From an uncultured Parabacteroides sp. (lineage in GTDB: Bacteria > Bacteroidota > Bacteroidia > Bacteroidales > Tannerellaceae), in the NCBI GenBank assembly GCA_947036995.1, contig CAMQTD010000002.1:1-44190 (forward strand): a stretch of DNA of 44,190 bases. Direction: 5' to 3'. Shown here in pieces: positions 1 to 44,190 of the stretch. The first letter of the stretch is position 1, and each line of letters opens with the position of its first letter. Below the pieces are notes generated by a model. The model had not been told where the DNA came from. It worked only from the letters and a program-made list of their open reading frames with translations, and searched no databases. The position numbers and the translations under genes are program-made.

Positions 1-1532
1 CCGTTTAACTTTTCGCATAGCATAGTGTATTGGCTTGGATCTGCTGTGGTAATAATAACGGGGAAGTTGAGGCGTCTAATCATCACTTTTGTATCTATCT
101 TTCCATCACTTTTATTAGTCAATACGGGGAACAGACGTGGATATCCTGTGCGACGCTGTTCTGCCCACGCTTCGCAACCATCAGGATAGCAGGCAATCCA
201 CTTTTGTGTGATTATTTTCTCTAGCTTTGTTTCATTCGTGGCTGTTTCATCCCATCGGGGGGAGACTTGGCATTGAGCTTTAATATTGTAAAATGAGTCA
301 AAGGCATCTATGTAGTCGTTGGCTTTGGCATTGCTTTTTAAATACTCTTCGGCATTTTTTGCTCCCCATTGTACAAAAGATTCTATAACACCTTGTTCGT
401 AACAATGGGCAACAGATTCCGAAGTCCATCCTCTAAGCGCCGCTTCAGCTCGTAAAAACCATATCTCAGAAGCACTCATGAGTATAGCATCCGTATTTTG
501 TGCAACCGTACTGTTAGAATGTGTTCTGTATTTTATGTGATTGAATCCCGTACCCTGTCTGATCCCTTTGTATAGACCTTTACAAATGCCCCCAGTTGAG
601 GTATTAAAATAATATGGTAAGCGTGGATCTTTGTATCCAGTTAAAATAGACTCCATATTCGCATTCATTGAAACTTCGCCCCATGTATGGTTAATAACAC
701 CTAGTGGGTTTGTATAACCTGTTCCATTGGTAGATACGGCAACTACTTCATTTGCCATTGCTAACACCCCTCCATTGTTTGGGTTTAAAGCAGCTAAAGC
801 TTGTTGCTTTGCTAAAATAGGATTTGCCATTGCTATACGTAGGGCTAAGCGTAAACGTAACGAGTTTGCAAATTGAAGCCATTGCCTTACTCCTTTTTGT
901 CCTACAGGCATTATCATATCAAATTTATGGAAGAGTGTTTGATCTTTTTCTACTCTTAATATGAGGATTGCTTGCTCTAAATCGTTGAAAAATGCTTGGT
1001 AAGCCTCTGCTTGCGAGTCGGGTACTACACCTGTAAGTGCAGATGCAAAGTGCGTATAAACAATGGGCCCATATATATCTGATACACGATGCATAACTTC
1101 AACTTTTAGAATTTTGGTAACGGCAAAAAGTTCTGGATAGGTATACTGTGTTAAGTCTTCAGATTTTTTTATTTCTGTAAGGATATAGCCATAAGTGTTT
1201 TCCCACAGCGCACCATTCCAACTATTATTTAGATTATAGACGGAATTAGAGAGTCCAGCATTAAAAGGTGTAAAGTCGTGCATATAGCCCGAAAACATAT
1301 CAGCATTCAGATTTTGCATCATTTGGAAAGGCCAGTTTTTACCCTTTCCCCAGTCGTAATTAAAGTAGATTCCTTGTTGGATTATTCGCAGTGGAATGCC
1401 ATATCGATTGTAGTCGTACTCTTTCTCTTCTTCGCTAAAGCCTGTTTCGTCGCTGTTAAATGTTTCGAAATTTTTGGTGCACGCCATGCAACTGATGGCG
1501 ATTATGAGTAATCTGATGTGTATTAGTTTCAT
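1..1532 (-). CDS. SusD/RagB-family nutrient-binding outer membrane lipoprotein (partial, runs off left edge)
   Basis: Absent from the ORF track because its stop lies outside the window. Minus-strand translation from the ATG at 1530-1532 gives MKLIHIRLLIIAISCMACTKNFETFNSDETGFSEEEKEYDYNRYGIPLR..., a lipoprotein signal followed by SusD-like sequence. It lies directly downstream of a SusC gene. Confidence 0.88.
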   Translation of the reverse strand, partial: MKLIHIRLLIIAISCMACTKNFETFNSDETGFSEEEKEYDYNRYGIPLRIIQQGIYFNYDWGKGKNWPFQMMQNLNADMFSGYMHDFTPFNAGLSNSVYNLNNSWNGALWENTYGYILTEIKKSEDLTQYTYPELFAVTKILKVEVMHRVSDIYGPIVYTHFASALTGVVPDSQAEAYQAFFNDLEQAILILRVEKDQTLFHKFDMIMPVGQKGVRQWLQFANSLRLRLALRIAMANPILAKQQALAALNPNNGGVLAMANEVVAVSTNGTGYTNPLGVINHTWGEVSMNANMESILTGYKDPRLPYYFNTSTGGICKGLYKGIRQGTGFNHIKYRTHSNSTVAQNTDAILMSASEIWFLRAEAALRGWTSESVAHCYEQGVIESFVQWGAKNAEEYLKSNAKANDYIDAFDSFYNIKAQCQVSPRWDETATNETKLEKIITQKWIACYPDGCEAWAEQRRTGYPRLFPVLTNKSDGKIDTKVMIRRLNFPVIITTADPSQYTMLCEKLN

Positions 1533-1544
1533 TTTTTCACGTTA

Positions 1545-4500
1545 TTAAATGGTTGCTTGAATGCTGAATCCTATGCTACGAGTGGTAGGAATACCGAATA
1601 CATCAATCCCTTGATTGTCGTTTCCCGTAGAGAGTATCATATCTGGATCGAATGGTGCAGGTTTATAGAAAAAAAATAGATTACGTGCAATCAATGAGAG
1701 TTGAACTTGCTTGAATATACCACTTCGCAGCATCCACTGTTTGGGCAAGCTGTATCCAATGGAGAGTTCGCGAAGGCGTATGTTTGTGGCATCAAACATA
1801 TAATTTTCGGTAACGCCACTACGCCCACCAATATGTTGATAGAACTCTTTTACATTTTGTATTTTTTTTCCTTCAAGTGTAACACTATAGTTATCTCTAT
1901 CATATCCAGATCTTTCACTTACACCCAATTCATCTAATAGGGCTTCTGTTTGGGAGAGTATCTCACCTCCGAATCTACCATCAATTAAAAAGGATAATGA
2001 GACATTTTTATATTTGAATTGATTGTTCCAACCCAACATAAAATCGGGATTACAATTACCAACTTTGGCTGTATTTCCGTTTCCTGTTGTTACTGGTAAC
2101 CCTTCATCATTGTAAATGATCGTGCCGTTTTTATCTCTTTTAAAGGCCTTTCCGTAGATGTCACCAAATGCCCCACCTTCTACTAAACGCATTGAATAGG
2201 TAGACGAAAATCCTTCGTCTCCATAGATAAAGATAGGGAGGTCTGGGTGGAGTGCTTTTACCTTGTTTTTATTGGTTGCATAGTTTATTTCACTATTCCA
2301 TGTAAAATGTGTGTTAAAGATGGGTGTTCCTCCCATTATAATCTCAACACCTTGATTTTGTATATCTCCAGCATTCACATAATAATATTTGTATGCAGCA
2401 CCAGCAGGGGCAGGTAGGGTGAAGAGTTGATTTTTAGTATTCGTTTTATAGAAAGTTGCATCTATATAAAAACGGTTGGCAAATAGATTTAAAGCAGCAC
2501 CCAATTCGATGGATTCATTTCTTTCAGACTCTAATTCGTCAAAGGGGGCTTTGTCGTTTGTAATAATGCCACCACCAGCAGTAATTTCGCTCGTGGGATT
2601 GCTTACATAGATTGGAAGATCATTTCCTACATGGCTCCAACTGGCACGTAGTTTGGCAAGAGAGATCCAGTTGGGTAAATTGAATGAATGATTGATAATC
2701 CAAGAGGATCCGATAGAAGGATAGAAAAACCCATTAGCTGCATTTTTAGTGTAGGCTAGTGTCGAAGACCAATCGTTACGTGCTGTGAGGTCAAGAAATA
2801 GTTGGTCGTTGTAGCCAATCTGAGCTGTACCAAAAAGGGATTGGATCTGTTTATGTTCATTGTTTTTTTCTTCAATATAGGCATTAGACGAGAAATTAAT
2901 ATTTGCAACAGTAAATACGTTAGGGTAGTGGAGCGAGGCGGTTTTAGAGTCTAACCGTAGCGTTGTATTCTTATGATCCGAAATGCTACCACCCATTCCG
3001 ATATTAAACTCCCAATTCTCATATTTTTGATTGATAAGGGCTAATATATCGGCATAAAGAAGACTTTCTGTACTACTGAAATCAATATACCGCCCATTCT
3101 CACCAGCAATACTTGGAGAGGTAGAGGCATATATTTTTTGTTGGAAATCATCGCTAATATAGTCGTTAGTTCCACGCATTTGAATATTTAGCCAAGGAGT
3201 GACTTTTAAGTTGGCAGCGATAGAGGCTAAGGCACGTATTCGTTTCTCTGTAGTCTGTATTCGGTTGGTCAACCAGTAGGGATTCTGTTGATATTCGTTA
3301 ATGTTTGTATGCCAATTTTGGATAGGCATATTACGATCTTCGTTGTATAATTCAAAATCATCCTTGTAGGGTGTAATATCCATTCCACGAGGGAATGTGT
3401 AGAGTCCAACTAAAGGATTCATATATAAACCACCAGGGGTAGGTCTGTTCTTAATGCGCTGAGATACTAAAGTAATATTACCATCTATAGAGAGTTTATT
3501 CTCGAAAAACGAGGCAGACTCGTGTAGGCTGATGTTATGTTTGCTTAGTTTATTATTTTCAATAATGCCATTAGTCGTTGTATTTGCGTACGAAAGATAG
3601 GAGCGCAACATCTCATTACCTCCCGAAACAGAAACCGATTGGATCGATGTGAATCCATTTTGGTAGAAATCGCTTATGTTGTCTGTTGCTTTATGAGCAA
3701 GTTTATTCCCCCAACTATTATTTGAATTTTTAAGAGATCCATAGCCACTTTGTAGTTTGGGTAACGAGATGGCTTGGTCTACCAAGATCGTCGAGTTGTA
3801 ATTTACGGTTGTTTGATTGGCTATACCTTGTTTTAATGTAATAAGGACTACACCATTTGAAGCCTGCATACCATACAATGCTGCAGCCGATCCACCTTTA
3901 AGTATTGTCAAACTTTCAATATCATCAGGGTTAATTGCCGATATACCATCACTTCCACTCTTGTTGCCTGAATCTGCGACACCACCAATAGCAGTCGCTA
4001 TTTGCTCATAATTACTATTTAAAATCGGTACCCCGTTGATAACATAGAGAGGTTGGTTATTTCCTGTAACCGAACGGTTTCCTCGGATTGATACCTTAAC
4101 AGCTCCACCAATGCCCGATGCACTGCGAGATATCTGTACCCCTGATATTTTACCAGCAAGTGTATTCATAAGATTAGACTCTTTAATGAGGGATGTTTCT
4201 TTGCTTTCAATTTTTTGTGTGGCATAGGTAAGTGTTCTTTTTTCTTTTTCTATTCCGAGTGCTGTGATCACAATCTCATCTAAAGAGTGTGTGCTTTCTT
4301 TTAGTATAATGTGGAGAGAATCTTCTCCTGTGTATTTTCTATTTGTTGTTTGATACCCTAAAAGAGAAACTGCAATCGAATTACCTTTGGTGAGTTGTAG
4401 TGTGAATTCGCCTTTTACATTACTACTTGTACCTAAGTGAGTTCCCTTAATAAGGACAATAGCTCCAGGTATTGCACGATTATTAGCATCAACGACATCA

Positions 4501-4853
4501 CCAAATACTTTGTTATATTTGGCTTGATGCAAAGGAATCAGCGACTCTTTTTTTGTAAGTATAATCTGTTTATTTACGATAGTGTATGCAATATCACTTT
4601 TGTCGAAAAGGTTGATTAATAAAGTGAAGAAATTTCTTTTTTTAAGTGATTCTTGATTAAATTGTGTAGTCTGATTAATATCAATGGCTTGCGAATTGTA
4701 GATAAAGGAATAGTCTGTAGCCCCCTCTATATAAGATAACGCCTCAGAAAGTTTCATTTCTGATGATATATCCTTTTGTGCTGACAGGATAAAGAGTGGT
4801 AAGATCAAAAGAATAAATGTGATTATATGCTTCATAAATATCTTCAATTTCAA
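1545..4853 (-). CDS. SusC/RagA-family TonB-dependent outer membrane transporter with N-terminal STN (secretin/TonB short) domain
   Basis: 1102 aa. STN-like N-terminus (MKLSEALSYIEGATDYSFIYNSQAIDI...IVNKQIILTKK), CarboxypepD_reg-like domain (VFGDVVDANNRAIPGAIVLIKGTHLGTSSNVKGEFTL), plug (GGSAAALYGMQASNGVVLITLKQG) and the terminal SusC signature YMFDATNIRLRELSIGYSLP. Confidence 0.95.
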   Translation of the reverse strand: MKLKIFMKHIITFILLILPLFILSAQKDISSEMKLSEALSYIEGATDYSFIYNSQAIDINQTTQFNQESLKKRNFFTLLINLFDKSDIAYTIVNKQIILTKKESLIPLHQAKYNKVFGDVVDANNRAIPGAIVLIKGTHLGTSSNVKGEFTLQLTKGNSIAVSLLGYQTTNRKYTGEDSLHIILKESTHSLDEIVITALGIEKEKRTLTYATQKIESKETSLIKESNLMNTLAGKISGVQISRSASGIGGAVKVSIRGNRSVTGNNQPLYVINGVPILNSNYEQIATAIGGVADSGNKSGSDGISAINPDDIESLTILKGGSAAALYGMQASNGVVLITLKQGIANQTTVNYNSTILVDQAISLPKLQSGYGSLKNSNNSWGNKLAHKATDNISDFYQNGFTSIQSVSVSGGNEMLRSYLSYANTTTNGIIENNKLSKHNISLHESASFFENKLSIDGNITLVSQRIKNRPTPGGLYMNPLVGLYTFPRGMDITPYKDDFELYNEDRNMPIQNWHTNINEYQQNPYWLTNRIQTTEKRIRALASIAANLKVTPWLNIQMRGTNDYISDDFQQKIYASTSPSIAGENGRYIDFSSTESLLYADILALINQKYENWEFNIGMGGSISDHKNTTLRLDSKTASLHYPNVFTVANINFSSNAYIEEKNNEHKQIQSLFGTAQIGYNDQLFLDLTARNDWSSTLAYTKNAANGFFYPSIGSSWIINHSFNLPNWISLAKLRASWSHVGNDLPIYVSNPTSEITAGGGIITNDKAPFDELESERNESIELGAALNLFANRFYIDATFYKTNTKNQLFTLPAPAGAAYKYYYVNAGDIQNQGVEIIMGGTPIFNTHFTWNSEINYATNKNKVKALHPDLPIFIYGDEGFSSTYSMRLVEGGAFGDIYGKAFKRDKNGTIIYNDEGLPVTTGNGNTAKVGNCNPDFMLGWNNQFKYKNVSLSFLIDGRFGGEILSQTEALLDELGVSERSGYDRDNYSVTLEGKKIQNVKEFYQHIGGRSGVTENYMFDATNIRLRELSIGYSLPKQWMLRSGIFKQVQLSLIARNLFFFYKPAPFDPDMILSTGNDNQGIDVFGIPTTRSIGFSIQATI

Positions 4854-4915
4854 TGAGTCTAGTTTTGTTTTGTAAAATTAAATGAAATTTTGTATGTAGC
4901 ATTATAAAATAGCAA

Positions 4916-4958
4916 AAAGTAGGCTTTATCACTATGTTAAAGTGATAAAACCTACTTT
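4916..4958 (-). terminator. Hairpin (18-bp stem) between susD2 and susC1; candidate terminator/attenuator
   Basis: AAAGTAGGCTTTATCACT / AGTGATAAAACCTACTTT, 18-bp arms with one mismatch that is G-U in the minus-strand RNA. A T-rich tract follows on the minus strand. Confidence 0.65.
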
Positions 4959-4970
4959 ATTTAGAATATA

Positions 4971-4993
4971 TAGTAACTTATTGTAAGTTACTA
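4971..4993. repeat. Perfect 10-bp inverted repeat (TAGTAACTTA-TTG-TAAGTTACTA)
   Basis: Read directly from the sequence. It is a second hairpin 12 nt from the one at 4916-4958, just downstream of the susD2 stop. Confidence 0.7.
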
Positions 4994-5012
4994 TGATTCG
5001 ATATTGGATTAA

Positions 5013-6677
5013 TTATTGTTTCGAAGTACAATAATTTGAATTTATATCCCACCAAAGTTTAGTTGAAGAAACATCTGTTCCTTCTAATAAAGCAACTCCT
5101 TTTTTATACTCATCGAGATTAATTCTAATCTCATTCGTTGGGTATTGCATACGCTTAATAAAGTTAGTTGGATCTAATACATTTTTATTCGAATTATTAT
5201 AAGTCGTTTCTTTAGATTCAACGCGATACAATGGCACATCAAAGCGAGGTAGGTTTAATCTGCGTTTATCATTCCATCCCTCCCAAGAGTTATCTGGGAA
5301 GTTTGCAAGATATTTTTGTGTCATAATTTTTTCAAGTACTGTATTACCTGCACCAACTGCATCTGTATAGCTAGCACTTGTACCTGCAACATTCTTTTCG
5401 GTAGAAGTTAAATAAGTATCAACTTGATTTTCTACGTTCCAATGTTTGAAAGATGCACGAACACCATTTTCATATTCTGATTTAGCATTACCTGTAATAA
5501 ATCCACGTGCTATTGCTTCTGCCTTTAAGAAGCAAACTTCTGAAAAAAGGAATAGATCATAAGGTCTTCCTTTATATTGCTGTCCATCTTTCATTAAGAA
5601 ACCTAATTCAGGATAATAATCAGCAGTGTATTTACCTGCATCCATCTCCGATTTTTTAGGTCCTGGCTCTAATCCTATCCATTCAGGTTTGTCTCCTGGT
5701 TGGAACATTTTCACGGCACGAGGGTCGATGTTTTTAGGAGTACTTGTTAGCTCTTGAGGAACTTTACCTGTCGTTTTAAGCCCTTTAGGAAAAGGAATAC
5801 CTCCAATATTATTTACCAATTTCTCAAAAGTTGTAGACATATTAAGAGGTCCACCCCAACCGATTTGGAACATCGTGTAGTTATAATCTTGTCCCCAATC
5901 ACCATTATTTTTAGGAGGCATATAAGCATTGTCAGCATCACTTATAAAAACACCACCTTCAATAGCTTTTGCAGCTTCAGCTTTACATAAGTCAGCGCTT
6001 ACTTCGCTCAAACGTAAAGCAAATCGAAGACGCAATGAGTTGGCAAATTTTTTCCATTTAGCAATATCTCCACCATATGTAACATCAGTACTTGGATTAA
6101 TAAAGATACCATTAGGTGATTTCTCGTCAAATAAAGTAAGCGCCTCTTCAATCTCAGTAAAAAACTCTTTATATTGATCTTCAACAGACATATATGGAGG
6201 GTTTGCTACAATTTCGCCATCATAACGAGGGAATGGAATTGGACCAAACATATCTGTTGCACGACTTTGAACATATACACGGTATATTTTAGCCCATGCA
6301 ATGGCATTTGTATATTCAGTACCTTTTGTTTCAAGATTTCTTAAAGCTATATTAATGGAAGCGATCCATTTTTGGTTTAAATCCCAATAACCAGAACTCC
6401 AACCATCATTCATGATATAGTTACGCGAATCCCATCCACCACCATCAATCACCATCTGTGAAAATATATCGATCGATAATGCTTTGATACGCTGCTCATA
6501 ATCTGCTCCTTCAATGGTTGGTGCAGCTCTTAGGATTGTTGTTAAACGCGCATCGTCAAAATTGTAATTCTCATCTGTTGTTGGTTTATTCGGGTTGTTA
6601 TTAAGCCCTGTTAAATCGCAACTTGTTGTGCTTACTGCTAATAAGAAGCAGCTTGCTATTATATTGAATGCTTTCAT
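5013..6677 (-). CDS. SusD/RagB-family outer membrane lipoprotein
   Basis: 554 aa. Lipoprotein signal (IIASCFLLAVSTTSCDLTGLNNNPNKPT) and SusD-like features (WAKIYRVYVQSRATDMFGPIPFPRYDG, KKFANSLRLRFALRLSEV, FLFSEVCFLKAEAIARG). Paired with a SusC gene. Confidence 0.95.
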   Translation of the reverse strand: MKAFNIIASCFLLAVSTTSCDLTGLNNNPNKPTTDENYNFDDARLTTILRAAPTIEGADYEQRIKALSIDIFSQMVIDGGGWDSRNYIMNDGWSSGYWDLNQKWIASINIALRNLETKGTEYTNAIAWAKIYRVYVQSRATDMFGPIPFPRYDGEIVANPPYMSVEDQYKEFFTEIEEALTLFDEKSPNGIFINPSTDVTYGGDIAKWKKFANSLRLRFALRLSEVSADLCKAEAAKAIEGGVFISDADNAYMPPKNNGDWGQDYNYTMFQIGWGGPLNMSTTFEKLVNNIGGIPFPKGLKTTGKVPQELTSTPKNIDPRAVKMFQPGDKPEWIGLEPGPKKSEMDAGKYTADYYPELGFLMKDGQQYKGRPYDLFLFSEVCFLKAEAIARGFITGNAKSEYENGVRASFKHWNVENQVDTYLTSTEKNVAGTSASYTDAVGAGNTVLEKIMTQKYLANFPDNSWEGWNDKRRLNLPRFDVPLYRVESKETTYNNSNKNVLDPTNFIKRMQYPTNEIRINLDEYKKGVALLEGTDVSSTKLWWDINSNYCTSKQ

Positions 6678-6705
6678 CTGTATTCTGTATTATTTTGGTT
6701 GATAA

Positions 6706-9700
6706 TTAAAATGCTACATTCAGGTTGAAACCTAAACTGCGCATAGTTGGCATAGATCCGTACTCAATACCTTGAGCATTACCTGTTGTATAAGCTGCCT
6801 CTGGGTCAAATCCTTTTGTGTTGCTATAGATCATAAATAAATTACGTCCTACAAAACTACATTTAACACGGCTGAAAGGTGTTTTTGCTAACCATTTATT
6901 TGGAAGTGAATAACCGATACTTAATTCGCGTAGGCGGATATTTGTTGCATCATACATAAATTCTTCTGTAATACCTGAAACACCTGTCCAATATTCTTGT
7001 GCACTGATTTTTTTACTGTTTGCAGAACCATCAGCTAATACGCCAGGAATAACTAGATCGCCATCGCGTCCGTTCAATGTATTAGCAAGTGTTCCACTTG
7101 CATTTCCTACTTTGATAGATCCCATGTACACATCACCACCGTAACGCATATCAATCATTGCATTTACAGTAATATTTTTGTAAGAAAATGTATTGCTCCA
7201 TCCAGCCATCCAGCTTGGTTGGAAATTACCTAATTTTATCATGTCATCAGTTTTCAAAGGAACACCTGTTTCTCCAATAACTATTTGACCTGCATCATTA
7301 CGTTGGTATCCATATCCGTATATATCACCATAAGACCCACCTTCGCGTGCTACTACTCTAAGGAATGTAACGGATTGATCACTTAATATTTGTTCTTTAG
7401 TATCACCTGTTAATTCAATGATTTTATTGTCATTTTTTGACCAATTTAATTGAGTATCCCATGTAAATCCGTAAGATGTTTGTACGGGAGTTCCTGTTAA
7501 AGCGATTTCAAAACCACTGTTTTCAACATTTCCTGCATTTACCATCTTTTGTTTATATCCTGTAGCTGCAGGAACTGCAATTTTCAAGATTTGGTCTTTA
7601 GCATTTTTCTTGTAGTATGCAAAGTCAAAACCAAGACGGTTATTGAATGCTTTTAGATCCAATCCAACTTCCCAAGAATTGATTGTTTCACTTTTTAGGT
7701 TTGGATTTGCAATCCAATTAGCACTATTAACTTCAAGCGCACCATTTTTATAATCAATATTCATATAGTCTCTAAGCATATAAGCGTCAGTATCATTACC
7801 TACTTGAGCCCATGATAAGCGCACTTTACCAAAACTAAGAATACCTGTATTCACATCCATTTGTTGAAGCATTTGAGTAAATACCCAACTACCACCTACT
7901 GATGGGTAGAAGTATGAACTGTTTTCTTTAGGAAGTGTAGACGACCAGTCGTTACGAGCAGTTAAATCTAAGTATAAGTAATTGTCCCAAGATAAAGAAG
8001 CTGTTCCGTAAATCGAATTGATCTGCTTACGTGTTGTTGAATAGTCTCCTTTGCGGTTCAAACCATTGGTGACGGCATAAAAATCAGGAATTGCTAAACC
8101 ATTAGCTTCGGCACGTTGCCATGTAGAAGCTCTATACATGATATTACCTCCAAAAGCACCAACGATACCAAATTTATTCCAATTACCTTTAGCTGTAAAT
8201 AAGAAGTCCGAGTTGTTTTCAGTGAATTTTTCATTTACAACACTATAATCACCCGTACTTTGCCAGTATGGAGTTCCTGTAGCATGCGTATTTTCATACT
8301 GAACAGTGTATAAGTCCATACCTGTACGTAAATTCAAATCTAACCAATCAGTAAACTGAACTTTAATCGAAGCTAAACCAATAAAACGGTCTTTTTTATC
8401 TTTGTTTGTGTTTTTCAAAGAGCTCCAATATGGGTTGTGATTATTTGCAGCATGTGTATCAATAAATGCAGCTGGTTTACCATCAGGACGTGCCCAACCT
8501 GTACTTTCAAAAGCACTGTAATCAGAAAATCCTACATTTCGAGGTGTTTGTAAGTTGTTCAAAAACAAGTTGTCAGGGTCTCCTGCAAGTTTGATGCGGT
8601 TTTTAGAGTGTTGGTTGATGTATGTAACTTTCATGTCTGAAGATACATATTTACCAAAATTACCAGTAGAACGTAAGTTGATAGATGTTCTATCAAAATC
8701 ATTTCCAGGAATTACACCTTTGTTGTCAAGTCGAGAAGCAGAAGCACGGAATGTTGCATTCTCACCACCCGTACTCATATCAATACTGTTAGTCCAAGTA
8801 GTACCTGTTTGCATAAAATCTTTGTAGAAATTATTGTCACGAGCTGAGTACGCATGGCTTCCAAGTCCATTCTCTACAATCGAACCATCCATTTGAGCAC
8901 CCCAGTTATTAGCTTGTGTTCTGTCAAATTCACCACCTGAACCCTGTCCATACATGTTTTGCATTTCTGGAGTTTCCATTGGATTATCAAATGTTAAATT
9001 GGAGTTTACAGAGATACCGAGTCCTTTACGTTGAGATCCTTTTTTAGTTGTAATCATTACTACACCATTACCAGCACGACTACCATAAAGCGCAGCAGCA
9101 GCAGGACCTTTTAATACAGACATGCTTTCGATATCGTCAGGAGAGATATCAGAAATACCAGAACCTTTATCTATATTTTTGTTTCCCCAGAAATCATCAG
9201 TACCACCACTGAAGTTATCAATTGGAACACCGTCTACTACTACGAGTGGTTGGTTGTTACTTCCAATAGAGTTATTTCCACGAATTACAATACGTGAAGA
9301 TCCAGCAGGACCTGTACCCGATTGCTTTACTTGCAAACCAGCCACTTTTCCCGAAAGAGAATTTACTACGTTTGGATCGCGTGCTTCGGTAAGTTGGTCT
9401 CCTTTAATTTCACTCATAGAGTATCCCAGCGCCTTTTTATCACGTTTGATACCCAAAGCTGTAACCACAACTTCGTCTAGCGCTTTGGTGTCTTCTTTTA
9501 GTTGAACATCTATTTTTAGTTGATTTTTAACTGCAACTTCAGCAGTTACATAACCAACCATACTATATTGAATTGCTTTTCCGTCTTGTACTTCTAGTGT
9601 GTAGTTTCCATCCAGATCACTAACGGTACCAATCGTAGTTCCTTTTACAAGGATACTTACACCTGGTAATCCATAGCCATCGAGAGCATCCGTTACAACA

Positions 9701-9804
9701 CCAGAAATGGTTTGTGCCGTTGCTCCTAAAACAGAAATAAACGAAAATAATAGAGCTATTGCTCCCTTTAGGCATCGATGCCCAGTTAATGTTTTAATAC
9801 GCAT
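6706..9804 (-). CDS. SusC/RagA-family TonB-dependent outer membrane transporter (no STN domain)
   Basis: 1032 aa. Signal peptide, carboxypeptidase-regulatory-like domain (ISGVVTDALDGYGLPGVSILVKGTTIGTVSDLDGNYTL), plug (GPAAAALYGSRAGNGVVMITTKKG), terminal YDATNIRLRELSIGYSLP. Confidence 0.96.
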   Translation of the reverse strand: MRIKTLTGHRCLKGAIALLFSFISVLGATAQTISGVVTDALDGYGLPGVSILVKGTTIGTVSDLDGNYTLEVQDGKAIQYSMVGYVTAEVAVKNQLKIDVQLKEDTKALDEVVVTALGIKRDKKALGYSMSEIKGDQLTEARDPNVVNSLSGKVAGLQVKQSGTGPAGSSRIVIRGNNSIGSNNQPLVVVDGVPIDNFSGGTDDFWGNKNIDKGSGISDISPDDIESMSVLKGPAAAALYGSRAGNGVVMITTKKGSQRKGLGISVNSNLTFDNPMETPEMQNMYGQGSGGEFDRTQANNWGAQMDGSIVENGLGSHAYSARDNNFYKDFMQTGTTWTNSIDMSTGGENATFRASASRLDNKGVIPGNDFDRTSINLRSTGNFGKYVSSDMKVTYINQHSKNRIKLAGDPDNLFLNNLQTPRNVGFSDYSAFESTGWARPDGKPAAFIDTHAANNHNPYWSSLKNTNKDKKDRFIGLASIKVQFTDWLDLNLRTGMDLYTVQYENTHATGTPYWQSTGDYSVVNEKFTENNSDFLFTAKGNWNKFGIVGAFGGNIMYRASTWQRAEANGLAIPDFYAVTNGLNRKGDYSTTRKQINSIYGTASLSWDNYLYLDLTARNDWSSTLPKENSSYFYPSVGGSWVFTQMLQQMDVNTGILSFGKVRLSWAQVGNDTDAYMLRDYMNIDYKNGALEVNSANWIANPNLKSETINSWEVGLDLKAFNNRLGFDFAYYKKNAKDQILKIAVPAATGYKQKMVNAGNVENSGFEIALTGTPVQTSYGFTWDTQLNWSKNDNKIIELTGDTKEQILSDQSVTFLRVVAREGGSYGDIYGYGYQRNDAGQIVIGETGVPLKTDDMIKLGNFQPSWMAGWSNTFSYKNITVNAMIDMRYGGDVYMGSIKVGNASGTLANTLNGRDGDLVIPGVLADGSANSKKISAQEYWTGVSGITEEFMYDATNIRLRELSIGYSLPNKWLAKTPFSRVKCSFVGRNLFMIYSNTKGFDPEAAYTTGNAQGIEYGSMPTMRSLGFNLNVAF

Positions 9805-9890
9805 ATTATTTATATTTAAGGTGAAAAATTTATCATTTCCCTCTCATATAGATAACTTTGCGAACATATTATTTATATAAGAGGAGAAAA

Positions 9891-9956
9891 ATGCTGCGTC
9901 AACAGCGTTTTGAAAAATCTCTGAAATAGCGAGAGGATGCGTCAACATTCTCTCGT
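9891..9956. repeat. Two direct copies of TGCGTCAACA, each inside a separate hairpin, upstream of susC2
   Basis: TGCGTCAACA at 9895-9904 (within GCTG-cgtcaa-CAGC) and at 9938-9947 (within CGAGAG...CTCTCG), 43 bp apart. Confidence 0.6.
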
Positions 9957-10010
9957 TTTTTGTAATTCAGTAATAAAAATTAATCTCTCATAGGCGATTC
10001 TCTTTATATA

Positions 10011-11003
10011 TTATTTTTGTGTTGATATTTCGATACTATTATTTTCTCCCATTTTATATTCAATAGCTACTGCAAGCTGTAGATATTCCATTACTTGAGG
10101 AAGTTTTTCATCTTTGAAGTTTGCGGTTATTGTACCCTTTATTGCTTCTTTATTTTGGATATAAAATACTACATTATAATGTCTTTCTAATGTTTTAAAT
10201 ACATCCTGCATTGGCGTGTCTTTAAACATGAGCTGTCCGTTACGCCAACCAGTATCAAATTTAGTATCCACTGTGCTAATTGAAAGTGTTTTGTTTTTTA
10301 TAGAATAAACAGACTTTTCGTTTGGCTCTAGTAATTTTGTTATTATTTTTCCGTTTGAATGTTTAATATTTAGCTCTACCGACCCCTCTACAAGGGTGGT
10401 TTCAATATTGTCGTCGTCATTATAAGCTGATACATTAAACGATGTGCCAAGCACACGTACACTGTATTGGTTTGTTGTTTCAACAATAAATGGTTTGTTT
10501 GGGTTTTTCGCTACTTCAAAGTAAGCTTCGCCAGTTAGTTCTACTATGCGTACATCATTTTCGAAAGCTGTTGGATAGCGCAAGCTTCCACCTGCATTTA
10601 ACCATATTTTTGAACCATCAGGTAGTTCGAATAGAGAGACAGCACCGCTATTGCTATGTACTTCTACCAATTGTGTGTTTTTTGTACTACGTGTAGCTAG
10701 TACGATTGATAAAACTAGCACAGGGATTAATAAAATAGCTGCAATGCGTTGCACGGTTTTATAAAGATAAACCCTTTTTTGTTTTTTAGCACGCTCTTTT
10801 ATATTCTGTTTACATGTGATTAACGACTGCTCAATATTAATTCTGCGCATCATTTTAGCCTTTTCAGTTGCTTGGATAATCAGATAAAGATCTTCAAGCT
10901 CCTTTTTATTGGCATATTCTGATGTATACCAAGTTTCGACACCCTTTATTTCTAGCGGAGTTGCCTGTTTGGTAATATAACGAATTAATATATCTTGTTC
11001 CAT
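10011..11003 (-). CDS. FecR-family anti-sigma factor
   Basis: 330 aa. N-terminal cytoplasmic region, TM segment (IAAILLIPVLVLSIVLA), FecR domain (FELPDGSKIWLNAGGSLRYPTAFENDVRIVELTGEAYFEVAKNPNKPFIVET...VRVLGTSFNVSAY). Confidence 0.95.
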   Translation of the reverse strand: MEQDILIRYITKQATPLEIKGVETWYTSEYANKKELEDLYLIIQATEKAKMMRRINIEQSLITCKQNIKERAKKQKRVYLYKTVQRIAAILLIPVLVLSIVLATRSTKNTQLVEVHSNSGAVSLFELPDGSKIWLNAGGSLRYPTAFENDVRIVELTGEAYFEVAKNPNKPFIVETTNQYSVRVLGTSFNVSAYNDDDNIETTLVEGSVELNIKHSNGKIITKLLEPNEKSVYSIKNKTLSISTVDTKFDTGWRNGQLMFKDTPMQDVFKTLERHYNVVFYIQNKEAIKGTITANFKDEKLPQVMEYLQLAVAIEYKMGENNSIEISTQK

Positions 11004-11188
11004 TGTTTTATTTTTCGATGTTCTATAAGTAACACAGTTGAGCAGGTATATGTACTAAAGAGAAAACATCTTTTTTTGAAAAAAACTGATTTTTTTGTTC
11101 ATAGATCAAAATTACTCCTTATATTCGGCTTCTCGAAAACAATATTATTTAAAAGAAACGCGAATGTTAAAGACTAAATCAGGTGAAA

Positions 11189-11728
11189 ATGATGAATGAT
11201 AAGCAAATCATAAGCTTGCTGCAGCAGGGAGATGAAAGTGCGTTCGATACATTATACCGAACTTACTATGCCTCATTATGTGGTTTTGCCTCCTCCTTTG
11301 TCGAATCTACAGCAGCCGAAGAGATTGTTCAAGATGTTATGCTTTGGATTTGGGAGCATAAACAGACTTTGAATCCCGAAGGATCTATTAAATCGTTTCT
11401 ATTTACATTGGTGAAAAACAGATGTTTAAATGAATTGGCACACGAGAAAGTAAAGCAACGTGTACATGAAAAGCTTTTTGATCAAATTGATAATGCCTTT
11501 GACGACCCCGATTTTTATGTTGAACAAGAATTGATTCAACAAATAGACCATGCAATAACAGCGCTACCACATGATTTTCAAGAAGCTTTTGTATTGAATC
11601 GTTTCGAAGATTGTACGTATCAAGAGATTGCTGACCGAACTGGAGTATCCGCTAAAACCATCGCTTATCGCATTGGACAATCATTAAAACAACTGCGCGT
11701 TTCCCTTAAAGATTATATAAATCCATAA
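11189..11728 (+). CDS. ECF-type RNA polymerase sigma factor (sigma-70 family)
   Basis: About 180 aa. Region 2 (AFDTLYRTYYASLCGFASSFVESTAAEEIVQDVMLWIWEHK) and region 4 (LPHDFQEAFVLNRFEDCTYQEIADRTGVSAKTIAYRIGQSLKQLR). The track start at 11183 is GTG; ATG at 11189 or 11192 is more likely. Confidence 0.93.
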   Translation: MMNDKQIISLLQQGDESAFDTLYRTYYASLCGFASSFVESTAAEEIVQDVMLWIWEHKQTLNPEGSIKSFLFTLVKNRCLNELAHEKVKQRVHEKLFDQIDNAFDDPDFYVEQELIQQIDHAITALPHDFQEAFVLNRFEDCTYQEIADRTGVSAKTIAYRIGQSLKQLRVSLKDYINP

Positions 11729-11824
11729 TTAGTACACTGTAATTTCATATTTGGGCATAAAAAAAGGACGTTCTGCGTTTTACACGCCGAATGCCCTAGC
11801 TTCTTTTTTTTGGATTGCGAAATA

Positions 11825-11977
11825 TTAATTGCGTGTGATGCATTGATTTGCTTCACTCATTAATTTGCGGACTTTTGCATTCAGTGACTGACACATTGGA
11901 CCATTTCCAGCTGCTTGGTAACGTAAAATTTGATACTGTAACATGCTGATCTCGTTAAATCCTTTTTCTTTTTTCAT
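11825..11977 (-). CDS. Small ORF (about 50 aa), hypothetical; coordinates +/-1
   Basis: Below the track length cutoff. Reads MKKEKGFNEISMLQYQILRYQAAGNGPMCQSLNAKVRKLMSEANQCITRN. Preceded on the minus strand by a -7-like element TATCTTTG (12043-12050). Confidence 0.5.
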   Translation of the reverse strand: MKKEKGFNEISMLQYQILRYQAAGNGPMCQSLNAKVRKLMSEANQCITRN

Positions 11978-12042
11978 CTTTGTTTCTTTTTGCGCTCCTT
12001 ACCATTTAAGAAGCAGTTTTTTATTTCTTTTTAATTACACTG

Positions 12043-12050
12043 CAAAGATA
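12043..12050 (-). promoter_or_regulatory. Bacteroidetes-type -7 element TATCTTTG
   Basis: Plus strand reads CAAAGATA; matches TAnnTTTG upstream of the small ORF at 11825-11977. Confidence 0.5.
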
Positions 12051-12331
12051 GTGCATTTATTCGGATTGGTGTTATAAAACATAAGAAAAAGAAGTGGGCC
12101 ACTTGTTATTTAACGTTTCTGTGTATTTGTTTGGATTGATAAAGCTTTAAGTGCAGTGACTATAAGTAATGAATAGTAGTTTTGTCATATTGTTATATTT
12201 AGATATCTGTTATGCACTGTTTTTTGTTGGATTTACTTGTTTCAACGATGATTATTAAGACTAAAGAAAGGGTGTGTAACTAAAATATTATAAATAATGG
12301 GTAAAATAGGGTGAAAAGTGAAAATTGTTTC

Positions 12332-12339
12332 TACTTTTG
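12332..12339 (+). promoter_or_regulatory. Bacteroidetes-type -7 element TACTTTTG
   Basis: Matches TAnnTTTG, 33 bp upstream of the ATG at 12372. Confidence 0.5.
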
Positions 12340-12371
12340 TACCCTTGTATTTATATAAATAAAAGATTTTA

Positions 12372-13775
12372 ATGAAAAACAAAATAGTACTATTTATAGC
12401 TGGATGTTTTGCGCTCGCATTGTCGTCATGTCTTGGTGAGGGATTGGATTATAACTATGAGTTAAGTAAAGATGCACAAGTGTATAGTTTTCACTTGAAG
12501 AATGATTCGATACCACAACTTGATTCCACTAAGTTTTCAATAGATCAATATGGTAAAGATGGATATGGGCTTATTTATAACCCAGACTCAATGGCGTACG
12601 GTACTGTTATCGACGAAAAGGTAATTTGTACAATGAACTTAAAGGGTGCTGCAGGTATTCAAGTGGTACAAACAGCCTTAATAGATAAGGAAAAAGAAGA
12701 CACAACTGAAAAGAATGATACGATTTGGTGGAATATGGTGGATTCATTAGATTTCACTAAGCCAGTATGGTTTATTATATATGCACAAGATCAAGTAACA
12801 ACGAAACGTTATTTAGCTCAAATCAATGTTCATCAAGTGAAGCCAGACTCAATGGTTTGGACCAACTACCTTGATCCTATAGTTGTAGATGAGTTTGTAA
12901 GTCAAACCGTTTTGATTTCTGACGATAGCGCACATTACTATATGTATACACAAGCGCAAACAGGCGAAACAAAACTTTACACCTCTCCTGCAAGTCAGTT
13001 GAAAATATGGACACAGCAATCATTAACTAACTTTCCAGCAAAGGCAAACTTACCTCAAATGTGTAAATATAAAGAGTCGTGGGTGGTTTCAACACCAGAC
13101 GGAAAACTTTATTCTACAAAAAATGGTCAAGATTGGACGGTAGAGGAGCCTCAAGCACCACAAGAAGTGGTTGCAATTTTAGGTGCTACGCCTAATTTCC
13201 TTTCTGTAATCGTGAAAGAGAATGGACTTTACTACTTTGCTAAATCTTCAGATTTGCAAAAATGGGATAAATCAGATAATAAAGTAAGCAGCAAATTTCC
13301 ATTAACAGGTTTTGCACGTAGATCATTTGATTTAATGTTCGAAAACAATTTACTATTAGTTGGTGGAAAACGCGAAGACAATACCGTAAGCGGTAGTATT
13401 TGGATTTCATCCGATGGTTTTACATGGGCAGAGGGTGGTAATGCTACCAATGCATTTACACCTTGCGAAGGAGCTTCGCTAACAGCTTATGATGATTCGT
13501 ACTATCTAATAGGTGGTATTGATGCCAAAGGTTCTGCAATCAAAACCATTTACACATCGAAAGATTATGGATTGAATTGGGCACCTATTGACTCAATGAA
13601 ACTGCTTCCAACAGATTTCGAGGCACGTGGATATGCGTCTGTTCAAGTAACGAAAGATAATAACTTATTCCTTATTGGAGGCAAAGCAAAAGCGGCTGCG
13701 GCACAACTTAGCTTTAACCAAATTTGGAGTGGACGAATAAATAGACTTGTTATTAAGTCGAATGGGGTTAATTAA
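12372..13775 (+). CDS. DUF6242-like lipoprotein, predicted beta-propeller (Kelch/BNR-like) repeats
   Basis: 467 aa. Lipoprotein signal (IAGCFALALSSCLGEG). Repeats with W/YSTKNGQDWTVE, IWISSDGFTWAEG and IYTSKDYGLNWAPI motifs. Confidence 0.75.
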   Translation: MKNKIVLFIAGCFALALSSCLGEGLDYNYELSKDAQVYSFHLKNDSIPQLDSTKFSIDQYGKDGYGLIYNPDSMAYGTVIDEKVICTMNLKGAAGIQVVQTALIDKEKEDTTEKNDTIWWNMVDSLDFTKPVWFIIYAQDQVTTKRYLAQINVHQVKPDSMVWTNYLDPIVVDEFVSQTVLISDDSAHYYMYTQAQTGETKLYTSPASQLKIWTQQSLTNFPAKANLPQMCKYKESWVVSTPDGKLYSTKNGQDWTVEEPQAPQEVVAILGATPNFLSVIVKENGLYYFAKSSDLQKWDKSDNKVSSKFPLTGFARRSFDLMFENNLLLVGGKREDNTVSGSIWISSDGFTWAEGGNATNAFTPCEGASLTAYDDSYYLIGGIDAKGSAIKTIYTSKDYGLNWAPIDSMKLLPTDFEARGYASVQVTKDNNLFLIGGKAKAAAAQLSFNQIWSGRINRLVIKSNGVN

Positions 13776-13794
13776 TTAAAACTAGGGATTGAAG

Positions 13795-14532
13795 ATGTCG
13801 TTAATAGAAAAAATAGAGCAAAATTATCTACCTCAGCATATTGCCATCATTATGGATGGTAATGGGAGATGGGCTAAATTGAAAGGTGAAGACCGCTCTT
13901 TTGGTCACAAGGAAGGAGTCGTTTCGGTCCGAAGTGTGTTGAATGCGGCAGTTTTGTTGAATCTCAAGTATTTGACTTTATACACTTTTTCGACAGAGAA
14001 CTGGAATAGACCCTCTGACGAAATACAAGCGTTAATGAGTTTATTGGTGATGGCTATTCAAAAGGAGACACCAGATCTGATGGAGAAGAATGTGAGATTA
14101 ACGATTATCGGAGAACTATCAAGGCTTCCTGCTGATGCTGCTACAACCTTACAGCGTTGTATTGAACAAACGGCATCTAATACAGGATTAACAGTTGTGT
14201 TGGCATTGAGTTACTCTTCGCGTTGGGAAATAACAGAGGCTGTACGTGCCATTTCAGCGAAAGTAGCGCGTAACGAGTTAACCAGCGAAGAGATTACTGA
14301 AACAGAAATAACCAAACATCTTACCACATATCCAATGCCTGACCCTGATCTTTTGATTCGTACAGGAGGAGAGCAACGTATCAGCAACTTTTTATTATGG
14401 CAATCGGCTTATGCGGAACTTTATTTCGCTGATGAGTTTTGGCCAGAATTTAGAGAAGAGGAACTTTACGCTGCGATTCTAGTATATCAAAAGAGAGAAA
14501 GACGCTTTGGTAAAATAAGCGAACAATTATAA
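13795..14532 (+). CDS. uppS: Isoprenyl transferase / undecaprenyl diphosphate synthase
   Basis: [44 protein letters not shown] and [30 protein letters not shown] motifs. ATG at 13795 preferred over the track TTG at 13789. Confidence 0.97.
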
Positions 14533-14533
14533 T

Positions 14534-17221
14534 ATGAAGAAAAACAATAGCTACTATTATATGTACAAAAAAATAGGAATATTTTTAATGCTTTTTGCTT
14601 TTGCCTTAGGTGCATCAGCACAGGAGAATGATACTACGAAGGTTGAAGGTGAATTACCTGTAATTGACTACTCCTCTGCTATACCAAAGAAGTATAAAAT
14701 AGCAGACATCAAAGTTACAGGAATTAAAAACTATGATGATTTCGTCTTAATTGGATATTCGGGTCTTTCAGTGGGAGATGAAGTTTCTATTCCTGGAGAA
14801 CAGATAACAGATGCAGTGAAACGTTTTTGGCGTCACGGGCTTTTCTCGGATGTTAAGATTCTAGCAACTAAAATTGAAGGCGATCAAGTATGGCTTGAAT
14901 TTAGACTTAAGCAACGTCCACGTGTAGCAGAAGTGCACTACCAAGGAATTAAAAAAGGAGAGAGAGAAGATCTTGAACTTCAGCTTGGATTAAGAAAAGG
15001 GTTACAAGTAACACCTAACTTAGTAGACCGTGCAAAAAAGATTATTAAAAAGTTTTTTGATGATAAAGGATTCAAAAACGTTAAAGTTCAGATTCTTCAA
15101 AAAGATGCTCCAGGTAAAGAGGGTGAAGTTATTGTTGATGTAATTATCGACAAGAACAAAAAAACTAAAATTGAAGAGATCGTTATCGAAGGTAACACTG
15201 CATTGACTGATGCTGAGTTAAAGAAAGCGATGAAGAAGACGAATGAACTCTTCAACCTTGATCGCGACTTTATGACAAGTGTTATGGAGATGTTTAGTAG
15301 CAAAAAGTTTGTTACTGAAGAGTATGATAAAGATAAGAAAAATCTAATTGACAAGTATAACGAACACGGTTACCGTGATGCTGTGATTGTAAGTGATAGC
15401 ATTGTAAACGTTGACGAGAAAAAAGTAAAAGTTTTTATTACCGTTGATGAAGGTCAAAAATATTATTTGAAAGATATCCGTTTTGTAGGAAATACAAAAT
15501 ATTCGACCGATATGCTTGAAGCTATTTTGGGCATGAAAGCAGGTGAGGTTTACAATCAAAAGAAATTGAACGAGCGTGTTACTTTAGACGAAGACGCTGT
15601 ATCTAACTTATATTATAACAATGGATACCTCTTTTTTGGTGCCGACCCAGTAGAGGTTGCAGTAGAAAATGATTCAATCTCTTTAGAAATACGAATTTCA
15701 GAAGGTCCGCAAGCAACGATTAATAAAGTAATTATTAATGGTAATGATAGACTTTACGAAGATATTGTTCGTCGTGAATTACGTACTAAGCCGGGGCAGT
15801 TATTTAGCCGTGAAGACTTAATGCGTTCGGTACGTGAATTAGCTCAAATGGGACACTTTGACCCAGAGAACATGAATCCACAACCAATACCTGATGCAGA
15901 GAATGGAACGGTAGATATTCAATACAACTTAGTATCTAAAGCGAACGACCAGATTGAGTTTTCGGCTGGTTGGGGACAAACAGGAGTAATCGGTAAGTTA
16001 AGTTTGAAGTTTACAAACTTCTCTATGAGTAACTTCTTAAACCCAGAATCGTACAAAGGAATTATTCCACAAGGAGAGGGACAAACCTTAACTTTAAGTG
16101 GACAGACCAATGGTCAGTACTATCAATCATACAGTGTTTCATTTATGGATCCATGGTTTGGTCGTAAACGTCCTAATACATTATCAGTAAGCGCTTACTT
16201 CTCAATGCAAACTGACATGAATAGCAGTTACATGAATAATAACATGTATGGCAATAGTATGTATGGTAACGGTATGTACGGAAACAGTATGTATGGTAAT
16301 AGTGGTTATGGTAATAGTGGTTATGATAACGGAAGTTACGAGATGGCTTTAGACCCAGACAAGTCAATCAAAATGCTTGGTGTTTCGTTAGGTTACGGTA
16401 AGCGTTTGAATTGGCCAGATGACTATTTCCAATTTATGGCTAGTCTGAATTATCAGATGTACATGATGAAAGATTGGGATTATTTCTTAATCCGTAATGG
16501 AACTTCTCATAATGTAAACTTAGAACTTGCTATTGAACGTAACTCGATTGATAATCCATTATATACACGTAGAGGTTCTCAATTCTCATTCTCTGTAGCA
16601 GCTACACCGCCTTACTCTCTATGGGATGGAAAGGATTATGCTAATATGAAGGATGACGATGGTAAGAAATTTAAAATGATCGAATACCATAAGTGGAAGT
16701 TCAAAGCTAAAATCTATTCACCTTTAGCTCCATTAGAAGTTAAGCGTACACCAGTATTAATGACGCGTATCGAATATGGATTCTTAGGATCATACAATAA
16801 GAATAAGCAATCTCCTTTTGAGACATTCTATATGGGAGGTGACGGTATGAGTGGATACTCTAGTACATACGCTACAGAAACGATCGGATTACGTGGTTAC
16901 GAGAATGGTAGTATTGCTGGAAATAATGGCGAGTATGGACGTGCTTACTCTCGTTTAGCAATGGAGCTTCGTTATCCATTCTTGCTAGAGCCATCGTCTA
17001 CGATCTACGGATTGGTATTTGCAGAAGGAGGTAATGCATGGTCAGATTTATCAGACTTTAATCCATTCGATCTAAAACGTTCTGCCGGAGTTGGTGTTCG
17101 TATTTTCCTTCCAATGATTGGAATGATGGGTATCGATTGGGCTTATGGATTTGATAAAGTAAATGGCAGTAGTACTGTAAGCGGAAGTAATTTCCACTTT
17201 ATTATAGGACAGGAATTTTAA
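14534..17221 (+). CDS. bamA: Outer membrane protein assembly factor BamA (POTRA repeats plus Omp85 barrel)
   Basis: 895 aa. Several POTRA-like segments (VTGIKNYDD..., IVIEGNTALTDAELKKAMKK, IRFVGNTKYSTDMLEAILGMKAGEVYN, VIINGNDRLYEDIVRRELRTKPGQLF) and a C-terminal barrel with GYSSTYATETIGLRGYENGS. Confidence 0.95.
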   Translation: MKKNNSYYYMYKKIGIFLMLFAFALGASAQENDTTKVEGELPVIDYSSAIPKKYKIADIKVTGIKNYDDFVLIGYSGLSVGDEVSIPGEQITDAVKRFWRHGLFSDVKILATKIEGDQVWLEFRLKQRPRVAEVHYQGIKKGEREDLELQLGLRKGLQVTPNLVDRAKKIIKKFFDDKGFKNVKVQILQKDAPGKEGEVIVDVIIDKNKKTKIEEIVIEGNTALTDAELKKAMKKTNELFNLDRDFMTSVMEMFSSKKFVTEEYDKDKKNLIDKYNEHGYRDAVIVSDSIVNVDEKKVKVFITVDEGQKYYLKDIRFVGNTKYSTDMLEAILGMKAGEVYNQKKLNERVTLDEDAVSNLYYNNGYLFFGADPVEVAVENDSISLEIRISEGPQATINKVIINGNDRLYEDIVRRELRTKPGQLFSREDLMRSVRELAQMGHFDPENMNPQPIPDAENGTVDIQYNLVSKANDQIEFSAGWGQTGVIGKLSLKFTNFSMSNFLNPESYKGIIPQGEGQTLTLSGQTNGQYYQSYSVSFMDPWFGRKRPNTLSVSAYFSMQTDMNSSYMNNNMYGNSMYGNGMYGNSMYGNSGYGNSGYDNGSYEMALDPDKSIKMLGVSLGYGKRLNWPDDYFQFMASLNYQMYMMKDWDYFLIRNGTSHNVNLELAIERNSIDNPLYTRRGSQFSFSVAATPPYSLWDGKDYANMKDDDGKKFKMIEYHKWKFKAKIYSPLAPLEVKRTPVLMTRIEYGFLGSYNKNKQSPFETFYMGGDGMSGYSSTYATETIGLRGYENGSIAGNNGEYGRAYSRLAMELRYPFLLEPSSTIYGLVFAEGGNAWSDLSDFNPFDLKRSAGVGVRIFLPMIGMMGIDWAYGFDKVNGSSTVSGSNFHFIIGQEF
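16244..16333 (+). repeat. Six tandem 15-bp units encoding MYGNS-type pentapeptides inside bamA
   Basis: Units: atgtatggcaatagt, atgtatggtaacggt, atgtacggaaacagt, atgtatggtaatagt, ggttatggtaatagt, ggttatgataacgga, i.e. MYGNS MYGNG MYGNS MYGNS GYGNS GYDNG. Confidence 0.93.
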
Positions 17222-17232
17222 TTAACATAAAA

Positions 17233-17275
17233 TAGAACTGCAAATTATAGCGACCAAGCTATATTTGCAGTTCTA
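17233..17275 (+). terminator. Hairpin terminator between bamA and the first ompH gene
   Basis: TAGAACTGCAAAT(T)ATAGC ... GCTATATTTGCAGTTCTA followed by TTTG. Confidence 0.7.
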
Positions 17276-17303
17276 TTTGTTTAATGATTAATATTGTAAC
17301 AGT

Positions 17304-17816
17304 ATGAAAAAGATAATTTGTTTACTTAGTTTAGTGTTGTTCTTTTCAGTCGCAGCCTCTGCACAGCAGTTTGCTTTGATTGACATGGAATATATTTTAG
17401 AGAATATCCCTGCATACAAAACCCAGAACGATCAATTAGCAGCAAAGGCTAAAGTGTGGCAAGCGGAGGTAGAAGTAATCCAAAAGCAGGCACAAGATCT
17501 ATACAAGCAACTTCAAAAAGAAACCAATCTCTCGGCAACAGTAAAGTCGCAACGAGAAGAAGCAATTATCAAGAAAGAGCAAGAAGCAATGACGCTTAAG
17601 CAAAAATACTTCGGTCCAGAGGGCGAGCTTCCTAAATTACAGCAAGCAGCACTTAAGCCTATTCAAGACAAGATCTACGCCGCTGTTAAGCTTATTGCAC
17701 AAGAGGATGGTCTTGAACTTGTAATTGACAGAGCATCGGCTATGAGTGTTATTTTTGCATCCCCTACCATTGATATGAGCGATGAAGTGCTTAAACAATT
17801 AGGATATTCAAAATAA
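17304..17816 (+). CDS. OmpH/Skp-family periplasmic chaperone
   Basis: 170 aa. Signal peptide, FALIDMEYILENIPAYK, long coiled coil, C-terminal IAQEDGLELVIDRASAMSVIFASPTIDMSDEVLKQLGY. Confidence 0.9.
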   Translation: MKKIICLLSLVLFFSVAASAQQFALIDMEYILENIPAYKTQNDQLAAKAKVWQAEVEVIQKQAQDLYKQLQKETNLSATVKSQREEAIIKKEQEAMTLKQKYFGPEGELPKLQQAALKPIQDKIYAAVKLIAQEDGLELVIDRASAMSVIFASPTIDMSDEVLKQLGYSK

Positions 17817-17889
17817 TTGCATATATTTGTGGTCGAAAATAAAAACAGATTTAATCAGAATTGATTACGTAACAAAAATTGAAATAGAA

Positions 17890-18384
17890 ATGAAGAAACT
17901 TATTGTTTTATTGTTAATGGTACTACCATTAGGAGCATTTGCTCAAGAGGTTAAAATTGCATTTGTAAACGCTGATCAAGTATTCATGATAATGCCTGAG
18001 ATTAAGGTAGTAGAGAAGAAAATGGCTGATTTGAATTCTAAATATGATACAGAATTCAAACAAATGGAAGCTGAATTTCAGAAGAAATATACAGATTTTA
18101 CAGCGAAACAAGACTCTTTGACTGAGAATATCAAGCTAAGAAGAATGGACGAACTTAAGAATATGCAAGATCGTATGCAGAACTTTATGGAAGTTGCTAA
18201 ACAAGATGTAACTAAACAACAACAAGAATTACTACAACCTGTTCAACAAAAGCTTCAAGCTGCAATCAAAGCAGTAGGAGATGAGAAAGGTTATACATAT
18301 ATTCTTCACCCTCAAGCATTTCTTTACACTGGAAGCTCTGCAGTAGATGCAACTCCATTTGTTAAAGCGAAATTGGGCATGTAA
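17890..18384 (+). CDS. OmpH/Skp-family periplasmic chaperone (second copy)
   Basis: MKKLIVLLLMVLPLGAFAQEVKIAFVNADQVFMIMPEIKVVEKKM... plus coiled coil. ATG at 17890 fits the signal peptide better than the track GTG at 17827. Confidence 0.9.
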   Translation: MKKLIVLLLMVLPLGAFAQEVKIAFVNADQVFMIMPEIKVVEKKMADLNSKYDTEFKQMEAEFQKKYTDFTAKQDSLTENIKLRRMDELKNMQDRMQNFMEVAKQDVTKQQQELLQPVQQKLQAAIKAVGDEKGYTYILHPQAFLYTGSSAVDATPFVKAKLGM

Positions 18385-18409
18385 TTTGTAAAGTACAATT
18401 TTCTAATAA

Positions 18410-18444
18410 AGGATGCCTTATCTAAGGTGTCCTTTATTTTTTTA
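18410..18444 (+). terminator. Hairpin terminator after the second ompH gene
   Basis: AAAGGATGCCTTA-TC-TAAGGTGTCCTTT (with G-U pairs) followed by ATTTTTTT. Confidence 0.7.
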
Positions 18445-18457
18445 TACACACTGCTAT

Positions 18458-19294
18458 ATGTTATCAACAGCTGCATTAGGACCGATTGGTGTATTTGATT
18501 CTGGTTACGGTGGGCTAACCATCCTCCAAGAGATGCAAACGCTTTTGCCAGACTATAATTTTATGTATTTAGGAGATAACGCAAGAGCTCCTTACGGTAC
18601 ACGTTCGTTTGATGTAGTGTATGAGTTTACACGTCAAGCTGTGCTCTACCTTTTTGAACAAGGTTGTCCGTTGGTTATTTTAGCTTGCAATACAGCTTCT
18701 GCTAAAGCCCTGCGTACCATTCAGCAAATAGACCTACCTCAGTTGGGTGCCGACCGAAGAGTTTTGGGGGTAATCAGACCTACTGTCGAGGTTTTAGATC
18801 AATTGAGTACAAGTAAGCATATTGGTGTGCTTGGCACCGCAGGGACTATCTCTTCGCAATCCTATCCGATTGAAATTAATAAACTATTCGCTCACCTGCA
18901 CGTTACTACAGAGGCATGTCCTATGTGGGTTCCTTTGGTCGAAAATAATGAATTCCGATCTGATGGTGCAGATTATTTTATTCAACAACACCTGCAATCA
19001 ATCTTAACTAAAGATCCACAAATAGATGCGCTACTACTTGCATGTACGCACTATCCTCTTTTAATGGATAAAATTAAAGCAAACCTTTCTCCCTCTATTC
19101 AGGTTATATCTCAAGGAGCTTATGTAGCCGCGAGTTTAAAGGATTATTTAGCACGTCATCCAGCGATGGATCAGCAGTTGCTACGACAAGGTACGTGTAC
19201 ATTTAAAACAACAGAATCTCCGGCTAAATTTTCTGAAGCTGCAGCACTGTTCTTGCTTCAAGCAGTAGAAGCAGAGCGTGTGTTTTTGGGATAA
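18458..19294 (+). CDS. murI: Glutamate racemase
   Basis: GPIGVFDSGYGGLTILQEMQTLLPDYNFMYLGDNARAPYGTRS, VILACNTASAKALR, LLLACTHYPLL. The track start (18413) lies within the preceding terminator; ATG at 18458 preferred. Confidence 0.95.
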   Translation: MLSTAALGPIGVFDSGYGGLTILQEMQTLLPDYNFMYLGDNARAPYGTRSFDVVYEFTRQAVLYLFEQGCPLVILACNTASAKALRTIQQIDLPQLGADRRVLGVIRPTVEVLDQLSTSKHIGVLGTAGTISSQSYPIEINKLFAHLHVTTEACPMWVPLVENNEFRSDGADYFIQQHLQSILTKDPQIDALLLACTHYPLLMDKIKANLSPSIQVISQGAYVAASLKDYLARHPAMDQQLLRQGTCTFKTTESPAKFSEAAALFLLQAVEAERVFLG

Positions 19295-19339
19295 TACCCA
19301 ACAATCAGTATTAGATATTAATCGATAAAATGCGAGGTT

Positions 19340-19519
19340 ATGAAACAGTTAATTCCAATTATTCTCTTATTAACGCTTTGCATTAGTTGTGGAGAAAAGC
19401 AACGAACGGTAAAGCCTATCATTGATTTACAAGAGCAAATTAAGAGTGAGAGTAAAAAACTAAAAAACGATACAACAGTGGTGACTCCAAAAGATTCGCT
19501 ATCTAAGAAGATCAAATAA
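19340..19519 (+). CDS. Small putative lipoprotein (59 aa)
   Basis: Below the track cutoff. MKQLIPIILLLTLCISCGEKQRTVKPIIDLQEQIKSESKKLKNDTTVVTPKDSLSKKIK; lipobox-like LCISC. Confidence 0.6.
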   Translation: MKQLIPIILLLTLCISCGEKQRTVKPIIDLQEQIKSESKKLKNDTTVVTPKDSLSKKIK

Positions 19520-19540
19520 CCGACTCTCACCTGCTTAAAC

Positions 19541-19606
19541 AAAGATATCCCCCGAATAAATATGCATGCACCGTAGTGTATCAATATTTATTCGGGGGAT
19601 ATCTTT
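19541..19606. terminator. 23-bp perfect inverted repeat, bidirectional terminator candidate
   Basis: AAAGATATCCCCCGAATAAATAT (19541-19563) and ATATTTATTCGGGGGATATCTTT (19584-19606), between convergent genes. Confidence 0.8.
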
Positions 19607-19623
19607 ATATGTTATTCTATCGC

Positions 19624-19992
19624 TTAGTTTATGTCTTTACCAAAAGGAGTTAGTGCTAAAGCAGCTAATTTAAAATGTTGTAACCCAAAAGGGATTCCAA
19701 CAACCGTAATGCAAAATAGTATACCCAAAACAAGGTGTGTAAGACTAATCCATATTCCACCAATCAAAATCCATATTACGTTCATCAACACCGATAAGCA
19801 GCCACCTGCATCCGGTTCACTTGTAACTTCGCTACCAAATGGCCATAGGGCAAGCATTGCAATTTTGAGTGTTTGTAAACCAAAAGGAATTCCTATAATC
19901 GTAATCATAAGGAGTAAACTGGCAACCAGATATTCAAGAAAAATAAAAAAACCACCAAATACGACCCAAATAACATTTCCAACTGTTTTCAT
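19624..19992 (-). CDS. YccF-family inner membrane protein
   Basis: 122 aa with two repeated segments (VIWVVFGGFFIFLEYLVASLLLMITIIGIPFGLQTLKIAMLALWPFG and VIWILIGGIWISLTHLVLGILFCITVVGIPFGLQHFKLAALALTPFG). Confidence 0.9.
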   Translation of the reverse strand: MKTVGNVIWVVFGGFFIFLEYLVASLLLMITIIGIPFGLQTLKIAMLALWPFGSEVTSEPDAGGCLSVLMNVIWILIGGIWISLTHLVLGILFCITVVGIPFGLQHFKLAALALTPFGKDIN

Positions 19993-20088
19993 ACTGTCTA
20001 TGTATTAATTTAATATGTAACATCTAATTAAACAAGATGCGTTAAGCTGATGTTTAGTACAACTTGTAATGTAAAGGTAGCGATAATT

Positions 20089-21372
20089 TTATAGATTGAG
20101 AGCCGTTGTATCATTAAACTGTATTTCTTTCTTTTGCGCTTGAAGCTGTATACTATCAAATAGATGCAGCAGCGGTTGTTTCGCAAGTTTGAAGCTATCT
20201 TTATAGGCAGGTTGTATCGGAACCATAGGAGGCGCTTCCATATCGAGCGGATTGATTGCTTTACCATTTTTGAACACCCTGAAATCAAGATGCGGACCAG
20301 TAGATAACCCTGTTGATCCTACATACCCAATCACTTCTCCTTGTTGAACTGTTTTACCAGGAGCAAGCCCTTTCGCAAATCCAGAGAGATGCATGTATGT
20401 GGTGGAGTAGGTGGAGTTATGCGTAATTTTTATGTAATTTCCACCACCACGTTGATAGGCTTTGTGCGTAACTTTGCCCGAACCGATAGACCTCACAGGT
20501 GTACCCGTAGGTGCTGCATAATCAATGCCATGATGTGCACGGTATCTTTTTAATATCGGGTGAAAGCGTGCATTTGAAAAGCGCGATGTAATTCTGAAAA
20601 AATCAAGTGGCGCTTTTAAGAAGGCTTTGCGTAAGCTGTTGCCTGCTTCATCGTAATACTCTGCCACACTATCTTGCGTAAACGGAATCGCATTATATAT
20701 TTTATTTTGATGAATAAAGCGCGCACCCTCTATAGATTCAATCTCCAACGCCGTAGTATCATCAATATATGCCTCATTATATAGTGCAATAAATGAATCT
20801 CCTGCTTTGATATCAAAAAAATCAATTTGCCAAGCATATACATCTGCCAATTTCATTGCTAAGAGTGGATCTGCCCCTGTTTCGATAATACTATTCCAGA
20901 GAGAAGATTGGATACTTCCTTGTACAAGTTTTTGTTTGTAGGTGATAGGTTTCGAATAGGTATGTGCTATAAGGCTGTCATTTTCGATATTTAGTACGGC
21001 AAATTCAGTCATTGATTTAGTAAACACAATATGTTTGATACATGGAATGCTATCCATTGTAGCAAGCGTATAATAATTTTTACCTGCCTGTATGCGTGTA
21101 GGATCTAAAATATCGCTTGGTATACTTGTTATTTGATCTGCTAACTTAGCCGAAAGGTCCAGTTTATAAAATATTGAGGCAGGGCTTTCTCCTCTTTTGA
21201 GCTTATATTGTTCTACATTGAGCGAGTCGATGTTAATCCCAAAGGCTGATTTATGCTGAACGCTATCTTTTGTTGATACAGGATTTGTAGTCGTATTGTC
21301 TACCTTTTTTTGATTGCATGCTACAAATATAAGTGTAAAAGCAATTAACGTGTATAAAACTTTATGATTCAT
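20089..21372 (-). CDS. M23-family metallopeptidase (lipoprotein)
   Basis: 427 aa. Lipoprotein signal (LIFVACNQKK). LytM motifs HHGIDYAAPTGTPVRSIGSGKVTHKAYQRGGGNYIKITH and STGPHLDFRVFKNGKAINP. Confidence 0.95.
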   Translation of the reverse strand: MNHKVLYTLIAFTLIFVACNQKKVDNTTTNPVSTKDSVQHKSAFGINIDSLNVEQYKLKRGESPASIFYKLDLSAKLADQITSIPSDILDPTRIQAGKNYYTLATMDSIPCIKHIVFTKSMTEFAVLNIENDSLIAHTYSKPITYKQKLVQGSIQSSLWNSIIETGADPLLAMKLADVYAWQIDFFDIKAGDSFIALYNEAYIDDTTALEIESIEGARFIHQNKIYNAIPFTQDSVAEYYDEAGNSLRKAFLKAPLDFFRITSRFSNARFHPILKRYRAHHGIDYAAPTGTPVRSIGSGKVTHKAYQRGGGNYIKITHNSTYSTTYMHLSGFAKGLAPGKTVQQGEVIGYVGSTGLSTGPHLDFRVFKNGKAINPLDMEAPPMVPIQPAYKDSFKLAKQPLLHLFDSIQLQAQKKEIQFNDTTALNL

Positions 21373-21595
21373 AGATTTTTAGAGTATCTTTATTTTCTGT
21401 ATGCAAATGTACAATATTATACTGAAATAAAGATAGATACTGAAGTATTCACACCAATTTATCTGTTATTTTGCGATTATCAACTCCGAATTAATGGCTG
21501 ATTTAATGAATAAATGTTAATTGTTTGTGCATGGTTAAACATTTGCCCAATAAATTGCGTCTATATAGAAAGAATATAAATATTAATTTGGAAAG

Positions 21596-22036
21596 ATGAT
21601 GAAAAAAATTCTTTATTACGTGCTTTTAGCACCTATTATTTTTGCTGTTACTGCTGCTTTGATTGCTTCATGCAATGTGAAAAAAGCCGATGCAAAATCG
21701 TTGAATGGAAGTTGGACAATTGTGTCAGTAGATAACAAAGCGATTGATTTAGAGGAGATGCCATTTATTGAGTTCAACATGGAAACAAAACGTGTACATG
21801 GTAATGGTAGTTGTAATATTTTTAATACAACAGTAACACTATCGGATAAGAATGCTGCAGCGTTGACTATTGCACCAGCAGCAGCAACGATGATGGCTTG
21901 TTTGAATATGGACGTAGAAGGTCAGATATTCAAAGCTATGGGAGAAGTGTCAAGTGTTAAGTCTGGAGACAAAGCCGACGAAATGGTTTTGTTATCTAAA
22001 GATGGAAAGAAATTAATGACATTGAAAAAGAAATAA
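21596..22036 (+). CDS. META (DUF306/HslJ-like) domain lipoprotein
   Basis: LNGSWTIVSVDNKAIDLEEMPFIEFNMETKRVHGNGSCNIFNTTVTL. Confidence 0.88.
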   Translation: MMKKILYYVLLAPIIFAVTAALIASCNVKKADAKSLNGSWTIVSVDNKAIDLEEMPFIEFNMETKRVHGNGSCNIFNTTVTLSDKNAAALTIAPAAATMMACLNMDVEGQIFKAMGEVSSVKSGDKADEMVLLSKDGKKLMTLKKK

Positions 22037-22043
22037 GAAGAAA

Positions 22044-22487
22044 ATGAAGAAGTTGAGTTTATTAAGTCTTTTAGGAGCATTGAGTTTATTGGCGATGGTA
22101 GGTTGTAAATCTACGGCAAACTTAAGCGTCTCTTTTGCCGACTTAAATGGTGAGTGGGATATTGTAAATGTGAATGGTGTTGTACCAACGGGAGAGAATA
22201 AACCTTATATTGGAATTGATTCTTCGACTGAGCGTTTGTTTGGTCATGCAGGTTGCAACCGTCTTATGGGGCAAGTAGAGTTTCCTAATGCTCAGAAAAA
22301 GAACATCCGCTTCATCAATGTAGCAACTACACGTATGCTTTGTCCTGATATGGCTGGCGAGAGCGAGTTGGTGAAGGTGTTGAACGAAGTATCTCGTTTC
22401 GAAGTACAAGGAACAACGAAGCCGATTCAGAAATTGGTATTATTTGGCATGAATGGTAAGCCAGTAATTACACTTGAACGTAAGTGA
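22044..22487 (+). CDS. META (DUF306/HslJ-like) domain lipoprotein (tandem paralogue)
   Basis: LLAMVGCKSTANLSVSFADLNGEWDIVNVNGVVPTGENKPYIGIDSSTERLFGHAGCNRLMG. Confidence 0.9.
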   Translation: MKKLSLLSLLGALSLLAMVGCKSTANLSVSFADLNGEWDIVNVNGVVPTGENKPYIGIDSSTERLFGHAGCNRLMGQVEFPNAQKKNIRFINVATTRMLCPDMAGESELVKVLNEVSRFEVQGTTKPIQKLVLFGMNGKPVITLERK

Positions 22488-22509
22488 TTTAAACAATCTT
22501 ATTAAGATA

Positions 22510-22563
22510 AAAAGAGAAAGCGTTGCTTTGGTAGATTAATACCAAAGCAACGCTTTCTCTTTT
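22510..22563. terminator. 23-bp perfect inverted repeat, bidirectional terminator
   Basis: AAAAGAGAAAGCGTTGCTTTGGT-agattaat-ACCAAAGCAACGCTTTCTCTTTT, between convergent genes. Confidence 0.9.
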
Positions 22564-22573
22564 TGTATGCAGC

Positions 22574-23761
22574 TTAATACAAAATGTATTTTGCTCTCAT
22601 TTTTTTGTAACGCTCTAATTCTGGTTGCCACGATGCTCTTATTTCGGTTTCACTCAAACCCGAAATAATTTGTTCTCGCAGTTTTTTAGTTCCAGCCAAA
22701 AGGTCAAACCATGTAGCACGTTTAAAAAAGAAATCCTCTTTTTTACCAGACTTTTCATAGAAGTCAATAAAGAAACGGAGCGTTAAACCACCCTCAAAAG
22801 GGTATTCGGACAAGTCAACACCGTAGCAGGTTTTATCTTCGTGTATAGGGTTTTTATCGTATCCTGTTAGTGAGATAGGGGTAAAGTTATAATCACCATA
22901 TATAGAATCAGGAAATCCAATAACCTGAAACGGTGTGTATGTGCCACGTCCTACACTCATGGGCGTAGCCTCAAAAAAGCAGAGCGAAGGATATAACCGA
23001 ATAGATTGATCGTTTGGTAGATTTGGTGATGGCTTTACAGGTAACCAATACGGTTCACCGTGTTTCCACGATTTGATCTTTACAACGGTGAGTTGGCAGC
23101 TATCGGGCGTGCTTTTGAGCCACCCTTCGCCATTAATCATTAATGCTAATTCGCCAACAGTAAGTCCGTGTAACAGAGGGATCGGGTGCATGCCAACAAA
23201 TGAGCGCTGAGAGGCTTCCAATACTGGACCATCAATAAAATCATTTGGATTGGGGCGATCAAGCACGATAATAGCTTTTTTATCCTCGGCACATCGCTCC
23301 ATCATATAGTGCATGGTGCTGATATAGGTAAAAAAGCGGGTGCCTACATCTTGAATATCGAAAACTACGATATCCACATCCGCTAACTGTTCGCTGCTTG
23401 GCTTTTTATTTTTACCATATAGCGATAGGATAGGCACACCAGTTCGAACATCCTTACTGTCTTTAATCTCTTCGCCCGCATCTCCTGTGCCTCTAAAGCC
23501 ATGTTCTGGAGCAAATACCCTTGTTACATTTACGCCACGATTCAGTAGTGTATCAAGTATGTGGGTATAACTATCACTGAGCACCGAGGTTTGATTAACC
23601 ACTAACCCCACACGCTTATCTCCAAGCAAAGGCAAAATCTTTTCTATTTGGTCTGCACCAAGTAATAGTTTTTCGTCAGCAGATTGAGCTACTACAGCCT
23701 TATCAATACCGAACAAAAAACTAACAACCATGCATAAGAACCACAATTTTTTCATTTTCAA
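22574..23761 (-). CDS. DUF1343-family protein (NamZ-like exo-beta-N-acetylmuramidase)
   Basis: 395 aa. LLGDKRVGLVVNQTSVLSDSYTHILDTLLNRGVNVTRVFAPEHGFRGTGDAGE, VFDIQDVGTRFFTYISTMHYMMERCAE, SVGRGTYTPFQVIGFPD. Matches my recollection of the DUF1343/NamZ family. Confidence 0.88.
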   Translation of the reverse strand: MKMKKLWFLCMVVSFLFGIDKAVVAQSADEKLLLGADQIEKILPLLGDKRVGLVVNQTSVLSDSYTHILDTLLNRGVNVTRVFAPEHGFRGTGDAGEEIKDSKDVRTGVPILSLYGKNKKPSSEQLADVDIVVFDIQDVGTRFFTYISTMHYMMERCAEDKKAIIVLDRPNPNDFIDGPVLEASQRSFVGMHPIPLLHGLTVGELALMINGEGWLKSTPDSCQLTVVKIKSWKHGEPYWLPVKPSPNLPNDQSIRLYPSLCFFEATPMSVGRGTYTPFQVIGFPDSIYGDYNFTPISLTGYDKNPIHEDKTCYGVDLSEYPFEGGLTLRFFIDFYEKSGKKEDFFFKRATWFDLLAGTKKLREQIISGLSETEIRASWQPELERYKKMRAKYILY

Positions 23762-23790
23762 TTTGAATTTAATAACTTTATTATGAACTA

Positions 23791-23798
23791 CAAAGATA
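23791..23798 (-). promoter_or_regulatory. Bacteroidetes-type -7 element TATCTTTG for the DUF1343 gene
   Basis: Plus strand CAAAGATA; matches TAnnTTTG just upstream of the minus-strand start at 23761. Confidence 0.55.
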
Positions 23799-23818
23799 CA
23801 TATTTCGGTAGGATTGGT

Positions 23819-23826
23819 TACATTTG
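23819..23826 (+). promoter_or_regulatory. Bacteroidetes-type -7 element TACATTTG for the HD-domain gene
   Basis: Matches TAnnTTTG, 28 bp upstream of the ATG at 23855; divergent to the element at 23791-23798. Confidence 0.5.
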
Positions 23827-23854
23827 TATGATTAATTATTTAAAAGAAAAATCG

Positions 23855-24394
23855 ATGGATCCATACGCACTTATTCAAAGATATTATCAACAAGATACCG
23901 AAGCCTATAACATTTTAGTAACACACAGTGAGCAGGTACGTGATAAAGCCTTAGCCCTTGCGAAGCAACACCCTGCAATGAATCTGGATACAGCATTTAT
24001 TGCAGAAGCTGCTATGTTACACGATATTGGCATGTTTAAAACCCATGCGCCCGCTATTGCTTGCCATGGAACGGACGAATATATTTGTCATGGCTACCTA
24101 GGAGCCGATCTTGTGCGTGCAGCAGGCTATCCCAAACATGCATTGGTTTGCGAGCGCCACACGGGTACGGGGTTGAGTTTGTCCACTATTCAATTGCGTA
24201 ATCTACCTATTCCGCATCGTGCAATGGAACCTATTTCGCTCGAAGAACAATTAATCTGTTTTGCGGATAAGTTCTTCTCAAAAACGAAACTCACAACAGA
24301 AAAACCAGTAGCCAAAGTACGTATAGGGCTATCTCGTTACGGCGAAGAGGCTGTTTCTCGTTTTGATACATGGTGTAAACTCTTTTTAGTTTAA
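23855..24394 (+). CDS. HD-domain phosphohydrolase family protein
   Basis: MDPYALIQRYYQQDTEAYNILVTHSEQVRDKALALA...AFIAEAAMLHDIGMFKTHAP...CHGYLGADLVRAAGYPKHALVCERHTGTGL (HDIG-type motif). Shortened start because the -7 element lies inside the track ORF. Confidence 0.88.
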   Translation: MDPYALIQRYYQQDTEAYNILVTHSEQVRDKALALAKQHPAMNLDTAFIAEAAMLHDIGMFKTHAPAIACHGTDEYICHGYLGADLVRAAGYPKHALVCERHTGTGLSLSTIQLRNLPIPHRAMEPISLEEQLICFADKFFSKTKLTTEKPVAKVRIGLSRYGEEAVSRFDTWCKLFLV

Positions 24395-24423
24395 TAAATC
24401 GCCTGTTATTCCTGTAAATTTCA

Positions 24424-24431
24424 TACATTTG
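24424..24431 (+). promoter_or_regulatory. Bacteroidetes-type -7 element TACATTTG
   Basis: Matches TAnnTTTG, 27 bp upstream of the ATG at 24459. Confidence 0.5.
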
Positions 24432-24458
24432 CACGCTTAAATACGAACGTAATAACGG

Positions 24459-27215
24459 ATGTCTTCAATATATAAAATTCTATTAGTCATATTCTTTGTC
24501 TGGGTTGGGATACCAACACTGCTCTCTCAGCGTGTAAAAAACGGTGATCGATCGTCTAATCGTACCAATCGATTTAGACAAGAACAGCAAACAGACTCGT
24601 TACAACAAACAGATTCACTTGCACGTACCGACTCTACCTTATTGGCAGATTCTACCAAGCAGAGTGGAATGGCGCTTGATGCCCCAATCGATTATAACGC
24701 TAAAGACTCCATTGTGATGACAGCCGGAAACATGGCTTATCTCTTTGGCGAAGCGAACGTAAAGTATCAGCAGATCGAACTTAAAGCAGATAAGATTGAT
24801 ATCAGTATGGATAGCAGTCTTGTTTATGCGAATCCTGGGCTTGACTCTATTGGTGCGCCTTTCGGATTTCCTGTATTTAAGGATGGCGAACAAGAGTACG
24901 AATCGAAGAGTATGAGCTATAGCTTTAAATCGAAAAAAGGATACATTACCGATGTTATAACAGAACAAGGAGAGGGGTACGTAATTGCTGGACAAACTAA
25001 AAAGATGGCAAACGACGAAATGTATATGCAAAATGGTAAATATACCACTTGCGATAATCACGATCATCCTCACTTCTATTTTCAACTCACCAAAGCGAAG
25101 GTTCGCCCAGGTAAAAATATTGTAGCAGGTCCGGCCTATTTAGTGTTGGAAGATGTTCCATTGCCTTTAGCTGCACCTTTTTTCTTTTTTCCATTCTCGG
25201 ATAGTTACTCTTCGGGGGTTATCTTTCCTACTTTTGGAGAAGAGTCGAGCCGTGGTTTCTTTTTACGTGATGGAGGATACTATTTTGCATTGAGTGATTA
25301 TATGGACTTGGCTCTTACGGGAGAGTTATATACAAAAGGATCTTGGGGGCTTCAAGGGCGCTCTGCTTATAAGAAGCGTTACCGCTATTCGGGAAACTTT
25401 AACCTTGCTTACCTGATTACTACATTAGGCGAAAAAGGGATGCCAGACTACTCGAAAGGTAAAGACTTTAAGATAAACTGGACACACTCGCAAGACCCGA
25501 AAGCAAACCCTTATCGAACCTTTTCGGCAAGTGTGAACTTTGGAACGAGTTCATATGATCGTAATCAAGCAACTAACTTAGGGCAACCCTCATCTACGGA
25601 AAATACCAAGGCATCTTCTGTGAATATATCGCAGCGCTTCCCTAATTTTCCGCTTACACTCTCGGCAACGATGAATATTAATCAACGTTCGCAAGACTCG
25701 TCCGTTTCGGTAACCTTGCCAACACTGAATATTGCCCTATCACGCGTTTATCCTTTCCGCCGTAAAGCTGCCGTAGGTGCAGAGCGTTGGTACGAAAAGA
25801 TTTCGGTAGGTTATAATGGAGACTTCAGAAATACAATCAATACGAAAGATAATCTTCTATTTAAGTCGAACTTAATGAAAGATTGGCAAAATGGTATGCA
25901 GCATACCATTCCGGTGAGCGCAACTTTTAACGTGCTGAAATATATCAATATATCGCCTTCGTTTAATTACAAAGAGCGTTGGTACACCAGTAAAGTTGAG
26001 CAAGCATACAATCCAATTAAAAAAGGCTTAGCGCCGAGTGATACAACCTGGGGCTTCAATCGTGTGTACGACTATAACGCATCTATTTCTGCCTCTACTA
26101 CGCTGTATGGTTTTTACAAACCGTTGCCATTTTTAGGGGATAAAGTGCAAGTCGTGCGTCACCGTTTCGATCCATCGGTTAGTTTTAGTGCAGCACCAGA
26201 CTTTGGCGATCCACGTTATGGTTATCATAAGCAGATCACCTACATGGATTACGATGGCGAAGTGCAGACAGAAACATATTCGCCTTACGCAGGTCAGATG
26301 TTTGGAGTGCCCGGAACAGGCAAGCAAGGGAGTGTAAACTTCAGTATCGACAATAATATTGAGATGAAAGTTAAGAGCGATCGAGATACAACCGGATTTC
26401 GTAAGATCAGCTTAATTGATAAGTTCTCGTTGGGTATGAGTTACAATTTAGCGGCAGACTCCTTTCAGTGGAGTAATATGAATGCTGCTTTGCGTTTGAA
26501 GCTATCCAAACAGTTCACCTTGAATTTGAATGGTGTGTTTGATACCTATACGTATGGGTACGACGAAAAAACAGAGCGCGCATACAAAGTAAACGTGCCA
26601 CGTTGGAGAGCAGGAAAAGGATTAGGACGCTTAATGTCTACCGGAACCAGTTTCTCTTATACCTTTAACAACGATACATTCAAAAAACTATTCGGACCAA
26701 AAGACGAACAAACAAGCGGATCGTCTACAGACCGTAGCGAAGAGTCAGACACCAATACACCACCAGATGGTATGGGGCCAGAGGAAGAAGAGTCTCCGAA
26801 TTCAGAAAAGAGTAATGATAGCGGTGGCTACGATGCGTATGGGTATATGATAAATAAAGTGCCTTGGTCGGTTTCGTTTAGTTACAGTATGTCGTTAGGT
26901 TATGGTGATTTTGTTCCAGAGAAACTAGAGTACAAATATAAAATAACCAATTCGTTGAGCTTTAATGGTAACATTCAGCCTACGAAGAACTGGCGTTTTA
27001 ATTTCAATGCAACATACGATTTTGATGTGGATAAGATCTCCTATATGAACTGTTCTATCACACGCGATTTGCACTGTTTTCAGATGTCGGCAAACTTTAT
27101 ACCCGTGGGTCCATATAAATCGTATTCATTCTCGATTTCTGTTAGTTCGGCTATGTTGAAAGATTTGAAATACGATCAGCGCAACAACTACCGTGACACG
27201 ATGGAGTGGTATTAA
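24459..27215 (+). CDS. lptD: LptD-like LPS-assembly outer membrane protein (Bacteroidetes type)
   Basis: 918 aa. OstA-like N-terminal segment (DSIVMTAGNMAYLFGEANVKYQQIELKADKIDISMDSSLVYA), LptD-like GQTKKMANDEMYMQNGKYTTCDNHDHPHFYFQLTKAKVRPGKNIVAGPAYLVLEDVPLPLAAPFFFFP, beta-rich C-terminus. Confidence 0.85.
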   Translation: MSSIYKILLVIFFVWVGIPTLLSQRVKNGDRSSNRTNRFRQEQQTDSLQQTDSLARTDSTLLADSTKQSGMALDAPIDYNAKDSIVMTAGNMAYLFGEANVKYQQIELKADKIDISMDSSLVYANPGLDSIGAPFGFPVFKDGEQEYESKSMSYSFKSKKGYITDVITEQGEGYVIAGQTKKMANDEMYMQNGKYTTCDNHDHPHFYFQLTKAKVRPGKNIVAGPAYLVLEDVPLPLAAPFFFFPFSDSYSSGVIFPTFGEESSRGFFLRDGGYYFALSDYMDLALTGELYTKGSWGLQGRSAYKKRYRYSGNFNLAYLITTLGEKGMPDYSKGKDFKINWTHSQDPKANPYRTFSASVNFGTSSYDRNQATNLGQPSSTENTKASSVNISQRFPNFPLTLSATMNINQRSQDSSVSVTLPTLNIALSRVYPFRRKAAVGAERWYEKISVGYNGDFRNTINTKDNLLFKSNLMKDWQNGMQHTIPVSATFNVLKYINISPSFNYKERWYTSKVEQAYNPIKKGLAPSDTTWGFNRVYDYNASISASTTLYGFYKPLPFLGDKVQVVRHRFDPSVSFSAAPDFGDPRYGYHKQITYMDYDGEVQTETYSPYAGQMFGVPGTGKQGSVNFSIDNNIEMKVKSDRDTTGFRKISLIDKFSLGMSYNLAADSFQWSNMNAALRLKLSKQFTLNLNGVFDTYTYGYDEKTERAYKVNVPRWRAGKGLGRLMSTGTSFSYTFNNDTFKKLFGPKDEQTSGSSTDRSEESDTNTPPDGMGPEEEESPNSEKSNDSGGYDAYGYMINKVPWSVSFSYSMSLGYGDFVPEKLEYKYKITNSLSFNGNIQPTKNWRFNFNATYDFDVDKISYMNCSITRDLHCFQMSANFIPVGPYKSYSFSISVSSAMLKDLKYDQRNNYRDTMEWY

Positions 27216-27252
27216 AGCAGTATAAACATTAAATCACATAGGTATTAGAATC

Positions 27253-28980
27253 ATGAAAAAAATAACACTATTGGCATTTGCCATACTTTCGTTTTTTACG
27301 TTACAAGCCCAAGAGAAGGCACCAAAATGGGTTAAAAAGAGTGCGCCAGCTGTAGTATCGGTAAACACATACGATGCAGCTGGAACAAAACTTCGTACAG
27401 GTACAGCGGTAGTAACCTCAGCCAATGGCGAAGCACTTGCTGATTATGCACTGTTTAAAGATGCCGCTCGTGCAGTTATAACAACACAAAAGGGTATAGA
27501 ATATCCTGTTGCTGCTATTATTGGAGCAGACGATTTTTACGATGTAATTAAAATAAAGATCGATTTTCCTAAAAAACAACCATTTGCTACGCTTGCTACA
27601 GCAAAGCCAGCTGCTGGATCTGCTGTAATTATGCTTCCCTATTCGGATACTAAGCAACCAGCATTTAAGGCAGGAACAATTAAAGAGGTTACCACGTTGA
27701 AAGACACGTATAGTTATTACGAATTAAACCTACCACTCGTAACAACACAATTAAGTGCACCTATCTTTACCGATGCAGGTGAGTTGATCGGTTTAGCACA
27801 AGCAGATGCACAAGCAAGCACAACACGCTCTTTCGCAATCTCGGCAGCTTATGTAAATAGTTTAAGAATCTCGGCTTCCGATGCATTTAATAAATCATAT
27901 ACATCAATCGGCATCCGTAAGGCATGGCCAGCATCTGTAGATGATGCTTTAGTAATGCTTTTCGTGCTTTCAGGTACGCAATCTCCCGCAGAGAAGTTAG
28001 TTACACTGACCGACTTTATTGAAACATTTCCTCAATCACAAGAGGGATACATCAACCGCGCATCGCACTATGCTTATGCACGCAAACAGTTGGAAACAGC
28101 TGGTAAATCGGCAGCATACTTCTTAGAAAAAGCAAATGATGATATAGAGACGGCACTATCTAAAGCAGATAATAAAGCAGAGGTGTTTTACAATCAAGCC
28201 AATCTTATTTATAACCTAGCTGCTTCAGATTCACTGCTTCAATCGGCAGCATGGTCTATCGAACACGCCTTAGAGGTGTTAGACGAAGCGCTAGCGATTG
28301 ATGCACAACCGCAATATAATATATTGAAGGGTGATATTAAATTCTACCAACAAAAATACGACGAAGCCTTAGCAGCATACAACATTGTAAATTCGTCAGA
28401 CCAAGCTACACACGGCTCTTACTACTGGGCAGCCAAAGCGAAGCAACAACTCCCCAATGTGAATGTAAGCGAGGTAATAGCGCTGCTAGATAGTGCAGTG
28501 ATAAGTTGTGGTGCTCATTTCCAGAAAGAAGCAGCACACTATGTGTTAGAACGTGTTGCGCTCAAAACAGATCTTGGTTTATTTAAAGAGATTGTGGCAG
28601 ATTACGACCTTTACTACACCTTAGTTAAAGGAGAGGTAGCCGATGTTTTTTATTACTACCGTGAGCAAGCTAAATTCAGACTAGGTGATCTTGATGGAGC
28701 AATGCAGGATATTAACGAAGCGCTAAAGCTAAGTCCGAAAGATGCAACCTACCTAGCCGAAAAAGCAGCCATACAAGTACGCTTAAAGGATTACGAAGCT
28801 GCCCTTCAAAGTATTGATGCAGCACTCGTGCTTGATCCTACTTTTGCCGCATGCTATCGCTTGCGTGCTGTTTGTTACATTCGCCTTAAACAGCCTGCTA
28901 ACGTTTGTGCAGCATTGACCAAAGCGGTAGAGTTAGGCGATCCTGTAGCTGTTAAATTAAAGAAACAACACTGTAAGTAA
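27253..28980 (+). CDS. Degenerate trypsin-like domain fused to TPR repeats
   Basis: 575 aa. N-terminal trypsin-like fold sequence (APAVVSVNTYDAAGTKLRTGTAVVTSANGEALADYALF...APIFTDAGELIGLAQAD); C-terminal TPRs (AKFRLGDLDGAMQDINEALKLSPKDATYLAEKAAIQVRLKDYEAALQSIDAALVLDP). Confidence 0.85.
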   Translation: MKKITLLAFAILSFFTLQAQEKAPKWVKKSAPAVVSVNTYDAAGTKLRTGTAVVTSANGEALADYALFKDAARAVITTQKGIEYPVAAIIGADDFYDVIKIKIDFPKKQPFATLATAKPAAGSAVIMLPYSDTKQPAFKAGTIKEVTTLKDTYSYYELNLPLVTTQLSAPIFTDAGELIGLAQADAQASTTRSFAISAAYVNSLRISASDAFNKSYTSIGIRKAWPASVDDALVMLFVLSGTQSPAEKLVTLTDFIETFPQSQEGYINRASHYAYARKQLETAGKSAAYFLEKANDDIETALSKADNKAEVFYNQANLIYNLAASDSLLQSAAWSIEHALEVLDEALAIDAQPQYNILKGDIKFYQQKYDEALAAYNIVNSSDQATHGSYYWAAKAKQQLPNVNVSEVIALLDSAVISCGAHFQKEAAHYVLERVALKTDLGLFKEIVADYDLYYTLVKGEVADVFYYYREQAKFRLGDLDGAMQDINEALKLSPKDATYLAEKAAIQVRLKDYEAALQSIDAALVLDPTFAACYRLRAVCYIRLKQPANVCAALTKAVELGDPVAVKLKKQHCK

Positions 28981-29003
28981 ACAGTCGTATTATATATATA
29001 CAT

Positions 29004-29048
29004 AAAAAGAGCCGTACGGTGTCTCTCAGACATTGTACGGCTCTTTTT
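29004..29048. terminator. Hairpin terminator
   Basis: AAAAAGAGCCGTAC ... GTACGGCTCTTTTT followed by T-rich sequence. Confidence 0.85.
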
Positions 29049-29206
29049 GTATATGTATGTCTGCTGCAAGTTTGATAATTGCTGCAAAGGTTGTGTATTG
29101 ACGTTTTGTGGAGGGAGTGAAGTCTGTGCACTACTATCTATGCGTAATTTTCAAAAATGGGCATAAAAAAAGAGGAAACAACTATAAAGTTATTTCCTCT
29201 TTGTGA

Positions 29207-29278
29207 GCGAAAGACGGGGCTCAAACCCGCGACCCTCAGCTTGGAAGGCTAATGCTCTATCAACTGAGCTACTTTCGC
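29207..29278 (-). tRNA. tRNA-Gly (anticodon TCC)
   Basis: Minus strand GCGAAAGTAGCTCAGTTGATAGAGCATTAGCCTTCCAAGCTGAGGGTCGCGGGTTTGAGCCCCGTCTTTCGC. 7-bp acceptor stem, GGTTTGAGCC T-loop, anticodon loop CTTCCAA. Confidence 0.96.
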
Positions 29279-29289
29279 AAATAAATAGT

Positions 29290-29371
29290 GGGCAGTGATG
29301 GATTCGAACCACCGTAAGCGTAAGCTATCTGAGTTACAGTCAGACCCATTTGGCCACTCTGGTAACTGCCC
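29290..29371 (-). tRNA. tRNA-Tyr (anticodon GTA)
   Basis: Minus strand GGGCAGTTACCAGAGTGGCCAAATGGGTCTGACTGTAACTCAGATAGCTTACGCTTACGGTGGTTCGAATCCATCACTGCCC. Anticodon loop CTGTAAC, long variable arm, acceptor GGGCAGT/ACTGCCC. Confidence 0.96.
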
Positions 29372-29390
29372 CTTTCTTTCTAATGCGTTG

Positions 29391-29421
29391 CAAAGGTAGG
29401 GTTTATTTTCATATAAACAAA
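29391..29421 (-). promoter_or_regulatory. Bacteroidetes-type promoter TTTG-N19-TACCTTTG for the tRNA-Tyr/tRNA-Gly pair
   Basis: Minus strand TTTG (29418-29421), 19 nt, TACCTTTG (29391-29398). Exact fit to the -33/-7 consensus, about 20 bp upstream of tRNA-Tyr. Confidence 0.85.
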
Positions 29422-29630
29422 CTTTAGAGTAAAAAAATGCACATAATATTCGATTATTTTTAAAAAAAGGCATTTTAGCCTTGTAAATGTACCAAATAGA
29501 GGGAATATGGGATCTAAATTGATTTTCTTTTACTAGAGAGGTAAAACGGATTCTATATTGCTCTTTTATATTCGTAGCTTGAATTTTTAAAATAATACTC
29601 CAATTTTGCACGAATATAAATAATTGTAAT

Positions 29631-29638
29631 TATATTTG
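29631..29638 (+). promoter_or_regulatory. Bacteroidetes-type -7 element TATATTTG (TTTG at 29605-29608, spacing 22)
   Basis: Matches TAnnTTTG; no long ORF immediately downstream. Confidence 0.45.
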
Positions 29639-29644
29639 TCCCGA

Positions 29645-29908
29645 CGCATAGTTCAACTTGTAGAGATAAGTAGCTATTGCGGTTTTGTTGAAAACAAAAA
29701 GCGTTAACGATATTATCCTTCTATGAAATCTAGACAATTTCTCAATCCAGGGGTGATAAACAATGACGCTCATGCTTGTGTTATATATTCATGTAATGTG
29801 ATTTTATATATCATAAAGCGTGGGCAATTGTTTTTTATATTACTCAAGAACAGGCAGTCGAGAGCCTCACTATCGTAATATTAAAACAATTCCCACGCTT
29901 TTTTTATA
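29645..29908 (+). ncRNA. Candidate structured non-coding RNA or long leader ending in a strong hairpin plus T-tract
   Basis: Begins after the -7 element at 29631-29638. Ends with AAAGCGTGGGcAATTGTTTT (29815-29834) pairing with AAAACAATTCCCACGCTTT (29883-29901) followed by T's. The loop has nested pairings ATATTAC/GTAATAT and AGGC/GCCT. Confidence 0.4.
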
Positions 29909-29960
29909 TCCATAAACGAACAGCCAGCCGAGGGGGATCGTATGGCTAGCTTATAACATT

Positions 29961-30041
29961 ATGAAAAGAAAAGAACGAGCCTTACTTGTAGCGTTGATTT
30001 GTAGTGTATCGAATACGAACGATAATACCTCAAAGCCATGA
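29961..30041 (+). CDS. Candidate 26-aa leader ORF overlapping the next start codon (ATGA)
   Basis: ATGAAAAGAAAAGAACGAGCC... = MKRKERALLVALICSVSNTNDNTSKP*. Its TGA (30039-30041) overlaps the ATG (30038-30040) of the next ORF. Confidence 0.4.
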   Translation: MKRKERALLVALICSVSNTNDNTSKP

Positions 30042-30394
30042 AACCATCCACTACACCTATTTCAAGATATAGAGATAAGAAAGCAATCCGCCACGCTGCT
30101 TACTATATGGGTAGGCGATTAAGTAGCGCCATTTTAGAATTTAGGATGAATAATCAACGATTAAACTATCACGTTACTGGTGCTGCATATGTAATAGAAG
30201 TGCATGTTAGAGCAATTAACCAGCTACTCGAATTGTATAAACAAAACGGAATGAACCTGACCAATAATTTACGTATAAGATTATGTACAGGAGAGAAGGT
30301 CTTTTTTAGTGAGTTTCGTGCTTCGTTTAATGCAGATATTGCGTATTTCAATAGTATATTGCCGTATGATTTAATAATTCGTGATGGAAATTAA
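30038..30394 (+). CDS. Hypothetical protein (118 aa), unrecognised
   Basis: Basic, helix-prone: MKPSTTPISRYRDKKAIRHAAYYMGRRLSSAILEFRMNNQRLNYHVTGAAYVIEVHVRAINQLLELYKQNGMNL... No family recognised; probably coding because of length and coupled start. Confidence 0.65.
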   Translation: MKPSTTPISRYRDKKAIRHAAYYMGRRLSSAILEFRMNNQRLNYHVTGAAYVIEVHVRAINQLLELYKQNGMNLTNNLRIRLCTGEKVFFSEFRASFNADIAYFNSILPYDLIIRDGN

Positions 30395-30558
30395 TCGTTT
30401 CTACTGTTGTATAGCTTCTGCATAAAAAAAGACAGTAGTCTGCTCTCCGATAGACGGTGGCTTTTCTTGCATACACACCTGTGTGTGTGTGCAAAGATAG
30501 GTGTGTATTTGAGTAATGCATACAGCTTCTCCAATATAGCATCATAATGTCTCTTGTG

Positions 30559-30809
30559 AATTATTTTCTCCACCCACAAGTATCTATATATCAAGATCTT
30601 CTGGTGACACCGTGTTTTTTACATCCGCTTGTGAAATACAGATTTCAAGCTGCAATGCAACTCATATTATCCGCCAAATACCATAAATCGAACACGAAAG
30701 AGTAGATAAGATCAATTCTCGAAGCCAAATATATATGAAGGTGTAAAAAGTAAGGTGTCACCCAAAAATATTGATATATAGATGCTTGTGGGTGGAGAAA
30801 TAAATAATT
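30559..30809. repeat. Imperfect inverted repeat (about 67-70-bp arms) around a 114-bp centre
   Basis: Left 30559-30625; right 30740-30809. Shared core CTCCACCCACAAG[T/C]ATCTATATATCAA ... GGTGACACC ... TTTTTACA. Confidence 0.9.
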
Positions 30810-30859
30810 TTCAAACTTATAGGGGGAGGGGAGAGCAATTACCCGCATACTTTTTATGC

Positions 30860-30943
30860 AAAAGCCGCAATGTTTCAGCCTAAAAAGTCTGCAGGTTTTG
30901 ATGTAAAACACTGCGGCTTTTGGGGAGAAACATTGCGGCTTTT
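30860..30943. repeat. 17-bp perfect inverted repeat (AAAAGCCGCAATGTTTC/GAAACATTGCGGCTTTT) with about three degenerate 22-bp direct units between/at the right arm
   Basis: Arms at 30860-30876 and 30927-30943. Units: 30883 aaaagtctgcaggttttgatgt, 30905 aaaacactgcggcttttgggga, 30927 gaaacattgcggcttttccggt. Confidence 0.85.
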
Positions 30944-30945
30944 CC

Positions 30946-30975
30946 GGTAAGGTATGCACTTGGCTTACCTTACCT
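30946..30975 (+). terminator. Short hairpin GGTAAGGTA...TACCTTACC, possible terminator
   Basis: 9-bp perfect stem followed by TTTATT on the plus strand. Confidence 0.45.
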
Positions 30976-31007
30976 TTATTAGCATGCTTATGAGAGACTA
31001 AATAATT

Positions 31008-32237
31008 CTATTCGTTCTCTTTAGTTACTGTAATTGTTTCGCTTGTACTCTTATCTTTAGGTAAAATAAGATTCAATACAACACCTAGTACAGCCGAAAG
31101 ACCGATTCCTGCAAGCGTGAAATCGCCAAACTGGAATGCAGCACCACCAATACCAAAGGTTAAGATAAGCGATACAATAATTAAATTGCGCGTATTATTC
31201 ATATTAATACGGTTCTGTATCATATTATTAATACCGACTGCCGCAATTGTTCCAAACAAAAGCAACATAATACCACCCAATACAGGTGCAGGAATTGATT
31301 TCAGCAATGCACTAATTTTACCAAACACTGAAAAGAAGATTCCACTTACGGCAGCAATACGAATCACCGTAGGATCTGTTATCTTAGTCAACGAAATAGC
31401 ACCTGTAACTTCCGAATACGTAGTTACGGGAGGTCCTCCGATAAGTCCAGCACATACACACGCCAAACCATCACCAAGCATGGTTCTGTGTAACCCCGGA
31501 TCTTTAACGAAATCTTTCTCAGCCACCGCATTTACGGCGTAAATATCACCTACGTGTTCAATTACTGGCGCAATAGCTACAGGAATCATAAACAAGATAG
31601 CTTCCCAAGAGAACGAAGGCGTTACAAACTGAGGCATCGCAAACCAAGGGGCAGCCGTTACGGCCGAAAGATCTACATCATAAAAGAAGTATCCCACTAA
31701 ATAGCCCACTACGATACCGCAGAAGATAGGGATTAACTTTAACAATCCACGTCCGAGCATAGATATCACTACCGCAGTAATCAACGCCGAAAGCGCCAAA
31801 GGCCAATTATCTTTAGCCATACCCACACCCGAAGAGGCAAGCGAAAGACCAATCAACATAATAACAGGACCAATAACAACGGGGGGAAACAATTTTTGAA
31901 TAAATCCGACACCGCGCCATTTAATCAAGGCACTCATTGCCATATACACACCACCAACGGCTACAATACCCGACATTGTTCCGGATAGTCCATAAAGTTC
32001 GGTCGATTTAACGATTGGTGCGATAAAAGCAAAACTGCTTCCCAAGAATACAGGCACTTTGCCTTTTGTAACAAGATGAAAAATAAGTGTTCCGATACCT
32101 GCCGTAAAAAGAGCAGTTGAGGGGTCCATTCCGACCAAAAGCGGTACTAATACTGTTGCGCCAAAGGCGACGAAGAGAAACTGCACACCGACAACGGTTT
32201 TTTGCAGCGGATTGAGTTGATTTGTTTTGTTATCCAT
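31008..32237 (-). CDS. uraA: Uracil/xanthine permease (NCS2 family, UraA-like)
   Basis: MDNKTNQLNPLQKTVVGVQFLFVAFGATVLVPLLVGMDPSTALFTAGIGTLIFHLVTKGKVPVFLGSSFAFIAPI...VAIAPVIEHVGDIYAVNAV...GDGLACVCAGLIGGPPVTTYSEVTGAISLTK. ATG at 32235-32237 preferred. Confidence 0.93.
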   Translation of the reverse strand: MDNKTNQLNPLQKTVVGVQFLFVAFGATVLVPLLVGMDPSTALFTAGIGTLIFHLVTKGKVPVFLGSSFAFIAPIVKSTELYGLSGTMSGIVAVGGVYMAMSALIKWRGVGFIQKLFPPVVIGPVIMLIGLSLASSGVGMAKDNWPLALSALITAVVISMLGRGLLKLIPIFCGIVVGYLVGYFFYDVDLSAVTAAPWFAMPQFVTPSFSWEAILFMIPVAIAPVIEHVGDIYAVNAVAEKDFVKDPGLHRTMLGDGLACVCAGLIGGPPVTTYSEVTGAISLTKITDPTVIRIAAVSGIFFSVFGKISALLKSIPAPVLGGIMLLLFGTIAAVGINNMIQNRINMNNTRNLIIVSLILTFGIGGAAFQFGDFTLAGIGLSAVLGVVLNLILPKDKSTSETITVTKENE

Positions 32238-32259
32238 GCTGTTTTTTAAGCTTTGCCTA

Positions 32260-32267
32260 CAAAGATA
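32260..32267 (-). promoter_or_regulatory. Bacteroidetes-type -7 element TATCTTTG for uraA
   Basis: Plus strand CAAAGATA, 22 bp upstream of the uraA ATG. Confidence 0.55.
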
Positions 32268-32404
32268 GGTGCAATTCATTAAACACCTTTGTTATATTCA
32301 CCTCTTTTTTTATTTTTTATCAACTAAGCATTGCAGTAAATATTTGTATTTTGATAAAAATAAACGACCTTTGTCGGCAGAAAATAAAATTCAACTATAT
32401 TAAT

Positions 32405-33034
32405 ATGACATCGGTTCCTAACCTTATACAAAAAGACCAACTTGTTAAAGAGCGAATTATTCGAAGTGCTTTTGCTCAGTTTGCGCTCTATGGTATAAAA
32501 AGTATCAGTATGGATGCGATTGCTCAGAATATGAGTATATCAAAGCGTACAATCTATGGTTATTTTAATGATAAAGAAGAGTTATTGACCGAAGGTATTG
32601 ATTATTGCTGTCGGTTAGCACAACGTGTATACATTAAAGCGAATCAAGAACAAGTGAGCCCAACACCTATTGCTATGATTTTGGGATTCTATCATAAGAT
32701 ACGCGAAAATCCTCAATGCTACAGTTCGCGCTTTTACGAAGATTTGCGTAAGTTTCCACAAGCTTTGGAGAAGTTTGAGCTTGAAAGAGATTATTTTGCA
32801 AAAGAGTGTCGTGCTGTTTTTGCAAGAGGCGTAAAAGAGGGCTATTTCTTGCCCGATGTAAATTACGAAATTCTATCGCTCCTTGTTAAAGAGAAAATTC
32901 TCGGACTACATCCCTCTCATACCTATTTGCATTACTCCTTTTTAGATGTATGTGATGCTGTTGTGTACACCTTTATTCGCGGTGTATGCACGAGTAAAGG
33001 AATTCAAAATCTAGAAGAGTTGCGTCAACGTTGA
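32405..33034 (+). CDS. TetR-family transcriptional regulator
   Basis: KERIIRSAFAQFALYGIKSISMDAIAQNMSISKRTIYGYFNDKEELLTEGI is a TetR HTH. ATG at 32405 preferred over the track start, which overlaps the uraA promoter. Confidence 0.93.
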   Translation: MTSVPNLIQKDQLVKERIIRSAFAQFALYGIKSISMDAIAQNMSISKRTIYGYFNDKEELLTEGIDYCCRLAQRVYIKANQEQVSPTPIAMILGFYHKIRENPQCYSSRFYEDLRKFPQALEKFELERDYFAKECRAVFARGVKEGYFLPDVNYEILSLLVKEKILGLHPSHTYLHYSFLDVCDAVVYTFIRGVCTSKGIQNLEELRQR

Positions 33035-34770
33035 GCACTCTTCTTTTTGATTGAGAATTGGATCTCTAATCCAGCATCCTTCCGATTCTTAGCCGTTACT
33101 GTACCTTGATGCAGTAGTACGGCATTTTTCACGATCGAAAGTCCCAGTCCTGACCCACCAGCATTACGCGCACGTCCTTCTGATACACGATAGAAACGAT
33201 CTAAAAGTCGTGTAAGATGTTCTTCGCCTACACCTACACCATTATCCCAAACCGAGAAATAACAAAATTCAGCATCTTCGAAATAGCGTTCGGCAGTAAT
33301 TACAGGTTTGCCGCCTGCATAGGTAAGCGCATTCTCTATTAAGTTGCGAAATATTGCGTACAGTAACGTTTCGTTACCCACCACCAATGTGTCAACGGGG
33401 ATATTATTAAGCACGAGCGCCTCTTTTTTCTGAATGTTAGTCGAAAGACTTTGTTTGATCTCTTCGATTAGTTCGTTCAAATTAACCTCTTGGCTCTTCT
33501 CTTGATTCCCGTTTAGCTCCATTTGAGTGATGATAGATATATCGCAAATAAGGCTAGATAGTCGTTGTGTTTGTACAAAACAGCGTTCGATAAAGAGACG
33601 CATCTTATCGGGCGAAATATCTTTTTGCTCCATCAAGGTTTCGATGTATCCACTGATACTGCAAACAGGTGTACGCAATTCGTGTGCAATATTACTTGTC
33701 ATCTCTTGCTTTAGGAGTCTGTTTTTCTCTAGAGCGGTTACATTATCAAGAATCACCTCAATGCTTTTATCTTGAAATAAAATAATGCGCAGGGTGTAGT
33801 ACTGTCTGTTCTTCTCGATTGTCTCTTCAAAAATAACTGGTTGCGTCTCTGAACTAGCTTGATCCAGAAAATCTACACCACGTGCAAAAGCTTTAGTAGC
33901 GAAAAAATCTTCTATCGAAAGGGTTGGTTTGTCTGTTATGGCATTCAAGTGCGTTACAAAAAGGGCATTCGAGTAGATGTTTTTTCGTTCGCTAGAGAAA
34001 AAAGCAATACCAGTTGTAGCGTGCGAAAAGTGTAGAATGAGTTTATCCTTTTCGCGCATTAAATCCTCTTTGCGCTGCTTTATCTCTTTAAAGTTCTCGA
34101 CTAACTTGGCACCAATATCACCCAGCTCTCCACTCGGAAAAGCGTGTTCTACGTTTACATTCTCGTCTCGCTTCGAATATGCAAAATCTCTTAATTTAGC
34201 AAGCGATTGCCCCATTCGATCCGAAAGAATCAGTAACGAAAGAAATGCAACAATAAAGATGGCAAAAATAAGATAGATGTAGAGATTGTCTCCTTTTAGC
34301 AGTGCTTGAACATTTATGTTATAAGGCAGTGCCAATCGGATAAAATAGTTTTTGAAATATGTTGCCTGATAATAATATACGACACCCGTTGTGGCAGACG
34401 TTCGCATAACAGAACCTGTCGTATTGATATTTGCCGACGATACTTCGGGGCGTAACAAATGATTGTCTGCTGTTTTTACATCCGATTTAATATTGTCGAA
34501 GAGTACAACGCCTGCTGCATCGATCATTGTTACACGCAACTCTTTGGGAAGCAACTGCACGATCGCAGTATAATCAATTGAATCTAATGCTTGATGCGCT
34601 TGCTTTTCGTTGATAAAGTTGTGTAAAACAGTTGTATATGCGGCAATCGAACTCTTTAATGTATCTATCTTATATGTTTTCTCTCTATTGTATTGTACTA
34701 CAATAATTGCCAACGTAAACAAGGTAAAGATGGCAAGGAAGTTGAGAAATAATTTTTTCTTGTATGTCAT
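33025..34770 (-). CDS. phoR: Sensor histidine kinase (PhoR-like)
   Basis: 581 aa. Two TM segments; H-box TSNIAHELRTPVCSISGYIETLME; N-box NLIENALTYAGG; GSGLGLSIVKNAVLLHQGTV. Adjacent to the response regulator in the pst operon. Confidence 0.9.
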   Translation of the reverse strand: MTYKKKLFLNFLAIFTLFTLAIIVVQYNREKTYKIDTLKSSIAAYTTVLHNFINEKQAHQALDSIDYTAIVQLLPKELRVTMIDAAGVVLFDNIKSDVKTADNHLLRPEVSSANINTTGSVMRTSATTGVVYYYQATYFKNYFIRLALPYNINVQALLKGDNLYIYLIFAIFIVAFLSLLILSDRMGQSLAKLRDFAYSKRDENVNVEHAFPSGELGDIGAKLVENFKEIKQRKEDLMREKDKLILHFSHATTGIAFFSSERKNIYSNALFVTHLNAITDKPTLSIEDFFATKAFARGVDFLDQASSETQPVIFEETIEKNRQYYTLRIILFQDKSIEVILDNVTALEKNRLLKQEMTSNIAHELRTPVCSISGYIETLMEQKDISPDKMRLFIERCFVQTQRLSSLICDISIITQMELNGNQEKSQEVNLNELIEEIKQSLSTNIQKKEALVLNNIPVDTLVVGNETLLYAIFRNLIENALTYAGGKPVITAERYFEDAEFCYFSVWDNGVGVGEEHLTRLLDRFYRVSEGRARNAGGSGLGLSIVKNAVLLHQGTVTAKNRKDAGLEIQFSIKKKSAQR

Positions 34771-34797
34771 GTTCAGTATTGAATCGTATTATTTTTA

Positions 34798-35508
34798 TTA
34801 TTTAAAACAGTAACCATAGCCTGTGCGGTTTGTGATACGTGCTCCGGCAACACCTATTTTTTTACGTAAACGTGTAATATGTACGTCTACGGTACGCTCT
34901 AGTACATAGGTTTCGTCTCTCCAAACGCGACTTAATATCTCCTCTCTAGCGTAAATACGTCCACGCTGCTCTACGAGTAGGCGCAAAATTTCAAACTCTT
35001 TTTTAGTTAGTAGTATCTGTTCGCCTGCAACTGTAACCTCTTTTCGGTCGAGGTCGATCTCTAGTTCGTCGAAAATAAGTTTCTTTTGAGCAGAACTGTC
35101 TGGTTCGTTTAAGCCTTGTGTTACCTCGGCTCGGCTCATTACAGCACGCGAGCGAGCAATTACCTCTTTGATTGAGAACGGTTTTGTAATATAGTCGTCT
35201 GCCCCCAAGCTAAATCCTGTAAGCATATCATTCTCTGTTACTTTAGCGGTGAGAAAGATAATTGGGATTTTTAGTTTATACTCTTTGCGCATCTTCTCTG
35301 CTACGTGTAGCCCCGAGATACCCTCCATCATAATATCTAACAATACCAAATCAAAGGTTTGTTCTTTTATCTTATTTAGGGCAGCCTCGCCGCTTTTTGC
35401 AGTTTCGATAAGATAGCCTTCGCTCTCTAGGTTAAACATTAAGATATCACGGATATCCTCCTCATCGTCTACAATTAAAATCTTTTTTGCTCTACGCTCT
35501 TTAACCAT
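34798..35508 (-). CDS. phoB: OmpR/PhoB-family response regulator
   Basis: KKILIVDDEEDIRDILMFNLESEGY, DLVLLDIMM, winged helix (LTKKEFEILRLLVEQRGRIYAREEILSRVWRDETYVLERTVDVHITRLRKKIG). ATG at 35506-35508. Confidence 0.92.
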   Translation of the reverse strand: MVKERRAKKILIVDDEEDIRDILMFNLESEGYLIETAKSGEAALNKIKEQTFDLVLLDIMMEGISGLHVAEKMRKEYKLKIPIIFLTAKVTENDMLTGFSLGADDYITKPFSIKEVIARSRAVMSRAEVTQGLNEPDSSAQKKLIFDELEIDLDRKEVTVAGEQILLTKKEFEILRLLVEQRGRIYAREEILSRVWRDETYVLERTVDVHITRLRKKIGVAGARITNRTGYGYCFK

Positions 35509-36169
35509 GGTGTTTAATATCACGCCCTTCAATAATATAAATTGCAGATTCTGCTATGTTTGTTGCGTTATCGCCAATGCGTTCTAAGTTGGCTGCAAGT
35601 ACACCTATTTGTAAAATGTCGGACAATTGTTTTTTTGTTAATGCCACGCCTGCCGAAGCTTCAGATAACGAATCCATAATCTGAGCATGCAGTAGATCTG
35701 CACGATCATCTGCTGCAATTGTTTTAATTGCTAAAAGATTATCTTCACAAGCGAAAGCAAATATAGCATTTTGTGTCATAACATCTACTACGTCAAAAAG
35801 CTTTTCTAATGCAGGTTGTATTGATTGGTAGATCTCACTGGTTCTGTCAACCGAGCAGAGTCGATGCGAAACATTCAGTAGATGATCTCCAATGCGCTCC
35901 ATGTAGGCAGTCATGTCGTAATATGCGATGATCTTGCGTAGGTCGATGGCACGTGGAGCATACAGCACGATCGAACTAATCATTTCGCTGCGAAGCTTTA
36001 CCTCTAAGCTATCAATTAAACCCTCATTCACCTCAATCTCTGGCATAACAGCCATATCGGGTTGTTTGCCGAGTAGCTGTTTGTCGAAACTAAGTTGTTT
36101 CATTACTATTTTAGAGAGTAGCTGAAAGTCGTTCTTTATTTTTTCAAATACAATTTCTTGTGAGCCCAT
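35501..36169 (-). CDS. phoU: Phosphate signalling protein PhoU
   Basis: MGSQEIVFEKIKNDFQLLSKIVMKQLSFDKQLL...AYYDMTAYMERIGDHLLNVSHRL...LAANLERIGDNATNIAESAIYI. ATG at 36167-36169. Confidence 0.95.
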   Translation of the reverse strand: MGSQEIVFEKIKNDFQLLSKIVMKQLSFDKQLLGKQPDMAVMPEIEVNEGLIDSLEVKLRSEMISSIVLYAPRAIDLRKIIAYYDMTAYMERIGDHLLNVSHRLCSVDRTSEIYQSIQPALEKLFDVVDVMTQNAIFAFACEDNLLAIKTIAADDRADLLHAQIMDSLSEASAGVALTKKQLSDILQIGVLAANLERIGDNATNIAESAIYIIEGRDIKHHG

Positions 36170-36207
36170 ATTGATTCTTTTATTTTTTATTGATCGCTTA
36201 TATTTAA

Positions 36208-37041
36208 TTATCCGAAACGCCCTGTTAGGTACTCTTCGGTTTTTTGACACGCTGGATTGGTAAACATGGTATTGGTGCGGTCGTATTCGATGAGTTCGCC
36301 CATGTACATAAACATTGAATTGTCTGAAATACGTGCAGCTTGCGACATATTGTGTGTTACGATCACAATCGAAAACTCTTTTTTGAGTGTTAACAGCAAC
36401 TCTTCAATGTGATTTGTTGCTATCGGGTCAAGTGCCGATGTAGGTTCGTCCATGAGTAGTACCTCTGGTTTCAATGCAATGGCACGTGCAATACACAGAC
36501 GTTGCTGCTGACCTCCCGAAAGAAATGAACCCTTTTTGTTGAGTAGGTCTTTTACCTCGTCCCACAACACTACGTTACGTAACGATTGCTCTACCAACGC
36601 TTCTCGTTCCGCTTTTGGTAGTTTTATTCCATTCAAGCTATAACCAGCCAATACATTGTCGAAGATACTCATGTTCGGGAATGGGTTGGGGCGCTGAAAC
36701 ACCATGCCTGCATTGCGGCGCACTTCCATCGCATTCATCTTCAATACATCTTGATCGTTTAGTAGAATCTCTCCCGTTACTTTAATGTAATCGTATAGTT
36801 CGTGCATGCGATTTACGGCACGTAGGAGGGTACTCTTTCCACAGCCCGATGGTCCCATGATGGCAGTTATCTTCCCTTTTTCTACTGCGGCATTCACCGA
36901 TTCAATGGCATTCTTCCCTGGTGCGTAACTAACGCAAACATCTTTAAACGTTAAAATGGCATCTTCGACAATGAGCGGTGTACGCACGTTGTTTGAAGTT
37001 ATGAGGGTATCTATCATATTGTTGTTTACTGTATTTTCCAT
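36208..37041 (-). CDS. pstB: Phosphate ABC transporter ATP-binding protein
   Basis: Walker A GPSGCGKSTLLRAVNRM, LSGGQQQRLCIARAIALKPEVLLMDEPTSALDP, PstB-typical NPFPNMSIFDNVLAG. Confidence 0.97.
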   Translation of the reverse strand: MENTVNNNMIDTLITSNNVRTPLIVEDAILTFKDVCVSYAPGKNAIESVNAAVEKGKITAIMGPSGCGKSTLLRAVNRMHELYDYIKVTGEILLNDQDVLKMNAMEVRRNAGMVFQRPNPFPNMSIFDNVLAGYSLNGIKLPKAEREALVEQSLRNVVLWDEVKDLLNKKGSFLSGGQQQRLCIARAIALKPEVLLMDEPTSALDPIATNHIEELLLTLKKEFSIVIVTHNMSQAARISDNSMFMYMGELIEYDRTNTMFTNPACQKTEEYLTGRFG

Positions 37042-37892
37042 CTGTGAGCAATAAATTTAGCGATAATATTGAGTGTTAAAATCAGCATAAGTAAAAAGAG
37101 CGAGCAGCTCCAAATCATATCCATTAAGTTGGGATCGTTATAAAACTCCCAGATTAATAGTGGCACGGCACTCATCGGACGCATTACATCTACCGTAATC
37201 ATGGAGCTGCCGAGGGCGGTTAGCATAATCGGAGCCGTTTCGCCCGTTACACGCGAGATAGAGAGTAGTATGCCGGTAAACAAACCGCCAAAGGCTGCCG
37301 GTAGTAAAATCTTTAGTACTACGCTCGTATAAGAAGCACCCAACGCAAGACCAGCCTCTTTAAGCGAAGGGGGAAGCATCTTTAATGTCTCTTCGGTAGA
37401 TCGGATAATAAGCGGAGCCATCATCAACGACAAGGCAAAAGCACCTGCAAGTGCAGAGTAACTCTGAAAGGAGCAAACAATCCATGCATACGAGATAATT
37501 CCGATTACAATGGATGGAACACCTTGCATAAGATCTGCCACAAAACGGACTATATTCGAAAAGATAGCCGTAGGCTTCTCTGCTAAATAGATACCAATCA
37601 TAATTCCGATTGGTATAGCCACAGCCGAGGCCAACGAAACCATGATCAGTGTACCAATAATACCATTTGCAATACCACCAGGAATAACATCGCCTGTTCC
37701 AGCAGCTAGCATAGCATCTAATGTGCTTGGTGCTGTTTCGGTGAAAAAAGCGATGTTTAGTTGTTTGTATCCTTTGCGAATAAGTTCGAACAGGATCGAA
37801 ACAAGTGGCAAAGCCCCCAACGACATCAACAGGCAGATAAGGATAAAAAAGCCTTTATCTTTGAGTTGTCTGAATTTTGTATGTGTAATCAT
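37026..37892 (-). CDS. pstA: Phosphate ABC transporter permease PstA
   Basis: GGIANGIIGTLIMVSLASAVAIPIGIMIGIYLAE...QGVPSIVIGIISYAWIV...ALGASYTSVVLKILLPAAFGGLFTGILLSISRVTGETAPIMLTAL. Confidence 0.96.
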   Translation of the reverse strand: MITHTKFRQLKDKGFFILICLLMSLGALPLVSILFELIRKGYKQLNIAFFTETAPSTLDAMLAAGTGDVIPGGIANGIIGTLIMVSLASAVAIPIGIMIGIYLAEKPTAIFSNIVRFVADLMQGVPSIVIGIISYAWIVCSFQSYSALAGAFALSLMMAPLIIRSTEETLKMLPPSLKEAGLALGASYTSVVLKILLPAAFGGLFTGILLSISRVTGETAPIMLTALGSSMITVDVMRPMSAVPLLIWEFYNDPNLMDMIWSCSLFLLMLILTLNIIAKFIAHRWKIQ

Positions 37893-38743
37893 TGATTGAA
37901 TCTTTTAATAATGAATTTCCCAGCCAAGTTGATTAGTGCCGTAAGGATGAACAACAGAAAAGCAATCGCAATCAATGCACTTAGTTTCAACCCATCTGCC
38001 TCACCAAATTGATTGGCAATCACACTCGCCATCGTATTGCCGGTAGCTGTAAGTGATAGGGGTAGGTTGTTTGTGTTTCCGATTAACATGGTTACCGCCA
38101 TGGTTTCGCCCAAAGCACGTCCTAAAGCCAATATAAAACTGGCAAAGATACCCGATCCGGCAAAGGGAAATACAACTTGCTGAATCATATCGAGCCGTGT
38201 TGCACCAAGACTATAAGCACCCTCTTTTAAATCGTTCGGAACCATTGACAGAAATTCGGCACTCAGTGAAGAGGCGTAAGGTATAATCATAATGGCTAAA
38301 ACAACAGCCGAAGTGAAGATGCCAAAACCTCCTGTAGAAAAGCCACTCTCGATAATCCATGGTCGGAGCGTATAAAATCCCCATAAGCCATAAACAATAG
38401 AAGGAATACCTGCTAAAAGATCTACGATTGCCCCAATAATATGCGCCGCTTTAGTGCCGCGATAGTATACGCCCGTAAACAAAGCTACCGGAAGGGCAAA
38501 TGGAATTGCAATCAGCAGTGCCAAGAAAGCGGTAAACAGTGTGCCCACAATAAAAGGCAGCGCACCATACGCCTCTCGGTCGGGATGCGGATCCCAAGCC
38601 GTAGAACCAATAAACTTAAAGAACCCAAAAGCATCAAAGGCGGGTAACGCCCCATCGAAAAGGGTATACACCATCCCTGCTCCGATAAGCAGTAGCAACA
38701 GGGAGGCTGTAAAAAGCGCTTTTTTAAATAAAAGATCTTTCAT
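37889..38743 (-). CDS. pstC: Phosphate ABC transporter permease PstC
   Basis: ALPFIVGTLFTAFLALLIAIPFALPVALFTGVYY...AGIPSIVYGLWGFYTL...GATRLDMIQQVVFPFAGSGIFASFILALGRALGETMAVTMLIGN. Confidence 0.96.
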   Translation of the reverse strand: MKDLLFKKALFTASLLLLLIGAGMVYTLFDGALPAFDAFGFFKFIGSTAWDPHPDREAYGALPFIVGTLFTAFLALLIAIPFALPVALFTGVYYRGTKAAHIIGAIVDLLAGIPSIVYGLWGFYTLRPWIIESGFSTGGFGIFTSAVVLAIMIIPYASSLSAEFLSMVPNDLKEGAYSLGATRLDMIQQVVFPFAGSGIFASFILALGRALGETMAVTMLIGNTNNLPLSLTATGNTMASVIANQFGEADGLKLSALIAIAFLLFILTALINLAGKFIIKRFNQ

Positions 38744-38752
38744 TTAAATGAT

Positions 38753-39814
38753 TTAAAGCGTCTCTCCATTAAAAGAAACAGTGTCTAAATTTTTAGTTGC
38801 AACCTCGATCACATTGGTTGGAAGTGGTGCATAATGCACCTTTGTAGTTAAAGCTTGCGCTTCGGCGCTTAGCATCCATTTGAGTAATGAAAGTGTTTGT
38901 ACGGCTTGATTTTTCTCTCTCGAGGCGTAGGCTTGTTCTTTATATAAGATAATCCAAGTAAAACAACTGATTGGGTAAGCACCCTCGGCAGGCGAGTTTG
39001 TAATCATTTGGCGTGAGTCTGCTGCATGTGCACCATTTGCAGCAGCCGAAATTGTTGCCGTAGTAGCAGCCACAAATTCACCTTTTGGGTTTTGGAGTGA
39101 AGCAGAAGGAATTTTAACAGCAAAAGCATATTCAGAACCAATATAACCAATTGCACCTGGCGTTTGCTTAATGATTCCTGCAACACCTGGGTTACCTTTA
39201 GCAGCTACACCGAAATCCCATTTAAGCGATTTACCTGTACCTTTATTTGCTGCCCATACTGTAGAAGCCTTAGACATATAATCGCTAAATACATACGTAG
39301 TACCACTGCCGTCGGAACGGTATACAGGCGTAATGGCTAACTTCGGTAGGGTTACACTTGGGTTTAATGCTGCAATTTGTGGATCATCCCACGAGGTGAT
39401 TGTTCCTTGATAGATGCCTTCAAGAGCAATCGCATTCAAGTTTAACTGATCAACACCTGCAAGGTTATAGGCTAAAACAACGGCTCCCATACAGGTTGGA
39501 ATGTGTAAAACCGCTCCAGGCATATTGGCAAGCTCTTTGTCCGAAAGATAAGCATCTGTACCACCAAAGTCTACCACTTTGTCTTTCAAGCTACGGATAC
39601 CACCGCCACTACCTACACCACCGTAGGTAACATCATTTGCTGCATTTTGCTGATAGGTTTTGAAGGCTAGGTTATAATATGGAAGCGGAAAAGTTGCTCC
39701 TGCAGCAGTTATCACTACGCCATCGTCTGAAGTTTGATTTTTTGATTTAGCCCCACAAGAGGTTAAAATAAGTAGTGATAATGCAGCAGCAAGAAATTGT
39801 TGAACTGTTTTCAT
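38753..39814 (-). CDS. pstS: Phosphate ABC transporter substrate-binding lipoprotein PstS
   Basis: Lipoprotein signal LLILTSCGAKSK; ITAAGATFPLPYYNLAFKTYQQ, VTYGGVGSGGGIRSLKDKVVDFGGTDAYLSD, VYRSDGSGTTYVFSDYMSK. Confidence 0.97.
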   Translation of the reverse strand: MKTVQQFLAAALSLLILTSCGAKSKNQTSDDGVVITAAGATFPLPYYNLAFKTYQQNAANDVTYGGVGSGGGIRSLKDKVVDFGGTDAYLSDKELANMPGAVLHIPTCMGAVVLAYNLAGVDQLNLNAIALEGIYQGTITSWDDPQIAALNPSVTLPKLAITPVYRSDGSGTTYVFSDYMSKASTVWAANKGTGKSLKWDFGVAAKGNPGVAGIIKQTPGAIGYIGSEYAFAVKIPSASLQNPKGEFVAATTATISAAANGAHAADSRQMITNSPAEGAYPISCFTWIILYKEQAYASREKNQAVQTLSLLKWMLSAEAQALTTKVHYAPLPTNVIEVATKNLDTVSFNGETL

Positions 39815-39854
39815 TTTGTATGTTTTCGTTTTATTTATCGTATTAATTACACCA

Positions 39855-39862
39855 CAAAAATA
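39855..39862 (-). promoter_or_regulatory. Bacteroidetes-type -7 element TATTTTTG for pstS
   Basis: Plus strand CAAAAATA; matches TAnnTTTG, 40 bp upstream of the pstS start. Confidence 0.55.
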
Positions 39863-39878
39863 GGGTAGTAATGCTACA

Positions 39879-39911
39879 TATATATGACGAAAATGTTACA
39901 AAATGGTTACA
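39879..39911 (-). promoter_or_regulatory. Pho-box-like array of three 11-bp direct repeats upstream of pstS
   Basis: Minus strand TGTAACCATTT | TGTAACATTTT | CGTCATATATA, contiguous 11-bp units spanning the -33 position relative to the -7 element at 39855-39862. Confidence 0.65.
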
Positions 39912-39931
39912 ATTACAGCATAGATACCGAA

Positions 39932-41455
39932 TTATTGATGTTCGGTTCTTAACAAATCGTTAACCGTTTTCACGGGGTTGAACGTTTCGATAGGCACTTC
40001 TACAAAAATAGTATTCCAATCAGACATGGCACCATTCCACAAACCAGGTAATTCTAATGCCTTCAGTTCTCTGCCATCTTTACTCTTTTGCGAGATAAAG
40101 CCCGTACTCTTATCCACATAATTTGGTAGATCGTATGCTTCGCCTTTATCGTTTTTCAGTGCGCAGATTAAATCTACTGGATTGAAATGCGTTCCTTGCT
40201 CAAACATTGCTTTCTTGTTTGGATCTGATAGGTCTATTTGTGAGCTTTCTAAGATTTGAGGAGACGTAGTTCCGTCAGCGTTATATGTAATAAACGGACC
40301 ACCACCAGGTTCGCCTACATTACGTACCATTCCACAAACACGTAGTGGGCGGAGTAGTTTTTTGCGTAGGTAGATAGCTAGTTCTGAATCTTCCATTGTT
40401 TTTAACTCTTCGCTGCGTACACACAATACGTTTTGCACAAAACGAATCATTGCTTCGGTCTGTTCTTGCGTATGTTTGCCGCTCTCTAGGAGTTTTAGAT
40501 AATCAAATATCTGTTGTTGGATGGTTACTAATAGTCCAGCCAATACTTTTTTATAGATAACAGTCGAACATTTAAAACTATCAGGCACTACATTGTCAAT
40601 GTTTTTTACATATACAATATCAGCATCTAAATCGTTCAAATTTTCAATCAAAGCACCATGACCAGCCGGACGGAATAAAAGTGAACCATCAGCCAATCTA
40701 AAAGGATTGTTCTCTAAATCTACAGCTAAAGTATCAGTACTTGCTTTTTGAACACTGAAAGATACATCGTATTTAACGGAGAACTTCTCTTCCATATACT
40801 CCTTTTTCTCCTGAACCAATGCTTCAAACAGCGGTTTGTGTTCTGGTGAAACGGTGAAATGGATATTTACCTTGCCAGTTGTATTTTTGGCATACATAGC
40901 GCCTTCGGCTAGATGCTCTTCCATGGCAGTTCGTATCTTATTGTCTGCTGCTTTATGGAATTGTAGCAATCCTTTAGGTAGCTGTCCATAATTAAGCCCC
41001 TCGGAGTTTAATAGATTCGATACAATTGCTTTGAACTTCCCTTGATTAATCAATGTTGGAATATATTCGTTTTCGTTACTTAAACAGGTTTGGTTAAGTG
41101 TATCGAAAAAAGCGAAGAGTGGAAGAGAGTCAAAGAACTTTTTCTCAAAAGCAGTTGTTGGTACATCGTAAGGTGCAGCCAAAAACTCATATAAGTCTTT
41201 AAACATTCTGCTAGCAGCACCCGAAGCAGGTACAAACTTGATGATTGTTTTATCGCTCGCTAAGTATTCGTCCCAAGCACTCGCATAGAAAGCTTGTTTA
41301 TCTGCTGGAACAACCATAACGCCATGCTCAATACTTGCCGAATAGGCTATGTCTAAAAACGGAAAACCATGCTCAAAGCAAGCGAGTTGCTCTTCGATCT
41401 GTTTTGTTGTAATACCTTTGTCTAGTAAAAGGGATTTGTCGACGGATGTTAACAT
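39932..41455 (-). CDS. DUF4301-family protein
   Basis: 507 aa cytosolic protein. IIKFVPASGAASRMFKDLYEFL, LLFRPAGHGALIENLNDLDADIVYVKNIDNVVPD, VCGMVRNVGEPGGGPFITYNADGTTSPQILESSQIDL. Matches my recollection of DUF4301. Confidence 0.75.
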   Translation of the reverse strand: MLTSVDKSLLLDKGITTKQIEEQLACFEHGFPFLDIAYSASIEHGVMVVPADKQAFYASAWDEYLASDKTIIKFVPASGAASRMFKDLYEFLAAPYDVPTTAFEKKFFDSLPLFAFFDTLNQTCLSNENEYIPTLINQGKFKAIVSNLLNSEGLNYGQLPKGLLQFHKAADNKIRTAMEEHLAEGAMYAKNTTGKVNIHFTVSPEHKPLFEALVQEKKEYMEEKFSVKYDVSFSVQKASTDTLAVDLENNPFRLADGSLLFRPAGHGALIENLNDLDADIVYVKNIDNVVPDSFKCSTVIYKKVLAGLLVTIQQQIFDYLKLLESGKHTQEQTEAMIRFVQNVLCVRSEELKTMEDSELAIYLRKKLLRPLRVCGMVRNVGEPGGGPFITYNADGTTSPQILESSQIDLSDPNKKAMFEQGTHFNPVDLICALKNDKGEAYDLPNYVDKSTGFISQKSKDGRELKALELPGLWNGAMSDWNTIFVEVPIETFNPVKTVNDLLRTEHQ

Positions 41456-41626
41456 ATTAATATAGTATTTAGTTTTATATACTTGTTTGTCTCAGTGTAT
41501 CTCTTTGTATATCGCAAATTTATTAAAATAACACGACGTTGTATTCAATATATCCAATAAAAAATATAATTTTACTGCACAAACAGCAATTTGTTTCTGT
41601 TGCGGTTATATTTAACACCAAGTAGT

Positions 41627-43843
41627 ATGGATAATCTATCTTTTTTCACACCTGAAGAGCGCAAAGATTTCTTTTGTAAATACAAGCTTTTATTACGTAG
41701 TATGGATTCTTTTGTTCGCAAAGATGATATCTCCAAGATACGTAGAATAATGGCAACTGTTTTTATGCAAGAGTGCTATGGAAGAGATAAAAATGGGATC
41801 AATGGCTTGCTCCGAAATATGGACACAGCACTGATTGCTATCAATGAAATAGGATTGAAACGTACGGCTGTATTAGGCTTAATTCTTTACCGCCCAGTAT
41901 TCAAAAACTTAATTTCGTTAAGAGAAATAGAACAGATATTTGATGCAGATGTTGCACTTATCATCAGTAGATTGATAAAAACATCAGACCTCTATTCGCG
42001 CAATACGGCTATCAATTCGGAAAACTTTCACCTGTTGTTACTCTCTTTCTCAGAGGATGTACGCGTTATTCTACTCATGATTGCTGATCGATTGTGCATG
42101 CTGCGCTATGGCAAACGGTTAATCAACGAAAATGATCTGCTTAAACTGGCTGTTGAGGCGTCGTTCCTATACGCTCCACTTTCTCATAGATTGGGTTTGT
42201 ATAAGGTTAAAAGTGAGATGGAAGATCTCTCGCTGAAATACACCGACCGTAAAATGTTTGATTTTATTAAATCTAAATTAAACGAAACCAAGCGTTCGCG
42301 CGATGCCTATATTGCAGAATTTATCGCACCCGTAAAAGCAAAAATTGAAGCAACAGGACTTAAATTCGAAATCAAAGGGCGTATTAAATCAATCCATTCT
42401 ATTTGGAATAAACTGAAAAAGCAAAAAGTTGAATTTGAAGGGATTTACGACCTCTTTGCTATTCGTGTTGTAATTGATACTCCTCCCGAGAAGGAACATG
42501 CAGTTTGTTGGCAAGTATATTCAATTATCACGGATATGTATCAACCCAATCCTAACCGATTAAAAGACTGGCTCTCGATCCCTAAAACAAATGGATACGA
42601 ATCGTTACATATCACCGTGATGGGTGCACAAAATAAATGGGTTGAGGTGCAAATTCGGAGTAAGCGTATGGATGAAATTGCCGAAAAAGGACTTGCTGCA
42701 CACTGGAAATACAAGGGCTTAAAGGCAGAGAATGGCATCGATGAGTTTATGAATAATGTGCGTGAGGTACTCGAATCTAAAGATAGTAGTTCTGCCGATC
42801 TGATGCAGGATATGAAGTTAGATCTGTATGCCCACGAGATATACGTATTTACCCCACAAGGGGAATTAATGAAATTAGCAAAAGGGGCTACTGTGCTCGA
42901 CTTTGCCTTTAGTATCCACAGTAAATTGGGTAGTAAATGTGTGTCGGCACGTGTAAACGGAAAAAATGTCCCCATCAAACATACACTAAAGAATGGCGAC
43001 CAAGTAGAGGTTATCACCTCTTCGTCTCAAAAACCGAAAAGAGATTGGCTAACGTTTGTTACCACCTCAAAAGCGCGTGTTAAGATTAAGCAGACACTGA
43101 GAGAGGAGGCTGCAAAATCGGCCGAATTCTCGAAAGAACTGCTGCAACGCAGGTTTAAGAATCGCAAAATTGAGATTGAAGAGTCTACCCTTATGCGTAT
43201 GATTAAGAAAATGGGCTTCAAAACGGTTACAGACTTCTATATCGAGATTGCAGAAGATAAATTAGATATCAACGTTGTGCTGGAAGAGTATATAGCACTA
43301 GCAAAGAAAGAAAAAGAGCCTGCCGAACATACAGAGTTACGTAGTGCCGAAAACTACGATACCACAACAGAGGTAGAGGAGATATCGAGCCGTCAAGATG
43401 TTTTGATGATTGATAAAGACCTTACAGGCATCGAATATAAACTAGCCAAATGCTGCGCACCAATCTACGGCGATGAGGTGTTCGGATTTGTATCCACACA
43501 GGGCATAAAAATTCATCGCATGGACTGTCCCAATGCCCAACAGATGATGAGTAGATTTGGCTATCGCATCATCAAAGCAAAATGGAGCGGAAAGAGTGGT
43601 ATGGGGTATTTAGTGCATCTACGTGTAGTGGGTAGAGATGACATCTCTATTGTAACGAATATCACGTCTGTGATCTCTAAAGAAAATGGGATTACATTGC
43701 GATCATTTAATATTGATTCTATTGATGGACTGTTTCAAGGTACATTTGCCGTATTGCTCCGCGATACAAATTCATTGGCGATGCTCTCTAAGAAGATCAG
43801 AGCGGTGAAGGGGGTTAAGAGTGTTGAGCGGGTGAAGGCGTAA
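41627..43843 (+). CDS. relA: RelA/SpoT-family (p)ppGpp synthetase with degenerate HD domain (HD-RSD-TGS-ACT)
   Basis: Synthetase motifs GRIKSIHSIWNKLKKQKVEFEGIYDLFAIRVVID, SIPKTNGYESLHITVMG, WVEVQIRSKRMDEIAEKGLAAHWKYK. TGS (EIYVFTPQGELMKLAKGATVLDFAFSIHSKLG...PIKHTLKNGDQVEVIT) and ACT C-terminus. ATG at 41627 preferred. Confidence 0.93.
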   Translation: MDNLSFFTPEERKDFFCKYKLLLRSMDSFVRKDDISKIRRIMATVFMQECYGRDKNGINGLLRNMDTALIAINEIGLKRTAVLGLILYRPVFKNLISLREIEQIFDADVALIISRLIKTSDLYSRNTAINSENFHLLLLSFSEDVRVILLMIADRLCMLRYGKRLINENDLLKLAVEASFLYAPLSHRLGLYKVKSEMEDLSLKYTDRKMFDFIKSKLNETKRSRDAYIAEFIAPVKAKIEATGLKFEIKGRIKSIHSIWNKLKKQKVEFEGIYDLFAIRVVIDTPPEKEHAVCWQVYSIITDMYQPNPNRLKDWLSIPKTNGYESLHITVMGAQNKWVEVQIRSKRMDEIAEKGLAAHWKYKGLKAENGIDEFMNNVREVLESKDSSSADLMQDMKLDLYAHEIYVFTPQGELMKLAKGATVLDFAFSIHSKLGSKCVSARVNGKNVPIKHTLKNGDQVEVITSSSQKPKRDWLTFVTTSKARVKIKQTLREEAAKSAEFSKELLQRRFKNRKIEIEESTLMRMIKKMGFKTVTDFYIEIAEDKLDINVVLEEYIALAKKEKEPAEHTELRSAENYDTTTEVEEISSRQDVLMIDKDLTGIEYKLAKCCAPIYGDEVFGFVSTQGIKIHRMDCPNAQQMMSRFGYRIIKAKWSGKSGMGYLVHLRVVGRDDISIVTNITSVISKENGITLRSFNIDSIDGLFQGTFAVLLRDTNSLAMLSKKIRAVKGVKSVERVKA

Positions 43844-43869
43844 GTGTGATGATATAATCGGGAATGGAT

Positions 43870-43921
43870 AAATCAAACGGCACTAAAATAATTTGTAAAT
43901 TGTTTTAGTGCCGTTTGATTT
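43870..43921. terminator. 19-bp perfect inverted repeat, terminator after the relA-type gene
   Basis: AAATCAAACGGCACTAAAA ... TTTTAGTGCCGTTTGATTT. Confidence 0.85.
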
Positions 43922-43936
43922 AAATGAACGCTATCT

Positions 43937-44180
43937 CTAACGAATAATAAAAAAGTTTCCTAAATACCAATCCATACCACTATATTTAGTAGGATTCTTT
44001 TCATAATCAGGACACATATCATTTTTAAATGTATAGACAAAGCAGATGTCGCAATATAGATTTTGTTTCCATATTTTACGCGCAATTTCTTAGGGAGTAC
44101 GCTGATAAATTTACTTTAGGAATAAATGGTTTATTTTGTGCCAAAAGGATTTGACACAGCAAAAATAAACAGAGTCCCAT
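43937..44180 (-). pseudogene. Possible frameshifted remnant of a small secreted protein
   Basis: Minus strand has a signal-peptide-like frame MGLCLFLLCQILLAQNKPFIPKVNLSAYSLRNCA* and, in another frame, ...EIARKIWKQNLYCDICFVYTFKNDMCPDYEKNPTKYSGMDWYLGNFFIIR*. A single frameshift would join them. Confidence 0.3.
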
Positions 44181-44190
44181 TAAGCTGCAT

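Follow-up and report, generated by a model that had tools for sequence, protein, structure and literature searches.

An uncatalogued, repeated RNA family that is absent from Rfam 15 lies between the promoter and the start codon of many Bacteroidales genes, and we consider this element likely to be a cis-acting leader that controls its gene by transcription attenuation. One copy lies in the window, the 44,190-nt stretch of DNA analysed here (contig CAMQTD010000002.1 of an uncultured Parabacteroides sp.). The original prediction had placed a structured RNA or attenuator ending in a long hairpin at 29600-29945, and a sequence check found each motif that it had named in its place. The region 29640-29920 folds at -73.5 kcal/mol versus -51.0 (sd 4.3) for dinucleotide shuffles (z = -5.3), and none of 200 shuffles was equally stable. 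The predicted interval is therefore real, but the unit kept across genomes is 29696-29915, and the hairpin described as the terminator, which corresponds to the pairing of strands S3 and S4 below, is only one of two conserved folds. The features of the window copy and of the genes behind it are as follows.

29605-29638, plus strand: Bacteroidota-type promoter, seen in the sequence as TTTG (29605-29608) and TATATTTG (29631-29638)
29645-29681, plus strand: 5' hairpin lying between the inferred transcription start and the element (predicted fold)
29696-29915, plus strand: conserved RNA element, a 180-bit match in the covariance-model search with model R1
29700-29735, plus strand: strand S1, with the 5' arms of P1 (29700-29706), P2 (29711-29720) and P3 (29725-29729) from fold and covariation, and the P3 loop TCTAGAC (29729-29735) from sequence
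29737-29777, plus strand: strand S2, with the 3' arms of P3, P2 (29749-29758) and P1 (29764-29770) from fold and covariation, and the putative antiterminator strand AAACAAT..CTCATGCTT (29758-29777) from covariation and sequence
29777-29815, plus strand: variable hairpin, the spacer between S2 and S3 (predicted fold, sequence)
29816-29855, plus strand: strand S3, 5' arm of the putative terminator hairpin and antiterminator partner of S2 (covariation, sequence)
29815-29834 and 29883-29901, plus strand: outer arms of the terminator hairpin, AAAGCGTGGGCAATTGTTTT and AAAACAATTCCCACGCTTT (sequence)
29837-29843 and 29875-29881, plus strand: nested arms ATATTAC and GTAATAT (sequence)
29852-29855 and 29864-29867, plus strand: nested arms AGGC and GCCT (sequence)
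29857-29863, plus strand: apical loop GTCGAGA (sequence, and strand swap in other copies)
29864-29900, plus strand: strand S4, 3' arm of the terminator hairpin (covariation, sequence)
29899-29905, plus strand: T-tract right after the 3' arm (sequence)
29922-29947, plus strand: hairpin with a GGGGGA loop ahead of the first start codon (sequence)
29961-30041, plus strand: 26-codon ORF MKRKERALLVALICSVSNTNDNTSKP between the terminator and the 118-aa ORF (ORF list)
30038-30394, plus strand: 118-aa orphan ORF (homology searches)

A nucleotide search of 61 related genomes returned diverged copies that are 65-72% identical to window positions ~29682-29930, and the covariance model R1 was built from an alignment of eight copies. 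R1 matched 92 of the 125 genomes of the window's family, the Tannerellaceae (best E = 1e-41, full length), and 93 of 344 genomes, from 62 of 195 genera, in an order-wide Bacteroidales sample. In a class-wide sample of 295 genomes, which doubles as the false-positive control for R1, only one genome outside Bacteroidales gave a match. Copies are ~175-255 nt long and number up to 23 per genome (Parabacteroides gordonii, G083), with five in G077, which we take to be P. distasonis ATCC 8503, and tandem copies at G087:C5 and G086:C1. The window's genome, which is 80% complete, holds one: an apparent second copy on the reverse strand is the same palindrome read from the other side, and the hairpin matched on contig C80 (E = 0.33) is unrelated. 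Among named genomes, a pattern scan was positive for Parabacteroides gordonii, goldsteinii, distasonis, acidifaciens and faecis, and also for Bacteroides faecis and clarus, Prevotella histicola, Phocaeicola, Muribaculaceae and termite-gut Tannerella MAGs. A phage search gave a single weak partial match, to an unannotated 4-kb record, an exact pattern scan of viral contigs gave none, and a plasmid collection yielded two P. distasonis records with the element in unannotated intergenic DNA.

The original prediction had recognised no known RNA family, and this held: at gathering scores Rfam 15 returned only two neighbouring tRNAs from the window, and permissive scores gave nothing credible. Eight loci with canonical copies also had no match in Rfam 15, and hence none to a known aptamer class. 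6S RNA, tmRNA, RNase P RNA, SRP RNA and tRNA were rejected as candidates, as Rfam and ARAGORN found only the two tRNAs, outside the element; these, tRNA-Gly(TCC) and tRNA-Tyr(GTA), are the leader's immediate upstream neighbours, on the minus strand (29205-29371). With regard to a possible conserved protein frame across the interval, copy lengths differ by amounts indivisible by three and the variation is compensatory for pairing.

By eye and by column covariation, four strands (S1 to S4) were recognised in the element, and they can pair in two mutually exclusive ways. One fold consists of two hairpins, S1 with S2 (P1-P2-P3) and S3 with S4 (the terminator hairpin); the other is one long rod, in which S1 pairs with S4 and S2 with S3. 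PK3 pairs the stretch before P3 with the stretch past GCCUC, PK2 pairs the stretch past P3 with the stretch before GGGC, and the apical loop pairs with the P3 loop in other copies, the window copy having one mismatch. As PK3 and the loop-loop helix link S1 to S4, and PK2 links S2 to S3, these contacts form one continuous rod with the lower strands. The spacer hairpin between S2 and S3 is shrunk to a few bases, an antiterminator loop, in a compact variant found in other families.

Covariation among homologues had been proposed as a check on the original prediction, and compensatory changes exceeding those of 500 shuffles and of slid partners were found in both folds. Rod pairs were paired in 80.2% of cells versus 70.4% when shuffled and 40-49% when slid, and two-hairpin pairs in 79.8% versus 76.1% and 40-51%, the alignment behind these percentages having been fitted to a model that carries the two-hairpin pairs. 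The rod has 542 double-changed cells versus 249 in shuffles, and the two-hairpin fold 42 double-change pairs versus 29.3 (0 of 500 shuffles as high), in copies that are related and hence not independent. Among 75 copies, P2 is 96% paired, with double changes in five of its eight pairs, and the terminator stem is 97% paired. A strand-swap test, which is independent of any fitted structure, gave native versus swapped energies across 75 copies of -8.5 versus -1.6 kcal/mol for PK3, -11.8 versus -3.8 for PK2 and -10.9 versus -4.2 for the loop-loop helix. More than 90% of copies beat 95% of swaps for PK3 and PK2, and control pairings shifted by <0.7 kcal/mol. The result was reproduced in 57 other copies, including those of Bacteroides, Prevotella and other families; for P1 and the inner stem of S2 and S3 (AT1, AT2), conservation is too high to make the test informative.

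The two folds also compete for the same bases. One S3 base co-varies with both S2 and S4 (C-G-C 14, U-A-U 11, one exception), and the four-strand tetramer GCGU/ACGC/GCGU/ACGC, found in 72 copies, has the coordinated variants GUGU/GCAC/GUGU/ACAC (7 copies) and GCAU/AUGC/GCAU/AUGC (1 copy). This bears on the possibility of a single compact knotted RNA, in which P2, P3, the terminator stem and the apical hairpin would coexist with PK2, PK3 and the loop-loop helix in one invariant structure, with a role in protein binding or mRNA stabilisation. Such an RNA is consistent with the compensatory changes seen in P3, the apical stem and the loop-loop helix, each of which falls on different bases. We nevertheless judge it unlikely: the lower strands are shared, the S3 base and the tetramer that runs through all four strands each covary with two partners, and identical S3 bases are used by the terminator stem and the antiterminator.

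The position of the element relative to genes is that of a leader. The TAnnTTTG (-7) box occurs within 130 nt upstream of 66 of 76 copies, mostly at -51 to -69, versus 4 of 76 in a control region. Family copies average 75% T in the 9 nt past the 3' arm, a start codon commonly follows 35-56 nt past the element on the same strand, and in many copies a hairpin with a GGGRAY/GGGRRC-type loop usually lies between the T-tract and the ATG. The downstream genes are mutually unrelated, with a bias to surface or secreted proteins, SusC and ECF sigma factors. A scan of 67 downstream proteins identified five with SusC/TonB-plug domains and five ECF sigma factors, along with GLUG and other surface repeats, SusD, FecR and many lipoprotein-like starts. 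At six loci (L065, L088, L082, L035, L070 and L114) the first protein after the element belongs to a ~120-aa family (MSSGESERIAICCVLLDIVEA...) that is found in several Parabacteroides genomes and has no NCBIfam match. At four others (L034, L048, L051 and L063) tiny frames such as ATG-AAA-TAA occupy the expected first start codon, the real gene lying 100-300 nt beyond.

In the window, the 26-codon ORF overlaps the start of the 118-aa ORF by 4 nt, so that past the hairpin a plausible start codon is first reached at 29961 rather than 30038. The 30038-30394 gene had been called an orphan, and it indeed has no other match in the 125 family genomes, no Pfam family above cut-off, and no NCBIfam or PDB match. 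Between this gene and the permease downstream, a GC-rich inverted repeat, AAAAGCCGCAATGTTTC / GAAACATTGCGGCTTTT, with nested copies of AAAGCCGCAGTGTTTT inside it, spans 30840-30935.

The original prediction had offered a choice between a stand-alone sRNA and a regulatory leader. The promoter, the T-tract, the start codon and the many unrelated genes support a leader or attenuator, and the sRNA option was not supported. A stand-alone sRNA of ~260 nt would end at the terminator and act in trans, the downstream genes being mere neighbours. The element does have its own promoter and a terminator-like end, and other multicopy sRNAs are present in Bacteroides (PMC11697453). Such an sRNA is made very doubtful, however, by the short, fixed distance and orientation to the start codon, by the extra hairpin in between, and by the SusC, ECF sigma factor and SSGESERIAICC-like gene families, each found downstream of copies from more than one genome. 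There may still be a short, terminated transcript that has a function of its own.

Paired sites also distinguish RNA from DNA structure. G.U outnumbers A.C by 642 to 164 (~4:1) in the rod and by 371 to 138 (2.7:1) in the hairpins, counted in the same model-fitted alignment, and by 86 to 2 in the terminator stem. This excess points to selection acting on the sense RNA and not on a DNA palindrome. DNA hairpins of the attC, REP or MITE type, for which symmetric mismatches are expected, were rejected on the rod and hairpin counts. A DNA-level palindrome that serves as a recombination or insertion site for mobile cassettes and puts cargo genes behind the promoter is hardly credible, given the G.U excess, which a DNA hairpin leaves unexplained, and the fixed orientation to promoter and ATG. 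In its favour, the rod is imperfectly palindromic, some copies (L032, L069, L182, L189) have recombinase genes upstream, and in one P. distasonis copy the apical loop is split by an integrase-carrying element of 5 kb that has an 8-bp repeat. That ~5-kb tyrosine-integrase element (L218 2949-7995; G077:C1, ~4572948-4577994) has the repeat TTGGCGAT, and the same copy is intact in another P. distasonis strain (L221). Three Bacteroides loci (L182, L189 and L199) have copies near recombinase genes, with a recurrent ~340-aa protein (…LEANT…) upstream, which suggests that Bacteroides copies ride integrative elements with cargo genes.

The comparative sequence data support a position in leaders, the pairs of either fold and the use of common strands by both, and attenuation is the reading that we prefer. 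The copies combine a same-strand upstream promoter, a sequence-predicted terminator hairpin with a U-tract before the start codon, and an alternative hairpin that excludes the terminator, S3 covarying with both S2 and S4. We infer from this arrangement that termination and read-through occur, that the rod is the ON state and that a trigger exists. RNA polymerase would begin at the TAnnTTTG promoter and make S1 to S4 in order. Were S1.S2 to persist, the GC-rich S3.S4 hairpin and the U-tract would stop transcription; were S2 to pair with S3 as the antiterminator and S1 to zip onto S4, the long rod would block the strong terminator stem and polymerase would read into the gene. The choice between folds could be made by a trigger acting on S1.S2, which might be a small molecule, a protein or polymerase pausing.

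The stem that adjoins the U-tract has an energy of -13.6 kcal/mol in the hairpin fold versus -3.6 in the rod. Pseudoknot-free thermodynamic folding makes the rod the minimum-energy fold in 71 of 75 copies, so that the hairpin fold, by a rough estimate ~6 kcal/mol above the rod on average, may exist only briefly or arise kinetically. A short stem, AAGCG.CGCUU, also closes the rod next to the U-tract, so the rod might terminate as well. The window copy is among the 4 of 75 in which the two-hairpin fold dominates: it keeps both hairpins but lacks PK2, PK3 and a perfect loop-loop match (-1.6, -2.7 and -5.1 kcal/mol). It is therefore predicted to remain in the terminating fold, or to be decaying. 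Decay, recombination between two copies or misassembly could account for this atypical copy; in a synteny check for misassembly, the upstream TPR gene and the downstream permease showed no useful conserved neighbourhood in the match tables.

Bacteroidales are dominant gut bacteria whose surface proteins set their diet and their encounters with host and phage, and to our knowledge few cis-acting RNA controls have been described in them. Given its occurrence in ~3/4 of the sampled family genomes, and as many as 23 times in one of them, such a leader would constitute a major layer of regulation that Rfam does not list. Compensatory changes reveal both folds, so a few mutants would be enough to test the proposed mechanism directly, and the numerous natural copies supply variants ready for use. 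More tentatively, and with less confidence than we attach to attenuation itself, the family may be an order-wide, riboswitch-like Bacteroidales class that answers a common cellular signal, governs a large regulon of surface genes and works by four-strand exchange between two complete folds of similar energy. We know of no described switch with such a rod/two-hairpin, four-strand architecture.

Like trp-type leaders and riboswitch expression platforms, the element combines a promoter with a U-tract terminator ahead of the start codon, and one of its strands is common to the terminator and an alternative hairpin. It differs from them in that S1 also pairs with S4, so that both states are complete global folds, and in its many copies before unrelated genes, and neither a known aptamer nor a leader peptide was recognised in it. 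Global second-messenger riboswitches such as the c-di-GMP classes occur in many copies per genome, before diverse, surface-biased genes and occasionally in tandem. The element shares all of these traits, but unlike those classes it has no Rfam match. With the FopS/GibS sRNAs it shares multiple copies in Bacteroidales, own promoters and a link to SusC (PMC11697453). FopS RNAs are ~65-70 nt, trans-acting and mostly intergenic or antisense, whereas the element, at ~175-255 nt, is about three times longer and lies in 5' leaders, and membership of this group was rejected (PMC11697453). Our literature search found no description of the four-strand architecture, nor was one seen in main-text passages of Fremin and Bhatt (2021), with which the comparison was by description (PMC8040213). 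Their 3161 candidates include palindromic Bacteroidetes RNAs with predicted terminators, for example HMP2_4205 and HMP2_1032 (PMC8040213). The element resembles these candidates in being palindromic, terminator-like and from Bacteroidetes, and as far as their descriptions go, part of the family could be among the 3161 (PMC8040213).
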